The notes beneath the pieces were generated by a model that worked only from the letters and a program-made list of their open reading frames with translations, did not search any database and was not told the origin of the DNA. DNA of 60,282 bases from Verrucomicrobiaceae bacterium (GTDB taxonomy: Bacteria > Verrucomicrobiota > Verrucomicrobiia > Verrucomicrobiales > V1-33): positions 1-60,282 of the forward strand of contig JAIXVE010000191.1 in NCBI GenBank assembly GCA_027483175.1, in the 5' to 3' direction. The position numbers and the translations under genes were made by a program. Below are positions 1 through 60,282 of the stretch, piece after piece (within the stretch, counting starts at the first letter, position 1; the number at the start of each line of letters is the position of its first letter).

Positions 1-23
1 TACACGAGGCTCTGCCGATCTCG

Positions 24-245
24 GTGGAGGGGGAAATGGCGGGGAACGGGGGTGGTTTTGGTCAATTAGACAGCCCTCTTGGGGAGAGGCGAATGGCAGG
101 GGAATGGGTGGCAGGGGAATAGGGCGAAGGAGGCGGCGGTGGAGGAGGAAATGACGGGATATGGGGGTGGTTTTGGCTAATTTGACAGACCTCTTGGGGG
201 TGTGGAGGGGAATGACTGTCGGCAATTGGACAGACCTCTTGGGGG
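24..245. repeat. Dispersed GACAGACCTCTT repeat, cluster A (3 copies)
   Basis: Three copies of a GACAG(A/C)CCTCTTGGGG core lie at 69-84, 184-199 and 229-244, each preceded by AATT plus one base (AATTA, AATTT, AATTG). The first two copies also share the roughly 45 bases before the core, including GGGGGTGGTTTTGG, at a 115-base period. The remainder of 1-303 is G-rich and I see no gene in it. The same core recurs at 15659-15815, so this is a dispersed intergenic family and not a local slippage product. Function is unknown. Confidence 0.75.
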
Positions 246-303
246 AGGGGGTGGATGGGAACTGGGGCGTTGTCATTGGGGGGAGGGTGTGGTAGGTGGG
301 GGG

Positions 304-1740
304 ATGCGAATGATTTCATGGCTGATGACGGTGTTCACGGTGTCTGCGTGGCAGGCTGGGGCGGCGGATTATGCGGTGGTGGTGTCTGAGGGGACGGCTG
401 GGGAGGCTGGGTGGGGGAAGGTGGTGGCGGCGCTGGCGGAGAAGCATGGGGCGACGGTGATGAAGTGGAAGGGGTCGGTGGATGAGGTGCTGCCGGGGTT
501 GAGTGGGGAGCATCCGAGGTTCACGTGTTTTGTGGCGACGCCTGCGGAGGCGGGTCGGGATTTTGTGAATGGGGTGCATCGGATGACGCGGAAGCTGGAC
601 AAGGATCCGTGGGTGGACACGCGGTGGGGGATTCTGACGGGATTGACGGCTGAGGATGCGATGCGGTCGGTGACGGAGCGTGAGGGGTTGGTGATCCGGA
701 AGGTGGGGTCGGGGACGGAGCTGGCGATGGACCGGATTGAGTCGGGGACGTGGTATTGCGAGTTGCGGCAGGGGCATATGGTGAGCAAGGCAGCGGGGGG
801 TGAGGCGGCGGAGGGGAAAGCGCCTGGGGACACGACGGCGGCGCTGGTGGGGTTGATGAACGAGGGGAAGCCGGACATGTGGGTGACGTCGGGGCATGCG
901 ACGGAGCGGGACTGGATGCTGGGGTTCCGGTATCGGAATGGGTTCTGGAAGAGTGCGGCGGGGAGGCTTTATGGGGAGGACACGAAGGGTCGGACGTTTG
1001 ATGTGAAGAGTCCGAATCCGAAGGTGTATCTGCCGATTGGGAACTGTCTGATGGGACACATTGACGGGCCTGATGCGATGGCATTGGCGTACATGCACAG
1101 TGCCGGGGTGAGACAGATGATTGGGTATGTGGAGCCGACGTGGTATGGGTACATGGGTTGGGGGATGCTGGACTATTTTGTGGAGCAGCCGGGTCGTTAC
1201 ACGCTGAGCGAGGCGTTTACGGCGAACAGTCTGGCGTTGCTGCATCGGTTGGGGATGGCGTGTCCGGAGGCGCTGGCGGTGGAGAAGTGTGACGGGATGG
1301 GGCAGACGAAGGAGAAGCTGGCGCTGACGGCGGCTGGGAAGGCGGCTGGGTTGAAGCCGATGGATATCAACGGGTTGTTGTTTGACCGGGACATGGTGGC
1401 GTTTTACGGGGATCCTGCGTGGGAGGCGCGGATGGCGGAGGGGAAGTGCAATTTCCGGCAGGAATTGACGGAGAAGGATGGGGTGTACACGCTGACGGTG
1501 ACGCCGCTGGCGGGTGAGGCGTCGTGGCGGGCGGTGAATAAGAATGGGTCGCAGCGCGGGGGGCGGCCGGTGGTGGCGTTTCTGCCGAAGCGGATTGATG
1601 CGGGGACGGTGAAGGTGACGAGTGGGGGCGATCGCGGGGTGGTGGTGGCGGATGATTTTGTGCTGGTGCCGCTGCCGGCTGAGGATGCTGAGGTGGCGCC
1701 GTTTTCGGTGGTGTTTTCTGCGAAGGTGGCGGCGAAGTGA
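304..1740 (+). CDS. Secreted caspase-fold (clan CD, gingipain-like) cysteine peptidase candidate
   Basis: 478 residues when started at ATG 304, which gives a clean signal peptide (MRMISWLMTVFTVSAWQAGA). An upstream in-frame ATG at 202 would add 34 glycine-rich residues and reads through the repeat, so it was rejected. Two spaced motifs suggest a caspase-type dyad: a hydrophobic strand ending in SGHATERDW (His198) and a later strand ending in IGNCLMGH (Cys248). This is the order and spacing seen in C25/clan CD peptidases. After the Cys, the GPDAMALAYMHSAG segment resembles the helix that follows the catalytic Cys in gingipain-like proteins. The C-terminal 130 residues look beta-rich. I infer a secreted cysteine peptidase or a catalytically altered relative. 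The fold assignment rests on motif reading alone. Confidence 0.6.
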   Translation: MRMISWLMTVFTVSAWQAGAADYAVVVSEGTAGEAGWGKVVAALAEKHGATVMKWKGSVDEVLPGLSGEHPRFTCFVATPAEAGRDFVNGVHRMTRKLDKDPWVDTRWGILTGLTAEDAMRSVTEREGLVIRKVGSGTELAMDRIESGTWYCELRQGHMVSKAAGGEAAEGKAPGDTTAALVGLMNEGKPDMWVTSGHATERDWMLGFRYRNGFWKSAAGRLYGEDTKGRTFDVKSPNPKVYLPIGNCLMGHIDGPDAMALAYMHSAGVRQMIGYVEPTWYGYMGWGMLDYFVEQPGRYTLSEAFTANSLALLHRLGMACPEALAVEKCDGMGQTKEKLALTAAGKAAGLKPMDINGLLFDRDMVAFYGDPAWEARMAEGKCNFRQELTEKDGVYTLTVTPLAGEASWRAVNKNGSQRGGRPVVAFLPKRIDAGTVKVTSGGDRGVVVADDFVLVPLPAEDAEVAPFSVVFSAKVAAK

Positions 1741-1802
1741 GATGACGAGATGGCGCAGAATTTTCTCCTGCAAACTGGCGCGGACGGTGAGATAAGGGGG
1801 TG

Positions 1803-3311
1803 ATGAAGAAAGCGCCCCGATCCCATGCTGTGAAGACGCCGCGCAAGGCTGCGATGGAGCGGCATGCGCTGGATTTTGCGTCGGGCTGGGATTATGCGCC
1901 GGCGCTGGAGACGGTGAAGCCAGGGTTGCGGGAGGAGTACGGGATGTTCATTGGCGGGCGGTGGTGTCGGGCGGCGAATGGTGGGGAGACGGAGATCATC
2001 AATCCGGCGACGGAGCGCGTGCTGACTCGGGTGGCTACTGGTGGGGCGGAGGATGTGGATCGTGCGGTGAAGGCGGCGCGTGGGGCGTATGAGAAGGTTT
2101 GGTCGAAGATGCCGGGTCGGGAGCGGGGGAAGTATCTGTACCGGATTGCTAGGCTGGTGCAGGAACGGGCGCGGGAGCTGGCGGTGCTGGAGACGATGAA
2201 CGGGGGGAAGCCGATTCGGGAGAGTCGGGATGTGGATGTGCCGCTGGCGGCGGCGCATTTTTTCTATCATGCGGGGTGGGCGGACAAGCTGGCGTATGCG
2301 TTTCCGGGAGCGAATCCGCGGCCGCTGGGGGTGGCGGGGCAGATTGTGCCGTGGAATTTTCCGCTGCTGATGGCGGCGTGGAAGATTGCGCCGGCATTGG
2401 CGTGCGGGAACACGGTGGTGCTGAAGACGGCGGAGAACACGCCGCTGACGGCGCTGCATCTGGCGCAGATTTGTCAGGAGGCGGGGTTGCCTGAGGGTGT
2501 GGTGAACATTGTGCCGGGTGGGCGGGAGACGGGGGCGGCGCTGGTGGGGCATCCGGGGGTGGACAAGCTGGCGTTTACGGGATCGACGGAGGTGGGGAAA
2601 TGGATAGCGCAGGAGACGGCGGGTCGCGGCGTGCCGCTGACATTGGAGTTAGGAGGGAAGGCGGCGAACATTCTGTTTGCGGATGCGGCGCTGGATCAGG
2701 CGGTGGAGGGGATTGTGAACGGGATCTATTTCAACCAAGGGCATGTGTGCTGTGCGGGGAGTCGATTGCTGGTGGAGGAGAGCGTGGTGGAGACGGTGAT
2801 CCGGAAGTTGAGGGATCGGATGGCGACCCTGCGGGTGGGGGATCCGCTGGACAAGAACACGGACATCGGGGCGATCAGCAGCCGGGAGCAGTTAGAGAAG
2901 ATTCGGGGGCTGGTGGCGAGCGGGGTGGAGGAAGGCGCGGGATTGTGGCAGAGTGCGTGTCGGGTGCCTGAGCGCGGGTACTGGTTTGCGCCGGCGTATT
3001 TTACTGGAGTGACGGCGAGTCACCGGATTGCGCGGGAGGAGATTTTCGGGCCGGTACTGAGTATCATGACCTTCCGGACGCCTGAGGAGGCGGTGGAGCG
3101 TGCGAATAACACGTGTTATGGACTGAGTGCGGGGATCTGGACGGACAAGGGGAGCAAAGTGTTTGCGATGAGCCGGAAGCTGCGGGCCGGGGTGATCTGG
3201 GCGAACACGTATAACAAGTTTGATCCGGCGAGTCCGTTTGGCGGGATGAAGGAGAGCGGGTTTGGTCGCGAGGGGGGGCTGCACGGGTTGCGGGCGTACG
3301 TGGCGTTGTGA
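1803..3311 (+). CDS. NAD(P)-dependent aldehyde dehydrogenase
   Basis: 502-residue aldehyde dehydrogenase of normal length, oxidising an aldehyde to its carboxylate in the cytoplasm. Visible family motifs are the Rossmann-side VPWNFPLLMAAWKIAPAL (near 183), FTGSTEVGK (near 258), the general base Glu282 in LELGGK, the nucleophile Cys316 in NQGHVCCAGSR, and EIFGPVLS near the C-terminus. The start is ATG 1803, preceded by AAGGGGGTG; a GTG directly before it adds one residue. The final PFGGMKESGFGREGG block is typical. It is followed at once by two glycosyltransferase genes, which may or may not share its transcript. The substrate cannot be told from the sequence; the fold and activity class are clear. 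Confidence 0.92.
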   Translation: MKKAPRSHAVKTPRKAAMERHALDFASGWDYAPALETVKPGLREEYGMFIGGRWCRAANGGETEIINPATERVLTRVATGGAEDVDRAVKAARGAYEKVWSKMPGRERGKYLYRIARLVQERARELAVLETMNGGKPIRESRDVDVPLAAAHFFYHAGWADKLAYAFPGANPRPLGVAGQIVPWNFPLLMAAWKIAPALACGNTVVLKTAENTPLTALHLAQICQEAGLPEGVVNIVPGGRETGAALVGHPGVDKLAFTGSTEVGKWIAQETAGRGVPLTLELGGKAANILFADAALDQAVEGIVNGIYFNQGHVCCAGSRLLVEESVVETVIRKLRDRMATLRVGDPLDKNTDIGAISSREQLEKIRGLVASGVEEGAGLWQSACRVPERGYWFAPAYFTGVTASHRIAREEIFGPVLSIMTFRTPEEAVERANNTCYGLSAGIWTDKGSKVFAMSRKLRAGVIWANTYNKFDPASPFGGMKESGFGREGGLHGLRAYVAL

Positions 3312-3346
3312 GGGAGCGGAGCGAGCAGGATTCCAGATCTTCCGAG

Positions 3347-4918
3347 ATGTTGGCGCCGGATCTGACATTCACGCAGCGGATGCTGGTGTGGAGCGTCGTG
3401 GTGCTGACGCTGGCGCGCTGGGTGATGGGCGGGGTGCTGGACATTACGCCCGGGGAGGCATTGCTAGTGGAATGGGGGCGGCATCCGGGATTGGCGGGTT
3501 ATGACGGGGGATGGGGCGCGGCGTTTCTGACGCTGCCGGGGACGCTGCTGTTCGGGAAGACGGCGTTTGGGGTGAGGTGTCTGGTGCCATTGATGGCGGC
3601 TGGGGCGACGTGGGGATTGTATCGATTGGTGAGGGGTGCGACTGGGGAGAAGCAGGCGGCGTGGGCGGTGTGTCTACTGAATCTGACGCCGGTGTTCAAT
3701 CATGCGGCGGTGTTTTACCGGCCGGAGTTAGTGGCGGTGTGCCTGCAGTTGTGCGGGATGGCGGCGTTGTGGCGGGCGTTGCGGCGGGCTTCGGCGTGGG
3801 ACTGGCACTGGGCGCTGGCGGGGTTGTGTTTCGGGGCGGCGATTTACTGCTGGGGTGGGGCGGTGTGGGGATTGGTGTCGGTGGTGGTGCTGCTGGCTGG
3901 GGGACGGCGGTGGCGGCGGCAGCTGATTCGGCCGGGGTTCTGGATTCTGATGGCCGATGCGGCGCTGTTAGTGTGGCCGGTGTGGGATTGGAATGTGGAG
4001 AATGCGATGGCTGGGGTGGATCACTGGCGGGAGGTGCTGCTGCCTGTGGGGGAGTTAGGGCCGATGCAGGTGGTGCGGCTGGCTGGGAAGTGGGTGCTAG
4101 GGTTGACGCCTCTGGTGGCGGCGGCTGGGGTGTGGGCGTTCGGGTGCGGGGTGCGGCGGTGGGGTTCGAGTGACAGCGGGCGGTACTTTACGGCGTTTGC
4201 GCTGACCCCGTTTGCGGGGGGATTGGTGGTGTCGGTGGGAGGCGGGGGGCAGACTGCGTGGATTGCGCCTGCGTTGCCTGCGTTGTGCGGGTTGATTGCG
4301 TGGGCGTGGGAGGATGCGTTAGCGGATCGGATTGTGTGGAAGCAGCGGTTGCAGTGGCTGACGGTGCTGCCGGCGCTGATTCTGACGCCGGTGGCGATGG
4401 AGCCGGACGTGTTGAGGCTGGCGGGGATGGGGGTTTCGCCGGTGCGGGAGGCGTCGCGGGCGTGGCGCGGGTGGGAGACCCTGAGTGCGGAGGTGGCGAG
4501 GACGGTGGAGGCGGCGGGGCCGCAGGCGGAATTGGATGCGCGGGGCGGGAGACGGTTGTTTCTGATCGCGCGGGACGAGCGACTGGCGTCGATTTTGAAT
4601 TTCCGGTTGCCGGAGGGATTGCCGGTGAGGCGGCCTGGTGGGGCGTATCCGCTCGTGCATGTGCCGGAGTCGCCGGTGCCGGAGTCGGCGTATCATTTCT
4701 GGCCCCGTTACGATGCGGTGTCGGATGGGCGGAGTTACTTTGCGGGGTGCACGGCGTTGTACATTACGGATGATGATCGGCGGGATCCACCGGACCGGAT
4801 TGTGCGGGCGTTCGGGTCGTGGCGGGTGCTGTCGGTGTTTGATGTGACGAGCCGCGGGCAGAAGCTGAGGAGGGTGCGGGTTTTCGCTTGCTACGGGTAC
4901 AGTGGAATCCCTGAATGA
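3347..4918 (+). CDS. GT-C type (GT39/ArnT-like) membrane glycosyltransferase
   Basis: 523 residues with about ten hydrophobic segments between residues 10 and 370 and a soluble C-terminal domain, the layout of GT39/GT83 polyprenyl-phosphate-sugar transferases. The first loop reads DITPGEALLVEWGRHPGLAGYDGG, the position where family members carry an acidic pair followed by tyrosines; here only part of that pattern is kept. These enzymes move a sugar from a lipid carrier to a target on the outer face of the inner membrane. The next gene, a GT2 lipid-carrier glycosyltransferase, overlaps its stop codon (ATGA), so the pair probably makes and uses one lipid-linked sugar. A GTG at 3308 overlapping the upstream stop (GTGA) is the alternative start, adding 13 hydrophilic residues. 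Confidence 0.8.
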   Translation: MLAPDLTFTQRMLVWSVVVLTLARWVMGGVLDITPGEALLVEWGRHPGLAGYDGGWGAAFLTLPGTLLFGKTAFGVRCLVPLMAAGATWGLYRLVRGATGEKQAAWAVCLLNLTPVFNHAAVFYRPELVAVCLQLCGMAALWRALRRASAWDWHWALAGLCFGAAIYCWGGAVWGLVSVVVLLAGGRRWRRQLIRPGFWILMADAALLVWPVWDWNVENAMAGVDHWREVLLPVGELGPMQVVRLAGKWVLGLTPLVAAAGVWAFGCGVRRWGSSDSGRYFTAFALTPFAGGLVVSVGGGGQTAWIAPALPALCGLIAWAWEDALADRIVWKQRLQWLTVLPALILTPVAMEPDVLRLAGMGVSPVREASRAWRGWETLSAEVARTVEAAGPQAELDARGGRRLFLIARDERLASILNFRLPEGLPVRRPGGAYPLVHVPESPVPESAYHFWPRYDAVSDGRSYFAGCTALYITDDDRRDPPDRIVRAFGSWRVLSVFDVTSRGQKLRRVRVFACYGYSGIPE

Positions 4919-5649
4919 GGGGTATGTCTTCTGCTGCTCTGCAAGCTGGTGAACCGGCCCTTTCCATTGTGATTCCTCTTTTCAACGAGGAGGACAATGT
5001 GGCGGCGCTGACGGCGGAGGTGGCGGCGGGATTGGCGGGGACGAGTTTTGAGCTGGTGTATGTGGATGACGGGTCGACGGATGGGACGGTGGGGCGGATT
5101 CCGCGGGAGCCGTTTGTGCGGGTGCTGGAGTTTCGGGAGAACCGCGGGCAGTCGGCGGCGATGCATGCGGGGATTCATGCGGCGCGTGGGAAGGTGATTG
5201 CGCTGCTGGACGGGGATCTGCAGAATGATCCGGCGGACATTCTGCGGCTGGTGGCGGAGCTGGATAAGGGGTATGACCTGGTGTGCGGGTACCGGGCGCA
5301 ACGGAGGGACACGGCGTTCCGGAGAGTGCAGAGTCGGGTGGCGAACTGGGTGAGGAGCCGGTTTACGGGGGACGGGGTGAGGGACACGGGTTGCACGCTG
5401 AAGGCGATGCGGGTGGAGTGTCGGGATGCGCTGGTGTTGTTCCGGGGGATGCACCGGTTTATTCCGGCGCTGATCAAGGGGGCTGGGTTCCGGCTGACGG
5501 AGGTGCCTGTGAATCACCGGCCGAGGCTGCACGGGGTGAGCAAGTACGGGTTTGGGAATCGGGCGTTCCGGGCGACGCGGGACATGTTCGGGGTGAAGTG
5601 GCTGCTGAGTCGGCAGTGCGGGTATGTGTTGAAGGATCCGAAGGCGTGA
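4915..5649 (+). CDS. Family 2 glycosyltransferase, polyprenyl-phosphate sugar synthase (DPM1-like)
   Basis: 244-residue GT-A fold enzyme. It shows LSIVIPLFNEEDNV, the nucleotide-binding VYVDDGSTDGT, the metal/acceptor motif LLDGDLQNDP and GCTLKAMR, all characteristic of dolichyl- or undecaprenyl-phosphate mannosyl/glucosyltransferases. It lacks the C-terminal membrane helices of GtrB/ArnC-type relatives, as in the soluble single-domain DPM1 type. It transfers a sugar from a nucleotide donor to a lipid phosphate at the cytoplasmic face. Its ATG overlaps the stop of the upstream GT-C gene by four bases, implying translational coupling and a shared pathway: this enzyme would charge the lipid carrier and the upstream protein would use it. 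The sugar is unknown. Confidence 0.9.
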   Translation: MRGMSSAALQAGEPALSIVIPLFNEEDNVAALTAEVAAGLAGTSFELVYVDDGSTDGTVGRIPREPFVRVLEFRENRGQSAAMHAGIHAARGKVIALLDGDLQNDPADILRLVAELDKGYDLVCGYRAQRRDTAFRRVQSRVANWVRSRFTGDGVRDTGCTLKAMRVECRDALVLFRGMHRFIPALIKGAGFRLTEVPVNHRPRLHGVSKYGFGNRAFRATRDMFGVKWLLSRQCGYVLKDPKA

Positions 5650-5711
5650 GATGGGTGCGGTACCGTGCGCGCGGACTTGCGTGGGAGCGGTGATTGTTGA
5701 AGGATAAGGGC

Positions 5712-6215
5712 ATGAAATGGATGACGGCATGGCTGCTTTTTGTGGCGGTGGTTCCTGCGGTGGCGCAGGACCGGAAGACACTGGCGGGGCCCTTGAGGAA
5801 GTTTGATGCGAACCGTGACGGGAAGCTGGAGGGTCGGGAGCTGGTGCTGGCGCGGCAGGCGCACAATCGGGGCGGGCGCGAGGCGGAGCCGAATCCTGGG
5901 AGGTGGAGGGACATACTGGAGCGGTTTGAGCGGGAGTTCATGAACCGGCGGCGGAAGGATTTTGATGAGAATGGGGACGGGCAGCTGGATGAGGGTGAGC
6001 GGAGGGAGGCGCGGGAGGTTTGGGAGGCGATCAGCGAGGGGATGACGCGGATCCGGGAGGAAGTGACGACGCGTTACGACCGGAATGACGATGGGGAATT
6101 GAACGACGAGGAGCGTCGTGAATCGAAGAAGGAGACCGAGCGGCTGCGGCGGGAACTGGAGGATCGGGTGCTGGCGGAGCACAAAGGTGGGTCGGGGGCC
6201 GGGGCGGGGCGTTGA
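5712..6215 (+). CDS. Secreted EF-hand calcium-binding protein
   Basis: 167 residues starting at ATG 5712, which has AAGG eleven bases upstream and gives the signal peptide MKWMTAWLLFVAVVPAVAQ. A TTG 18 bases earlier is a weaker start. Three canonical EF-hand loops are visible: DANRDGKLEGRE, DENGDGQLDEGE and DRNDDGELNDEE, each separated by Arg/Glu-rich helix. The protein is highly charged and ends in a short Gly/Ala tail. It probably binds calcium in the periplasm or outside the cell; no catalytic domain is visible. EF-hand proteins of this simple type are abundant in planctomycetes and verrucomicrobia. It lies 62 bases after the GT2 gene, but a functional link is not evident. Confidence 0.88.
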   Translation: MKWMTAWLLFVAVVPAVAQDRKTLAGPLRKFDANRDGKLEGRELVLARQAHNRGGREAEPNPGRWRDILERFEREFMNRRRKDFDENGDGQLDEGERREAREVWEAISEGMTRIREEVTTRYDRNDDGELNDEERRESKKETERLRRELEDRVLAEHKGGSGAGAGR

Positions 6216-6269
6216 GAGGTGTAAATTCCGCATGCATCCGGGCGGGGGAGGCATTATGGGCCGCATCCC

Positions 6270-7082
6270 GTGACTGTTCTTGCCATTACCAGCCAGAAGG
6301 GCGGCGTCGGAAAAACAACCGTCTCCGTCAACCTTGCCTATTCCCTCGCGCGCCGCGGGTGGAACACACTACTTGTGGACACTGACCCTCAGGGGTCGGT
6401 GGGGCTATCGCTTTCCGAGAAGGCGAGGAAGTGCAAGGGGCTGTACGATGCGGTGAATTCGGGGGCGTCAGTGGAAGGGATGATTCTCGGGACGCGGTTG
6501 CCGGAGTTGAAGATTCTGACGAGCGGGAAGCCGCACGGGTATTTCGAGGCGGTGCAGCCGGGGATTGACGGGGTGGCGGCGATGCGGCGGGTGGTGGATG
6601 AGTTGCGTGAGCGGAAGCAGTTTGATGTGGTGCTGATCGACACGCCAGCGGGGTTGCAGGGGATCACTGGGGATGTGCTGCGGATGGCGGATGCGGTGCT
6701 GATTCCGCAGCAGGCAGAGCCGTTAGGGATGCGGTCGATTCCGCAGGTGCTGCATGCGATTCAGAGTTTGAGGGCGGCGGGATCGCCGCTGGAGGTGGCG
6801 GGGATACTGATGACGATGGTGCAGAATGAGCAGCGTGAGAGCACGGATGTGATCCGGGAGTTGCGGGCGCTGCTGCCGGCGCGATTGCTGCTGGACACGC
6901 TGATTCCGCGGGATCCGGTGTTCATCAAGGCGTCGGCGGTGGGCGTGCCGGTGGGGCTGTTGTATCAGCAGCCTCCGGCGGTGGCGCATTCGTTTGATCA
7001 ACTGGCGGCCGAACTTGAACCCCGCCTGCGGCTGGAGCGCGTCCGGCCGAATGAGCATGAACACACTAAACTCATGGATTGA
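6270..7082 (+). CDS. ParA/MinD-family ATPase
   Basis: 270-residue deviant Walker A ATPase: SQKGGVGKTTVSVNLA at residues 8-23, switch I DTDPQGSVG and Walker B LIDTPAG. Such ATPases dimerise on DNA or membrane and position cargo. It is not next to parB or oriC genes, so it is probably an orphan used for positioning something other than the chromosome. It starts at GTG 6270. The strong purine tract GGGGGAGG at 6244-6251 is better spaced for an ATG at 6256 that opens a five-codon reading frame ending in the TGA overlapping this GTG, so start-stop coupling is possible. The next gene, encoding a roadblock-like protein, overlaps its 3' end by 32 bases. The first 120 bases lack the G-bias of the rest. 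Confidence 0.88.
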   Translation: MTVLAITSQKGGVGKTTVSVNLAYSLARRGWNTLLVDTDPQGSVGLSLSEKARKCKGLYDAVNSGASVEGMILGTRLPELKILTSGKPHGYFEAVQPGIDGVAAMRRVVDELRERKQFDVVLIDTPAGLQGITGDVLRMADAVLIPQQAEPLGMRSIPQVLHAIQSLRAAGSPLEVAGILMTMVQNEQRESTDVIRELRALLPARLLLDTLIPRDPVFIKASAVGVPVGLLYQQPPAVAHSFDQLAAELEPRLRLERVRPNEHEHTKLMD

Positions 7083-7899
7083 TGCGGAGGCGGTGAGTGG
7101 ACTTGGTCAGGCCCTGTCGGGTCCGGTGGGTCCGCTTCCGTTGCTGCCGGAGGGATGTCTTCCGCTGACGAAGCTGTCGGTGGAGGATTTCCGGAGTGCT
7201 GCTCATTACGAGCCGGCGGCGTTTCCTGCGTTGGCTGAGGCGGAGGTTGAGGGCGCGGCGGAAATGGGGGCGGAGGCTGGGGTGGTCGGGCCGGTACCGA
7301 TTCGGGAATTGCTGCGCAATTTGAGGGAGAAGGCGGATCGGGCGGGGCTGATGCCTGGGGCGAGGGGAGCTGTCAGGGTTGCGGAGGCTGGGGTGGCTGG
7401 CGGGAAAGTGGTGGTTGAGGATGGGGTGGTTAGGGGGCAGTTGGCGGGAGAGGGAGTAGAAGCGGGAGAGGAATCGGGTGGGGCGGTGGTGCCGGCGTTT
7501 GCGGCACCGCTGGGGACCTTGTCGACGCGGGTGAGGGCGTTTATGGATTGGGTACGGCGGCAGGTGACGAGCCATGACATGTTCATTGCTGACGGGCAGG
7601 GCAATCCGGTGACGGATCGGGGGGCGACGGTGGAACTGGTGACGGCGGCATTGCTGATGGCGGATGCGGCGCGGAAGGCGTTGCGGCATTTTGCGTCGGC
7701 GGACGAGGGTGGGGGAGGGGTGGTGCTGGATCTGCCGGACGATCGGAAGCTATGTGTGATTGGGGCGGACACGACGCACGGCGTGTTTTGTCTGGGGCTG
7801 GTGCTGGATGACGCGCTGGCTCCGCGGGTGGCGCAGCGATTCAGGCAGGCGCTGAAGAAGGCGATCGAATCCGATGAACCGCGGCGCGAGCGCTGGTGA
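7051..7899 (+). CDS. Roadblock/LC7-like domain protein, partner of the ParA ATPase
   Basis: 282 residues. The N-terminal 165 residues are low-complexity (Ala, Gly, Glu, Val) and probably disordered. The C-terminal part, about 170-275, has the roadblock/LC7 pattern: SHDMFIADGQGNPVTDRG, a long helix with TAALLMADAARKAL, then LCVIGADTTHGVFCLGLV. Roadblock proteins bind and regulate P-loop NTPases (MglB with MglA, for example). Here the gene overlaps the ParA gene, so it probably binds that ATPase; this is inference from position. ATG 7051 and 7057 are both possible starts. The domain call is from pattern only. Confidence 0.6.
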   Translation: MSMNTLNSWIDAEAVSGLGQALSGPVGPLPLLPEGCLPLTKLSVEDFRSAAHYEPAAFPALAEAEVEGAAEMGAEAGVVGPVPIRELLRNLREKADRAGLMPGARGAVRVAEAGVAGGKVVVEDGVVRGQLAGEGVEAGEESGGAVVPAFAAPLGTLSTRVRAFMDWVRRQVTSHDMFIADGQGNPVTDRGATVELVTAALLMADAARKALRHFASADEGGGGVVLDLPDDRKLCVIGADTTHGVFCLGLVLDDALAPRVAQRFRQALKKAIESDEPRRERW

Positions 7900-7914
7900 G
7901 CAGTGGTGAGCGGG

Positions 7915-9477
7915 ATGTGGCGAGTGCTGATGGTGATGGTGGGCGGGATGCTGGTGTCGTGCCGGATTCTGCCGGTGAGTGCGGTGCCGGTGGCGAAGGT
8001 GCCGAGGGTGGCTGGGTTGATGGTGGCGGAGGCGGTGCGTGAGGGGGCTGGGTATGTGGTGGCGGCGAGGCATGCGGCTGATCCGATGGAGCGGTTAGGG
8101 TGGTGTCTGAGGGCGATGGAGGCATTGCCGCCGGAGGAACGAGTGTGGAGGGAAGAGGCAACGGGGCTGGCGGCGGCGGTGTGGCCGGAGCGGCGGGTGG
8201 AGGTGGCGGCGGGTGGTCGGCGGTGGGAGGTGGCGGCGTCGCCGATGCCTGGGGTGGTGTTGAGTCCGGCGTCGGCGTGGCGTGTTAGTGGGCCGCTGAG
8301 GCATTATCGGACGCGGGGGGCTGGGGTGCCGATGCTGTGCGGGCCGATGGCGGAGAGGGATGCGATGCCAGGTGGGCTGTGGGTGAACCGGACGGCGTTT
8401 GTGAGTGTGCATGGCGGAGGGGCGCGACTGGAGCTGGTGGATCCTGCGGATCCGACGGCGGCTGGGCACCTGATGGCTGCGGATTACACGTTAGGGTGGG
8501 CGAGAATGTTCGGGTTGGCTGGTGGGATGGACCGGAGGAAGCTGCCGGATGTGTTCCGGCCGGGGGGGAACGAGGCTGGGCCGAAGATCTACCGATTGGC
8601 TCCGTGGGATCCTGACAAGCGGATCCTGCTGATGGTGCATGGGATTTTTGACACCCCACAGATGTGGCGCGGGGTGGTGAACGGATTGTTCCGGGATCCG
8701 GAGATTGCGGCGAACTATCAGCCGTGGGTGTTTGCGTGGCCGACGGGATTGCCGCTGCTGCCGGCTGCGGCGGCGCTGCGTCGGGAGTTTGAGGCGGCAC
8801 TGGCGGCGGCGGATCCGGGAGGGCGGACGTTTGCGGCGCGGCATGTGACGGTGGCTGGGCACAGCATGGGCGGGTTGCTGGCGAGGACGATGACGAGTGA
8901 CAGCGGGGAGGCGGTGTGGCGGGCGATGTTCACGCTGCCGCCGGAGGAATTGCCGGTGGATGCGGATGATCGGGAGGTGCTGCGGGAGGCGTGTTTCTTC
9001 CGGCCGGACGCGAGGGTGGAGCGGGTGATGTTTCTTTGTGTGCCGCATCGGGGGAGCGGGATTGCGTCGAGTGTGATCGGGAGCACGCTGGCGAAGCTGC
9101 AGGACATTCCGATGAGTGTGGCTGGGCCGCTGCTGAGGTTGCTGACGTTGAATCCGGAGGTGATCCAGCCGGAGGTGCTGGGCGGGGCGTTTCTGCCGCT
9201 GCATGCGAGCATCCCGGATTTGTCGCCGCATTCACCGGTGCTGCGGGCGCTGCAAGCGTGTCCGGTGACGACGGAGCATCATTCGATCATTGCGCTGAGG
9301 TTTCCGTGGCCGGCGCGCTGGAACAGCGACGGGGCGGTTTCGTGGCGGAGTGCGCACCTCGCATCTGCGGAGTCGGAAACGCTCGTGCGTGGCGGGCATC
9401 AATCATATACAGACCGTCGGTGCCTTGAGGCGATGCGCCGAATTCTGACTGAACCACTTCATCAACCTGTGCCATGA
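7915..9477 (+). CDS. Lipoprotein alpha/beta hydrolase (lipase-like)
   Basis: 520 residues from ATG 7915. A GTG twelve bases upstream is possible. The N-terminus MWRVLMVMVGGMLVSC is a lipoprotein signal with a lipobox-like VSC. The C-terminal half is an alpha/beta hydrolase: oxyanion region LLMVHGIFDTP, nucleophile elbow VAGHSMGGLLAR, and a late EHHSI as possible catalytic His. Such proteins hydrolyse esters or lipids, here probably anchored to a membrane facing the periplasm or outside. The N-terminal 200 residues match no domain I recognise. The next gene starts inside its stop codon (ATGA), so the two hydrolases are probably translated together. Confidence 0.82.
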   Translation: MWRVLMVMVGGMLVSCRILPVSAVPVAKVPRVAGLMVAEAVREGAGYVVAARHAADPMERLGWCLRAMEALPPEERVWREEATGLAAAVWPERRVEVAAGGRRWEVAASPMPGVVLSPASAWRVSGPLRHYRTRGAGVPMLCGPMAERDAMPGGLWVNRTAFVSVHGGGARLELVDPADPTAAGHLMAADYTLGWARMFGLAGGMDRRKLPDVFRPGGNEAGPKIYRLAPWDPDKRILLMVHGIFDTPQMWRGVVNGLFRDPEIAANYQPWVFAWPTGLPLLPAAAALRREFEAALAAADPGGRTFAARHVTVAGHSMGGLLARTMTSDSGEAVWRAMFTLPPEELPVDADDREVLREACFFRPDARVERVMFLCVPHRGSGIASSVIGSTLAKLQDIPMSVAGPLLRLLTLNPEVIQPEVLGGAFLPLHASIPDLSPHSPVLRALQACPVTTEHHSIIALRFPWPARWNSDGAVSWRSAHLASAESETLVRGGHQSYTDRRCLEAMRRILTEPLHQPVP

Positions 9478-11420
9478 GATCTGTGATTGTTTTAGCTGCC
9501 CTGATTGCTGCCGCTGCTGCCGGGGAGGGAGGGAAGCGGATAGCGCCGCCGGTTGGGACGAAGCTGAGTGCTGGGGAGCGGGCGGCGCTGACGGCGACCC
9601 TGGACGGACTGGTGACGGAGTTTCAGTCGCTGCCGAAGAAGGGGGCGAATGCGAATGCAGAGGTGCTGCTGAAGGCGGTGCGGTATGCGCTGGAGTTAGG
9701 GGAATTCTACAAGGCGGGGGATGAAGCGAAGGCGCGATTGCTGCTGGGTGAGGCGGGGCGGCGGATCAAGGCGCTGCGGGCTGGGGAAGCGCCGTGGCTG
9801 ACGGCGCGGGGATTGGTGGTGCGCGGGTATTACAGTCCGATCGATGGGTCGGCGCAGCCGTTTGCGCTGGAGGTTCCGGATGATGCGCCGGCGACGGGGG
9901 CTCCGGCGTGGATTTGGCTGCACGGGCGCGGCGACACATCGACGGACCTGCATTTTCTGCACGAGCACATGCTGAAGCCCGGGCAGTTTCATCCTAAGGG
10001 GACCGTGATTGTGCATCCTTTCGGGCGGTTCTGCACGGGTTACAAGAATGCGGGGGAGCAGGATGTGCTGGATGTGCGCGGGTTGCTAGTCAGGGAGAAG
10101 CGGATTGATCCGGAGCGGACGGCGCTGGCGGGATTTTCGATGGGCGGGGCCGGGGCGTGGTTGCTAGGGGCGCATTATACGGACCGCTGGGCGGTGGTGC
10201 ACACGGGGGCGGGGTTTGTGGACGTGAGGCGTTATAGGAATCTGAATGACGGGGAGGTGGCCAAGCTGCCGCCTTGGGAGGTGGCGTTGTGGGGGCAGAA
10301 CGATGTGCCGGTGGCGGTGAGGAATCTGCTGAATGTGCCGGTGATTTCGTACAGCGGGGAGAAGGACAAGCAGCGGGCGTCGGCGGAGATCATGGCGGAG
10401 GAGTTTCAGAAGCAGGGAGCGGCGCTAACGCATTTGATCGGGCCGGGGGTGGAGCACAAGTATGAGACGGCGGTCCGAGGGGAGGTGGAGAAGCTGGTGC
10501 AGGAATCGCTGCTGCGGGAGCGGGCGACGCCGTATCCGCTGAGGCTTTCGTGGCAGGGGAGGACGCTGGATTATGCGCGGCTGCACTGGCTGCATGTGAC
10601 GGGACTGGGGGAGCACTGGCAGGAGGCGCGGGTGGATGCGAAGATGGATGCGGTGATTCCGGCGGCGGCTGCGGTGACGATTACGACGGCGAATGTGACG
10701 TCGCTGCGGCTGGAGTCGCAGCGCGGGGAGAATTTCGGCGGGAAGCTGGCGGTGACGATTGACGGGCAGCAGCTGGATGGCGGCGGGAGCGGGAAGGCGG
10801 TGTTGCTAGTGAAGCGCGAGGGGATGTGGCGGATCGGGCCGGATCAGGAGGGGAGCTTGAGGAAGCGGCCGGGGTTGCAGGGGCCTATGGATGATGCGTT
10901 CACGGCTCCGTTTCTCTGGGTGGTGCCAGACAAGGCGTGTGCGGATGCGAAGGTGCAGGCGTGGGTGGAGGAGGAGATGAAGTACGGGAGCGGGCGGTGG
11001 CGGTGGCTGATGCGCGGGGATGTGAGGACGCGGAAAGCGTCGGAGGTGACGGCGGCGGACATCCGGGATTACCATCTGATTCTGTGGGGTGATGCGGAGG
11101 CGAATGCGGTGACGGCGAAGGTGCTGCCGCAGTTGCCGGTGCGCTGGGACGGGAGCGGGGTGAAGGTGGGGAGCCGGACGTTTGACGGGGCGACGATGGT
11201 GCCGGTGTGTATTTATCCGAATCCGCTGAATCCTGCGCGTTATGTGGTGCTGAACAGCGGATTGACCTTCAGGGAGGCGCATTCGTCGACGAATTCGCTG
11301 CAGAATCCGAAGCTGCCGGACTGGGCGGTGATTGATATTGCGACTGCGCCTAACGATGAAGTGACTGGCAAGACGGCGGGTGCGGGGTTTTTTGACGAGG
11401 CGTGGCAGGTGAAGCCGTGA
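9474..11420 (+). CDS. Secreted esterase/peptidase of the prolyl-oligopeptidase/feruloyl-esterase-like type
   Basis: 648 residues with a signal peptide (MRSVIVLAALIAAAAAGEGG). The centre is an alpha/beta hydrolase: WIWLHGRGDTSTD (oxyanion region, near 143), nucleophile elbow TALAGFSMGGAGAW (near 220), VISYSGEKDKQ (acid region) and GVEHKYE (catalytic His near 325). The C-terminal 300 residues form a separate beta-rich region without a family I can name. It may release ester-linked groups from polysaccharides or cleave peptides; the substrate is open. The start overlaps the upstream hydrolase stop by four bases. The gene runs convergently into a cytochrome gene with only 11 bases between stops. 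Confidence 0.8.
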   Translation: MRSVIVLAALIAAAAAGEGGKRIAPPVGTKLSAGERAALTATLDGLVTEFQSLPKKGANANAEVLLKAVRYALELGEFYKAGDEAKARLLLGEAGRRIKALRAGEAPWLTARGLVVRGYYSPIDGSAQPFALEVPDDAPATGAPAWIWLHGRGDTSTDLHFLHEHMLKPGQFHPKGTVIVHPFGRFCTGYKNAGEQDVLDVRGLLVREKRIDPERTALAGFSMGGAGAWLLGAHYTDRWAVVHTGAGFVDVRRYRNLNDGEVAKLPPWEVALWGQNDVPVAVRNLLNVPVISYSGEKDKQRASAEIMAEEFQKQGAALTHLIGPGVEHKYETAVRGEVEKLVQESLLRERATPYPLRLSWQGRTLDYARLHWLHVTGLGEHWQEARVDAKMDAVIPAAAAVTITTANVTSLRLESQRGENFGGKLAVTIDGQQLDGGGSGKAVLLVKREGMWRIGPDQEGSLRKRPGLQGPMDDAFTAPFLWVVPDKACADAKVQAWVEEEMKYGSGRWRWLMRGDVRTRKASEVTAADIRDYHLILWGDAEANAVTAKVLPQLPVRWDGSGVKVGSRTFDGATMVPVCIYPNPLNPARYVVLNSGLTFREAHSSTNSLQNPKLPDWAVIDIATAPNDEVTGKTAGAGFFDEAWQVKP

Positions 11421-11431
11421 GGGACGGGGGC

Positions 11432-14158
11432 TCAGTCGAGCCAGATGAATTCGTTGGTGCGGAAGAGGGCGCGGACGAGGGCGGGCCATGGATCGGCGCC
11501 GGTGGCGCGGGCGTTTTCGAGGAAGGCGGTGGCGTCTCGTGATTCGTCCGTGGTGGGAGGACGGGAGAAGAGTTGTGAGAACAGACTGGCGATGCGGGAA
11601 GGATTGTCAGGAGATTCGCGGACGAGAGCGGCGGCGAAGCGGTCGGCCTGGCGGTGGACGAGTGGGTCGTTGAGGAGGAAGAGGGCCTGGAGGGGAGTGG
11701 TGCTGGTGAGACGCTGGCCGGTGCTGGCGGAGGCGTCGGGGCCGTCGAAGACGGAGAGGAACGGGTGTTTCTGGATGCGCGGGGTCATCAGGTACACGGT
11801 GCGGTGGTCTGAGTCGTAGATGGCCTTGAACGGATTGTGCTGGGTGAATTTCCAGTCTTTGGGTGGAGGGAACGGGTGAGGGCCGGGTGGGCCGGTTTTG
11901 AGGGATCGGCCGAGGAGGAGGAGCGTGTCGCGCAGGGATTCGGCGTCGAGACGCTGGCGAGGGAAGCTGGAGAGGAGGGAGTTGAGAGGGTCTGATTCGG
12001 CGGCGGCGGGGGAGCGAGTGGAGGCCTGCTGCCATGTGCGGGAGAGGAGGATGCGGCGGTGGAGCGGCTTGAGTTGCCAGCCGTCGCTGCTGAAGCGTGA
12101 GGCGAGCCAGTCGAGGAGATCCGGTTGGGAGGGAGGCTGGCCCTGGCGGCCGAAGTCGTTAGGGGTGGGGACGATGCCGGTGCCGAAATGGTGGAGCCAG
12201 ATGCGGTTGACGGCGACGCGGGCTGGGAGGGGATTGGAAGGGTGGAAGATCCAGTCGGCGAGGGCGAGACGGCCGCTGGTGGGGTTGTCAGGAGGGAGCG
12301 GGTGGCCGCCGAGGACGGTCAGGAAGCGGCGCGGGACGGATTCGCCGGGCTGTTCGGGGTTGCCCTTTTTCTGGACGGTGGCGTTGCGAGGTTCCGGGGC
12401 GTCGGTGACGGCGTAGGCGGTGTCGCGGAGCGGGTTGGTGATTTTTCCGGAGACGAGCGGGATGAAGTCGCGCTGTTTCTGTTCCAGTTCGATGCCTGGC
12501 CACGGGTAGCGGGTGCTTTGGAAGATGCCGTAGAGGGCGTAGTAATCCTGAGTGCTGACGGGGTCGAATTTGTGGTCGTGGCAGCGGGCGCAGCTGATGG
12601 AGGTGCCGAGGAAGGCGCGGCCGAGGTTGTCGATGGTGTCTTCGATGGTTAGGTGCCATGGGTAGTCGTCGACGCGGGAGCCGAAGCGTCGGGAGATGGC
12701 GAGGTAGCCGGTGGCGGTGATGGCGGCGGCGCGATCGGTGTCCGGGAGGTCGGGGACAAGGTCGCCGGCGAGCTGGAGCCTGACAAATTCCGGATAGGGA
12801 AGGTCCCTGCTGACGGCGGCGATGACCCAGTCGCGGTAGCGATAGGCCTGAGGGACGGGGAAGTCGGAATTGTCGCCGGCGGTATCGGCGTAGCGGACGA
12901 CATCGAGCCAGTGGCGGCCCCAGCGTTCGCCGTATTGAGAGGAGGCGAGGAGACGGTCGACGACCTTTGCGAAGGCGTCGGGTGAGGAGTCAGCGAGGAA
13001 GGCGGCGACGTCGTCCGGGGAGGGCGGGAGACCTGTCAGGGTGTAGGAGGCGCGGCGGATGAGCGTGCGGCGGTCGGCGTCCGGGGCGGGTGTCAGGGAG
13101 GTAGCTTCGAGGCGTGCGAGGATGAAGCGGTCGAGGTCATGGCGTGGCCATGAGGCGTCGCGGACGGCGGGCGGGGGCGGGTCGGTTAGGGGTTTGAGGG
13201 ACCACCAGTCGGCGGCGGCGCGGAGGGAGGCGGCGGAACGTTCGCGAGTGAGGGCGACGGTGTCGTCGGTCCGGGGATCGGGGGCACCCATGGTGATCCA
13301 TGAGGCGAGGTCGGCGATTTCTGATGGTTCGAGCGGGTGGTCCGGCGGCATGGCGGAGTCCTGCTGCTGACGGCGGACGGCGATGATGAGTGGGCTTTGG
13401 TCGGGATGGCCTGGGATGATGACTGGGCCGTGATCGCCGCCGCGGAGAATGCCGGCGCGGCTATCGAGGAGGAGGCCCCCGCGGAGGGTTTTGGCTGAGG
13501 CGCTGTGGCAGTCGAAGCATTTTCCGATGAGGAGCGGGCGGATGCGCTTTTCGAAGAAGGCGAGTTGTTCGGTGGAGGGATGGAGGTTGAAGCCGCTGGA
13601 GGGATCGGGAGGAGGGATGGGGCCGTCGCCGGCCCAGAGTTCGATGCCTGAGAAGTTAGCGGCGCCTCCGTCGGCGGTGATGCGGATGCGGCCTTGATTG
13701 GGGCGGCAGGGCCACGGGCCGAGGCGGTGCCATGAGCCGCCGGTGCCGGTGGAGAACTTGTCGAGGACGGTGCGGCCGTTGATGGCGAAGCGGCATTGCT
13801 CCGATTGGTTGTCTTCCCAGATCCAGAGGACGATCTGGTGAGGGTCGTCGGGGAGGTTGGAGAATTCGAGGGAGGCGTCGCGGCCCCATGTGCTGCTGCG
13901 GAGCATGCGGGCGCGTGCGGGGTCGGTTGGTGGGTGGAGGGGGACCTGCTGATTTTCGAAGTGCTGGCCGGAGGCTTTGAAGTCAGGGGAGTTGCTGCTG
14001 CCGAGCCACTGGCGGCCGTCGATGATCAGGGCTGGGCCGTTGAGGTTGACGGCCTTGATGAAGCGGGCGTCTTCGGCGCGAGTGGTGATGGGGGCGACGG
14101 TAGCGGCGATGGCGGCGAGCCATGCGGCGGCACTAAGCGAGGATCTGATGAACGACAT
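11432..14158 (-). CDS. PSCyt1-DUF1549-DUF1553 (planctomycete cytochrome C) protein, module 1
   Basis: 908 residues, secreted (MSFIRSSLSAAAWLAAIAATVA). Residues 30-180 look like a malectin/CBM-type beta sandwich (FIKAVNLNGPALIIDG start). A PSCyt1 haem site follows, CFDCH with Cys214, Cys217 and His218; then DUF1549 with CARCHDHKFDPVSTQDYY, and C-terminal DUF1553 with RVAVNRIWLHHFG and LDAESLRD. Proteins of this architecture are a PVC hallmark, usually paired with DUF1501 proteins and often near polysaccharide or sulfatase genes; their reaction is not established. It lies downstream of the DUF1501 gene and overlaps its end by 26 bases, so the two are co-translated. The DUF1501-first order is the reverse of module 2. 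Confidence 0.93.
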   Translation of the reverse strand: MSFIRSSLSAAAWLAAIAATVAPITTRAEDARFIKAVNLNGPALIIDGRQWLGSSNSPDFKASGQHFENQQVPLHPPTDPARARMLRSSTWGRDASLEFSNLPDDPHQIVLWIWEDNQSEQCRFAINGRTVLDKFSTGTGGSWHRLGPWPCRPNQGRIRITADGGAANFSGIELWAGDGPIPPPDPSSGFNLHPSTEQLAFFEKRIRPLLIGKCFDCHSASAKTLRGGLLLDSRAGILRGGDHGPVIIPGHPDQSPLIIAVRRQQQDSAMPPDHPLEPSEIADLASWITMGAPDPRTDDTVALTRERSAASLRAAADWWSLKPLTDPPPPAVRDASWPRHDLDRFILARLEATSLTPAPDADRRTLIRRASYTLTGLPPSPDDVAAFLADSSPDAFAKVVDRLLASSQYGERWGRHWLDVVRYADTAGDNSDFPVPQAYRYRDWVIAAVSRDLPYPEFVRLQLAGDLVPDLPDTDRAAAITATGYLAISRRFGSRVDDYPWHLTIEDTIDNLGRAFLGTSISCARCHDHKFDPVSTQDYYALYGIFQSTRYPWPGIELEQKQRDFIPLVSGKITNPLRDTAYAVTDAPEPRNATVQKKGNPEQPGESVPRRFLTVLGGHPLPPDNPTSGRLALADWIFHPSNPLPARVAVNRIWLHHFGTGIVPTPNDFGRQGQPPSQPDLLDWLASRFSSDGWQLKPLHRRILLSRTWQQASTRSPAAAESDPLNSLLSSFPRQRLDAESLRDTLLLLGRSLKTGPPGPHPFPPPKDWKFTQHNPFKAIYDSDHRTVYLMTPRIQKHPFLSVFDGPDASASTGQRLTSTTPLQALFLLNDPLVHRQADRFAAALVRESPDNPSRIASLFSQLFSRPPTTDESRDATAFLENARATGADPWPALVRALFRTNEFIWLD

Positions 14159-15542
14159 GGCCGTGGACGTCGGTTAGGCGGAAGTCGCGACCGCCGTGAC
14201 GGAAAGTCAGGCGTTCGTGGTCGATGCCGAGGAGGTGAAGGATGGTGGCGTGGAAGTCGTGGACGTGGACGAGGTTGGAGGCGACCGTGGCTCCGGTGTC
14301 GTCGGTGGAGCCGTGGGAGATGCCGCCTTTGACGCCGCCGCCGGCCATCCATGAGGAGAAGCAGGCGCTGTGGTGGCCGCGGCCTTTGGTGCCGTCGACG
14401 CCGGGGGTGCGGCCGAATTCGGTGGTCCAGACGACGAGGGTGTCGTCGAGCATGCCTCGGCGTTTGAGGTCGCGGAGGAGGCCTGCGACGGGTTGGTCGA
14501 TGTTGCGGGCGTGCTGGGCGTGTTCGGCCATGTCGCCGTGCTGGTCCCAGTTGTGGCTGGAGCTGCCGTCGACGATTTCGACGAAGCGGACACCGCGTTC
14601 GGCCATGCGGCGTGCGACGAGGCATTGCCAGCCGAAGCCGTCGGACTGGCCGCGTTTCATGCCGTAGAGGGCTAGGGTTTCGTCTGTTTCGCTGTCGGTG
14701 TTGAAGACTTCGCGGGCACCTGACTGCATGTGGAAGGCGGTTTCGAAGGAGCGAATGCGCGCGTCGAGGCGGGAGTCGTGGCCGCGGGCGTCGAGGTGGC
14801 GGCGGTTGAAGGCTTCGGTGAGGCCGTTTTCGAGTTCCTGGAGGCCGGTGGTGGAGGAACGGCGGTCGAGATTGGCGATGGGTTCGGGGCCTGGGATGAC
14901 GCGGACGCCCTGGTGGTAGGCGGGGAGGAAGTCGTTGCTGAAGATCTGGGTGCCGGCGTAGGGCATGGCGGCGGCGAGGACGACGAATGATGGGAGGTTG
15001 CGGTTGAGGGTGCCGAGGCCGTAGCTGACCCACGAGCCGATGCCGGGGCGGGAGAAGAAGAATGAGCCGGTGTGGATGCCGAGGGTGGCGTTGTAGTGCT
15101 CGTTGTCGTTGCCCTTCATGGAGCGGATGACGCAGATGTCGTCCATGCATTCCCGGAGATGGGGGAAGAGGTCGCTGACCATGGTGCCGCACTGGCCGCC
15201 GGGACGGAATTGCCAGCCGGGTTTGAGGAGGACGCGCTGCTGGTTGGAGAGGCCGCCGCCGATGCCGGTTTTTTTGCCGTCGGCGCGGTAAAGTTCGGGT
15301 TTGTGGTCGAACGTGTCCATGTGGGAGACGCCGCCGTTGGAAAAGATGAAGATGACGCGCTGGGCGCGGGCGGGGAGGTGGGGGGAAGCGCCGGCGAGGG
15401 GGTCGCGGTCGGCGGCCGGGGAGTCGGCGGCGAGGAGTTCGGAGAGCAGGCCGGGGAGGATGAGGGAGCGGCCCGCGAGACTGCGGAGGGCGGCGCGCCG
15501 GCCGATGGGGGGAGGGGCGGCGGGATGAGGCGGGGGCGGCAT
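14133..15542 (-). CDS. DUF1501 (sulfatase-like, Tat-exported) protein, module 1
   Basis: 469-residue DUF1501 protein, alkaline phosphatase/sulfatase-like fold. The N-terminus has a twin-arginine-like signal (GRRAALRSLAGRSLILPGLL). Characteristic segments are RVIFIFSNGGVSHMDTFDHKP, GSWVSYGLGTLNRNLPSFVVL, LVVWTTEFGRTPG, KGRGHHSACFSSWMAGGGVKGG and the closing LLGIDHERLTFRHGGRDFRLTDVHG. It overlaps the PSCyt gene by 26 bases, so co-expression with it is likely. The partner's haem motifs suggest a periplasmic oxidoreductive or polysaccharide-related process, but no activity is proven for DUF1501. The ATG at 15542 opens a proline-rich 14-residue leader before the Tat motif, so a later start is conceivable. 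Confidence 0.93.
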   Translation of the reverse strand: MPPPPHPAAPPPIGRRAALRSLAGRSLILPGLLSELLAADSPAADRDPLAGASPHLPARAQRVIFIFSNGGVSHMDTFDHKPELYRADGKKTGIGGGLSNQQRVLLKPGWQFRPGGQCGTMVSDLFPHLRECMDDICVIRSMKGNDNEHYNATLGIHTGSFFFSRPGIGSWVSYGLGTLNRNLPSFVVLAAAMPYAGTQIFSNDFLPAYHQGVRVIPGPEPIANLDRRSSTTGLQELENGLTEAFNRRHLDARGHDSRLDARIRSFETAFHMQSGAREVFNTDSETDETLALYGMKRGQSDGFGWQCLVARRMAERGVRFVEIVDGSSSHNWDQHGDMAEHAQHARNIDQPVAGLLRDLKRRGMLDDTLVVWTTEFGRTPGVDGTKGRGHHSACFSSWMAGGGVKGGISHGSTDDTGATVASNLVHVHDFHATILHLLGIDHERLTFRHGGRDFRLTDVHGHVVHQILA

Positions 15543-15654
15543 GGGGGGATGGTGCCACCGGGGGCGGGGTGTGGCAATCGCGGTGGTGCGGGGGGCGGGG
15601 AGGTCGAGGGAAGGAGAATCGGCGGGGGAATGTGGTGACGGGCGGGTTGGGATG

Positions 15655-15840
15655 ATTAGACAGACCTCTTTTTGGGGGGCGTGGGTGCGGGATAAGGATC
15701 ATCGGACAGACCTCTCTCAGGGGACCCGAGGAGGCGGGGACCTTGGGGACCGGGGCGGGATGGTTGCAGGATAATCAGACAGACCTCTTTCGAGGTTCAC
15801 GCGGACAGACCTCTTTCGAGGTTCACTTTCGAGGTTCCCT
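15655..15840. repeat. Dispersed GACAGACCTCTT repeat, cluster B (4 copies)
   Basis: Four more copies of the element seen at the window start, with cores at 15659-15670, 15705-15715, 15778-15789 and 15804-15815. The first three are preceded by an AT-Y-R tetrad (ATTA, ATCG, ATCA). The last two form a perfect 26-base tandem (GACAGACCTCTTTCGAGGTTCACG...), followed by a partial third unit (TTTCGAGGTTC, 15827-15837). CCTC-TTTC-GAGG in these units can form a small hairpin. The whole gap 15543-15871 holds no gene I can support. It lies between the DUF1501 gene and the compositionally foreign SUKH genes, so it may mark an insertion boundary. Confidence 0.78.
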
Positions 15841-15871
15841 ATGGGCTGATGGCCGCCGATGGCTTACTGAA

Positions 15872-16570
15872 TCAAACGCACGCCGGAGTCATGATCTCGC
15901 GCCACGCGCGCGCGGTGCTGCCGTCGCCACTCAGCGCTTTTCCTTTCTGCAAAAAGCGGCTGAGCAACCAGATTTCCGGCCCGGCGTAGCAAATCTTCTC
16001 CCACTCGGAGAGGAAGTGCTCGAAGCTCGGGCTTATGGGTGTGACCGGGCATTCCTCGTCATCATGGCAAAGATAGACGACTGGATAGACATCCGATTCG
16101 CCGGTGACATGCAGGCCCACTATGTCGCCGTTGCCGACGGCAATAAACGGGACTGTTTGCCGCCAAATCTCCCGTCCTTTTTGTTGTTCCTCCGTGGAAG
16201 GATCGTCCAGGCCATCCCACCATGTGTGGATTCCATGCACCTGCAGCAATTCGTTCCACGCGATAAATGCCGGACCTCCGAACAACGTTTGCTGATACGG
16301 AAAGACGCGCTCGGTTTGCGGCAATACGTCCTTTCTCGGGGACCAGTGGAATCTGCAATCGAACCTCCCGGCTCCCTCGAGATAGAGCATGCGGAGTGGC
16401 GCTGGCAACCCCAGGGGGAGTTCGGCCGCAAGTCGATCCGCCTCCGCTGCGGTGATGGGCGGTTCGATGGAAACCGAGATACCCCACTCGCCCTGAAGGT
16501 GATTGAGGCCCCGGACGAACGATTCGGCGCGGCGCATCCATGCGCGTAAAGCTTCCGGTGAACCATTCAT
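15872..16570 (-). CDS. SMI1/KNR4 (SUKH) family protein, second of a tandem pair
   Basis: 232 residues with the SUKH-superfamily pattern: an N-terminal helix, ITAAEADRLAAELPLGLPAPLRMLYLEGAG (the L-P-x-x-L-R-x-x-Y/F core), a central FIAWNELLQ, a FIAVGNGDIVGLHV strand pair and SPSFEHFLSEWEKI near the end. In bacteria this fold is common in immunity proteins against contact-dependent or polymorphic toxins, and no toxin gene is visible here. Its start overlaps the stop of the neighbouring paralogue by four bases. Base use differs from nearly all the upstream 48 kb: the + strand is C-rich here, against strong G-richness elsewhere, which suggests recent acquisition. Confidence 0.82.
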   Translation of the reverse strand: MNGSPEALRAWMRRAESFVRGLNHLQGEWGISVSIEPPITAAEADRLAAELPLGLPAPLRMLYLEGAGRFDCRFHWSPRKDVLPQTERVFPYQQTLFGGPAFIAWNELLQVHGIHTWWDGLDDPSTEEQQKGREIWRQTVPFIAVGNGDIVGLHVTGESDVYPVVYLCHDDEECPVTPISPSFEHFLSEWEKICYAGPEIWLLSRFLQKGKALSGDGSTARAWREIMTPACV

Positions 16571-17268
16571 GCGATGCTCCTTTCTTCGGCGCTAGAGGCT
16601 GCCAAGACCTTGCGCAAGTGCTCCGCCCTGGTGGAGTCTGGCTTTAGCAAGCCTGTCTTTGGATCCAGCCACGGGGCGAGGTTTTCCCAACTCGGGGTGA
16701 TGTATGCAATTTGCTCCCAACTCGCCAGAAATTCGCCGAAACTGTCGCTGATGACATGAGGCTGCTCAAGACTCTCTTTCGGAACGTAGACAATTTTCCC
16801 GCCGGGTTCCGCATCTTTGGAGATCACGGAGATCTGATCGCCATTATTCATCGCAAGAATAGCGATGCGGTCGTGGGTTCTTTCGGGGTCGTCGGCGCGG
16901 GCAAATAAACCCATTCTTCCAAGACGCGCGAAAAAATCGCGATGGTCGTAGCAGTGAAAATTGGAGGCTTCGCAAAAATCAGCGCCTCCTGTAATCTCCG
17001 ATCGGTTCGGATAAATGCCCGCAAGCAAAGCCGGCAACCCTCCCTTTGGTTTCCAACGATATGTAAAGCAACATCGGCGGCTCGCGGTTGCGATAAAGTC
17101 TCTCAACTCAGGAGGAAGGCTGCATTTGGCCGATTGGAGCCAATCCCTGGTGTGATCATCATCTCCCGCCGCATCAATACCGTCGGAGATGGCAATCTCC
17201 CCGGGGAGATGGGTGAGTTTGCGGAGGAACAGGGAAGCTCGATGAGTCCAGCTAGCGTAGTCCATCAT
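16567..17268 (-). CDS. SMI1/KNR4 (SUKH) family protein, first of a tandem pair
   Basis: 233 residues, paralogous to the next gene: the same order of LPPELRDFIATASRR core, IAILAMNNGDQISVIS strand pair, VISDSFGEFLASWEQIAYI and a closing W-L-D-P. The two proteins are clearly diverged, so the duplication is old, or they entered together as different immunity specificities. It is the upstream gene of a two-gene operon with ATGA overlap. Composition is unlike the surrounding chromosome. The likely role is binding and neutralising a toxin, inferred from family only; no toxin, Rhs or effector gene accompanies it. A regulator-type role for SUKH proteins is the alternative. Confidence 0.82.
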   Translation of the reverse strand: MMDYASWTHRASLFLRKLTHLPGEIAISDGIDAAGDDDHTRDWLQSAKCSLPPELRDFIATASRRCCFTYRWKPKGGLPALLAGIYPNRSEITGGADFCEASNFHCYDHRDFFARLGRMGLFARADDPERTHDRIAILAMNNGDQISVISKDAEPGGKIVYVPKESLEQPHVISDSFGEFLASWEQIAYITPSWENLAPWLDPKTGLLKPDSTRAEHLRKVLAASSAEERSIA

Positions 17269-17427
17269 TGTTTCTGAGTTTGCCAGTTCGCGTGCCTGCG
17301 GATGCTTTCGTCACAAGTTCCCGTCTGCGGGGATCCGGTCAAAGGCAAAAGGGAAGCGAATCGCTGTGCTTTGTCTTCCCTCCTCCCATGGCTCGCATCT
17401 TCCGTACAAGGCTCCTTCACCGCCTTC

Positions 17428-17538
17428 ATGCCCGCTGTCGAGGTTTCCAAGGTGACCAAGTGCTTCGGCAAGCAGGTGGCCGTGGATGACTTGGGGCTGA
17501 GTGTGCCGGAGGGGGCGGTGTTTTTATTGCACGGGTAA
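17428..17538 (+). pseudogene. ABC transporter ATP-binding protein fragment, cut before Walker A
   Basis: 36 codons that match the start of an ABC ATPase of the drug/ABC-2 export type: VSKVTKCFGKQVAVDDLGLS followed by VPEGAVFLLHG and a stop. Intact relatives continue with LLGPNGAGKST at exactly this point, so the gene ends immediately before Walker A. The reading frame closes by GGG TAA inside a 10-base direct repeat. The upstream in-frame extension from 17302 has no similarity I can see. This is best read as a deletion or insertion remnant next to tRNA-Leu, not a functional peptide. Confidence 0.75.
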
Positions 17539-17548
17539 ATTGCACGGG
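17526..17548. repeat. 10-base direct repeat at the break point of the ABC fragment
   Basis: ATTGCACGGG occurs at 17526-17535 and again at 17539-17548, separated by three bases. The first copy contains the last sense codons of the truncated ABC ATPase and its stop lies between the copies. Short direct repeats at a break are typical scars of insertion-excision or slipped recombination. Confidence 0.5.
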
Positions 17549-17569
17549 AAGCCGTTTTCCTTATGGGGA

Positions 17570-17654
17570 TGGTGCCGGGAACAGGACTCGAACCTGCACA
17601 CCTTTCGGTACCAGATCCTAAGTCTGGCGCGTCTACCAATTTCGCCATCCCGGC
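17570..17654 (-). tRNA. tRNA-Leu (anticodon UAG, reads CUA)
   Basis: 85 bases including an encoded CCA. The acceptor stem GCCGGGA pairs with TCCCGGC over seven bases. The D-loop has GGTAGACGC, the anticodon arm is CCAGA-CTTAGGA-TCTGG giving UAG, and the variable arm ACC-GAAA-GGT marks a class II tRNA. The T arm is GCAGG-TTCGAGT-CCTGT. It lies just downstream of the ABC fragment and the SUKH genes, so it may have served as an integration target; no second partial copy of its 3' end is seen in the window. Confidence 0.97.
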
Positions 17655-17762
17655 GGCGTTGTGGAGGTGAGCATGGGTGGGGGATGGGGGAGTGCAAGCG
17701 CGGGGTGAGGGGGAGTGCAGGAGGGGCTTGCGCGGGAGGGGGGGATGGGTTGAGGGTGGGGG

Positions 17763-18776
17763 ATGATGCAGAGAGTGCTGAAGGGACTGATGCGATGGGT
17801 GCCGGCGGTGGTGCTGCTGGTGGGGTGTGTGTGGGCGGTGGGGGCGTTGTATTTTGATTTTCCGGTGCGGGTGCTGCGGGTGCCGGCGGCGGTGCTGCTG
17901 GTGGTGGCGATGGTGGCGGCGCGGGTGAGGTGGCGGCGGGAGTGGGTGAGGTGGATGGGGGCGTGGCTGGTGATGTTCGGGGTGGTGCTGGGGTGGTGGC
18001 TGACGCTGAAGCCGTCGCATGAGCGGGTTTGGCAGGCGGATGTGGTGGAGTTGCCGTGGGCGGAGGTGGAGGGGGATGTGGTGACGGTGCACAACATCCG
18101 GAATTGTGATTACCGGAGTGTGAGTGATTACACGGTGCGGTGGGAGACGCGGGCGTACCGGTTGTCGCGGCTGACTGGGGTGAGTCTGGCGATTACGTAC
18201 TGGGGGTCGCCGTACATGGCGCATCCGATAGCGAGTTTTGAGTTTGCGGACATGCCGCCGCTGGCGTTTTCGATTGAGACGCGGAAGGAGGTTGGGGAGG
18301 GGTATTCAGCGGTTGGGGGGCTGTACCGGCAGTTTGAGCTGGTGTGTCTGGCGGCGGACGAGCGGGATGTGCTGCGGGTGCGGACGAATTACCGTGAGGG
18401 GGAGGACGTGTATCTCTATCATTTGAACATGAAGCCGGAGGCGGTGCGGGAGCGGTTCATGGAGTATGTGGCGACGATGAACGGGATTCGCGAGACGCCG
18501 CGGTGGTACAATGCGGTGACGACGAACTGCACGACGGCGATTCGGGCGCAGCGGCCTGCGGCGGAGCGGTTGCCGTGGGACTGGCGGGTGCTGGTGAACG
18601 GTTACGGGGACGAGATGCTGTATGAGCTAGGGGCGATTGACCGGGGGATGCCGTTTGGGGAGTTGCGGGCGAAGAGCCGGATCAACGGCGTGGCGCGGGA
18701 GGCTGGGGACGCGCCGGATTTTTCTGTGAGGATCCGTGCGGGATTGCCGGGGTATGGTGGGGATGCCGGGAAGTGA
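17763..18776 (+). CDS. Lnb/DUF4105 family membrane protein
   Basis: 337 residues. Three N-terminal membrane segments (about 12-30, 40-56, 66-82) are followed by a periplasmic domain with the Lnb/DUF4105 signatures: PIASFEFADMPPLAFSIETR, LVCLAADERDVLRVR, VYLYHLN, and the nucleophile motif TTNCTTAIR (Cys256), preceded by YN. Characterised Lnb enzymes move an acyl chain within lipoproteins to give the lyso form, so a lipoprotein-remodelling thiol acyltransferase is a fair hypothesis, although many DUF4105 members are untested. The stop TGA is directly followed by the stop of the convergent DUF1501 gene on the other strand, together forming TGATCA. Confidence 0.82.
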   Translation: MMQRVLKGLMRWVPAVVLLVGCVWAVGALYFDFPVRVLRVPAAVLLVVAMVAARVRWRREWVRWMGAWLVMFGVVLGWWLTLKPSHERVWQADVVELPWAEVEGDVVTVHNIRNCDYRSVSDYTVRWETRAYRLSRLTGVSLAITYWGSPYMAHPIASFEFADMPPLAFSIETRKEVGEGYSAVGGLYRQFELVCLAADERDVLRVRTNYREGEDVYLYHLNMKPEAVRERFMEYVATMNGIRETPRWYNAVTTNCTTAIRAQRPAAERLPWDWRVLVNGYGDEMLYELGAIDRGMPFGELRAKSRINGVAREAGDAPDFSVRIRAGLPGYGGDAGK

Positions 18777-20207
18777 TCAGGCGAGGAGATTGCGGATGAC
18801 GTGGCCGTGGACGTCGGTGAGGCGGCGGTCGACGCCGCCGGCGCGGAAGGTGAGTTGTTCGTGATTGATGCCGAGGAGGTGGAGGATGGTGGCGTGGACG
18901 TCGTAGACTTCTGTGGGGTTGTGGCGGTCGAGGGGTTTGTAGCCGAATTCGTCGCTGAGGCCGTGGGTGACGCCGCCGCGGATGCCGCCGCCGGTGAGCC
19001 AGTTAGTGAAGCAGAACGGGTTGTGGTCGCGGCCTTTGCCGCCCTGGGTGCTGGGCATGCGGCCGAATTCGGTGGTCCAGAGGATGAGGGTGTCGTCGAG
19101 GAGGCCGCGTTGTTTGAGATCTTTGATGAGGGCGGCGGCACCGTGGGCGAAGCCGCGGGCGAGCGGGCCGTGGTCGCGTTCGACGTCTTCGTGGGAGTCC
19201 CAGTTGCGGCGAGGGAAGCCGTTGTCGTTGCCGCTCCAGATCTGGACGAAGCGGACCCCGCGTTCGAGGAGACGGCGAGCGGCTAGGCATTTGCGGCCGA
19301 AGATGTCGATTTCTTCGGCGTCGTTGATGTCTTTGGGCCATTCGCGTTTGTCGTCGCGGATGCCGTACATTTCGCGGATGGCGGCGGGTTCTTTGGAGAA
19401 GTCGAGGGCGTCGGGAGCGGCGAGCTGCATGCGTGCGGCGAGTTCGTAGGAACGGATGCGTGCGTCGAGGCGGTCGTCGCCGGGGCGCGAGGCGGCGTGA
19501 GTGTGGTTGAGAGCGGCCATGAGCCGGTGGGCGTCGGCTTCGCTCTGGGGGGAGACGAAGCTGGCGCGTTTGTCAGGGAAGAGATCGGCGACGGGGGTTT
19601 CTGTGCCTGGGTAGATGATGGTGCCCTGATGCTGGGCCGGGAGGAAGGCGGCGTCCCAGTTTTTGGTGCCATTGGAGGCGAGGCCGCGGTGGTCGGGGAG
19701 GACGACGAAGGCGGGGAGGTTTTCGTTCATGGAGCCGAGGCCGTAGCTGACCCATGCGCCGGCGCTGGGGAAGCCTGGGCGGTTGAATCCGGTGGTCTGG
19801 AGGAGCGTGCCCTGGGAGTGGACGCCGGTTTTGCCGACCATGTTATGGATGAAGGCGAGATCGTCGACGACGGGGCCGAGAGCGGAGACGGGTTCGCCGA
19901 GCATTTTGCCGGATTGGCCGTAGGGTTTGAAGTCCCAGACTGGGCGGAGCCATGGGCCGAGACCGTTCTGGAAGGCTTCGACGGGTTCGCCGAAGTCGCT
20001 AGGCTGGCCGTGGCGTTTGATGAGTTCGGGTTTGAAGTCGAAGAGGTCGAGGTGGCTGGCGGCGCCGGCCATGAAGAGCTGGACGACGCGTTTGGCGCGC
20101 GGGGGGTGCTGGGGGAAGGGGAGGGCGGGGGAGTTCTCGCGGGCGAGGAGGGAGGCCAGGGCGATGCCAGGGAAGGACTGGAGGAGCGAGCGGCGGGAGA
20201 GGTGCAT
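18777..20207 (-). CDS. DUF1501 (sulfatase-like, Tat-exported) protein, module 2
   Basis: 476 residues starting at ATG 20207 with a classical Tat signal, SRRSLLQSFPGIALASLLA. DUF1501 landmarks are VVQLFMAGAASHLDLFDFKP, GAWVSYGLGSMNENLPAFVVL, LILWTTEFGRMPS, KGRDHNPFCFTNWLTGGGIRGG and HGLSDEFGYKPLD, and the end LLGINHEQLTFRAGGVDRRLTDVHG closely parallels module 1. It is the second gene of a minus-strand operon, 16 bases after the DUF1549/DUF1553 gene. The operon is divergent from a two-component system that may control it. The reaction is unknown for the family; the periplasm is the expected location. Confidence 0.94.
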   Translation of the reverse strand: MHLSRRSLLQSFPGIALASLLARENSPALPFPQHPPRAKRVVQLFMAGAASHLDLFDFKPELIKRHGQPSDFGEPVEAFQNGLGPWLRPVWDFKPYGQSGKMLGEPVSALGPVVDDLAFIHNMVGKTGVHSQGTLLQTTGFNRPGFPSAGAWVSYGLGSMNENLPAFVVLPDHRGLASNGTKNWDAAFLPAQHQGTIIYPGTETPVADLFPDKRASFVSPQSEADAHRLMAALNHTHAASRPGDDRLDARIRSYELAARMQLAAPDALDFSKEPAAIREMYGIRDDKREWPKDINDAEEIDIFGRKCLAARRLLERGVRFVQIWSGNDNGFPRRNWDSHEDVERDHGPLARGFAHGAAALIKDLKQRGLLDDTLILWTTEFGRMPSTQGGKGRDHNPFCFTNWLTGGGIRGGVTHGLSDEFGYKPLDRHNPTEVYDVHATILHLLGINHEQLTFRAGGVDRRLTDVHGHVIRNLLA

Positions 20208-20223
20208 GGGAGGCGGGCCGCGG

Positions 20224-22878
20224 TCAGTCGGCGAAGTTGAATTCGTTGAGATTGAGGAGGACGCGGCAGGTATTGGCGAGCCCGTGGGTGTTCGCGTAGG
20301 CGGCGGTGGTGGCGAGTTCGTCGGGGGAGGGATCGCGCTGGAGAGAGCGGTGGAAGGCTTCGCGGACTTTATCGGATAGGGAACCGGGGAGTGCGTCGAG
20401 AGAGGTGGCGAAGTTAGAAGCGGCGACGAAAGTGAGTTGGTTGTTGAGTTGGGCGAGGGCCTGGAGCGGGGTGATGGTCTGGGTGCGGCGGTCGACGAGG
20501 AGGGAGGGATCGGCGCAGTCGAGCGTGGCCATCCATGGCTGGGGTTTGCTGCGGACGAGGAATCGGTAGATGGAGCGGCGGTGGAGGGCTGGGTTGGCTA
20601 GGTCGGCGAGCTGGTATTCGTAGTGTGGGGAGTGTTCCGGGTGGAGGACGACGAAGTCCTGGAAGGCTGGGCCGCCCATGGTGGGGTTGAGGAGACCGGA
20701 GACGGCGAGGAGACTGTCGCGGATGGATTCGGCTTCGAGTTTGCGGCGGTTCATGCGCCAGAGGAGCCGGTTTTCGGGGTCGGAGCTGGCGGCGTCGGGA
20801 TTGAAGTGTGAGGAGGACTGGCGGTAGGTGTGGCTAGTGACGAGGAGGCGGTGGAGACGCTTGAGCGAGCCGCCGTGGTCGCGGAAGTCGGCGGCGAGCC
20901 AGTCGAGGAGGGCGGGGTGAGAGGGGAGACCGCCCATGCGGCCGAAGTCGCCGGGGGTATCGACGAGCCCGCGGCCGAAGTGGTGCTGCCAGACACGATT
21001 GACGATGCTGCGCCATGTGAGGGGATTGGCGGGGTCGGTGATCCAGTTGGCAAGGGCGGCGCGGCGTGCGCCTTCCGGGGCGTCTGGTGGGATGGAGAAG
21101 CGGCCGGGGAGGGATTTGACGGCGAGGATGGCACCGGGGGGGGCTGGTGGGCCGGGTCTGCGGACATCGCCGCGGGAGAGGACGTGGATGGGGCGTGGTT
21201 TGCCGCCGTTAGGGCCGGTTCCGGTGAACGTGCCGGAACCGTTATGGACGGTGCCGCAGTAGACGCGTGAGGGAGGCGGGAGGGCGTTGAGTTTGGACGT
21301 GATTTCGGCGAGATGGGAGCGGGTGGTAGTGAGTTCTGCGGCGGCGGCTGGGCCGATGAGGGATTCGACGATGAGGAGCCGGGCTTTTTCGAGATTGGCG
21401 ATGGAGACTGGGGGAGCGGCGAGGGTGGCGGCGTCTGCGCCTGGGTACCAGCGGTCGGTTAGGTTGCTGCGGAGCCAGCGGGGAGCGGCTTCGACGCTGT
21501 CGAGGGAGGAGACGGCGGCACCGGCGGCGAGGTTTTGGCCGGCTGCGTCGAGGATTTCGAGTTCGGCGAGGGCGAAGATGTAGTCCTTCTGGCGATGGGC
21601 GAGGGTGGTGGCGGTGACGCGGACGAAGCGGGCGGTGGTTTTGGATTTGAAGGAGACGGCGGTGATTTTCGGGTTAGGGAAGTCGGCGGCGGAGTGGTCG
21701 GCGATGGTGACGATGTCTTTTTTGAAGTCTGGGTCGTTGGAGGCTTCGACCTTGAAGCGTGGGGGGAAGCCGAAGCCGTCGCCGATGCCGGCGAAGTCGT
21801 CGTGGCAGGGATGGAGGATGGTGGTGGTGAAGGCGGTGGGGCGAGCGAGGTCGATCTGGACCCATTTGGGGGAGGCCTGGGAATCGGAGATGGCGGCGTG
21901 GAAGCCGGCCTGGGCGGCTAGGGAGGCGGCAGGCTGGCGGGCGTCGGCGATGAGTTTATCGAGAGCGGTTAGGGAATCGGCGCCGCGCGGGAGGGCTGGG
22001 GCGATGAGGCTGGCCTCGCGGGATTTGAGGGACGATTCTTCGGTGAGGAGCGTGCGGCGTTTGGCGGCGGTGGCGGGGTCGGCGTCGTAGGGACGGTCGG
22101 CGCGGTCGACGGCGGCGAAGACGGCCTGGAGACTGTAGTAATCTTCTGCGGAGACCGGGTCGAATTTGTGGTCGTGGCACTGGGCGCAATGGACGGTCAG
22201 GGAAGTGAACGTGCTCATGGCGTTAGTGACCATGTCATCGCGGTCGAGGTGGCGTGCGATTTTGCCGTCGGTTTTGTCTTCGGGGACTTCGGCGTGCCCG
22301 ATGAGGTCCCATGGTCCGGCGGAGATGAAGCCGAGGGCTTCGATGCCGTCGCGGGAGTCTGGGAAGAGGACATCGCCGGCGAGTTGTTCGGAGACGAAGC
22401 GGGCGTAGGGTTTGTCGGAATTGAGGGCGCGGATGACGTAGTCGCGGTAGGGCCATGCGTTAGGGCGCGGCTGGTCCTTGTCGTAGCCGTGGGTGTCGCC
22501 GTAGTGGACGGCGTCGAGCCAGTGGCGTGCCCAGCGTTCGCCGTACTGGGGGCTGGCGAGGAGACGGTCGGCGAGGGCGGCGGTGGCGGCGTCTGGATTG
22601 GTATTGAAGGCGGCGATGAATGCGGTGGTTTCGGTGTGGGAGGGAGGGAGCCCGGTGAGGTCGTAGGAGAGCCTGCGGATGAGGGTGCGGGGGTCGGCTG
22701 GGGGAGCTGGGTGGGTGGGGGCGAGGGCGGCGCGGATGAAGTGGTCGACTGGGTTGGAGGTGAGGGGAGCGGGAGAGGGGATGGGGAGGAGAGACCACCA
22801 TGGTTCCGTTGCGGCAGGAGGGGAGGCAGCGGCTGGGAGCGAGAGAAGGAGGGCGGCGGCCAGAGATCTGGGGAGCAT
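20224..22878 (-). CDS. DUF1549-DUF1553 cytochrome protein with inserted discoidin-like domain, module 2
   Basis: 884 residues from ATG 22878, which opens a signal peptide (MLPRSLAAALLLSLPAAA). A longer open frame upstream is an artefact of the antisense G-bias. DUF1549 starts near residue 40 (NPVDHFIRAAL, RLSYDLTGLPPS) and carries the haem-like CAQCHDHKFDPVSAEDYY. A discoidin/F5-8-type domain follows (WVQIDLARP...FPPRFKVEAS...ARFVRVTATTL...FALAELEI), then DUF1553 (SIVNRVWQHHFGRGLVDTPG, LEAESIRDSLL). It lacks the PSCyt1 haem domain present in module 1. It is first in the operon with the DUF1501 gene and is divergent from the sensor kinase gene across 98 bases. Confidence 0.93.
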   Translation of the reverse strand: MLPRSLAAALLLSLPAAASPPAATEPWWSLLPIPSPAPLTSNPVDHFIRAALAPTHPAPPADPRTLIRRLSYDLTGLPPSHTETTAFIAAFNTNPDAATAALADRLLASPQYGERWARHWLDAVHYGDTHGYDKDQPRPNAWPYRDYVIRALNSDKPYARFVSEQLAGDVLFPDSRDGIEALGFISAGPWDLIGHAEVPEDKTDGKIARHLDRDDMVTNAMSTFTSLTVHCAQCHDHKFDPVSAEDYYSLQAVFAAVDRADRPYDADPATAAKRRTLLTEESSLKSREASLIAPALPRGADSLTALDKLIADARQPAASLAAQAGFHAAISDSQASPKWVQIDLARPTAFTTTILHPCHDDFAGIGDGFGFPPRFKVEASNDPDFKKDIVTIADHSAADFPNPKITAVSFKSKTTARFVRVTATTLAHRQKDYIFALAELEILDAAGQNLAAGAAVSSLDSVEAAPRWLRSNLTDRWYPGADAATLAAPPVSIANLEKARLLIVESLIGPAAAAELTTTRSHLAEITSKLNALPPPSRVYCGTVHNGSGTFTGTGPNGGKPRPIHVLSRGDVRRPGPPAPPGAILAVKSLPGRFSIPPDAPEGARRAALANWITDPANPLTWRSIVNRVWQHHFGRGLVDTPGDFGRMGGLPSHPALLDWLAADFRDHGGSLKRLHRLLVTSHTYRQSSSHFNPDAASSDPENRLLWRMNRRKLEAESIRDSLLAVSGLLNPTMGGPAFQDFVVLHPEHSPHYEYQLADLANPALHRRSIYRFLVRSKPQPWMATLDCADPSLLVDRRTQTITPLQALAQLNNQLTFVAASNFATSLDALPGSLSDKVREAFHRSLQRDPSPDELATTAAYANTHGLANTCRVLLNLNEFNFAD

Positions 22879-22976
22879 GGTGGTTTCTAAACGTGCTGCG
22901 AGGTGGGGATTCGTCGCCGCAAACCGGGAAAGCGGACGGGGGATGCAAAGCTGGCGGGAGGTGTCATGGTGCGGGG

Positions 22977-24956
22977 ATGATGAGAATGCTGAGCGTTGGG
23001 ATGATCCTGTTGAGTGCGGGGTGTGGGACGGGTGTGGCTGGGGATGTTCCGATGATTGAGCGGTGGCGGCGGTGGATGGTGCCTGAGCTTCGGGACGAGG
23101 CGGCGAGACTGGAGGCGTTGCGAGCGGAGCGGGCGAGATTGCCGGAGGGGCCGGGGGAGCCTGATTTTTCGTCGACGGGGTATCGGAGTGTGACGGAGGC
23201 GGTGGATGTGGCGGAGAAGTGGGTGCAGGTGGATCTTGGGAAAGTGCTGCTGTTGGATGACATTGTGGTGATGCCTGCGGTGGTGCCGTCGAAGGCTGGG
23301 GAGCCGGTGGTGGTGGGATTTCCGCTGAGGTTTCGAGTGGAGGTGTCGGAGGATCTGGATTTCGGGAGGCGGGAAGTGGTGTTTGACCGGACGGAGGCGG
23401 ATTTTCCTGTGCCTGGGCCGGTGCCGGTGATGATCCGCGGGGTGGGGCGGCGCGGGAGGTATGTGCGGGTGACGGCGGTGAAGTTAGGCGGGGAGCCGGA
23501 CAATCATTTTCTGGCGCTGGGGGAACTGGTGGTGTGTTCCGGGGGACGGAACGTGGCGGATGGGGCGCTGGTGCAGGCGAGGGACATGCTGGCATCGCCG
23601 AGGTGGAGCCTGCGGGGGTTGGCGGACGGGATTTCGGTGATGGGGCGGCCGACGGAGATCCGGCGGTTTCCGACGAATGGGTATCACGGGGCGATGGGAG
23701 AAGCGGGAGGGGAGCAATGGGTGCAGGTGGATCTCGGGGAGGAGAAGGTGATTGAGTCGGTGGTGCTGATTCCGGCGCGGCCTGGAGACATGGCGGACAC
23801 GATTGGGTATGGATTTCCGGTGCGGTTCCGGGTGGAGGCGTCGGTGGACGAGGGGTTTGGGGAGGTGGTGGCGGTTGGTGGGTCAGGAGGGGTGGACTAT
23901 GAGAATCCCGGGGATCGGCGGGTGGTGCTGGGTGCGGGCGGGGTGCGGGGTCGATATGTGAGGGTGACGGCGGAGAAGCTGTGGGGTGAGCCTGGGGGCG
24001 GGGTGTTTGCGCTGGCGGAGATGGAGGTGAATGCGGGGGGGCGGAATGCGGCGCTAGGGAGTGTGGTGACGGCGTCCGGGCAGTTGGAGGGGAAGGCGGA
24101 GCGGTGGGCTCCGGCGTTTCTGGTGGACGGGGTGGCACCGCCTGAGGGGATGGGGACGTATGCGGACTGGCTGGCGGCGATGGCGCGGAAGTATGAGATT
24201 GTGAAGGAGACTGGGTTGCTGGAGCGGCGGCCTTGGGAATTGCGTGAGGAGGCGGACTGGAGGCTGGGATGGCTGGGGTCTGGGATGGCGGGAATGCTGG
24301 TGGTGGCTGGGGTGGCTGGGTGGTGGAGCGGGCTGGTGCGGGAGCGGCGGCGGACGCAGCAGTTGCGTGCGGGGATTGCGAGGGATCTGCATGATGAGAT
24401 CGGGAGCAATCTGAGCAGCATCGGGTTGCTGAGCGAGCTGGCGATTGGGGCGGCTCCGGATGCGGGGGCGATGCAGATGGAGCTGGAGGAGATCCGGCGG
24501 GTGGCGCTGCAGACGGCGGATTCTATGCATGACATTGTGTGGCTGATTGGGCCTGGGCGGAAGACGATGGGGGATTTGTCGGCGCGGATGCGTGAGACGG
24601 CTGGGCTGATGCTGGCTGGGATGGAGTGGACGGTGGAGGCGCCGGATGGTGGTGGGGAGGACCGGTTGAGTCTGGGGGCGCAGCGGGACATGTATTTGTT
24701 TTTCAAGGAAGCGCTGCATAACATCCGGAGGCATGCTGGAGCGACGAGTGTGAGGATTCAGCTGGTGAGGCGAGGGCGGACGATGGAGTTGACGGTGGAG
24801 GACAATGGGCGGGGATTTGATCCTGAGCTGAGGTCGGCTGGGTATGGGTTGGCGAACATGAGGCAGCGAGCGGAGGCGTGCCGCGGGAGCCTTGTGATCG
24901 GTGCTGGCAATGGGAGCGGGGCGCGTTTAGTATTCACGATACCATGCGGCCGGTGA
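22977..24956 (+). CDS. NarL-type sensor histidine kinase with two discoidin-like sensor domains
   Basis: 659 residues from ATG 22977, with a signal or anchor (MMRMLSVGMILLSAGCG). Residues about 60-200 and 205-360 are two discoidin/F5-8-type repeats, each with WVQVDLG, a F-P-x-R-F-R-V-E strand, GRYVRVTA and FALAEMEV/LALGELVV. A membrane helix lies at 434-454. The HisKA_3 box RDLHDEIGSNLSSIGLL (His472) and a HATPase_c with FFKEALHNIRRHAGA, DNGRGFDP and GYGLANMRQRAE complete it. It would sense a ligand, perhaps a glycan, outside the membrane and phosphorylate the next gene product. The discoidin repeats resemble the domain inside the divergently encoded DUF1549/DUF1553 protein, which suggests regulator and target see the same ligand. 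Confidence 0.92.
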   Translation: MMRMLSVGMILLSAGCGTGVAGDVPMIERWRRWMVPELRDEAARLEALRAERARLPEGPGEPDFSSTGYRSVTEAVDVAEKWVQVDLGKVLLLDDIVVMPAVVPSKAGEPVVVGFPLRFRVEVSEDLDFGRREVVFDRTEADFPVPGPVPVMIRGVGRRGRYVRVTAVKLGGEPDNHFLALGELVVCSGGRNVADGALVQARDMLASPRWSLRGLADGISVMGRPTEIRRFPTNGYHGAMGEAGGEQWVQVDLGEEKVIESVVLIPARPGDMADTIGYGFPVRFRVEASVDEGFGEVVAVGGSGGVDYENPGDRRVVLGAGGVRGRYVRVTAEKLWGEPGGGVFALAEMEVNAGGRNAALGSVVTASGQLEGKAERWAPAFLVDGVAPPEGMGTYADWLAAMARKYEIVKETGLLERRPWELREEADWRLGWLGSGMAGMLVVAGVAGWWSGLVRERRRTQQLRAGIARDLHDEIGSNLSSIGLLSELAIGAAPDAGAMQMELEEIRRVALQTADSMHDIVWLIGPGRKTMGDLSARMRETAGLMLAGMEWTVEAPDGGGEDRLSLGAQRDMYLFFKEALHNIRRHAGATSVRIQLVRRGRTMELTVEDNGRGFDPELRSAGYGLANMRQRAEACRGSLVIGAGNGSGARLVFTIPCGR

Positions 24957-24972
24957 GACTGGCGGCTGGGCT

Positions 24973-25641
24973 ATGATCATGACAACGAGTGAACAACCAA
25001 TGGCAGCGGTGGAGCCGGTGACGATCTGGCTGATTGAGGACAATGAGACCTTCCGGAAGAGTCTGGCGCGCGGGCTGGAGCGGACGGGGAAGTTTGAGTG
25101 TCCGGGGAGTTTCGGGACGGCGGAGGAGGCGCTGGCGGAGAGTGGGGTGGAGCCGAGTGTGGTGCTGATTGATGTGCGGCTGCCGGGGATGGATGGGATT
25201 GAGGCGATGGGGCGGCTGAGGGAGAAGCTGCCGCATGCGGCGCTGATTGTGCTGACGGTGTTTGAGGAAGAGGACAAGATCATGCGAGCGATCTGTGCTG
25301 GGGCGCAGGGGTATCTGCTGAAGACGGCTCCGGTGTCGGAGATTGCGCTGGCGATTGACGACGTGCTGGACGGCGGGTCGCCGATGAACAGCCGGATTGC
25401 GCGGCGGGTGCTGGAGTTGTTTTCGCGGCTGGTGCCGCCGAGGATGGATTACGGCCTGACGAATCGGGAGAAGGAGATTCTGCAGCAGCTGGTGGAGGGG
25501 CGGATCAAGAAGGAGATTGCGGCGCTGGTGGGGTTGAGCGTGCACACGGTGAACACGCACATGAGGAACATTTACGACAAGCTGCAGGTGAACACGGTGA
25601 ACGGGGCGGTGGCGAAGGCGCTGCGGGAGCGGCTAGTGTGA
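24973..25641 (+). CDS. NarL/FixJ-family response regulator
   Basis: 222 residues. The receiver domain spans residues about 16-135: WLIEDNETF acidic pocket, phosphoacceptor Asp in VLIDVRLPGMDG, Thr in VLTVFEEED and Lys in YLLKTAPV. A LuxR-type helix-turn-helix follows at 160-222: LTNREKEILQQLVEGRIKKEIA and LSVHTVNTHMRNIYDKL. It begins 16 bases after the histidine kinase gene, so the two are a cognate pair in one transcript. The likeliest target is the divergent promoter of the DUF1549/DUF1553-DUF1501 operon. Transcription converges on mfd with 14 bases between stops. Confidence 0.95.
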   Translation: MIMTTSEQPMAAVEPVTIWLIEDNETFRKSLARGLERTGKFECPGSFGTAEEALAESGVEPSVVLIDVRLPGMDGIEAMGRLREKLPHAALIVLTVFEEEDKIMRAICAGAQGYLLKTAPVSEIALAIDDVLDGGSPMNSRIARRVLELFSRLVPPRMDYGLTNREKEILQQLVEGRIKKEIAALVGLSVHTVNTHMRNIYDKLQVNTVNGAVAKALRERLV

Positions 25642-25655
25642 GGGTGGTTCAGGGT

Positions 25656-28600
25656 TCAGAGCTGGCGGACGAGGGCGATGGCCTCGAGGAGACGGGCGGC
25701 GGGAGGGGACTTGTGGTTGAGGCGGGGGAAGCGGCCGTCGATGACGATGAAGTCGCCGTTGCGGGAGAGCATGAGGCGGTCGCCACGGATTTCGACGGCG
25801 GAGCAGCCGGCGCGGTGGGCGTGGAGCCGGAGTTCGGTGCAGCGCCAGAGCGTGCTGACGGCGTCGGGTGGCGGGCCGAAGCGGTCTTTCCATTCGGTGA
25901 TGAGAGTGGCGAGGTCTTTGAGGGAAGTGACTTCGGCGAGCTGGCGGTAGGCGGGGATGCGTTCGCCTGGGCCGGGGATCCATGATTCCGGGATGAAGGC
26001 GGGGATTTTGCGGCTGTTGCTGCTGCGGAGTTCGGCTTCGCTGAAGGCTGCGAAGTCGATGGCGAGGGAGGTTTCGATGCGGCCGGGGACGCGCTGGCCT
26101 TTGAGTTTGGCGACGCTGGCTTTGAGCATGCGGCAGTACATTTCGAAGCCGACGGCGGCCATGTGGCCGCTTTGCTGAGTGCCGAGGAGATTGCCTGCGC
26201 CGCGGATTTCGAGGTCGCGCATGGCGATGCGGAAGCCGCTGCCGAGGGCGGTGTACTGTTTCATGGCATTGATGCGTTTGCGGGCATCGCCGCCGGTCAT
26301 TTCGCTGCGTGGGATCATGAGGTAGGCGTAGGCCTTGTGACCGGCGCGGCCGACGCGGCCGCGGAGCTGGTAGAGGTCGGCGAGGCCGAAGCGGTCGGCG
26401 CGGTCGATGATGATGGTATTGGCGTTAGGGATATCGATGCCGCTTTCGATGATGGTGGTGCAGACGAGGATGTCGGTCTGGCCTGAGACGAAGCGGTTCA
26501 TGACTTCTTCGAGCTGGCCTTCCTCCATCTGACCGTGACCGGCTTCGATGGTGGTGCCTCTGGGGCTGAGGGCGAGGAGTTTTTCGACCATGCGTTCGAT
26601 GCTGCCGACGCGGTTGTGGAGGAAGAAGACCTGGCCCTTGCGGTGGAGTTCGCGTTCGATGGCTTTTTTGATGACGCGTTCGTCGTAGGCGCAGATGACG
26701 GTTTCGACTGGTGAGCGGTTAGGTGGAGGGGTGTCGATGGTGCTCATGTCGCGGGCTCCCATGAGGGCCATGTAGAGCGTGCGGGGGATGGGCGTGGCGC
26801 TGAGGGTGAGGACATCGACGCTGCGGAAGAGTTCCTTGAAGCGTTCCTTGTGTTTGACGCCGAAGCGCTGTTCCTCGTCGATGACGACGAGGCCGAGGTC
26901 TTTGAAGGCGACGTCTTTGGAGATGAGCCGGTGGGTGCCGACGATGATGTCGATGGAGCCGGAGAGGAGTTGTTCGGTGACCTTGCGGGATTCGGAGGCG
27001 GAGCGGAAGCGGTTGAGGACATCGACGCGGACGGGGTAGTCCGACATGCGTTCGCGGAAATTGTGATAGTGCTGCTGGGAGAGGACGGTGGTGGGGGCGA
27101 GGATGGCGACCTGTTTGCCTGACATGACGGCTTTGAAGGCGGCTCGGATGGCGACCTCGGTTTTGCCGAAGCCGACATCGCCGCAGATGAGCCGGTCCAT
27201 GGGGCGAGCGCCTTCCATGTCGCGTTTGGTGTCGTCGATGGCGCGGAGTTGGTCGGTGGTTTCGCGGTAGAGGAAGGAGGATTCGAATTCGCCCTGCCAG
27301 CGATTGTCAGGAGGGTGGGGGAAGCCTTGAGCGGTTTCGCGGGCGGCGTGGATTTCGAGGAGTTTTTCTGCGTAGGCGAAGATGGCGCGTTCGGCCTGCT
27401 GGCGGGATTTGTTCCAGCGGCCGTCGCCGAGGGAGCTGAGTTCCGGGGTTTTTTTGCCGAGGCCGACGTAGCGGCCGATGAGGTAGGCCTGAGGGAGGGG
27501 GACGTAGAGGCGGGCGTCGTCGGCGTATTCGATGACGACGACGTCTTCTTCCGAGCCATCGGAGTGGGTGCGTCTGATGAGACCGCGGTAGCGACCGATG
27601 CCGTATTCCTGGTGGACGACGAATTCGCCGTCGGAGATGCCGGAGAGGTCGAGGGGGATTTTGCGTTGCCGCTGGCGGCGTTGAGCGGTGACGAGGCGGC
27701 GGGCGCGGGAGTGCTGGTAGCGGCCGAAGATTTCGGCGTCGCAGAGGACGGCGAGGGAAGCGGAGGGGGCGGTGAAGCCGCGGGTGACGCGGCCGATGGC
27801 GAATTCGAGGTGGGCGTGTTCGATGCCTTCGGAGGCGAGGAGTTCGCGGAAGCGTTCGATTTCGCCTTCGTTATTGAAGAACATGACGACGCGCCATTGG
27901 TCGGCGTGCCAGCGGCAGAGCTGGTCGGCGAAGGATTTGCGGCGGGCTTCGAGCATGACGAAGTCACCGGCGTCGAAGGTGCCTGCGGGTTCTGCGTGGC
28001 AGGCGGTGGCGAAGTTTTCGGTGGTTCTGGTGGAGAGAGGGGAGACGCCTTCGGTGATCCAGACATCGGCGCGCGGGCAGGTTTCGAGGTCAGCGGCGAT
28101 GACGAGGTCAGCGGGGTCGATGCAGTCGGAGAGGAGACAGGATTCGGATTCGGAGTCGGATGTTGAGTGGAGGAGAATGGAGGCGGAGGATTCGCGGCCG
28201 ACGGAGATCTGGGAGTCGGGGTCGAAGCGGCGGAGACTATCAATTTCCTCGCCGAACCATTCGATGCGGAGGGGTAGGTCGGCCTGCCATGAGTAGACAT
28301 CGATGATGCCGCCGCGGACGGCGAACTGGCCGCGTTCGCCGACCTGGCCGGAGCGGTCGTAGCCGGCGGCGTCGAGGAGCTGGGTGACGGAGGCCATGGA
28401 GAGGGCCTGGCCTTTCTGGATGGCGAGGGACTGGGAGGCGAGCGTGCGGGGAGCGGGGACGGATTCGGAGAGGGAGGCGGCGTGGACGACGAAGACCTCG
28501 ATGGAGAGCGGCGGGTGGCTGAGGCGTTCGAGGATGGCGAGCCGTTCGGAGGACGTTTCTTCGTCGGGGAGACTGCCTTCGACGCGTTGTTCTTCTGCTT

Positions 28601-28931
28601 CCGGGAAGAAGAGCGTGGGGCCCCACCATGTGGCGAGGTCGCTGGAGAGGGCTTCCTGGGCGCGGAGGTCGCGGGCGAGGATCCAGACCCGGCGAGGTGG
28701 GCCTGAGGCGATGGAGTGGAGGACCATGCCTGTGGCGAAGGCATGGGCTGCTGGGGAGACGTGTTCGAGGGCGGCGGGTTTCCGTTTGGATTTGGTGGTG
28801 CGGGCGGGAGTGGCTTTTGAGAGCGGGGCGAGTGCTTTGGCGAAGGCAGGGGAGGCGGCGGCGAGGGCGCACCATTCCCTGCCGGCCGCGAGGGAGGCAG
28901 CTGGCGGCGGCGCAGTGATTGCGTCGGGCAT
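25656..28931 (-). CDS. mfd: Transcription-repair coupling factor Mfd
   Basis: 1091 residues, near normal length. The UvrB-homology part is N-terminal (LFFPEAEEQRVEGS, RGGIIDVYSW). The RNA polymerase interaction domain FVVHQEYGIGRYRGL lies near residue 445. The SF2 translocase has Walker A LICGDVGFGKTEVAIRAAFK, DEEQ box VVIDEEQRFGVKHKE, TLSATPIPRTLYMAL and motif VI LYQLRGRVGRAGHKAYAYL. The C-terminal TRCF domain follows. The protein displaces stalled RNA polymerase and recruits UvrA for repair. It has its own divergent promoter region against maf (100 bases). Its third codon positions are C-ending, mirroring the + strand G-bias. Confidence 0.97.
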   Translation of the reverse strand: MPDAITAPPPAASLAAGREWCALAAASPAFAKALAPLSKATPARTTKSKRKPAALEHVSPAAHAFATGMVLHSIASGPPRRVWILARDLRAQEALSSDLATWWGPTLFFPEAEEQRVEGSLPDEETSSERLAILERLSHPPLSIEVFVVHAASLSESVPAPRTLASQSLAIQKGQALSMASVTQLLDAAGYDRSGQVGERGQFAVRGGIIDVYSWQADLPLRIEWFGEEIDSLRRFDPDSQISVGRESSASILLHSTSDSESESCLLSDCIDPADLVIAADLETCPRADVWITEGVSPLSTRTTENFATACHAEPAGTFDAGDFVMLEARRKSFADQLCRWHADQWRVVMFFNNEGEIERFRELLASEGIEHAHLEFAIGRVTRGFTAPSASLAVLCDAEIFGRYQHSRARRLVTAQRRQRQRKIPLDLSGISDGEFVVHQEYGIGRYRGLIRRTHSDGSEEDVVVIEYADDARLYVPLPQAYLIGRYVGLGKKTPELSSLGDGRWNKSRQQAERAIFAYAEKLLEIHAARETAQGFPHPPDNRWQGEFESSFLYRETTDQLRAIDDTKRDMEGARPMDRLICGDVGFGKTEVAIRAAFKAVMSGKQVAILAPTTVLSQQHYHNFRERMSDYPVRVDVLNRFRSASESRKVTEQLLSGSIDIIVGTHRLISKDVAFKDLGLVVIDEEQRFGVKHKERFKELFRSVDVLTLSATPIPRTLYMALMGARDMSTIDTPPPNRSPVETVICAYDERVIKKAIERELHRKGQVFFLHNRVGSIERMVEKLLALSPRGTTIEAGHGQMEEGQLEEVMNRFVSGQTDILVCTTIIESGIDIPNANTIIIDRADRFGLADLYQLRGRVGRAGHKAYAYLMIPRSEMTGGDARKRINAMKQYTALGSGFRIAMRDLEIRGAGNLLGTQQSGHMAAVGFEMYCRMLKASVAKLKGQRVPGRIETSLAIDFAAFSEAELRSSNSRKIPAFIPESWIPGPGERIPAYRQLAEVTSLKDLATLITEWKDRFGPPPDAVSTLWRCTELRLHAHRAGCSAVEIRGDRLMLSRNGDFIVIDGRFPRLNHKSPPAARLLEAIALVRQL

Positions 28932-29031
28932 GGTGGATGAGTGTGGCGGGTGGGGCGAAGCTGCAAGCGGTGGCGGGGGAGCGGGAGGATTTCCGGTGGC
29001 GCGGGAGGCGGGAGCGGCGGAGGGCGTGTGG

Positions 29032-29616
29032 ATGGAAGAGAAGCGAAACTTGGTACTGGCGTCTGGGTCGCCGCGGCGGCGGGAGCTGCTGACGGAAGCG
29101 GGCTATGAGTTTGAGACGGCACCTGCGGACATTGATGAGCTGCATGAGGAGGCGATGGCGCTGGAGGCGCTGACGCGTCACAATGCGGTGGAGAAGGCGC
29201 GGGTGGTGGCGGTGCGGCGAGCGGAGGCGGTGGTGCTGGCGGCGGACACGCTGGTGGCGATTGGCGGGGTGGCGCTGACGAAGCCAGTGGACATGGCGGA
29301 GGCGCGGCGGATGATTGGGATGTTAGCGGGGAGGACGCATGAGGTGGTGACGGCGGTGGCGGTGGTGTGTGCGGCGACGGGATTTGAGGAAGTGTTCACG
29401 GTGGAGACGCGGGTGACGTTCAAGGCGCTGAGTGAGGCGGAGGTGGAGGAGTATCTGACGTTGATCAATCCGCTGGACAAGGCGGGTGGGTATGCGGCGC
29501 AGGAGCATGGGGAGCGGATCATTGAGCGCGTGGACGGGTCGTGGACGAACGTGGTGGGATTGCCGATGGAGGAGACGGCGGCGGCGCTGGCGCGGGCGGG
29601 GGTGACGGGGAAGTGA
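29032..29616 (+). CDS. maf: Maf-like nucleoside triphosphate pyrophosphatase
   Basis: 194 residues from ATG 29032, preceded by GGAGGG. Maf family motifs are LVLASGSPRRRELL at the N-terminus, RHNAVEKAR, VLAADTLVAIGG, the conserved LINPLDKAGGYAAQEHG and IERVDGSWTNVVGLPME. These enzymes hydrolyse non-canonical or specific nucleoside triphosphates (dTTP/UTP or m7GTP types) to monophosphates and have been linked to septum control. The longer open frame extending upstream into mfd is antisense coincidence. It is convergent with the downstream metal-binding protein gene, with 96 bases between them. Confidence 0.94.
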   Translation: MEEKRNLVLASGSPRRRELLTEAGYEFETAPADIDELHEEAMALEALTRHNAVEKARVVAVRRAEAVVLAADTLVAIGGVALTKPVDMAEARRMIGMLAGRTHEVVTAVAVVCAATGFEEVFTVETRVTFKALSEAEVEEYLTLINPLDKAGGYAAQEHGERIIERVDGSWTNVVGLPMEETAAALARAGVTGK

Positions 29617-29643
29617 GGGTTAGGAGGGTGGGGTGAGGGCATG

Positions 29644-29680
29644 AAAAAGCCCGCCGTTCCGTGAAGGAAGCGGCGGGCTG
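29644..29680 (-). terminator. Intrinsic terminator of the metal-binding protein gene
   Basis: A perfect nine-base stem (AGCCCGCCG/CGGCGGGCT, 29648-29656 with 29671-29679) and a 14-base loop are followed, reading the minus strand, by a run of five T. It lies 33 bases past the stop of the gene at 29713-30090. It is the only clear intrinsic terminator at the convergent junctions in this window. Confidence 0.88.
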
Positions 29681-29712
29681 AGAGAGAGGCGCGAGTTAGA
29701 GCGCCGCGCGGG

Positions 29713-30090
29713 TCACTTGACCTTGGCGAAGTGCTTCTTGGGGTCCTTGTCGAACTCGGCTTTGCACTTTTCGCAGCAGAAGGCGACGGTCACCTTAGCG
29801 TCGACGGCGTTTTCGGCCTTGGCTGGCTTCTTGCTGATCGGGCACTCCTTGTTGGCTGGCTTTTCGGTGCTGCCGACGTGTTTTTTGAGGGCTTCGAGCT
29901 GGAGCTTGGCATCGCCTTCGAACTTGGCCTGGCACTTGGCGCAGCAGAGCCCGATGTTGGCGGAGACTTCGGAAGTCTGGGCGGCGTCGACGGCTTTGCC
30001 GGAGATTGGGCACTTGGTGTTGACGGCGTCAGCGGAAGCGAAGCTGGTGAGAGCGAAGCAGGCCGCGAGGGCGGCGAAGAAGGATTTCAT
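29713..30090 (-). CDS. Secreted tandem YHS/TRASH-like cysteine metal-binding protein
   Basis: 125 residues with a signal peptide (MKSFFAALAACFALTSFASA). Two tandem repeats each contain CPISGK or CPISKK and, about 25 residues later, CCAKCQAKF or CCEKCKAEF, followed by a charged helix. The C-P-I-x-x-K plus CC-x-x-C arrangement resembles YHS/TRASH metal-binding modules, so the protein probably binds a transition metal in the periplasm. A larger frame running further upstream on this strand is an artefact. Expression ends at the terminator at 29644-29680. The upstream stretch 30091-30226 carries a TTGACG-like -35 near 30177-30182 (minus) without a convincing -10. Confidence 0.85.
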   Translation of the reverse strand: MKSFFAALAACFALTSFASADAVNTKCPISGKAVDAAQTSEVSANIGLCCAKCQAKFEGDAKLQLEALKKHVGSTEKPANKECPISKKPAKAENAVDAKVTVAFCCEKCKAEFDKDPKKHFAKVK

Positions 30091-30226
30091 GTGTTTGTTG
30101 CGGGTTTGTGTTAGATGTGTCTGGCGGGCAGGATGAGCCTGCGAGACTGTAGTAATGATGCCAGAGAGCGGGGAGGCGTCAACTAAATGCGCGGGCCATC
30201 GATGCGTAGATGGAGGCGAGGGATGG

Positions 30227-31867
30227 TCAGCGGGGGATGAGTCCTTCGATGGCGCGGATACCGGTTTCTGCGCCTTTCTGGAGGATGCCTGCGCCTGATT
30301 CTGCGCCTTTCTGGAGGAGGTCGGTGCCTTTATCGAGAGCGGCGGGGGCATTTTCGAGGACCTTGGAGGCGGCGGTGGAAGCGGCTTTGGAGGCGGCGTC
30401 GGCGGCTTTGATGGCTCCTTCCATGGACATGTTGAGGACCTCGTCGACGGTGGCATTGAACCATGCGAGGGCGAGACGGTCGGAGAGGTCCTCGGTAGGA
30501 TTGGACAGGGAGCCGCCGAGGACGAGACGCGTCCAGAGGAGAGCGGAGTCTTCCGGGCCGAGGAGGGCGCGGTCGGAGGCTGGGAGGTTGGCGCGGTCGA
30601 GGGGGAGGAAGACCTGTTGTTCCGCGCCAGCGAGGTAGCGGAGGGTACCGGGGACGATGCCGAGGAGGAGGTTGCCGGAGAGTTGGGAGGAGGCGGAGAC
30701 GGAGGCGTTGCCTTTGAGGCGGAGGAGGCCTGGGGCGTCCATGAGGAGCCCTTCGAGGATCCAGTCGCCTGAGGAGGTGCGGGTGAAGCGGGTGCGGGTG
30801 TCTTTGAGGACGAGACGGACGAAGCCCTCGTTGCGGGTTTTGCGGGCGATGATCTGGAGGATGGGGAGCCCTTCGAGGAGACCGTCTTTGATGGCGGCGT
30901 TGCCGCGCCAGAGGAGGCGATCTGGGTCCTTCGGGTTGCCGGAGATCTGGACGGAGGCGCTGGCGGTGCCTTTGACGCGTTTGAGCCAGTCGTCGGGGAT
31001 GATTTTGGCGAGTTGGAGGTCGGCGAGGGAGCCTCGGGCGTCGAGGACTGGGGCGTTCTGGTTGAGGCGGACGGAGGCTTCGCCGGTGATGGAGGCGTCG
31101 TCTGCGGTGGTGGCGTGGAAGCTGTCGAGACGGATTTCGCCTTCCTGCCATGAGGCGTCGAAGTCGGTGATATCGAGGGGGAGGTTTTTGAGAGCGGAGG
31201 AAGAGAGGGTGCCGCCTGCGCCTTTGGCGAGGACGAAGCCCTGGTCGTCGGAGGGTTTGATTTCGAGGGCGATGTTACGAGCGGAGGCGGAGGCGTCGTC
31301 GGATTTCCAGTCGAAGCCGAACTGGTCGATGCGGACTGGGCCGAGGAGGATGCGGTTGGGGATGAGGGAGGAGAGGAAGCCTGAGGAGGAGGGAGGGGCT
31401 TCCGGGGTTGGGGTTTGGGGCGTGGGTTGGGCGGAGTTGGGTGGGAGTTTTGAGAAGTTGACGGAGGCGCGGGCGACTTTGACGCCTTCGACGTGCCATG
31501 TGCGGTCCCAGATGGCACCGGCGTTGATGTCGGCGCGGATGTCTGCGGCGGAGAGGGACTGGAAGGGAGCGTCTGCGGAGCCGGTGGCGGAGAAGGATTC
31601 GACGAAGGCTGAGGAGCCGCGCCATGAGATGCCGTTGAGGGAGGCGTCGGCTTTGAGGTGGGAGGAGATGGCGGCGCTGATCCAGCGGCGGAAGCTGTCG
31701 CTTTTGAGGTAGCCGTCGAGCCAGACGGAGAATGAGAAGACGGCGGCGGCGAGGAGGACGGCGATGGTGCCGAGGGCGATGAGCCAGCGTTTGGAGGAGG
31801 AAGGTTTCCGGCGGCGGCGGCGCCGTGAGCTGGGGGTGGGGGGAGATGGGTCGGCGGCGTCGGTCAT
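30227..31867 (-). CDS. AsmA-like inner-membrane-anchored protein
   Basis: 546 residues. A basic, proline-rich cytoplasmic N-terminus (SRRRRRRKPSSSKRW) precedes one membrane helix (LIALGTIAVLLAAAVFSFSV, about 28-47). The periplasmic part has the beta-rich repeat style of AsmA/YhdP-like proteins, including ITGEASVRLN, DARGSLADLQLAKI and LRLKGNASVSASSQLSGNLLLG. Near the C-terminus is an Ala-rich amphipathic helix and a GAESGAGILQKGAETG repeat. AsmA-like proteins are implicated in phospholipid transport between membranes. Family assignment is by pattern and confidence is moderate. Divergent from the ABC transporter gene across 98 bases. Confidence 0.68.
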   Translation of the reverse strand: MTDAADPSPPTPSSRRRRRRKPSSSKRWLIALGTIAVLLAAAVFSFSVWLDGYLKSDSFRRWISAAISSHLKADASLNGISWRGSSAFVESFSATGSADAPFQSLSAADIRADINAGAIWDRTWHVEGVKVARASVNFSKLPPNSAQPTPQTPTPEAPPSSSGFLSSLIPNRILLGPVRIDQFGFDWKSDDASASARNIALEIKPSDDQGFVLAKGAGGTLSSSALKNLPLDITDFDASWQEGEIRLDSFHATTADDASITGEASVRLNQNAPVLDARGSLADLQLAKIIPDDWLKRVKGTASASVQISGNPKDPDRLLWRGNAAIKDGLLEGLPILQIIARKTRNEGFVRLVLKDTRTRFTRTSSGDWILEGLLMDAPGLLRLKGNASVSASSQLSGNLLLGIVPGTLRYLAGAEQQVFLPLDRANLPASDRALLGPEDSALLWTRLVLGGSLSNPTEDLSDRLALAWFNATVDEVLNMSMEGAIKAADAASKAASTAASKVLENAPAALDKGTDLLQKGAESGAGILQKGAETGIRAIEGLIPR

Positions 31868-31965
31868 GGCGAGGAGACGGTTTTCTTTTATTTAGCGGGG
31901 CTGAGGGCATTCGTCATTCGACAATTCGGATGGAATGCATAGCCTGCGGGTCAATTTTTGAAGTC

Positions 31966-33768
31966 ATGCTGGAACTCAAGGACGTTCAATTCACGATCGC
32001 GCGCGAGGGCGATGATCTGCACCTGCTGAAGGAAGTGTCGCTGCGGATACCGCCGGGGCATTTCATGGCGATTGTGGGGCCGTCTGGGTGTGGGAAGACG
32101 ACCTTGCTGAAGGTGGTGGCTGGGTTGCAGATGGAGACTGGGGGGACCTTGTACTGGAGGGGGAAGGACATTGGGGAGGACGGGGACATTCAGCCGCAGG
32201 AGCTTGGGTATGTGCCGCAGTTCAGCATCGCGTACGATCATCTGACGGTGGAGGAGTGTGTGGAGAATGCGGTGCGGTTGCGGACGCGGGAGAGCGGGGA
32301 TGCATTTTATGAGATTGTGGACCGGGTGGTGGCGGCGGTGGGGATGGAGACGATGCGGGAGAAGCGGGTGTCGGTGCTGTCTGGCGGGCAGAAGCGGCGA
32401 TTGGGGTTGGGGATGGAGCTGGTGAGTCGGCCGCAGCTGTTGTTGTGCGATGAGGTGACGAGCGGGCTGGATCCGCAGTCGGAGCGGGACATTGTGCAGT
32501 TGCTGCATGCGTTGTCTCAGGAGGACGACCGGATTGTGATCAATGTGACGCACAGCCTGAGCAACATGGATCTGTACGGGTCGGTGCTGGTGATGTTCGA
32601 GGGGCGGATTGTGTATCACGGACCGCCGGGGGCGATGGCGCATTATTTCAGTGTGGCGAGTGCGGAGGATGTGTATCCGCAGCTGGCGAAGCGGCCGTCG
32701 GCGGACTGGCATGAGTCGTGGCAGAAGTACCGCGGGCCATATTATGAGAAGATGATGGGGGTGGTGGAGGAGCGTGGGGAGAAGTCGGGCGAGGAGGAAG
32801 GGAAGGATGATGCGCCTGGAGTGGAGAAGGATGCGGAGACGGTGGTCGAAGTGAAGAAGGAGAAGGTGAAGAAGGAGGAGGATGATGAGATGGAGGGGAG
32901 AGGAGTGCGGCCGGCTGGGTTTGGGAGACAGTTCTGGACCTTGCTGGCGCGGCGGTGGAAGTTGTTCATGCGGGACCGGACGCAGCTGGTGCTGCAGTTG
33001 GCGCTGTTGTTCGGGTTTCCGGTGCTGGTGGTGATTTTTGCGAGTCAGGGGATTGATCCGATGCCTGACCGATCGGTGCCGCCGGGGACGGCGCTGGCGG
33101 AGGCGATTGTGAGGCAGACGGCGATTGTGGAGAAGCAGACGAAGTTAGGGGCGCTGGTGTCCGGGCTGGTGATGTTCCAGGTGGTGCTGCTGACCCTGAT
33201 GGGTTCAAACAATTCGGCGCGGGAGATTGCGGGGGAGCGGCTGATTTACGAGAAGGAGCGGATGGGCGGGGTGACGCCGCTGGCGTATCTGTCTAGCAAG
33301 GTGGTGTTTCTGGCGGTGCTGGCGGCGGCGCAGGCGGTGTGGATGGGATTGTTTGTGGATTACTTCACGAATCTGCCTGGGGACTTCGGGGAGCGATTGA
33401 AGATGCTGCTGCTGGTGAATTTTGCGATGACGTCGGTGTGTCTGGCGATTTCGGGGCTGATGAAGTCACCGGAGCAGGCGTCGCTGATGAGTATCTATCT
33501 GGTGGGTTTTCAGCTGCCGTTGTCCGGGGCGGTGCTGGCGTTGCCGGCGACAGTGGAGAAGGTGGTGCAGCCGCTGATTGTGGCGTACTGGAGTTGGAGC
33601 GGGCAGTTATCGACGATGCGGGAGTCGGATTATTTTCTGGCGGTGACGCAGGCGGTGCCGACGACGGTGGTGAGTGCGAGTGCGATCAGTGCGGCGGTGC
33701 TGATGGCGCACATTCTGACTGGGCTGGTGCTGGCGTGGCTGGGTTGCAAGCGGCACCGCTGGGATTGA
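31966..33768 (+). CDS. ABCG-type half transporter (ATPase fused to ABC-2 permease)
   Basis: 600 residues from ATG 31966 (MLELKDVQFTI). A further in-frame ATG at 31930 adds a Cys-containing leader. The nucleotide-binding domain has Walker A GPSGCGKTT, signature LSGGQKRRLGLG, Walker B LLLCDEVTSGLDP and a switch His in NVTHSLSNM. A strongly charged Glu/Lys linker (about 268-310) leads to a six-helix ABC-2 membrane domain with the loop NNSAREIAGERLIYEKERMGG, typical of ABCG/White-type exporters. It would form a homodimeric exporter of lipid or drug-like substrates. The 3' end overlaps the antisense coding region of mgsA by 83 bases. Confidence 0.9.
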   Translation: MLELKDVQFTIAREGDDLHLLKEVSLRIPPGHFMAIVGPSGCGKTTLLKVVAGLQMETGGTLYWRGKDIGEDGDIQPQELGYVPQFSIAYDHLTVEECVENAVRLRTRESGDAFYEIVDRVVAAVGMETMREKRVSVLSGGQKRRLGLGMELVSRPQLLLCDEVTSGLDPQSERDIVQLLHALSQEDDRIVINVTHSLSNMDLYGSVLVMFEGRIVYHGPPGAMAHYFSVASAEDVYPQLAKRPSADWHESWQKYRGPYYEKMMGVVEERGEKSGEEEGKDDAPGVEKDAETVVEVKKEKVKKEEDDEMEGRGVRPAGFGRQFWTLLARRWKLFMRDRTQLVLQLALLFGFPVLVVIFASQGIDPMPDRSVPPGTALAEAIVRQTAIVEKQTKLGALVSGLVMFQVVLLTLMGSNNSAREIAGERLIYEKERMGGVTPLAYLSSKVVFLAVLAAAQAVWMGLFVDYFTNLPGDFGERLKMLLLVNFAMTSVCLAISGLMKSPEQASLMSIYLVGFQLPLSGAVLALPATVEKVVQPLIVAYWSWSGQLSTMRESDYFLAVTQAVPTTVVSASAISAAVLMAHILTGLVLAWLGCKRHRWD

Positions 33769-34138
33769 GGAGGGCCTGGAGGAGGAGGGTGGCGGAGACC
33801 TCGTTGCAGGCGAAGGGGACGTCCCAGAGGACGGCGACGCGGAGGAGGGCTTTGACGTCGGGGTCGTGGGGTTGAGCGGTGAGGGGGTCCCAGAAGAAGA
33901 AGAGGGCGTCGAGTTGTTTTTCGGCGAGATGGGCACCGATCTGGAGGTCGCCGCCCATGGGGCCGCTGAGGTAGCAGTGGACTGGGCGGTTGAGGGCTGC
34001 GGAGAGGAGACGGCCGGTGGTGCCGGTGGCGGAGAGGGCGTGAGGGGCGAGGGCGTCGGCGTGGCGCTGGGCCCATGCGATGAGTTGGTCTTTGCGGTGG
34101 TCGTGAGCGACGAGGGCGATGCGCATGGGGGAGTGCAT
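33686..34138 (-). CDS. mgsA: Methylglyoxal synthase
   Basis: 150 residues converting dihydroxyacetone phosphate to methylglyoxal and phosphate. Family landmarks are RIALVAHDHRKDQLI, ATGTTG, LSGPMGGDLQIGAHLAE (catalytic Asp in GGD), and LFFFWDPLTAQPHDPDVKALLR; the last matches the family almost exactly. After SATLLLQALLNPSG the expected tail is replaced by a Pro/Ala/Cys-rich stretch that lies antisense to the end of the ABC transporter gene, so the C-terminus seems to have been altered by loss of the original stop. ATG 34126 gives a more typical N-terminus (MRIAL) and is an alternative start. Confidence 0.94.
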   Translation of the reverse strand: MHSPMRIALVAHDHRKDQLIAWAQRHADALAPHALSATGTTGRLLSAALNRPVHCYLSGPMGGDLQIGAHLAEKQLDALFFFWDPLTAQPHDPDVKALLRVAVLWDVPFACNEVSATLLLQALLNPSGAACNPATPAPAQSECAPSAPPH

Positions 34139-34212
34139 GGGGAGGAGGGAAGCGGTCGGGCGTGGGGAGGGAAAGGGGAAAGATTCCGCGTGCGGGTTGG
34201 GCGGGAGACGGC

Positions 34213-34593
34213 ATGGTGGCGGGCATGCTGGCGCGATGGCGAGAGCGGTTCCGGTGTGCGGGTCGTGGGTTTCTGGAGACCCTCGGGCGTGAGCCGTGCA
34301 TGCGGGTGCATGTGGTGGCTGGGGTGCTGGTGGTGGTGGCTGGGGTGGTGCTGCGGGTGAGTGCGATGGAGTGGGCGGTGCTGGTGCTGGCGATGGGTTT
34401 GGTGGTGACGGCGGAGGTGCTGAACACGGCGGTGGAGCGATTGGCGGACCGGGTGAGTGGGGAGCGGGAGGAGGCGATTCGGGTGGTGAAGGATGCGGCG
34501 GCGGGGGCGGTGCTGGCGGCGGCGGTGGCGGCGGTGGGGGTTGGGTTGGTGGTGTTCGGGCCGAAGTTGTGGGCGCTACGGTGGTGGGGTTGA
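34213..34593 (+). CDS. dgkA: Diacylglycerol kinase (DgkA type)
   Basis: 126 residues, small integral-membrane kinase with three membrane helices. The diagnostic segment is VTAEVLNTAVERLADRVSG followed by IRVVKDAAAGAVLAAA, carrying the catalytic Glu, Asn and Lys-Asp of the family. It phosphorylates diacylglycerol (or undecaprenol in some bacteria) at the inner membrane. ATG 34213 was chosen because GGGAG lies six bases before it; ATG 34225 is also in frame. It is divergent from mgsA across 74 bases. Confidence 0.9.
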   Translation: MVAGMLARWRERFRCAGRGFLETLGREPCMRVHVVAGVLVVVAGVVLRVSAMEWAVLVLAMGLVVTAEVLNTAVERLADRVSGEREEAIRVVKDAAAGAVLAAAVAAVGVGLVVFGPKLWALRWWG

Positions 34594-34648
34594 ACGGAGA
34601 GTTGCAGGCAGTTGTCGATTGGTGAAACGTGCTTAGAATGATGCGCCC

Positions 34649-35929
34649 GTGACATTGATGACGAACGAGACATCCGAGACGACGACTCCGCCTGAGCGGC
34701 GGGAGCGGCGTGGTCGTGTGCGTGGGTGGCTGGCGGGATTGGTGGGTGGGGTGGCTGGGTTGGTGGTGGAGAGGTGGATGGGGATGGGGATGGAGTGGGT
34801 GCCGGAGCGGCCGGTGGTGACGGAGTGGGTGGTTTCCGAGGCGGGGCGGCTGGCGGTGGCTGGCGGGATTGGGATGTTAGCGGGTGTGGTGGCGATGAAG
34901 ATCGGGGGATGGGGGCAGCGGTTGGGGGCGGGTGTGGCGGCGGCGGTGCTGGCGGTGACGCAGAGTGTGGTGCTGGCGCGGTATGGGATTGAGTGGGGAC
35001 CTGTGGGGGTGGTGGGTGGATTGGTGGCGGGGGTGGTGGCAGGCGGGTGGCTGGTTCCGCCGGTGGCGGAGTGGGTGAAGTGGTTGCGTGGGCGGGTTTC
35101 GGGGGTGGTGATGAGCCGGGTGGAGGCGGCAGGCGGGGAGTTAGTGTTAGTGCCGGATGCGCGGGAGGCGGTGGTGGTGACGTGTCGGCTGGTGAATGAG
35201 ACGGCGTTGCGTGGGCGATTGGCGGCGGGTGAGTTTTTGAAATTGAATGCGGAGTTTGCGGCGGTGGGATCTAAGGTTTTGAGGGAATGCGGGGCGCTGA
35301 CGGACGAGGCGGAACCGGGGGTGGTGCGTGGGATTTTCGGGTTGCCCTTGGAGATGCCTGTCGGGGAGGCTGCGGATGCGGCGGTTATGGCGGCGGTGGC
35401 GCTGGATGATGTGTTGAGGGAGTTTGCGGAGCGGCCGGGTGCGGAGCCGGTGGAGTGGGGGATTGGGCTGGCGTGCGGGACCCTGACGGCTGGGTTGGGG
35501 GCGACCGGGTATTCGGTGGCTGGGGATGCGATGGAGCGGTCGAAGTGGCTGGCGCAGTTGCGAGGGGAGTATCAGGTTAGGATGTTTACGGATGATGTGG
35601 TGCACCGGGTGGCGGAGCGTTCCGAGGATCGGCCGCTGGAGGTGCTGCATCCGCCGGAGGGAGCGGCGGTGGAGGTTTATCAGCTGCTGGCGCAGATGGG
35701 CGGGTTGTCAGGTGAGGCGCAGGTGAGGCGCGATGCGTTTCGCGATGCGGTGGTGCTGATGCGGGCGGGGCATGCGGAGGACGCGCTGCGGCGGTTCGGG
35801 GATGCGCGTGAGGGGTTGGTGGTGCCGGATCCTGTGCTGGAGAGGTTTGTGAGTCAGGCGGCGATGGAGTTGGAGCGTGGTGGTGGGGCGGGGCGGCGGA
35901 ATCTGTCCCGGAATGCAGCGAGACCGTGA
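34649..35929 (+). CDS. Membrane protein with degenerate class III adenylate/guanylate cyclase domain
   Basis: 426 residues starting at GTG 34649 (or ATG 34658). About four glycine/valine-rich membrane helices lie between residues 27 and 145. A cyclase homology domain follows (about 165-320), recognisable from EFLKLNAEFAAVGSKVLRECG, GIFGLPLE, ADAAVMAAVALDDVLREF, GIGLACGTLTAGLGAT and YSVAGDAMERSKWLAQL. The strand that normally carries the first metal-binding Asp (D-I/V-R-G-F-T) reads CRLVNETAL and the second Asp is also absent, so catalysis is doubtful. It may be an adaptor or sensor. Its stop overlaps the recR start (GTGA). Confidence 0.75.
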   Translation: MTLMTNETSETTTPPERRERRGRVRGWLAGLVGGVAGLVVERWMGMGMEWVPERPVVTEWVVSEAGRLAVAGGIGMLAGVVAMKIGGWGQRLGAGVAAAVLAVTQSVVLARYGIEWGPVGVVGGLVAGVVAGGWLVPPVAEWVKWLRGRVSGVVMSRVEAAGGELVLVPDAREAVVVTCRLVNETALRGRLAAGEFLKLNAEFAAVGSKVLRECGALTDEAEPGVVRGIFGLPLEMPVGEAADAAVMAAVALDDVLREFAERPGAEPVEWGIGLACGTLTAGLGATGYSVAGDAMERSKWLAQLRGEYQVRMFTDDVVHRVAERSEDRPLEVLHPPEGAAVEVYQLLAQMGGLSGEAQVRRDAFRDAVVLMRAGHAEDALRRFGDAREGLVVPDPVLERFVSQAAMELERGGGAGRRNLSRNAARP

Positions 35930-36540
35930 GCCGCATTGATTATCCAGAGGAGATCCGGGGGTTGGTGGGGCAGTTGAAGCGGCTGCCGGGGGTGGGGCCG
36001 CGGAGTGCGGAGCGGATTGCGTTGTGGTTGCTGAGGTCGAGGCAGACGCCTGCGGTGGATCTGGCGGCGGCGTTGTCGGAGGCGGTGGCGCGGGTGGCGT
36101 TGTGCGGGCATTGCGGTTTTTTTGCGTCGGTGGGGATGGGATGCAGGATCTGCGGGGATGACGGGCGGGACCGCCGGGTCATTTGCGTGGTGGAGCAGAG
36201 TACGGATATTCTGCCGCTGGAGCGGACGGGGGTGTTTCAGGGGCAGTATCACGCGCTGCATGGGAAGATCAGTCCGCTGGACAACGTGGGGCCTGAGGAT
36301 TTGAGGATCGGGGCGCTAATGGAGCGGTTGGCGGGTGGAGTGGTGGAGGAGGTGATTCTGGCGACGGGGAGTGATGTGGAAGGGGAGGCGACGGCGCATT
36401 ATCTGAGTGAACTGGTGGGGGTGACGCATCCTGAGATTGCGGTGACGCGGCTGGCGCAGGGGTTGCCGGCGGGGGGAGGGTTGGAGTCGGCGGATGAGCT
36501 GACCCTGATGCGGGCGATCAGCGGGAGGCGGAAAGTATGA
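35926..36540 (+). CDS. recR: Recombination mediator RecR
   Basis: 204 residues of normal RecR length: helix-hairpin-helix LKRLPGVGPRSAERIALWLL, four-cysteine zinc finger LCGHCGFF...MGCRICGDD, then the Toprim domain with VVEQSTDI, YHALHGKISPLDNVGPEDL, ILATGSDVEGEATAHYL and VTRLAQGLPAGGGLESADELTLM. RecR acts with RecO/RecF to load RecA at gaps. It starts at GTG 35926 overlapping the stop of the cyclase-like gene by four bases. The common dnaX-ybaB neighbours are absent. Confidence 0.97.
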   Translation: MSRIDYPEEIRGLVGQLKRLPGVGPRSAERIALWLLRSRQTPAVDLAAALSEAVARVALCGHCGFFASVGMGCRICGDDGRDRRVICVVEQSTDILPLERTGVFQGQYHALHGKISPLDNVGPEDLRIGALMERLAGGVVEEVILATGSDVEGEATAHYLSELVGVTHPEIAVTRLAQGLPAGGGLESADELTLMRAISGRRKV

Positions 36541-36617
36541 CGGGTTGGGGCCGGGGATGGTGAAAAATCCGGCCTGGCGCGGGCGCTAAGTATGCTACGG
36601 TGGGCGGTTCATCCGAC

Positions 36618-38783
36618 ATGTCCGAGCTGCAGACTTTCCGTCATTACCAGATTTCCCAGGATGCGCAGGGCGCGGCTGTCGAGGTGTGGCGTAGCGGTCA
36701 TGAGGTGGTGTGTCTGGTGTGGGACAGTGTGCGGGGGGCGTTCGGGGAGTTGCATGTGTCGATTGTGGCGGCGGAGCGGCAGATGGAGCCGCGGGTATTT
36801 CAGGCGCTGGTGAAGGCGGCGGCTGGGTTGAGGCATCCAAACATTCTGACGGTGCATGAGGGAGGGGAGGATGACGGGGCGAATTTCTGTGTGACGGATC
36901 TGCTGGATGGGGAGCGGTTTGATTCGTGGCTGCGGCGGTGTCCGCCGTTGCCGCCGTGGCTGGCGCTGCAGTGTCTGTCGCAGATTGCGTCGGCGTTGTG
37001 CGTGGCGTCGCCGCATCTTGAGTTGCTGGCGGGGGTGAATCTGATGCACTGCGGGATCACGATGGGCGGTGAGGATCCGGGGAGACTGAGTGTGAGGGTG
37101 GCGGACTGGGGGTTGACTGGGCCGCGGGGGCCTGCGGTGGAGACGCGGCGGATTGAGGGGCGGGTGATCGGGGAGTGCGGGCGTTTGTTATTGAGGATGC
37201 TGACTGGTGAGGAAGTGGGAGCGGGGCCGCATGAGGTGACTGGTGAGGAAGTGGCACCGGAGCTGGCGTTTCTGATCAACACATTGCTGCAGCCGAAGTC
37301 GGCGCATCATCCGCGGAACATGGAGCAGTTGCACACGCTGGTGGAGCGGTGCCGTCACGGGTTGACGCCGGAGCTGGCGAGGCGGCCGGCGCGGTTGGGA
37401 GCGGAGTACTATCCGAGGTTGCCGCTAGCGGGAGAGTTTGCGGGATCCGGGGTGGTGGCCGGGGTGCTGGAGGATGAGTTTGTGGTGGAGGCGCGGGCGT
37501 TTGACGCGGCTGGGCCGTACGCGTTGCGGGCGACGCAGCGGTCGCGGCGGGATGCGGCGCGGGTTCAGCTGCTGCCGCCGGGGAGGTTGCTGGATTTTGA
37601 TTTCAGCGAGGCGGTGGTGCATGCGATGCAGAGTGTGAAGGCGGGGGTACACCGGCATCTGCTGCGGGTGTTATGCTGGCATGCGACGGAGCCGCGATGC
37701 GTGGTGGAGGAGAGCAGCGGGCGGTGGAATCTGGAGGAAGTTGTCAGGGTGCGGGGCGGGCTGACGCCGCCGGAGATTGCACTGGTGCTGGGGCAGTTGG
37801 AGGCGGCGGCGAAGGAGGCGGATGCCGTCGGGATGGTGGCGCAGGTGAGGAATCCGCGGGAGATTGCGGTGGTGTTCGGGTCGGTGCCGCCGGCGGATGA
37901 ACGGCTAGCGGAGACCGTGCTGGGCGAGTGGCCGGCGTTTGTGCTGAAGGTGCGGACTTGGCCGGTGGCGTTGCAGCTGACGCAGCCTGAGCAGTTTCGG
38001 GTGGAGACCTTGGTGGGGGATGGTGGGGGAGGGGAGGCGTGGGGTCGGGCGGTGGCGTGGGATGCGGTGCCGACGGCGCGGGATTTTGCGTTGCTGTCGA
38101 CGTGGATGTCGGGCGGGCCGGGGGCGGTGCCTGAGGAATTGAGGACGCTGGTGCAGGAAGCGGTGCGGGTGAGGCAGGATGGGGGGGCGGCGCGCCGCGG
38201 GGCGTTTGTGTCGGCGTATGCGGGGCGGGCGAAGACCCTAACGGCAGCGAAGGTGGTGGCGGAGCCTGCGGCGGCGGGGGGATCGGGGAAGGGGGAGAAG
38301 CGTAGGAAGAAGGGGCGCGGTGGGGTGGCGGCGGGCGGGGTGCAGCCATTGGATCTTGAGCTGGATGACGAGACGGATGAGCCGACGCCGACGCTGCCTG
38401 GATTTGCGGAGGCGTTGTTCGGGGTGACGCCTGGGGATGGTGTGGAGGAAGTGAAGGAGGTGGAGGCGGTGCGGTTAGGGGGTGTGGCGTGGGGTGCGGG
38501 CGCGGGTGAGGATGCGGATGAGGAGGAAGGTGGGGTGCGTGATGAGGAGCCGGTTTTTGGTGGGAGGCACCATGCGGCGCCGATGGATTTTGACGTGGTG
38601 GATCCTGACGATCGCGGGGTGGTGCCGCGATATGAGACTGGGTTGCCAGGGGATGAAGGGGATGATGCGGAGGCGGCGAAGACGCGGCATCAGGTGAGCA
38701 TTGCGGTGATTGTGATTGTGTTTGCGGCGGTGATTGCGGCGCTGGCGGCGCATGTCACGGGGACGGGATTCTGGCTCCGGTGA
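36618..38783 (+). CDS. Tail-anchored pseudokinase
   Basis: 721 residues from ATG 36618. Residues about 10-250 follow the Hanks-type kinase layout (LRHPNILTVHEGGEDDGANFCVTDLLDGE, QIASALCVASPHLELL, VADWGLTG, LINTLLQPKSAHHPRNMEQL). The VAIK lysine is replaced (CLVW), the HRDxKxxN loop reads LMHCGITMG, and DFG reads DWG, so phosphotransfer is unlikely. A middle region (about 290-500) may hold a second degenerate kinase-like or unrelated domain. Residues about 530-690 are low-complexity and acidic, and a single C-terminal membrane helix (VSIAVIVIVFAAVIAALAAHV) anchors it with the bulk in the cytoplasm. I infer a scaffold or sensor role. Confidence 0.75.
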   Translation: MSELQTFRHYQISQDAQGAAVEVWRSGHEVVCLVWDSVRGAFGELHVSIVAAERQMEPRVFQALVKAAAGLRHPNILTVHEGGEDDGANFCVTDLLDGERFDSWLRRCPPLPPWLALQCLSQIASALCVASPHLELLAGVNLMHCGITMGGEDPGRLSVRVADWGLTGPRGPAVETRRIEGRVIGECGRLLLRMLTGEEVGAGPHEVTGEEVAPELAFLINTLLQPKSAHHPRNMEQLHTLVERCRHGLTPELARRPARLGAEYYPRLPLAGEFAGSGVVAGVLEDEFVVEARAFDAAGPYALRATQRSRRDAARVQLLPPGRLLDFDFSEAVVHAMQSVKAGVHRHLLRVLCWHATEPRCVVEESSGRWNLEEVVRVRGGLTPPEIALVLGQLEAAAKEADAVGMVAQVRNPREIAVVFGSVPPADERLAETVLGEWPAFVLKVRTWPVALQLTQPEQFRVETLVGDGGGGEAWGRAVAWDAVPTARDFALLSTWMSGGPGAVPEELRTLVQEAVRVRQDGGAARRGAFVSAYAGRAKTLTAAKVVAEPAAAGGSGKGEKRRKKGRGGVAAGGVQPLDLELDDETDEPTPTLPGFAEALFGVTPGDGVEEVKEVEAVRLGGVAWGAGAGEDADEEEGGVRDEEPVFGGRHHAAPMDFDVVDPDDRGVVPRYETGLPGDEGDDAEAAKTRHQVSIAVIVIVFAAVIAALAAHVTGTGFWLR

Positions 38784-38792
38784 GAGGGGCGG

Positions 38793-40184
38793 TCAGCGCG
38801 GGGGAGCGGGGGTTTCGGTGGAGGGTGTCAGGCGGACGGATTTGATTCTGAGGTGGTCGGAGGAATTGGGCGAGAGGCCTGGGGAGATGAGGAGACGGAC
38901 GATGGGGCCGGACCATGTGGGGGCCTCGTGGAGGCGGATGGTGTAGCGCTGCCATGAGCCGTCGCCTTTGATAGGGAAGGAGAGGTGGTCATCCGGGTTG
39001 GGGGCTGACTGACCGTGACGCTGCCACGAGATGCTAGCGTTTTCGGTGGAAGAGGAGAAGGCGGCTTCGATGATGAGGAGCGGGGCGGCGGTGGCGTTGA
39101 AGAAGGAGAAGGGGCTGATGAGTTGGGGGTTCGGGCCGGTAGGGCGGATGTCGAGGAGGCCGTTGACGGGCCATCCCTGATCGGAGGCGTTGCGCAGGTG
39201 CCAGCCCTGGCGGGTGTCGGAGAACGACCACGAGGGCGGGTTTTTCTGCTGATGGCGGGCGGCGCGGGCGCGGATTTCGTCGAGAGAACCGGCGACGAGT
39301 TCGTATTGGTACTCGAAGGAGATGTTGTGGTCGAGGATTTCGGTAGAGAGACTGGCGACGTAGCCGGTGCTGGCGCTGAGTGGGTCGGGTGGTCCGGGGG
39401 TGCCTGAGAAGCCGCCGATGAAGTCGATGCGGCCGGGGGTGACGAGGCCGAGGCCTGAGTTGTCAGGGTTGAGGAGAGCGCTCCAGCCTTCGGTGCCTAG
39501 CCAGTAGGCCCATGGGGCTGGGCGATGGGGGGAGGGGGCGGCGGTGACGGGGGCGCCGGTGAATGGCTGATCGCCGGAGTAGGTGACAACGCGGTGCCAT
39601 GGGGCGTTGGAGTAGACGGCTGGCAATTCCTGGTGACGGCCGGGGTATTGCTGGTGGTCGGCACGAGCGTTGACGAGCCGGGCGCGAGCGGTGACGGTGC
39701 AGCCGTCGAGGGCGAGCCATGATTCGAAGGTGCATTCGCCGGGGATGTTATTGAGGGGCCACTGGAGCGGGCGGGATTTGACGTGGAGGGAGCGGCCGGA
39801 GTTTTCGTGGGCGAGGATGGTGGAGGTGTTGTGGAAGTCGTCGCCGGTCTGGACGGGGTTCCAGCCGAGGTGTTCCCAGTGTTTGGCGGGTTGCTGGCCG
39901 TTGGCGGTGAAGGGGACTGGGCCTGAGTAGAAGGACATCTGGACCTGGCGGCCGAAGTCGTGGCTATTGATGAGGTTAGGGCCGCCGTTGCGGGAGAGGA
40001 AGACGATGGAGCCGCCGCGGTTGAGATCGATGCCGAGGCGGAGCGTGCCGTTGTCGAGCCAGCTCATGCTGGCCTTTGGGGGGACGCCTGCGGGGTCGGC
40101 GGCGGAGGCGGACGCGGTGAGGAGGGCGAAGGAGAGTCGGGCGGCGTGGGCGAGCGGGTGCCGGGACGGGCGCGGGATGGGCAT
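38793..40184 (-). CDS. Secreted beta-rich protein of unknown function
   Basis: 463 residues from ATG 40184 with a signal peptide (RLSFALLTASASAADPAG). I recognise no catalytic motif. The first part (SWLDNGTLRLGIDLNRGGSIVFLSRNG) resembles the galactose-mutarotase-like beta sandwich opening seen in some polysaccharide-acting proteins, and SMSWLDNG and GYVASLSTEILD support a carbohydrate-related secreted domain. The C-terminal 130 residues form another beta sandwich (SISWQRHGQ, GDGSWQRYTIRLHE) like a carbohydrate-binding module. It lies 86 bases downstream of rapA on the same strand. It converges on the pseudokinase gene with nine bases between stops. Confidence 0.7.
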   Translation of the reverse strand: MPIPRPSRHPLAHAARLSFALLTASASAADPAGVPPKASMSWLDNGTLRLGIDLNRGGSIVFLSRNGGPNLINSHDFGRQVQMSFYSGPVPFTANGQQPAKHWEHLGWNPVQTGDDFHNTSTILAHENSGRSLHVKSRPLQWPLNNIPGECTFESWLALDGCTVTARARLVNARADHQQYPGRHQELPAVYSNAPWHRVVTYSGDQPFTGAPVTAAPSPHRPAPWAYWLGTEGWSALLNPDNSGLGLVTPGRIDFIGGFSGTPGPPDPLSASTGYVASLSTEILDHNISFEYQYELVAGSLDEIRARAARHQQKNPPSWSFSDTRQGWHLRNASDQGWPVNGLLDIRPTGPNPQLISPFSFFNATAAPLLIIEAAFSSSTENASISWQRHGQSAPNPDDHLSFPIKGDGSWQRYTIRLHEAPTWSGPIVRLLISPGLSPNSSDHLRIKSVRLTPSTETPAPPR

Positions 40185-40270
40185 GGGGGAATGGTACGGT
40201 GAGCGTGGCGAATTCTCGCGACGATCCCGGACGGTTGGCCTTGAGGTGGAGGGCCTGCTGCGGAGGTTGA

Positions 40271-43252
40271 TCAGATGCCTTTTCCGGAGGGGCCGCGGCG
40301 GAGGAGGCGGAGCTGGTCGCAGACGAGCATGGGAGCGGAGAAAAGCGGCTTGGTGGCGGCGATCTGTTCTTCGATCCGTTTGATTTCGGCTTTGCGGCGT
40401 TTGGTTTCCGCGAGGCGTTTGAGGCGGGCGATGTCCGCGGAGAGGATGGTTTCCATCTGGAGCGCGGCTTTGCCAGCGAGTTCGCGCATGCGGTGTTCGG
40501 CGCGCTGGTTGAGGTTCCGCATCATGCCTGGGAGGATGTTGTGGAGCGGGCGGGCGTTGTTGCGGATCCACTCGCGGCGGCCGTTGCGGACCATTTTGTT
40601 GACGACTTCGCTGGTGTATTCCGAGCTCATGTCTTCGAACTCGTGGCTGATGACGACGCGGACGGGGGTGGGGGGCATGTAGCGTGCGACGAGGTGGTCG
40701 TGGGCGCTGCTGCGAGGGGTGGCGAGGTAGATGCCTTCGATGAGGACGATCTGGGCGCGTTCATCTTCCCAGACGACATAGGCGGTATTGCCGATGGCGG
40801 TGACGAGGAGACGGTCGATGGCCTGAGCGACGAACGGGTGGTCCCACGTGAGGAAGTGGGCGTCTTCGCGGGTGCAGGCGGCGGCGCGGTGGTAGGCGAA
40901 GGACATCCCTTCCTTGGGAACGAGTTCGAAGTGGAAAGGGGATTCCGGGTTGGGTTTGATGAAGACGATGCGTGGCGCTTTGGTCTCGACGAGGATGCCG
41001 AGTGTTTCGAGCGTCCGGTTCATGAAGAGGTCGAGGGAGTCGTCATCGTCTGACGAGACCATGCGGGAGAGGGCCTGATCGGCGGAGGAGGAGCGGCAGG
41101 AGACGGCTTCGAGGAAGACGTCGCGGTGTTTGTCGAGACGGCGTTGTGCGGTTTCGACGGCGGCGGTCGTTTTTTTGACGAGCGCCTTGAGTTCGTCGTC
41201 GAGTTTCGGGTTGTGCTTGGCTCCGATGCGTTTGGCGACGTCGTGGACTGGTTTGGCGAATTCGGTGTGGGCTTCGGCGAGGGCCGCGGGTGTGCCGGTG
41301 GTCGCGAGGAGCCCTTCGTGGAGCCAGCGGGCGGTCATTTCCTGGGGCGTGTCGGCGACGGTGGGCAGGAGGACCTTGAGATTTCCGTTGAAGGTATTGT
41401 CACAGGCGAAGAGACGGCGCTGGAATTCGTCGAGGGAGAGGGGGGTATCCCAGAGGACGACGAGGTCCATGCCTGGGAAGGTACGGCCGGGGAGGTCGTC
41501 ATCGCCGCAGATGATGACGCGGGGGGCGACGCCCTGGTCACCGCGCGGGGCGTCGGTGACGAGTTCGACGGTGCCGTCGACCTTGTTTCTGAGGGATTTT
41601 TCGACGGCGGCGGCGCGGCCGCGGGAGGCGGTGAGGACGAGGACCCGCGGGAGGGGTGGGGGCGGAGGCGGGGGAGGATCGCCGGGAGCGAGGACTGGCG
41701 GCGGTGGCGGGTTAACCAAGGCGGTCAGCCACGTGGTGACGGCGGTGTCGACGGCGGAAGGTTCGGCCTTCGGTTTGCCTTTGGGTGAGGGTTCGCGAGT
41801 GGCGCGTGGTTTGAATTCTTCCTTGAGGGCGTCGCGGACTTCTGGTTTGTGCTCGAGCGGGATGAGTTCGAGATGGCGGGCGGGGAGGCCGGAGACGTGG
41901 GCGCGGGTGTTGCGGAAGACGAAGCGGCCGGCTTCGTGGGCGTCAAGGAGGTGGTCGATGATCTGGTCGCGGACTTCCTCGCGGCCTTCCTTCCAGAGTT
42001 TGTGCATCTCTTTGAGACGCGCGTCGCCCTGCTGGAGGGGTTTGAGGAGAGAGTCGGCTTCGCGGTCGCAGGCGGTGATGCCGAGGAGTTTGGTGACGGC
42101 GAGTTCGAGTGGTTCGAGTTCCTTGCGGTGGGCGGAGTACTTGCGCGGGGAGCTGAAGGCTTCCGGGTCGAGGAGGTGGAGACGGCCGAAGTGGTGGCGT
42201 GTGTCTGCTTCCGGGCCGGAGTTGCTGAGGAGGAGGAGACTTGAGGAGGCTGCGGCGACGGGTTCGACGGCGGCGTAGGCGGCATTGGGGGCTTCTTCGC
42301 TCCAGTGGAGGTCGTCGGCACCTGCGACGATGAGGACGTCCCATGGGAATTCAGCGGCGTCGCGAGCGGTTTTGCCGCGGTGGCCCTGGAGGGATTCGAG
42401 GGAGATGGCGATCCAGAAATCCGGGCGTTCCTCTTCGGAGTCTTCTGCGGGCTCTGGTTCAGCGAACGGGTGAGCGGGTGGGGCCTTGGAGGATTTGGCG
42501 GCCTTTTTGGCGGGCGCTTTTTTGACGGCTTTGGGGTCGAAGTCTTCTTCTGTGAGGAGATGGAAGGAGAAGGAGAAGCGGCGTTCGAGTTCGGTGAGCG
42601 TGTTGGCGAGTTCGGCTTCGGGGGCGACGAGGAGGACGCGGCGGGCGTTGCCGAAGGTGTGGAGGCGCTGGAGGACGAGGCCTGCGGAGACGGTTTTGCC
42701 GAGGCCTTGTTCGTCGGCGATGAGGATGCGCGGGGATTGGAAGCGGGAGGCCTGGACCGCGACGTTGAGTTGGTGGGCGCGAGGGGTGAAGCGGCCGTTG
42801 AGGAGACCGCGGAGAGGGGCGCGGAAGGTTTTGAAGCGGCGGTAGAGGGCGCGGTGGCGGAGGTTGTAGACCTGTTTTTCTTCTACCTGGGCGTTGAGGA
42901 GACGGTCGTAGGGCTTGCTGAAGGTGAGGGAGTCGCTGAGGCGGCTTTCCTCGATTTTTTTGCCCCGGCTGATGTAGGTGACGGTGCCGGCCTGATCTTC
43001 GAGGCCTTCGACGGTGAAGTTTTTGCCGTCCTGGGTTTTGAGGACATCGCCGACGGAGAATTTGACCCGAGTGAGGGGTGGATTTTCGACGGTGTAGACG
43101 CGGGTTGTTTCGGTGGACGGGAAGTGGATGGTCACCCGATCGGATTCTGTGTTGATCACGAGTCCGAGACCGAGTTCTGGTTCGGTCTGGCTGAGCCAGC
43201 GCTGACCCGTGACGAAGCGTCCCGGTACGGTCTTTGATTGCCCTGCGGTCAT
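40271..43252 (-). CDS. rapA: RapA/HepA-like SNF2 ATPase family protein, catalytic motifs degenerate
   Basis: 993 residues from ATG 43252. The RapA N-terminal region is well kept (GQRWLSQTEPELGLGLV, TRVKFSVGD, YDRLLNAQVEEKQVYNLR). Walker A survives as ADEQGLGKT (about 179-187). Motif II, normally VVDEAHHL, reads IVAGADDL (about 308-315). Motif VI, normally QRIGRLDRIGQ, reads QRRLFACDNTFNG. Thus ATP hydrolysis is probably lost. Poly-proline stretches (up to eight Pro) split the two lobes, and the lobe 1 insertion (240-278) is charged. RapA normally recycles RNA polymerase during transcription; this version may bind without remodelling. An upstream ATG at 43297 lies in the presumed promoter. Confidence 0.83.
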   Translation of the reverse strand: MTAGQSKTVPGRFVTGQRWLSQTEPELGLGLVINTESDRVTIHFPSTETTRVYTVENPPLTRVKFSVGDVLKTQDGKNFTVEGLEDQAGTVTYISRGKKIEESRLSDSLTFSKPYDRLLNAQVEEKQVYNLRHRALYRRFKTFRAPLRGLLNGRFTPRAHQLNVAVQASRFQSPRILIADEQGLGKTVSAGLVLQRLHTFGNARRVLLVAPEAELANTLTELERRFSFSFHLLTEEDFDPKAVKKAPAKKAAKSSKAPPAHPFAEPEPAEDSEEERPDFWIAISLESLQGHRGKTARDAAEFPWDVLIVAGADDLHWSEEAPNAAYAAVEPVAAASSSLLLLSNSGPEADTRHHFGRLHLLDPEAFSSPRKYSAHRKELEPLELAVTKLLGITACDREADSLLKPLQQGDARLKEMHKLWKEGREEVRDQIIDHLLDAHEAGRFVFRNTRAHVSGLPARHLELIPLEHKPEVRDALKEEFKPRATREPSPKGKPKAEPSAVDTAVTTWLTALVNPPPPPVLAPGDPPPPPPPPLPRVLVLTASRGRAAAVEKSLRNKVDGTVELVTDAPRGDQGVAPRVIICGDDDLPGRTFPGMDLVVLWDTPLSLDEFQRRLFACDNTFNGNLKVLLPTVADTPQEMTARWLHEGLLATTGTPAALAEAHTEFAKPVHDVAKRIGAKHNPKLDDELKALVKKTTAAVETAQRRLDKHRDVFLEAVSCRSSSADQALSRMVSSDDDDSLDLFMNRTLETLGILVETKAPRIVFIKPNPESPFHFELVPKEGMSFAYHRAAACTREDAHFLTWDHPFVAQAIDRLLVTAIGNTAYVVWEDERAQIVLIEGIYLATPRSSAHDHLVARYMPPTPVRVVISHEFEDMSSEYTSEVVNKMVRNGRREWIRNNARPLHNILPGMMRNLNQRAEHRMRELAGKAALQMETILSADIARLKRLAETKRRKAEIKRIEEQIAATKPLFSAPMLVCDQLRLLRRGPSGKGI

Positions 43253-43270
43253 TTGCGTAAAAAGTGGTCC

Positions 43271-43297
43271 CTTATAATCGGGGGGGTGGGAGGTCAA
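43271..43297 (-). promoter_or_regulatory. Candidate sigma70 promoter of rapA
   Basis: Reading the minus strand, TTGACC (43297-43292) and TATAAG (43276-43271) are separated by 15 bases. A transcript would start about 12 bases before ATG 43252, favouring that start. The spacer is two bases short of ideal. The 285-base gap 43253-43537 holds no gene I can support; the + strand there is not G-biased. Confidence 0.4.
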
Positions 43298-43537
43298 GTC
43301 TGGCGTTTTCTGACGACGCCTTCACTTGAGGGTTTTGTGTTGGTAATCAGTGATTTGCGATGCGTTTGGGCGCATGATTTAATTTTGCGGCGTCTGGATT
43401 TGCGGCAAAGAGTAGCGACAGAATGTCTCTCCTGGGGTGGGTGTGAGGGACGGCGGGGACAAGAGGGAAGCGTCGCGTGGGAGAGGAGAGTGTTGAGAAT
43501 TCGTCACGTGAACGCGCATGGTTGGGAGGGTGGGCGG

Positions 43538-44095
43538 TCATGCGGCGGGCATGGCGACGTGGCACCCATGGAGACGGGAGCGGCGGGAGGCGAGGAAGTG
43601 GCGGATTTCAGCGTCGAGTTCTCTGCAGCGGGAGGACCATGTGCGGGAGGAGCAGAGGTGTTTGACGCCGTTTTTGGCGTCGGTGAGTTCGAGGTGGCGG
43701 ACGCCGAGTTTCTGGAGTTCCTCGAGACGGGAGCCGAGGAGGTTGAAGAAGGAGAGTTCGACCCCGTCTGCTTCGATGGCGAGGGCTCTGAGGGAGAGGG
43801 TGACTGGAGGGGGTGCGAGGGCGAGGTTATCGCTGATGTCGCTGAAGCCGATGCTTTTGAGGGTATGGCGGATGCGGTCGCTGAGTTCAGCGAGGGTGAC
43901 GGTGGTGCCTGGGTAGCGGTCCTGGAGGTAGACGAGGAGGCTGCGGGCGATGTCTCTGGCGAACCACCAACCGGCTTCATGGCCGGCGGCCTGGGCGGCG
44001 GATTGGATGGCTTCGATGACCCATTGTTTTTCGTAGTGGGTGGATTCGCCGGGGCCGACGAGGAGGAGAGGGAGGCGCGAAGGGAGAGCGATCAT
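43538..44095 (-). CDS. Protein of unknown function downstream of nrdR
   Basis: 185 residues with no family I can name. The N-terminal 100 residues are helical: YEKQWVIEAIQSAAQAAG, RDIARSLLVYLQDRYPG, VTLAELSDRIRHTLKSIGFSDISDNL. The second half has ALAIEADGVELSFFNLLGSRLEELQKLG. The pattern VT-x-x-E-L-S-D-x-I-x-x-T-L-x-x-I-G faintly resembles the last helices of an ATP-cone, the regulatory domain carried by the neighbouring NrdR, but this is a weak resemblance. The C-terminus has a basic, Cys-containing stretch. It begins 24 bases after the nrdR stop on the same strand, so it is probably in the nrdR transcript. Confidence 0.65.
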   Translation of the reverse strand: MIALPSRLPLLLVGPGESTHYEKQWVIEAIQSAAQAAGHEAGWWFARDIARSLLVYLQDRYPGTTVTLAELSDRIRHTLKSIGFSDISDNLALAPPPVTLSLRALAIEADGVELSFFNLLGSRLEELQKLGVRHLELTDAKNGVKHLCSSRTWSSRCRELDAEIRHFLASRRSRLHGCHVAMPAA

Positions 44096-44119
44096 GGCGG
44101 CAGGCGAGGGGAGGCCCTG

Positions 44120-44608
44120 TCAGTTGAACAGTTCGGGTTGGCGTTCGCTGCGCGGGTGGAATTGTTCCATGGAGTGGATGGCTTCGATGAATTCGCCGAC
44201 GTCCTGGAACTGGCGGTAGACGCTGGCGTAGCGGACGTAGGCGACCGGGTCGATGGCGTGGAGTTTTTCCATGACGCGGACGCCGACGGAGCGGGAATCG
44301 AATTCGCGTTCGGCGTTGGCTTCGAGTTCGGCGACGATGTCGTCGGCGGCTTGTTCGAGTGTACCGAGGGGGACGGCGCGTTTTTCGCAGGCTTTGACGA
44401 GGCCTTTGAGGAGTTTTTCGCGGCTGAAGGGTTCGCGGCCGCCGTTTCGTTTTACGACGACCATCTCCATTTGTTCGATTTCCTCGTAGGTGGTGAATCG
44501 GAAGGAGCAGGCGAGGCATTCTCTGCGTCTGCGGATGGCGGCGCCTTCACGGGCGGTCCGTGAGTCGATGACTTTGTCGTCGAGGTTATGGCATTTGGGG
44601 CAGCGCAT
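44120..44608 (-). CDS. nrdR: Transcriptional repressor NrdR
   Basis: 162 residues from ATG 44608: zinc ribbon MRCPKCHNLDDKVIDSR...CLACSFRFTTYE, then ATP-cone VVKRNGGREPFSREKLLKGLVKACEKR, VRVMEKLHAIDPVAYVRYASVYRQF. NrdR represses ribonucleotide reductase genes in response to ATP/dATP binding to its cone. A second in-frame ATG at 44635 lies inside the candidate NrdR box, so the shorter start fits better. No nrd reductase gene is in the window. The candidate paired boxes upstream suggest autoregulation. It is divergent from the DUF3127 gene across 229 bases. Confidence 0.95.
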   Translation of the reverse strand: MRCPKCHNLDDKVIDSRTAREGAAIRRRRECLACSFRFTTYEEIEQMEMVVVKRNGGREPFSREKLLKGLVKACEKRAVPLGTLEQAADDIVAELEANAEREFDSRSVGVRVMEKLHAIDPVAYVRYASVYRQFQDVGEFIEAIHSMEQFHPRSERQPELFN

Positions 44609-44628
44609 GAAGGGGAGAGCGAGATTGC

Positions 44629-44676
44629 GCACCATATCTTGTGGAGTCAACAAGATTGAGTCGCAAGATGTGGAAA
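44629..44676. promoter_or_regulatory. Candidate pair of NrdR boxes
   Basis: A 16-base site at 44629-44644 (GCACCATATCTTGTGG on +) matches the NrdR consensus acaCwAtATaTwGtgt at about 13 positions. A weaker related site at 44661-44676 (TCGCAAGATGTGGAAA on +) shares CAAGATxTGG in the opposite orientation. Their centres are 32 bases apart, about three helical turns, the spacing known for paired NrdR boxes. They lie in the nrdR/DUF3127 divergent gap just upstream of nrdR. Confidence 0.45.
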
Positions 44677-44837
44677 ATGCGCTGCTTTGAGGGATGGGAA
44701 TGGCGGTTGGGGACGGTGGTGTGAAAATTTCATGATTCCGTGCAACTTGGAGATTGAAACCGTGAGCGGATTCCGTCAGAGTCCGAGCGCTCCGCAAGGC
44801 GCGGAAGCAAATTCCCTAAATAACAATCCCTGTTCCC

Positions 44838-45389
44838 ATGGCATTCGAACTCGAAGGCAATTTGAAGGTGGTGATGGAAACTCAGAAGTTCGGCAGCGGC
44901 TTCGTGAAGCGAGAATTTGTGGTCACGATTGGAGATGACCGGTATCCGCAGGACATTAAGCTGGAGTTTGTGAAGGATAAGGTGTCGTTGTTGGACCGGT
45001 ATCAGGCTGGGCAGAGGGTGAAGGTGGGGTTTGATATTCGGGGAGGGGAGCACAATGGGCGGTACTATGTGAATTTGCAGGCTTGGCGGATTCATCCTGC
45101 GGATGGGACGGAAGGGCCGCCGGCAGCGGCGGTGGAGGGGAGCAGTCAACCGGCTCCGAGGGTGTCGACTAGTGAATATCGTGGTGGCGGTGGTGGTGGT
45201 GGTGAACGAGCGGCGGCACCGCGCGGGTCGAGGTCGTCTGGAGGCGGCGGTGGAGGAGGTGGTGGTGGGGATCGATGGGAACGTGGTGGTGGTGGCCGGG
45301 AAGGCGGGCGGCCGCGGCGTGATGATGGGGATTACCGTGGTGGGGGTGGGCGTCGGCAGCATTCCATTGATGATGACATCGACTTCTGA
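44838..45389 (+). CDS. DUF3127 OB-fold-like protein with Gly-rich linker and SSB-like acidic tip
   Basis: 183 residues. The N-terminal 95 residues match the DUF3127 pattern (LEGNLKVVMETQKFGSGFVKREFVVTI, VSLLDRYQAGQRVKVGFDIRG, GRYYVNLQAWRI). An Arg/Gly-rich disordered linker (about 110-170, long GGT/GGC runs) ends in SIDDDIDF, almost the DDDIPF peptide by which SSB recruits repair and replication proteins. This architecture suggests a single-stranded DNA-binding protein that plugs into the SSB interactome. No Shine-Dalgarno is seen before ATG 44838. The following phosphoesterase gene overlaps its end by about 20 bases. Confidence 0.82.
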   Translation: MAFELEGNLKVVMETQKFGSGFVKREFVVTIGDDRYPQDIKLEFVKDKVSLLDRYQAGQRVKVGFDIRGGEHNGRYYVNLQAWRIHPADGTEGPPAAAVEGSSQPAPRVSTSEYRGGGGGGGERAAAPRGSRSSGGGGGGGGGGDRWERGGGGREGGRPRRDDGDYRGGGGRRQHSIDDDIDF

Positions 45390-46335
45390 GGGTGATGGGG
45401 GGAGGGGCGCAGGTGTGGGAGGATGGAGTCGGTCGGCGTTTTTGCGGGTGGTGAGCGGTGGGGCGCTGGCTGCGGAGCGGGTGGCGGCGGCTGGGATGGG
45501 CGGAGAGGTGTTGAGGTTTGGGGTGCTGACGGATTGTCAGTATGCGGATGTGGACACCCCGGCTGGGAGCAAGCGACAGTATCGTCGGTCGCCGCAGAAG
45601 CTGGCGGATGCGATTGGGCACTGTAATGCGATGGGAGACCTTGAGTTTCTGTTGCACTTGGGGGATGCGGTGGATCGCGGCGAGAGGAGTTATGATGTGG
45701 TGCGGCCGATTTTCCGGTCGTCGGTGGTTCCGGTGCATCATGTGGCGGGGAATCACGATTATGAGATTGCGAGTCATTTGAAGGCGCAGGTGCCGATGCT
45801 GCTGGGGATGCCGGCGGCGCATTACCGGATTGAGCGTGGTGGTTGGCGGTTGTTGATGCTGGATGGGAATGCGGTGAGCACGTTTGCGTGGCCGGAGGGG
45901 TCGGTGGAGCGGCGGGAGGCTGAGGGGATGTTGGCGGCGTCGGGCGGGCGGTTGGCGGGTTACAATGGGGCGATGGGGGCGAAGCAGCTGGAGTGGTTGC
46001 GGGCGGAACTGGAGAGTGCCCGGGAGGCTGGGGTGCGGTGTTTATTGTGCTGTCATTATCCGGTGTGGCCGGTGGATGGGCATGTGTTGTGGGATGCGGA
46101 CGCGGTGCTGGAGTTGTTGCGGCCGTGGCGCGGGGTGGTGGCGGCGTGGTTCAACGGGCACAATCACGCGGGGAACTATGCGGTGCGGGACGGGATCCAC
46201 TTTTTGAATTTCAAGGGGATGGTGGAGGAGGCGAGCAACTCGTATGCGCGGGTGGAGTGTTATGCGGACCGGATCGAGGTGACGGGGTATGGGCGGGAAG
46301 TGTCGCGGGTGTTGAGGATCGGGGCTTGCGGGTGA
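45370..46335 (+). CDS. Metallophosphoesterase, ADP-ribose/CDP-alcohol diphosphatase-like (ADPRM)
   Basis: 321 residues from ATG 45370 (another ATG at 45373; GTG 45415 is possible). Metallophosphoesterase motifs: FGVLTDCQYADVDTP, with Gln in place of the usual first His as in ADPRM enzymes; RQYRRSPQKLADAI; LHLGDAVDRG; VAGNHDYE; LLCCHYPVWP and FNGHNHAGN. The N-terminus SRSAFLRVVSGGALAA resembles an imperfect Tat signal, so export is possible. ADPRM-type enzymes split ADP-ribose or CDP-alcohols. It overlaps the DUF3127 gene, implying co-translation. The stop is followed by two direct GGTGATCGGGG units. Confidence 0.85.
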   Translation: MMTSTSEGDGGRGAGVGGWSRSAFLRVVSGGALAAERVAAAGMGGEVLRFGVLTDCQYADVDTPAGSKRQYRRSPQKLADAIGHCNAMGDLEFLLHLGDAVDRGERSYDVVRPIFRSSVVPVHHVAGNHDYEIASHLKAQVPMLLGMPAAHYRIERGGWRLLMLDGNAVSTFAWPEGSVERREAEGMLAASGGRLAGYNGAMGAKQLEWLRAELESAREAGVRCLLCCHYPVWPVDGHVLWDADAVLELLRPWRGVVAAWFNGHNHAGNYAVRDGIHFLNFKGMVEEASNSYARVECYADRIEVTGYGREVSRVLRIGACG

Positions 46336-46391
46336 AGGGGGAGATGGTCAGAGGTGATCGGGGGTGATCGGGGGAGGAGCGAGGAATCGCC

Positions 46392-46419
46392 TTGCTGATT
46401 ATTGAAATAATGGTATTTA
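46392..46419 (+). promoter_or_regulatory. Candidate promoter with internal palindromic operator before the DPP-IV gene
   Basis: TTGCTG (46392-46397) and TATTTA (46414-46419) are 16 bases apart. The spacer contains a perfect 14-base palindrome ATTATTGAAATAAT (46398-46411), an AT-rich island in a GC-rich region. The palindrome fills the spacer where a repressor or a spacer-type regulator could bind. Transcription would begin near 46426, close to or just upstream of the coding start. Confidence 0.5.
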
Positions 46420-46425
46420 TGGTGA

Positions 46426-48570
46426 ATGAATACACGGCAATGGAATCGAATTGGGAATGAATGGAAGCGAGGGATGGTGATGGGGGTGATGGTTGGGGTG
46501 GTGCTGATGGGGGGAGCGGCGGGGCAGAGTCGGTTGAGGGAGCAGCCTGGGTATGAGCGGTATGAGAAGATGCGGCGGGAGGTTCCGGGGTCTTGGAAGA
46601 GTGGGGCGGTTGGGGTGACGTGGGTGGATGGGGGTGTGGCGTTGGAGTACGAGCGTGGTGGGAAACGGTGGCGGTATGGGATTGAGGGGAAGGAGAAGGT
46701 GGAGGTTGGGGGTGTGGCTGGGCGAGGTGTGTCGGATGGGTTGGCAGGGGTGGATTTTGGGAAAGAGGCGCGGGAGTGGCGCGAGCGGCCGGAGCGCGGG
46801 CGGCAGTTTCCGTCGGTGAATTCGCCGGATGGGACGATGGTGGCGTATCATCGGGACCGGAATGTTTACATCAGTGCCAGTGCGGGGAATGAGACCACGG
46901 CGGTGACGAAGGATGCGAGCGACCGGAACCGGGTGCGGTACGGGACAGCGAGCTGGGTGTATGGGGAGGAGTTCTATCAGAAGTCGGCGATGTGGTGGTC
47001 GGGGAGCGGGCGGATGCTGGCGTTTTACCGATTTGATGAGAAGGAGGTGCCTGATTTTTATCTGACGCGGGATCACACGGCGCTGCAGACGCGGCTTGAG
47101 GTGGAGCCGTACACTAAGGCGGGGGCTCCTAACCCTCGGGTTGACCTGATGGTGTATGATCTGGAGTCGCGCCGGACGGTCACGGTGGATGTGCGCAGCG
47201 GGCAGCCGTTCAGCGATGATGTGACGGGGCATTACGTGCTGTCGGTGGTGTGGTCACCGGACGGGCGGGAGCTGTTGTTTCACCGGATGGACCGGAGGCA
47301 GAAGGTGCTGGAGTGCTGTGCGGCAGATCCTGACACTGGCAAGGTGCGGGTGGTTTACCGCGAGGAGAGGTCGGAGAGCTGGGTGGACCCCGAGACAGCG
47401 AGCCTGCGATTTCTGAGGGATGGGCGGCGGTTTCTGCGGGAGACTGAGCGATCGGGCTGGCGGAACATTGTGCGCTATGACCTTGGGGGAGGTGAGCCGG
47501 TGGAGATCACGAAGCACGGATTCGAGACGGCTGGAATTGTGAGGGTGGATGAGGCGGCGGGGGTGATCTGGTATCTGGCGCGGAGTGGGGATCATCCGAT
47601 GAAGGTGCAGCTGCACCGGTGCGGGCTGGATGGGACGGGAGATGTCCGCCTGACAGATCCGGGTTATCATCACAGTGTGGACATTGCGCCGGACGGGAAG
47701 CACTTTGCGGACACGGCGCAGACGCACAGCGAGCCCCCGGTGACGCGCCTTATGGATGCGGGTGGCGTGGTGGTGGAGGAACTGGCGGCGAGCGATCTGA
47801 CGAAGTGGAACGAGCTGGGCCTGCGCCGACTGGAGCGATTCACGTTCAAGGCGGCGGATGGAGAGACTGATCTGTACGGGTTGCTGCATTTCCCGTCGAA
47901 CTTCGACCCGGCGAAAAAGTGGCCTTTGCTAGTGAGTGTCTATGCCGGGCCCTCGACGAATGGAAGCCGTGAGACTTTCGGGGCACCGTCGACTGTGACC
48001 GAGGCGGGCTGGCTGGTTGCGACGATGGATTCGAGGAGCGCTGCAGGGAGGGGAAAGCGATTCCTTGATGCGATCTATCAGAAGCTAGGGCAGGTGGAGA
48101 TTGACGACCAGGCGGCGGGGGTGAAGGCGCTGGCGGCGCGGCCGTATGTGGACGGGAGGCGGGTGGGGATTCATGGGACCTCGTATGGTGGGACGGCATC
48201 GGTGATGGCCTTGCTGCGGCATCCGGAGACCTTTCAGGCGGCGTGTGCTTCGTCGGGAGTGATGGACTTCCGCAATTATGACAGCATCTACACGGAGCGG
48301 TACCTTGGGTTGCCACGGGACTCCGGGGGTGCCTATGACGCGGCGAGTCCGCTGCTATTGGCGTCGGCCTTGAAGGGACGGCTGATGATCTTCTTTGGAA
48401 CGGCTGATAATAATGTTCATCCAGGCAATTCCCTGCAGTTGATCAAGGCGCTGCAGGATGCGGGGAAGTCATTTGAGGTGCAGGTGGGGCCTGATCAGGG
48501 GCATGTGAGTGTGAACCAGGAGCGGATGCTGGAGTTTTTCGGGGAGAGCCTTGGAGCGATGCCGAAGTGA
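46426..48570 (+). CDS. Secreted dipeptidyl-peptidase IV-like serine peptidase (S9B)
   Basis: 714 residues. It starts at ATG 46426, or at ATG 46474, which is directly preceded by a purine tract and begins at the signal-peptide core MVMGVMVGVVLMGGAAG. The beta-propeller has the substrate Glu pair in WVYGEEFYQKSAMWWS. The hydrolase has nucleophile elbow IHGTSYGGTASVMALL, Asp region MIFFGTADNNVH and His GPDQGHVSVN. Such enzymes release X-Pro or X-Ala dipeptides in the periplasm. Codon choice shifts within the gene: the 5' half is heavily G-ending, while from about 47.7 kb it becomes mixed, approaching the ribosomal region style. Confidence 0.93.
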   Translation: MNTRQWNRIGNEWKRGMVMGVMVGVVLMGGAAGQSRLREQPGYERYEKMRREVPGSWKSGAVGVTWVDGGVALEYERGGKRWRYGIEGKEKVEVGGVAGRGVSDGLAGVDFGKEAREWRERPERGRQFPSVNSPDGTMVAYHRDRNVYISASAGNETTAVTKDASDRNRVRYGTASWVYGEEFYQKSAMWWSGSGRMLAFYRFDEKEVPDFYLTRDHTALQTRLEVEPYTKAGAPNPRVDLMVYDLESRRTVTVDVRSGQPFSDDVTGHYVLSVVWSPDGRELLFHRMDRRQKVLECCAADPDTGKVRVVYREERSESWVDPETASLRFLRDGRRFLRETERSGWRNIVRYDLGGGEPVEITKHGFETAGIVRVDEAAGVIWYLARSGDHPMKVQLHRCGLDGTGDVRLTDPGYHHSVDIAPDGKHFADTAQTHSEPPVTRLMDAGGVVVEELAASDLTKWNELGLRRLERFTFKAADGETDLYGLLHFPSNFDPAKKWPLLVSVYAGPSTNGSRETFGAPSTVTEAGWLVATMDSRSAAGRGKRFLDAIYQKLGQVEIDDQAAGVKALAARPYVDGRRVGIHGTSYGGTASVMALLRHPETFQAACASSGVMDFRNYDSIYTERYLGLPRDSGGAYDAASPLLLASALKGRLMIFFGTADNNVHPGNSLQLIKALQDAGKSFEVQVGPDQGHVSVNQERMLEFFGESLGAMPK

Positions 48571-48782
48571 GAAAAAGCAACAAACACGAAAAAACCAGTT
48601 GCGGAGCGGAGATGCGAGATTAGAATCCGCGCTCCTTCCTGCCCGGCGCTCAACCGGGTGCACAGGATTTATCGGGTGCGGCACCGGAAAAGTTGCCGCT
48701 GAAATGATTCAGGTGGATTCCTCACGGTGTCGCTGGCTCTCCCGGTTTTTCCAATGCACGGAAACCGAACTATCTTCCAGCC

Positions 48783-49196
48783 ATGCCCACCATCAATCAA
48801 CTGATCAACAAGGGTCGTCACCCCAAGCGCTACAAGTCGAAGTCGCCAGCACTGGCTGACTGTCCGCAGCGCCGCGGTGTGTGTCTCCAGGTGATGACCC
48901 GGACGCCCAAGAAGCCGAACTCCGCGTTGCGGAAAGTGGCGAAGGTTCGTCTGACTAATGGATATGAAGTCATCGCCTACATCGGTGGTGAAGGGCACAA
49001 TCTTCAGGAGCACTCGATCGTGCTGGTGCGTGGCGGCCGGGTGAAGGACCTTCCCGGTGTCCGGTATCACATTGTCCGCGGGTCGCTCGACTGCCTTGGG
49101 GTCGACAAGCGCCGCCAAGGCCGCTCCAAGTACGGAGCGAAGCGTCCGAAACCGGGTCAGGCTGCGGCCGCCGCGAAGGGCAAAGGCAAGAAGTAA
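48783..49196 (+). CDS. rpsL: 30S ribosomal protein S12
   Basis: 137 residues. [12 protein letters not shown] start; [17 protein letters not shown] and [21 protein letters not shown] are universal uS12 signatures near the decoding centre. First gene of the str/S10 cluster. The 212-base gap before it holds a CCCGG-CGCTCAA-CCGGG hairpin (48638-48666) and a TATCTT near the start codon, but no gene. Directly before ATG is AACTATCTTCCAGCC, without Shine-Dalgarno sequence. The lysines of the streptomycin-type positions are intact. Confidence 0.98.
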
Positions 49197-49236
49197 TTCA
49201 CAACGGTAACCAGTACCCCGACCTCATTTCAGGCTT

Positions 49237-49710
49237 ATGGCTCGCAGAAAACGCGTTTACAAGAAAGCGGACCTTCGTGATTCCCGCTACGACAGTCCCC
49301 TCGTGGCGAAACTCATCACCCGTCTCATGGTGGAAGGGAAGCGGTCCATTGCGGAGCGCATCGTTTACGCCGCGATCGACAAGGTGAATGAGAAGAGCGA
49401 GACGGTGGATCCGCTGGAAGTTGTCAATCGTGCGATCGAGAATGCCAAGCCGCGTCTTGAAGTGAAGAGCCGCCGGGTTGGTGGTGCGACCTATCAAGTG
49501 CCGTTGGAAGTGGCGCCGGACCGGAGCGAGAGCCTTGCGATGCGTTGGATCATCAATTTTGCGCGGAACCGGAAAGGGACGCCGATGCATGTGGCGCTTG
49601 CGAACGAGATTCGTGAAGCGGCGAACGCGACGGGGAATGCGATCCGCAAGCGTGACGATGTTCACAAGATGGCGCAAGCCAATCGAGCCTTTGCTCACTT
49701 CCGCTGGTAA
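49237..49710 (+). CDS. rpsG: 30S ribosomal protein S7
   Basis: 157-residue uS7, primary 16S 3' domain binder. [20 protein letters not shown] start; [42 protein letters not shown] and [16 protein letters not shown] are characteristic. Forty bases after rpsL, preceded by CTCATTTCAGGCTT, without a clear Shine-Dalgarno. Confidence 0.98.
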
Positions 49711-49748
49711 GACACCGGTTTTGTCCGCACAACTTTTCACTGTTTAGA

Positions 49749-51914
49749 ATGTCCACGAATCCCAACAATCCGAAACGGCAGTTTCCGCTCGAGCACACCC
49801 GCAACATCGGGATCTCGGCGCACATTGACGCCGGAAAGACCACCCTGACGGAGCGTATCCTGTTTTACACCGGCATGATCCACAAGATCGGCGAGGTGCA
49901 CGATGGTGCGGCGACGACGGACTGGATGGAGCAGGAGAAGGAGCGTGGCATTACGATTACGTCAGCTGCCGTGACTGCGAGCTGGAAGCAGCTGCCGACG
50001 GAAGGTGTGTACAAGATGTTCGAAGGGATCAATCACCGGGTGAACATCATTGACACGCCGGGGCACGTTGACTTCACCGCTGAAGTTGAGCGTTCGCTGC
50101 GAGTTCTGGATGGTGTGATTCTGGTGTACTGCGGGGTGGCCGGTGTGCAGCCGCAGTCGGAGACGGTGTGGCGTCAGGCGACCAAGTACAAGGTTCCGCG
50201 GATGGCTTTCGTCAATAAGATGGACCGTACCGGTGCTAACTTTGACCGTGTGGTTCAGGACATCCGAAACAAACTCGGGGCACGGGCTTGTCCGATTCTG
50301 ATTCCGATCGGGGCTGAAGACCAGCTTTCCGGTCAGATTGACGTGGTGGGGATGCAGGCGATTGTCTATTCTGACAACGATAAGCTTGGATCGACCTATG
50401 TGTGTCAGGCGCTGACTCCGGAGCAACGGGTCGTAGCCGAAGAGGCATATGAGTACCTCAAGGACTCGCTGTGTGATGTTGATGAGGAACTTGGGAACAT
50501 GTTCCTCGAGGAGAAACCGATCACGGTGCAGGATGTCAAGGCGGCGCTGCGCCGTGCGACATTGGGCAACAAGATTGTGCCGGTGGTAGGCGGTTCTGCT
50601 TTCAAGAACAAGGGTGTGCAGGGTCTGATGGATGCGGTGGTTGACTATCTGCCGAGCCCTCTCGACATTGATGCGGCGGTGGGTCAGGATCCAGACGACG
50701 AGAATATCAAGCTGGAAGCGATTGCGAGCGACCATGAGAAGTTCGTGTCTCTCGCGTTCAAGCTCTGGTCTGACAAGTTTGTTGGTAAGCTGGTATTCTT
50801 CCGGGTTTATTCCGGGAGCGTTTCCAAGGGGGATGTGGTTTACAATCCTCGGACGCGGAAGCGTGAGCGGATTGGCCGGTTGATTCAGATTCAGGCGGCG
50901 CAGCACACGGATATTGAGACTTGCTATGCCGGTGACATTGCGGCGATCGTCGGGATCAAGGATGTGCGGACTGGTGACACGCTCTGTAACGAAGATCGGG
51001 AGATCATTCTTGAGCCGCCGACCTTCCCGGAACCGGTGATCAGCATGTCGGTTGAGCCGAACACGAAAGGTGACCAAGAGAAGATGGCGATCGCGCTGTC
51101 GCGCCTTTCGGATGAAGATCCGACCTTCATTGTCCGGACGGACGAGGAAACCGGGCAAACGATCATCGCAGGGATGGGTGAGTTGCACCTTGAAATCATC
51201 TGTGACCGTTTGAAGCGCGAGTTCAAGGTGGACGTGACTTCCGGGAAGCCGCAGATTGCTTATCGGGAGACCATCACAAAGGCAGCGGAGTATGTTTCCG
51301 GGAAACTTGTGAAGCAATCCGGCGGTCGGGGTCAGTACGGGCACTGTGTGATCCACCTGCGTCCGAATGAGAAAGGGAAGGGTTTCACTTACGAGAACAA
51401 GATCGTGGGTGGGACGATTCCTAAGGAGTACCACAAAGCCTGTTTTGAAGGGATCGAGGAATCGCTTCATAACGGAGTGGTCGCTGGGTACCCCGTGGTT
51501 GATGTGCATGTTGAACTGGTGGACGGTTCGTACCACGAGGTCGACTCCAACGAAAACGCCTTCAAGATGGCTGGAATCTTCGCGATGAAGGAAGCCATGA
51601 GGAAGTGCGGTCCGCAGTTGCTTGAGCCGATCATGGCGGTGGAAGTGACCACACCTGAAGATTATCAGGGTGATATCATGGGCGACTTGAACAAGCGCCG
51701 CGGCAAGATCAACGGGATGGAGTCGCGGGACAATGCAGCGTTGCTTCGTGCGGATGTTCCGCTGGCGGAAATGTTCGGGTATGCGACGGCGATCCGTACA
51801 GTATCCCAAGGGCGCGCCAACTATTCCATGACGCCGAGTCACTTCGACCCTGTCCCGAATAACATCGTGGAGCAAGTCGTCGAGCAGCGCGGCGGCAAAG
51901 CGGCCCGTTCCTGA
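49749..51914 (+). CDS. fusA: Elongation factor G
   Basis: 721 residues. The GTPase domain has [51 protein letters not shown] and [12 protein letters not shown]; later domains include [12 protein letters not shown] and [24 protein letters not shown]. It catalyses ribosome translocation. It follows rpsG after 38 bases with a U/A-rich leader (TTTTCACTGTTTAGA) lacking a Shine-Dalgarno. The next gene is rpsJ, not tuf. The slightly long [15 protein letters not shown] insertion is a common EF-G variant. Confidence 0.98.
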
Positions 51915-51950
51915 ACCTTCATCTCACAACCGTTCTTTCCTGCTTCTTTT

Positions 51951-52259
51951 ATGCAAAGCCAGCGCATCCGCATTCGCCTCCGCGCCTACGACAGCCGCAC
52001 GCTCGACCGCAGTGTTCACGAAATCGTGGAGACTGCCAAGCGCACCGGTGCCCGCGTTGCGGGCCCAATACCGCTTCCGACCCGGATTGAGAAGTTCTCC
52101 GTGAACCGCTCTGTCCACGTCGATAAGAAATCTGCTGATCAGTTTGAGCTGCGGACCCACAAGCGTCTTCTGGACATTGTTGATCCGACAGCGAGAACCG
52201 TTGACGAGCTGAAGAAGCTCAATCTCCCCGCCGGTGTTGATATCACCATCAAAATCTGA
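51951..52259 (+). CDS. rpsJ: 30S ribosomal protein S10 (NusE)
   Basis: 102 residues, uS10, also the NusE component of antitermination. [40 protein letters not shown] is standard. The start follows CTTTCCTGCTTCTTTT, a pyrimidine-rich leader without Shine-Dalgarno. It follows fusA after 36 bases, where tuf usually stands. Confidence 0.98.
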
Positions 52260-52307
52260 TTCCCGCTGGCTTCACCGCCGCAACAACCAATCTAAAGCAC
52301 CATCCTT

Positions 52308-52946
52308 ATGAGCCTCGGACTCCTGGGAAAGAAACTGGGCATGACCCACATTTATGACGAGAACGGCAAATCGATTGCTGTGACTGTTGTGGATGTCAGC
52401 GAAAACGACGTGATGCAGATCAAGACTGCGGAAACGGACGGCTACAATGCGGTCCAGATCGGATTCGGAAACAAGAGAGAGAGCCGTGCCACGAAGGCGG
52501 CGATCGGACACGCGAAGAAGTCGGGACTGTCTCCGAAGTATCACATCCGGGAATTCCGGATTGAAGGTGATGCTCCGGAGAGCGGCAAGTCGCTGACGGC
52601 GGACCAATTCACGAAGGGCCAGTGGGTTGATGTGATTGGGACCTCGAAGGGACATGGTTTTACGGGCGGCATGAAGCGCCACAATTTCTCCGGCCAGCGT
52701 CAGACGCACGGTTCCATGATGCACCGCCGTACTGGTGCTATCGGGTGCCGCCTAACGCCGGGCCGTGTCTGGAAGAACCAGCGGATGCCTGGGCACATGG
52801 GTGTGGATCGCCGCACGGTGCAGAATCTTCAGATTGTCGGGGTGCGTCCTGAAGAGAACATCATCCTTGTCTCGGGAAGCATTCCGGGAAGCAAAGGCGG
52901 GCTCGTGATTCTGCGACCCGCGAAGAAAAAGCCGCTCGCCAGCTGA
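52308..52946 (+). CDS. rplC: 50S ribosomal protein L3
   Basis: 212 residues, uL3 near the peptidyl-transferase centre. GLLGKKLGMTHIYDENG start, DVIGTSKGHGFTGGMKRHNF and GQRQTHGSMMHRRTGAIGCRLTPGRVWKNQRMPGHMG. The tip reads SGQRQTHG with the methylated-Gln position conserved. Leader AATCTAAAGCACCATCCTT has no Shine-Dalgarno. Gap to rpsJ 48 bases. Confidence 0.98.
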   Translation: MSLGLLGKKLGMTHIYDENGKSIAVTVVDVSENDVMQIKTAETDGYNAVQIGFGNKRESRATKAAIGHAKKSGLSPKYHIREFRIEGDAPESGKSLTADQFTKGQWVDVIGTSKGHGFTGGMKRHNFSGQRQTHGSMMHRRTGAIGCRLTPGRVWKNQRMPGHMGVDRRTVQNLQIVGVRPEENIILVSGSIPGSKGGLVILRPAKKKPLAS

Positions 52947-52984
52947 GTCGGTTCAGAACCAGAACGTGAACAATTACTGATCCC

Positions 52985-53593
52985 ATGGCAGCTACTGTCC
53001 TTACAATCGATTCTGCGAAGAGCGCGAATATCCGCGTGATCGAGAACGGCCGCGGCACACAAGCCGTACACGATGCCGTCGTTGCGATGCGCGCCAACCG
53101 GCGCAGCGGCACGGCGAAGACGAAGACGCGCGGTGAAGTCGCCGGCTCCAACAAGAAGATGTACAAACAGAAGGGCACTGGTAATGCCCGGATGGGTGAG
53201 AAGCGCACGCCGGTCCGTGTGGGCGGCGGTACGGCTCACGGCCCGAAGATTCGGGACTACAGCAAGAAAGTGTCGAAGAAGACGAAGAAGCTGGCTTTTG
53301 CGAAGGCGTTGTCCGAGCGGATCAAGACTGGTGATGTGCTGAGCATCCCTGAGTTTTCTGTGAAGGACGGAAAGACGGCGAGCTTCAAGAAGCAACTCGC
53401 GGCGCTCACGGATTCGAACAAGGTCATGATCATTGCGGCAGCGTTTGACGGAACGACCTATCTGGCGGCCCGCAATTTCGGGAAGGCGCTGTTGATGACG
53501 GCTGACGAGGCCAACACGGAGCAGGTGCTGCACTATGATAAGATCATTGTGACGGCCGACGCGATGGAAACCATTTCCCGGAGGACAGCCTGA
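52985..53593 (+). CDS. rplD: 50S ribosomal protein L4
   Basis: 202 residues, uL4 lining the exit tunnel. The loop [36 protein letters not shown] with [20 protein letters not shown] is diagnostic. In proteobacteria L4 also represses the operon; no S10 leader structure is evident here. It is followed after five bases by rplW, the tightest spacing in the cluster apart from rplN-rplX. Confidence 0.98.
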
Positions 53594-53598
53594 AACAC

Positions 53599-53883
53599 AT
53601 GAAGGACGCATATCAGATTATCCGCAACATCCGCCTCACTGAAAAGGCGGCGATCGCCACCGAGACGAACAACGAATACGTGTTCGAAGTTCATCCGAAG
53701 GCGAACAAGCTCGAGATTGCGCAAGCAATCCGCACGATCTTCGGGAAGAAGGTGGACAGCGTGCGGACCTCCAACTACGCCGGCAAGGCGCGCCGCAAGC
53801 GCACGGCGGCGGCGGGGTTCACTGCATCGTGGAAGAAGGCGGTGGTTCGCCTTGCTCCTGGTGAAACCATCGATTTGACCTGA
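53599..53883 (+). CDS. rplW: 50S ribosomal protein L23
   Basis: 94 residues, uL23 at the exit-tunnel mouth where SRP and trigger factor dock. YQIIRNIRLTEKAAIATETNNEYVFEVHPKANKLEIAQAIRTIFGKKV matches the family. One of the few genes in this cluster with a recognisable Shine-Dalgarno (CCCGGAGGACAG, about ten bases before ATG), overlapping the end of rplD. Confidence 0.97.
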   Translation: MKDAYQIIRNIRLTEKAAIATETNNEYVFEVHPKANKLEIAQAIRTIFGKKVDSVRTSNYAGKARRKRTAAAGFTASWKKAVVRLAPGETIDLT

Positions 53884-53919
53884 TTTTTCACGTTCAGACC
53901 GCCTCACGGCAATAACGTC

Positions 53920-54768
53920 ATGGCTCTCAAGACATTCTCTCCAATTACTCCATCGAACCGGTACAAGCAGTGGCCGGACTACTCGGGCCTTACCAAAGGC
54001 AAGAAGCCCGAAAAATCCCTTCTCTCTACGAAGAAGAAGAGCGGGGGCCGGAACAACACCGGTGTGATCACCTGCCGTCACATTGGCGGGGGCAGCAAGC
54101 AGAAGTACCGCATCATTGATTTCAAGCGTGTGAAGCGCGACATGGAAGCGACGGTGACGGCGATTGAGTATGATCCGAACCGCAGTGCGCGGATTGCGTT
54201 GCTCCAGTACAAGGATGGAACAAAGGCATACATTCTTGCTCCCGTTGGACTGAATGTCGGTGGCAAGGTGAATGCCGGGGAGAAGGCGGCTCCGGAAGTT
54301 GGCAATGCGCTTCCGCTGTCGGTGATTCCTCTGGGTACGGCGATCCACAATGTGGAACTCAAGCCGGGTCAAGGTGGCCGAGTGGCCCGAGCGGCTGGGC
54401 AATCTGCGATTCTGAACAACCGCGAAGGAGAGTATGCGCTCTTGAAGATGCCGTCTGGTGAAATCCGCCGGGTGCACACACTGTGCTACGCGACGATCGG
54501 GACGATTGGGAACAGCGAGCACATGAACGTGGTTTCGGGCAAGGCTGGCCGGACGCGCTGGCTGGGAGTCCGTCCGACGGTCCGCGGGATGACCATGAAC
54601 CCTGTCGATCACCCGAACGGTGGTGGTGAAGGTCGTTCGAAGTCGGGTGGTGGCCGCCAGCACTTGTTGAGTCCTTGGGGGCATGCGAAGGGTCAGAAGA
54701 CCCGGAAGCTCCGTCACCAGACCGACCGATTGATTGTTCAACGCCGCAACGCCAAAAAGAACGGCTGA
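53920..54768 (+). CDS. rplB: 50S ribosomal protein L2
   Basis: 282 residues, uL2, required for subunit joining and peptidyl transfer. It contains [46 protein letters not shown] and the catalytic-loop [23 protein letters not shown] His in the usual HPHGGG position is Asn here (HPNGGG), a natural variant. Leader CTCACGGCAATAACGTC lacks a Shine-Dalgarno. Confidence 0.98.
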
Positions 54769-54801
54769 GCCCTTCCAATATCACACTGACCATTTGCAAC
54801 T

Positions 54802-55080
54802 ATGGGCCGTTCCCTAAAAAAAGGACCTTTCGTTAATCAGAAGCTTCTCATCAAGATCGACAAGATGAATGAGACGCCGCTGAAGAAGCCGATCAAGACG
54901 TGGGCGCGAGCCTCGATGATCACGCCTGACTTCGTTGGGCACACCTTCATGGTGCACAACGGGAAGGATTTCATCAGCGTGTACGTGACCGAAAACATGG
55001 TCGGGCACAAGCTTGGTGAGTTCAGCCCGACGCGGACCTTCAAGGGCCACGGCGCACACACGGCGAAGGTCAGCAAGTAA
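54802..55080 (+). CDS. rpsS: 30S ribosomal protein S19
   Basis: 92 residues, uS19. [77 protein letters not shown] is standard. It is followed not by rplV but by a secreted coiled-coil gene after 21 bases. Leader CCATTTGCAACT lacks a Shine-Dalgarno. Confidence 0.98.
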
Positions 55081-55101
55081 GCTGTCAGCGACAACAATCC
55101 G

Positions 55102-55821
55102 ATGGGTTCCCTCCGCCAAAAGCATCAGATCAGTGCATTCCTTGCCTTTGGGCTGGGTATGTTCGGGTTGTGCGGAGGGGGGCTTGCGGATGAAGTCGGA
55201 GCGGCGGCGGCGCAGGCCCCGCAGCTCCAAGCGGCGGCCGAGGCACTTGCGGCAGCAAACGCCGAGGTGAGTGAGCTCCGCACTGAGCTCGAGCGTCTCC
55301 GTCTTCAAATGGAATCGCTTGGCGTGGCAGCATTGAAGCCTGAAGTGCGGGCGGTGCAGGAACGTCTGGTGAAGGCACTGGGTGAGCTTTCAGCCGCCAA
55401 GCGTGGTTTGGCCGCCATCACGGAATCGCACAATCGGGTCGTTGAGGCGGGTGCGGCAGTGCTGAGCAATCCGCAGAGCGAGGTGGCCCGGGCAGTGCTT
55501 GAGGCGGCGGTAGCGAATGCGGGTAAGGTTTCGTCGGGAGTGAATCGTCCGCAGCCTGCGACGGTGCCGCTAGATGCCGCGCGCGTGGTTTCATATAAAC
55601 CTGAACTTTCCCTTGCGGTGATCAACGGCGGGCGGCAGTCAGGACTTCGCCCTGGAACCCCCCTCGAGATTGTCCGTGGTGAACAGCTCGTGGCATCCGG
55701 CTACGTGGTTGATCTCCGCGAGCGACTCGCGGGAATCCTTGTCACGGGTCTCCCAACATCAGTCATCAAGGCGGGCGATGCCATTCGTCCGCACACCGAA
55801 TCTCCAATTTCCGAACAATAA
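55102..55821 (+). CDS. Secreted coiled-coil protein inserted in the S10 operon
   Basis: 239 residues between rpsS and rplV, spaced like an operon member (21 and 17 bases). It starts with a signal peptide (HQISAFLAFGLGMFGLCGGGLADE). Residues about 45-130 form an Ala/Glu/Leu coiled coil (QLQAAAEALAAANAEVSELRTELERLRLQME). The C-terminal 80 residues form a compact beta domain (LSLAVINGGRQSGLRPGTPLEIVRGEQLVASGYVVDL, ILVTGLPTSVIKAGDAIRP) reminiscent of the beta domains of MreC-like or FlgT-like proteins, only as a pattern. Codon use resembles its ribosomal neighbours. I do not know its function; envelope or division scaffolding is a guess. Confidence 0.85.
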   Translation: MGSLRQKHQISAFLAFGLGMFGLCGGGLADEVGAAAAQAPQLQAAAEALAAANAEVSELRTELERLRLQMESLGVAALKPEVRAVQERLVKALGELSAAKRGLAAITESHNRVVEAGAAVLSNPQSEVARAVLEAAVANAGKVSSGVNRPQPATVPLDAARVVSYKPELSLAVINGGRQSGLRPGTPLEIVRGEQLVASGYVVDLRERLAGILVTGLPTSVIKAGDAIRPHTESPISEQ

Positions 55822-55838
55822 CCGTCAGCCAGTATTCC

Positions 55839-56186
55839 ATGGACGTCCAAGCCCTCACTAAATACGCCCGAATTTCGCCGCTCAAGGCGCGCCAAGTCGG
55901 ACGCGAAATTCAAGGTCTGCCTGTTTCCGAGGCACTGAACATTCTTACGTTCACGCCGAAGAAGGCGGCCCTGCTTTTCAGCAAGACCCTGAAGTCGGCG
56001 GTTGCCAATGCCGAGCACAATTTCGAGTTGAGCGTTGATTCGCTCTACGTGAAGACCGCGGTCGCGAATACGGGCCCGGTGCAGAAGCGGATCAAACCGA
56101 TGGCCCGCGGTTCGGCCGGTTCGATTCGCAAGCCAACCAGTCACATTCTTGTGGTCGTCAGCAACGACGGCGTCACGAAGGCATAA
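55839..56186 (+). CDS. rplV: 50S ribosomal protein L22
   Basis: 115 residues, uL22. YARISPLKARQVGREIQGLPVSEALNILTFTPKKAA and the tunnel loop NTGPVQKRIKPMARGSAGSIRKPTSHILVVV. Slightly short N-terminus. Seventeen bases after the coiled-coil gene, leader CAGCCAGTATTCC without Shine-Dalgarno. Confidence 0.97.
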   Translation: MDVQALTKYARISPLKARQVGREIQGLPVSEALNILTFTPKKAALLFSKTLKSAVANAEHNFELSVDSLYVKTAVANTGPVQKRIKPMARGSAGSIRKPTSHILVVVSNDGVTKA

Positions 56187-56218
56187 TTGCCGGCCACCGC
56201 TCACTCTTCGACAAATAT

Positions 56219-57037
56219 ATGGGACAGAAAGTCAATCCGATTGGTTTCCGCCTCGCCGTCAACAAAGACTGGCGTTCGAAATGGTACGCCACTAAACAGG
56301 ACTTCCCGGGGTTCCTGCACAGCGACATCAAGATCCGCGAGTACCTGAAGAACAAGCTGCAGCAAGCTGCGGTGGCGCGCATCACCATTGAGCGTGCGTG
56401 GAACAGCGTGCGGGTGACTTTGTTCACGGCGCGTCCGGGCCTGGTGATCGGGAAGAAAGGTTCGGAAATCGAACTGATGAATTCGACGATCAGCGAGATG
56501 TCTGGTGGCAAGCAGGTGAAGATTGACATTCTGGAGATCAAGCAGCCTGAACTTGATGCGCAGCTGGTTGCGGAGAACGTTGCGGTGCAGCTGGAGCGCC
56601 GGATTTCGTTCCGTCGTGCGATGAAGCGTGCGGTGCAGACCTCGATGGAGTTCGGGGCGTTGGGGATCCGGATTCGGGTGGCAGGCCGTCTTGGCGGTGC
56701 TGACATTGCGCGTGCTGAGTGGTATCGCGAGGGTAAGGTGCCTCTGCAGACGCTGCGTACGCCTTTGGATTATGGATTTACTGAAGCCCATACGGTTTAT
56801 GGGCGGATCGGCATCAAGGTGTGGATCAACCGCAAGCTGGACGAGAACGGCGAAGTGGTGGGATCGGGAGCGGTGCGGCGCGAGCGCGGCCCGCGGAAGG
56901 ATGGGGACCGCCGTGGTCCTGGCGGCAACAACCGCGGTGGGAACAACAGGCCCGGTGGTGGTTTCCGTGGTCCTGGCGGGCCACGCCGTGATGGTCCTGC
57001 GGCCCCAGCGGAGGCGGCTCCTGCGCCGACTGCCTGA
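56219..57037 (+). CDS. rpsC: 30S ribosomal protein S3 with extended disordered tail
   Basis: 272 residues, uS3. MGQKVNPIGFRLAVNKDWRSKWY, KH domain RPGLVIGKKGSEIELMNSTIS and GRLGGADIARAEWYREGKVPLQTLR. The conserved body ends near residue 215. A tail of about 57 residues rich in Gly, Arg, Asn and Pro (GNNRGGNNRPGGGFRGPGGP) ends in Ala/Pro. Such RGG-like tails are not in E. coli S3 and could bind RNA. Leader CTCTTCGACAAATAT lacks a Shine-Dalgarno. Confidence 0.97.
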   Translation: MGQKVNPIGFRLAVNKDWRSKWYATKQDFPGFLHSDIKIREYLKNKLQQAAVARITIERAWNSVRVTLFTARPGLVIGKKGSEIELMNSTISEMSGGKQVKIDILEIKQPELDAQLVAENVAVQLERRISFRRAMKRAVQTSMEFGALGIRIRVAGRLGGADIARAEWYREGKVPLQTLRTPLDYGFTEAHTVYGRIGIKVWINRKLDENGEVVGSGAVRRERGPRKDGDRRGPGGNNRGGNNRPGGGFRGPGGPRRDGPAAPAEAAPAPTA

Positions 57038-57090
57038 TCCAAACCAGAGAAGATTCAATTTCACCAATTCAACAGAGAGGAAATTAGCGT

Positions 57091-57510
57091 ATGGCGATGA
57101 TTCCAAGTCGAGTGAAGTACCGCAAGACCCAACGCGGCAGCCGTTCCGGCAATGCCCAGGTGGGAACGACGGTTGCCTTCGGCGAGTTCGGGCTGCAGGC
57201 CTTGGACCGCGGATGGATCAAGAACAATCAGATTGAAGCCTGCCGTGTGGCGGTGACGCGCAATCTGAAGCGTAAAGGGAAGGTGTTCATCCGGATCTTT
57301 CCGCACAAGCCGGTGACGGCCCGTCCACCGGAAACCCGGATGGGTAAAGGTAAGGGCGCCCCTGAATTCTGGGTTGCAGTTGTCCGTCCGGGCAACATGC
57401 TCTTTGAAGTTGCCGGTGTTCCTGAATCGCTGGCGAAAGAGTCCTTCCGCCTCGCTGCGAACAAGCTCGGCATCCGCTGCCGCTTTGTTCGTCGCTCGGC
57501 TCACCAGTAA
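57091..57510 (+). CDS. rplP: 50S ribosomal protein L16
   Basis: 139 residues, uL16. [92 protein letters not shown]. It has a good Shine-Dalgarno (AGAGAGGA, eight to ten bases before ATG), one of the exceptions here. Fifty-three bases after rpsC. Confidence 0.98.
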
Positions 57511-57531
57511 ACCTAACTTTTCCGAACCGAA

Positions 57532-57741
57532 ATGAAGCTCAAAGATCTCCGCGAACAGTCCGTGGAAAACCTCGTCGACAACCGGCGTTCGCTGAAGCAG
57601 GAACTGCTGAACCTGCGCATTCAGCAGCGCAGCGGTCAGTTGGAGAATCCTGCCCGGATTCGTGCGATCCGCCGGACGGTGGCCCGCATTGAAACCCTCA
57701 TGAAGGAACTGGCGCATGCCCGCGCTGCTGCGGCCAAGTAA
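57532..57741 (+). CDS. rpmC: 50S ribosomal protein L29
   Basis: 69 residues, uL29. MKLKDLREQSVENLVDNRRSLKQELLNLRIQQRSGQLENPARIRAIRRTVARIETLMKE is the whole family pattern, a two-helix protein at the tunnel exit. Leader CTAACTTTTCCGAACCGAA lacks a Shine-Dalgarno. Twenty-one bases after rplP. Confidence 0.97.
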   Translation: MKLKDLREQSVENLVDNRRSLKQELLNLRIQQRSGQLENPARIRAIRRTVARIETLMKELAHARAAAAK

Positions 57742-57762
57742 GCCTCTCGCACTTTTTATCAC

Positions 57763-58041
57763 ATGTCCGATATTTCTGCCACCAATGCCGCGGATGACCG
57801 TGGCCGCCGCAAGACCAGGGTTGGCGTCGTGCTCTCCGACAAGATGGATAAGACCATCGTTGTGGGGGTTGTTCGCCGCGTGCCGCACCCGAAGTTCCAC
57901 AAGATCGTCAAGAAGACGACGAAACTTTACGCTGCGGATGACAAGTCCGAAGCGAAGACAGGGGACCGCGTTCGGGTGACCGAATGCCGTCCACTGAGCA
58001 AGCTCAAGCGCTGGCGCCTCGTCGAGGTGCTGAAGCACTAA
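57763..58041 (+). CDS. rpsQ: 30S ribosomal protein S17
   Basis: 92 residues, uS17. KTRVGVVLSDKMDKTIVVGVVRRVPHPKFHKIVKKTTKLYAADD, TGDRVRVTECRPLSKLKRWRLVEVL are standard. A short extra N-terminus (MSDISATNAADDRGRR) precedes the OB fold. Leader CGCACTTTTTATCAC, no Shine-Dalgarno. Confidence 0.97.
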   Translation: MSDISATNAADDRGRRKTRVGVVLSDKMDKTIVVGVVRRVPHPKFHKIVKKTTKLYAADDKSEAKTGDRVRVTECRPLSKLKRWRLVEVLKH

Positions 58042-58080
58042 TCACCCAGAAAGCCAAACCACAGCCCATATAATAAAGCC

Positions 58081-58446
58081 ATGATTCAAATGGAATCCAA
58101 GCTGCAGGTGGCGGACAACACGGGAGCCCGTGTCGCCAAGATGATCGGTGTCCTTGGAAAGAGGACACGAATCGCCGGAATCGGCGACATCATTACGGCG
58201 CACATCCGTGAAGCCAGCCCCACCGGCAGTGTCAAGAAAGGCGAGGTCGTCAAGGCCGTCGTCGTCCGCACCGCAGCACCGATCCGTCGCGATGACGGGA
58301 GCGTGCTCCGATTCGACTCCAACGCGATTGTTGTGATCGACAAGGATCAGAACCCGAAAGGAACCCGTATTTTTGGCCCAGTGGCCCGGGAACTCCGCGA
58401 TCGGAATTTCATGAAAATCATTTCTTTGGCCCCAGAAGTACTCTGA
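58081..58446 (+). CDS. rplN: 50S ribosomal protein L14
   Basis: 121 residues, uL14. [78 protein letters not shown]. The leader contains TATAATAAAGCC (TATAAT 58069-58074) and no Shine-Dalgarno; no matching -35 is seen, so an internal promoter is only a possibility. Two bases separate it from rplX. Confidence 0.98.
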
Positions 58447-58448
58447 TC

Positions 58449-58742
58449 ATGTCCGCAGTGAAGACACACGTTAAGAAAGGTGACACCGTCACCGTCCTGA
58501 TCGGGAGTGAAGCGATCAAGGGGAAGAGCGGCAAGGTCCTGAAGGTCCTTACCAAGAAGAACCAGGTGATTATTGAGGGCGTCCGCCTGATCAAGAAGCA
58601 CCAGAAGGCTTCCCAGAACAATCCTCAGGGAGGGATTATCTCCCGTGAAGGACCCGTCCACATTTCCAATGTGCGCCTTACTGAGGCGCCGGAGAAGAAG
58701 GCTGCACCTGCGAAGGCTGCCCGCAAGAAAGCAAGTAAGTAA
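58449..58742 (+). CDS. rplX: 50S ribosomal protein L24
   Basis: 97 residues, uL24, an early assembly initiator. [49 protein letters not shown] and [18 protein letters not shown] basic Ala/Lys tail ends the protein. The start is two bases after rplN stop, so translational coupling replaces a Shine-Dalgarno. Confidence 0.97.
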
Positions 58743-58765
58743 GCAACGACGAACACATTCAGTTC

Positions 58766-59353
58766 ATGGAACCTTCGCTCAAAACATTCTATTCCGAGAA
58801 AGTGGTGCCGGCTCTCAAGGCAAAACTGGCTCTCGGCAACGTGCATCAGATCCCACGGATCGAGAAAGTCGTCATCAACTGCTCGTTCGGTAAAGCGCCG
58901 GACCGCAAGCAGGCGATGGAAGACGCGGTCAACGACGTGCGTGCCATTACTGGGCAAAAGCCAGTGGTGACCAAGTCACGGAAGGCGATTTCGAACTTCA
59001 AGCTCCGCGAGGGTGAGCCTCTCGGTGTGAAGGTGACGCTGCGTGGTCGGATCATGTGGGAATTCCTCGAACGCCTGATGAAGATGGCGTTGCCGGTGGT
59101 GCGTGACTTCCGTGGTGTGAGTCCCAAGGCCTTTGACGGCAACGGGAATTACACTCTTGGGATCACGGACCAGTCGATTTTCCCTGAAATCGAGATCGAC
59201 AAAGTGAAACGGCAGCTCGGATTCGATGTCTGCATTGTGACCTCAGCGGTCACGGATGAGGCGGGCCGCGAGCTGCTCAGGGCGCTGGGCATGCCGTTCC
59301 GCGACAACAAGGCAGTTGCCGCCCGCGAGGCTGGCGATCAAGCTGCCGCCTGA
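58766..59353 (+). CDS. rplE: 50S ribosomal protein L5
   Basis: 195 residues, uL5, 5S rRNA binding. VHQIPRIEKVVINCSFGKAPDRKQAMEDAVNDVRAITGQKPVVTKSRKAISNFKLREGEPLGVKVTLRG, RDFRGVSPKAFDGNGNYTLGITDQSIFPEIEIDKVK. The next gene is rpsH; rpsN is missing from its usual place between them. Leader AACACATTCAGTTC, no Shine-Dalgarno. Confidence 0.98.
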   Translation: MEPSLKTFYSEKVVPALKAKLALGNVHQIPRIEKVVINCSFGKAPDRKQAMEDAVNDVRAITGQKPVVTKSRKAISNFKLREGEPLGVKVTLRGRIMWEFLERLMKMALPVVRDFRGVSPKAFDGNGNYTLGITDQSIFPEIEIDKVKRQLGFDVCIVTSAVTDEAGRELLRALGMPFRDNKAVAAREAGDQAAA

Positions 59354-59382
59354 ACCCCGCGAACCTACAACTTTTTGATTCA

Positions 59383-59781
59383 ATGGCCGTCGTCTCTGAT
59401 CCCATTTCCGACTTTTTGACCCGCTGGAAGAATGCCAGCCGGGCCCGTAAAGAAGACTTCACCGCGCCGTTTTCGCGTGTGAAGGCTGAAATCGCCCGCA
59501 TCCTGCAGCAGGAAGGGTATATCTGGTCCTATGAAGTGGACACCTCCGGCACGCACCCTGTGCTGCGTGTGAAGAACAAGTTCGCAGGCAACCGTGCGGT
59601 TGTCACTGATGTGAAGCGTTGTTCGAAGCCCGGTATGCGCAAGTACGTTGAATGTGATGCTATCCCCCGGGTACTTGGTGGGATGGGGATCTCGATTCTT
59701 TCGACGTCCAAAGGCGTGATGACTGGTGCGCAAGCCCGCAAGCAGCGCGTTGGCGGCGAGCTGCTGGCCATCGTGTGGTAA
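59383..59781 (+). CDS. rpsH: 30S ribosomal protein S8
   Basis: 132 residues, uS8, a central 16S binder and translational regulator in proteobacteria. VVSDPISDFLTRWKNASRARKEDFTAPFSRVKAEIARILQQEGYI and ILSTSKGVMTGAQARKQRVGGELLAIVW. It lies 29 bases after rplE. Leader CTACAACTTTTTGATTCA, no Shine-Dalgarno. Confidence 0.97.
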   Translation: MAVVSDPISDFLTRWKNASRARKEDFTAPFSRVKAEIARILQQEGYIWSYEVDTSGTHPVLRVKNKFAGNRAVVTDVKRCSKPGMRKYVECDAIPRVLGGMGISILSTSKGVMTGAQARKQRVGGELLAIVW

Positions 59782-59812
59782 TTTTTTCCGCCTCCAACCC
59801 AATTATTCTGTC

Positions 59813-60282
59813 ATGTCTCGAGTCGGAAACAAAGTTATTACCCTGCCTGCCAAGGTTGTCGTCAAGCACGACGGAGCCAAGGTTGAGGTGGAGGGGCCGA
59901 AGGGCAATCTCAGTCACGTCCTTCCGGAAGGCATCAGCCTGACGATGGAAGGTGAGAACATCACGGTGAAGCGTTCAAGCGACGAGCGTCGCCAGCGTGC
60001 ACTTCATGGAACGAGCCAGCGCTTGCTGACGAACATGATCAAGGGTGTGAGCGAAGGCTTCATCCGGGATCTGGAAATTCACGGGACTGGTTTCCGTGCG
60101 GCGGTGAAAGGGACGGCCCTTGATCTTTCGCTGGGGTACAGCCATCCGGTGCTGCATCCGATTCCTGCTGACATCAAGGTGACGGTGACGGACAACACGA
60201 AGATCCGCGTCGAGGGAATCGACAAGCAACGGGTCGGGCAGTTTGCCGCTGACGTCCGCAATTATTATCCGCCCGAGCCATA
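59813..60282 (+). CDS. rplF: 50S ribosomal protein L6 (3' end beyond the window)
   Basis: The first 156 codons are present: MSRVGNKVITLPAKVVVKHD, VEVEGPKGNLSHVLPE, LHGTSQRLLTNMIKGVSEGF and DLEIHGTGFRAAVKG, then YSHPVLHPIPADIKVTV, all typical uL6. The frame remains open to the last base, so the stop and perhaps 20-30 residues lie outside. Leader CCCAATTATTCTGTC, no Shine-Dalgarno. Confidence 0.97.
   Translation, partial: MSRVGNKVITLPAKVVVKHDGAKVEVEGPKGNLSHVLPEGISLTMEGENITVKRSSDERRQRALHGTSQRLLTNMIKGVSEGFIRDLEIHGTGFRAAVKGTALDLSLGYSHPVLHPIPADIKVTVTDNTKIRVEGIDKQRVGQFAADVRNYYPPEP

Follow-up and report, generated by a model that had tools for sequence, protein, structure and literature searches.

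A sensor histidine kinase and a divergently encoded DUF1549/DUF1553 protein with related CBM32-like domains: a predicted surface-sensing switch in a Verrucomicrobiaceae bacterium

Why should a sensor histidine kinase carry the same kind of discoidin-like domain as the protein encoded divergently beside it? The question is raised by the window, the whole stretch of 60,282 nucleotides analysed here, in which 98 bp separate the start codons of the two genes. Our favoured answer, to which we assign a probability of roughly 0.6, is that the kinase and its response regulator form a surface-sensing switch for the divergent DUF1549/DUF1553-DUF1501 gene pair, and that the units of the kinase and of the DUF1549/DUF1553 protein (below, the DUF protein) are predicted to recognise one kind of polymer. 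The relevant features are as follows.

18777..20207, minus strand: DUF1501 gene, downstream partner of the DUF1549/DUF1553 gene (Pfam)
20224..22878, minus strand: DUF1549/DUF1553 protein, 884 aa, with a CBM32-like insert (Pfam and motif positions)
20296..21066, minus strand: PSD1 (DUF1553) domain (Pfam)
21439..21921, minus strand: CBM32-like unit of the DUF1549/DUF1553 protein, about residues 320-480 (Pfam)
22105..22752, minus strand: PSCyt2 (DUF1549) domain (Pfam)
22174..22188, minus strand: CAQCH (CxxCH) motif of the DUF1549/DUF1553 protein (alignment)
22879..22976, no strand: 98-bp divergent intergenic gap, presumed shared regulatory region (position between the start codons)
22977..24956, plus strand: sensor histidine kinase, 659 aa, ATG at 22977 (Pfam, motifs and model)
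23166..23630, plus strand: kinase unit d1, about residues 64-218 (sequence comparison)
23667..24131, plus strand: kinase unit d2, about residues 231-385 (sequence comparison)
24285..24344, plus strand: presumed membrane helix of the kinase, about residues 437-456 (read by eye)
24357..24953, plus strand: DesK/VraS-like kinase core with RDLHDEIGS (Pfam and structure matches)
24973..25641, plus strand: LuxR/NarL-type response regulator, receiver and GerE domains (Pfam), presumed recognition helix SVHTVNTHMRNIY

Position 20,224, where the preliminary description of this locus began, is the 3' end of the minus-strand DUF gene. A DUF1501 gene adjoins the DUF gene in many related loci too.

The kinase consists of two CBM32-like units, one presumed membrane helix (by eye), and HisKA_3 and HATPase_c domains (Pfam). 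The two discoidin-like repeats of the preliminary description are borne out by WVQVDLG at residues 82 and 248, FPLRFRVE at residue 115 and FPVRFRVE at 280, GRYVRVTA at residues 160 and 325, and two stretches matching PF00754 (47.8 bits against a gathering cut-off of 28.2). Read by eye, both units sit outside the membrane; the structure model of the kinase has a single long helix at residues 395-492. The kinase core, with its RDLHDEIGS motif that we take to be the H-box, has DesK and VraS as its top structure matches. As in HisKA_3 two-component systems, the HisKA_3 and HATPase_c kinase is followed by a regulator with receiver and GerE domains (Pfam).

The DUF protein is a PSCyt2-PSD1 protein, with 298.4 bits for PSD1 (cut-off 28.5) and 243 bits for PSCyt2 (cut-off 29.8). 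A PSCyt1 match (Pfam) is lacking in the window's protein; PSCyt1 was matched in 16 of the 22 linked loci. The discoidin-like domain lies between the two family domains, as had been proposed: it matches PF00754 at 31.0 bits (cut-off 28.2) and carries WVQIDLA at residue 339, FPPRFKVE at 371 and ARFVRVTA at 416. The best fold matches of this unit are glycan-binding CBM32 modules, in line with a CBM32 fold, and carbohydrate binding is predicted for the CBM32-like units. Both cysteines and the histidine of CxxCH show no variation across 52 aligned rows, made up of the window and 51 chosen matches of the DUF-insert protein search; haem attachment through this motif is a prediction for this cytochrome-like protein.

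Are the units of the two proteins really kin? Searched against its own genome at E<=0.01, the kinase ectodomain matched three proteins: its own kinase, a paralogue of that kinase, and the DUF protein (9e-19). The DUF insert found five matches at E<=1e-6, namely itself and the four units of these two kinases. This genome has 26 PF00754 matches at E<=0.01, including the kinase and DUF units, and its other PF00754 domains were absent from both match lists. Hence, the check on mutual similarity that had been suggested came out positive: the kinase and DUF units resemble each other far more than they do other discoidin domains. Among 5.8 billion proteins, restricted to those of 0.55-1.75 times the query length, the best 120 of 782 matches of the DUF insert were 108 PSCyt2/PSD1 proteins and 12 kinases. 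For the kinase ectodomain, the best 120 of 2162 were 113 kinases, 3 PSCyt2 proteins and 4 others with either no other Pfam domain or none at all. Shared subfamily motifs are G-Y/F-H-S before KWVQ-DLG and GFGFP-RF after it, the first of which reads GYRS in d1, GYHG in d2 and GFHA in the DUF unit of the window. By sequence, the DUF unit had no match among solved structures at E<=1, and the kinase ectodomain had weak matches (best E 0.0028). The units form a distinct subfamily of CBM32 / F5/8 type C domains.

Within this subfamily, d1, d2 and the DUF unit fall into separate groups of a tree of 220 units (3 changes, with a minimum possible of 2), and therefore their lineages split long ago. A special match between the window's two partners is not supported: the DUF unit scored 68.7 bits against its partner kinase and 67.2 against the unlinked paralogue, a margin of 1.5, and ranked its own partner 37th of 98 kinases. 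Of 18 genomes with both a linked and an unlinked kinase bearing such units (unit kinases hereafter), 16 had the linked one nearer to the DUF unit. As a side observation, one DUF protein (L141) carries two units, and two or three F5/8 stretches occur in further DUF proteins of the database (P0021, P0002).

The pair is conserved well beyond the window. The kinase family was counted in 63 of 93 genomes, one of these counts (G035) actually being a DUF protein, and a unit-bearing DUF gene (at least 126 bits) occurred in 48 of 93, once per genome. In 23 of these 48, it shared a contig with a unit kinase no more than about 7 kb away; in the other 25 it was not near one. No unit kinase was present in any of the 20 unlinked DUF loci fetched, the remaining five of the 25 (G077, G074, G080, G070, G088) having been left out. 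Two further cases deserve mention: in G054 the kinase lies about 9 kb from the unit DUF gene on one contig, and in G081 the pair may be broken up by contig ends. Gene order is divergent in the window's genus, L044 and L045; the unit DUF gene is downstream of the regulator in, for example, L051, L053 and L126, and between kinase and regulator in L046. The linkage thus recurs over several genera, families and gene orders, which answers the earlier call to check that the pair is conserved. On a kinase tree (FastTree, with long-branch warnings), linked rows fell into four groups, requiring 7 changes against 20.9 with shuffled labels.

The kinase survey comprised 108 rows: the window, 100 fetched rows and 7 weak ones left out (G063:C9, G020:C40, G032:C88, G018:C82, G087:C63, G009:C80, G004:C113). 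The fetched rows include one DUF protein (L141) and two kinase fragments (L136 and L139), with L136 counted in n=99. As controls, 60 unit-free HisKA_3 kinases were taken from seven of the surveyed genomes, which had been picked once the linkage was known; of 63 control kinases, 3 lacked a separate stretch, and the stretches of some controls overlap one another. A unit-bearing PSCyt2/PSD1 gene lay within 6 kb of 22/99 unit kinases versus 0/60 controls (p=1.8e-5), and any PSCyt2, PSD1, DUF1501, PSD4 or DUF1552 gene within 6 kb of 44/99 versus 9/60 (p=1.2e-4), where both p values ignore relatedness. Across genomes, co-occurrence was modest: outside genus g5, whose 20 genomes have neither gene, the kinase was present in 45/49 genomes with the DUF gene versus 17/24 without it (p=0.03, kinship uncorrected). 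The kinase likely controls this divergently encoded protein. Because the pairing of like domains has been kept in many related bacteria, the DUF protein would probably be made when the sensor meets the sugar-like ligand predicted for both units.

An unlikely alternative explanation is that the kinase family regulates planctomycete-type cytochrome and sugar-use genes in general, the unit being a common PVC surface domain with different ligands. This would be consistent with the separate groups of d1, d2 and DUF units, with the 77 of 99 unit kinases that have no unit-bearing DUF neighbour, and with the wider neighbourhoods. PSD4/PSCyt3-type genes (DUF1592, DUF1588 and others) were found in 20/101 loci (in 13 of these no unit DUF gene is adjacent), a DUF1552 gene in 18/101, and an FGGY kinase gene in 16/101, the sole scanned member being a xylulokinase. 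Some unit kinases adjoin a PSCyt2/PSD1 protein without this unit; that of L055 has another F5/8 domain. In 80 named loci, many on short contigs and partly duplicating earlier-fetched loci (e.g. L168 and L042), 71 unit kinases were scored: 28 had any such cytochrome-type gene within 6 kb, 8 a unit-bearing DUF gene, and 12 a PSD4 or DUF1552 gene. Cytochrome-type neighbours occurred in records named Gemmataceae (L191, L205), Planctomycetaceae (L201), Rhodopirellula rubra (L239) and Lentisphaerales (L244), the neighbour in L191 being a unit DUF gene. Against a general regulator, however, PSCyt2/PSD1 neighbours within 4 kb of a unit kinase were unit-bearing in 22 of 28 loci, even though just one of the 48-67 PSCyt2 matches in each of 7 genomes bears the unit. 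Moreover, close matches to the A-type dyad described below mark only unit kinase and unit DUF genes.

Possibly, what the sensor follows is the effector itself or a scaffold common to both, with units and helices packing together and the kinase reading the effector's presence. Sequences and models of both proteins do have a like layout of helix, unit and start of a further unit. We give this little credence, as the glycan-binding modules matched by the DUF unit's fold speak against it.

A block like TGTCCCGCGCTCGCGTGGCATGA precedes the unit DUF gene in ten loci of one sister clade (L052, L053, L056, L058, L059, L062, L063, L065, L069, L091). This block forms an imperfect dyad around a 2-bp centre (A-type), and a matrix made from the DUF-gene sites also picks sites before kinase genes, which were not in the matrix. 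A cultured relative, Brevifollis gellanilyticus (locus L187), carries the A-type dyad as well. In 18 genomes, chosen and not sampled, TGTCMCGCNNNCRCGTGGSWTG had 60 matches at <=2 mismatches (control 6). All 23 matches with <=1 mismatch lay upstream of either a unit DUF gene (14 sites) or a unit kinase (9 sites); a script placed 21 of them, and coordinates the other two (DUF site in G092, kinase site in G045). Hence, the sister-clade dyad is common to the kinase and DUF upstream regions and, at close match, occurs nowhere else in the scanned genomes; most two-mismatch sites are elsewhere and look like chance. For the script-placed DUF sites, 31-34 bp separate the end of the site from the predicted start codon; at the kinase genes, whose starts were guessed, the spacing is less certain.

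Unlinked DUF genes mostly lack the dyad. It was found in 2 of the 20 fetched unlinked loci, L347 (G054) and L350 (G081, two mismatches), the G054 site being perfect although some 9 kb lie between its DUF gene and the kinase. No A-type site precedes the DUF gene in G071 and G083, which have no unit kinase. In L047 and L048 the clade's recognition helix is present and the dyad absent. The A-type dyad does not occur in the window (best score 10.9 of a possible 38.9), and a search of its 98-bp gap found no convincing operator, nor was one recognised for its genus.

A second clade has CCCCCGAA-N2-TTCGGGGG (B-type) in the region before the kinase, and in L070, L083, L085, L086 and L089 a PSD4-type gene runs divergently from the same gap. 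The 18 genomes hold 24 B-type sites at <=1 mismatch (control: 1 palindromic site), of which 10 lie before a unit kinase by coordinates. Nine more, in eight fetched loci, were read by ORFs; the gene directly downstream was PSD4-type in six loci, DUF1552 in one, and a gene for another protein with a signal-like start in one. The five sites in G030 and G051 were left out. By the kinase, A-type dyads occurred only with the regulator helix S[VI]HTVDTYLRRIY (19/25 loci) and B-type only with Y-TAD-YIR-like helices (12/21 loci); neither type occurred there in the remaining loci, 32 with an unparsed helix included. The window's helix, SVHTVNTHMRNIY, is a third type. Common descent could yield the same helix-dyad pattern.

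The dyad might instead be bound by another factor, a sigma factor or separate regulator, so that the kinase-regulator pair has no control of the DUF gene. Binding of the dyad by the regulator is a prediction, the fixed distance of 31-34 bp to the predicted DUF start would suit a promoter element, and one study suggests an ECF sigma factor for a PSD1/PSC2 gene of Rhodopirellula baltica (PMC2754498). In contrast, the dyad type by the kinase tracks the helix type of the regulator, with shared descent as a confounder, and we consider control by another factor improbable. Chance adjacency of two domain-rich surface proteins is extremely improbable, even in PSCyt2-rich genomes with 48-67 such matches, given a unit-bearing neighbour in 0 of 60 control kinases and linkage in several genera and gene orders.

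To return to the surface-sensing switch, the self-contained circuit of the preliminary description survives in part. The circuit reading is supported because the sister-clade dyad is common to both genes. The exclusivity of the pair is unsupported, because roughly three quarters of the unit kinases examined lack a unit-bearing DUF neighbour; many lie next to other genes, frequently to other planctomycete-type cytochrome genes.

How might the switch work? Ligand binding outside the membrane would alter kinase autophosphorylation, and phosphotransfer from kinase to regulator would form part of the switch. The phosphorylated regulator would bind the dyad and activate both promoters, giving positive feedback. 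The exported DUF protein would be held on the polymer by its unit and act on that polymer, probably by redox chemistry via CxxCH, with the DUF1501 protein as its partner in this action. The sensor's ligand would then be a candidate substrate of the effector, and a kinase with its target's own domain, together with predicted operators, offers a direct handle on planctomycete-type cytochrome proteins. On a broader scale, with somewhat less than an even chance of being right, a PVC-wide lectin-headed two-component family may be the dedicated switch of planctomycete-type cytochrome gene pairs, with clade-specific helix and dyad, and one branch in which sensor and effector read one glycan. If so, the DUF1549/DUF1553/DUF1501 and DUF1592/DUF1552 pairs would be inducible, glycan-directed redox enzymes.

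Several known systems resemble parts of this locus. Hybrid two-component sensors (HTCS) have the receiver and DNA-binding domain fused to the kinase; here the regulator is a separate gene (24973-25641), and we rejected this assignment. DesK/VraS (HisKA_3) systems with NarL/LuxR regulators have a like kinase core and a like receiver and GerE regulator. Unlike these, the window's kinase has two external CBM32-like units and is linked to planctomycete-type cytochrome genes. A literature search, with most subscription journals outside its reach, found no description of this unit-kinase two-component family.

PSCyt2-PSD1 proteins of Verrucomicrobia and Planctomycetes have the domain order of the window's protein, which has no PSCyt1 match. 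PMC5615132 describes PSCyt proteins with CBMs, gives PF00754 among their domains under protein-protein interaction, and states that their function is not known; the main text, as far as accessible, contains neither 'histidine kinase' nor 'discoidin'. CBM32 / F5/8 type C domains are like the window units in Pfam membership and, for the DUF unit, in fold. The window units differ from them by their own motifs and by having no solved relative at the sequence level beyond weak matches.

The nearest working analogue is RsgI/SigI. According to PMC4711584, RsgI6 of Clostridium thermocellum bears a GH10 domain, and among predicted promoters sigma-I6 recognises those of xyn10 genes as well as that of sigI6; a membrane sensor thus shows a carbohydrate-related domain class of its regulon enzymes. 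RsgI/SigI is an anti-sigma/sigma pair, whereas the window encodes a histidine kinase and a LuxR-type regulator with a predicted DUF1549/DUF1553 target. The N-terminal anti-sigma domain of RsgI had no Pfam match in the kinase, which has its kinase domains instead. By analogy, the window's system would work like RsgI without being a member and, if our reading is true, would represent a two-component version of the RsgI principle, in which the sensor wears the enzyme's domain.

A gene for an FGGY kinase lies downstream of the kinase-regulator pair in 16 loci of family f3 (L054, L075, L087 and L098 to L131). The FGGY kinase of L106, the one scanned among these 16 loci, scored above the cut-off for the xylulokinase XylB, which may hint at a pentose-containing ligand in this clade.

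The divergent gaps of L044 and L045, two related loci with the gene order of the window, have the sequence GACAAT(T)C[GA]CACC[TA]TCATGTGA in common, and the gap of L045 contains TCACA-N6-TGTGA. The gap of the window holds only CGCACCAT, on the minus strand immediately before the kinase start. All three were recognised by eye and post hoc.

A DUF1549/DUF1553 protein encoded at L141:3734-7033 carries two units; a kinase search of its genome (G035) at E<=1e-30 found no unit kinase. The database protein P0002 (1521 aa) combines PSCyt1-PSCyt2-PSD1 with three F5/8-type-C stretches, and a 3799-aa open frame at ~40-49 kb of contig G000:C147 gave several PSCyt2 matches, all partial.

The window itself contains a second DUF1549/DUF1553 gene according to Pfam (11432-15542 region, minus strand), which matched PSCyt1 and did not match PF00754. 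Other features of the window:

14133-15542, minus strand: DUF1501-like frame, by resemblance, adjoining this second gene
15872-17268, minus strand: pair of neighbouring SMI1/KNR4 (SUKH) genes, by domain matches

The match of the second SUKH gene was slightly below the cut-off. Immunity proteins are frequent among members of the SMI1/KNR4 family.
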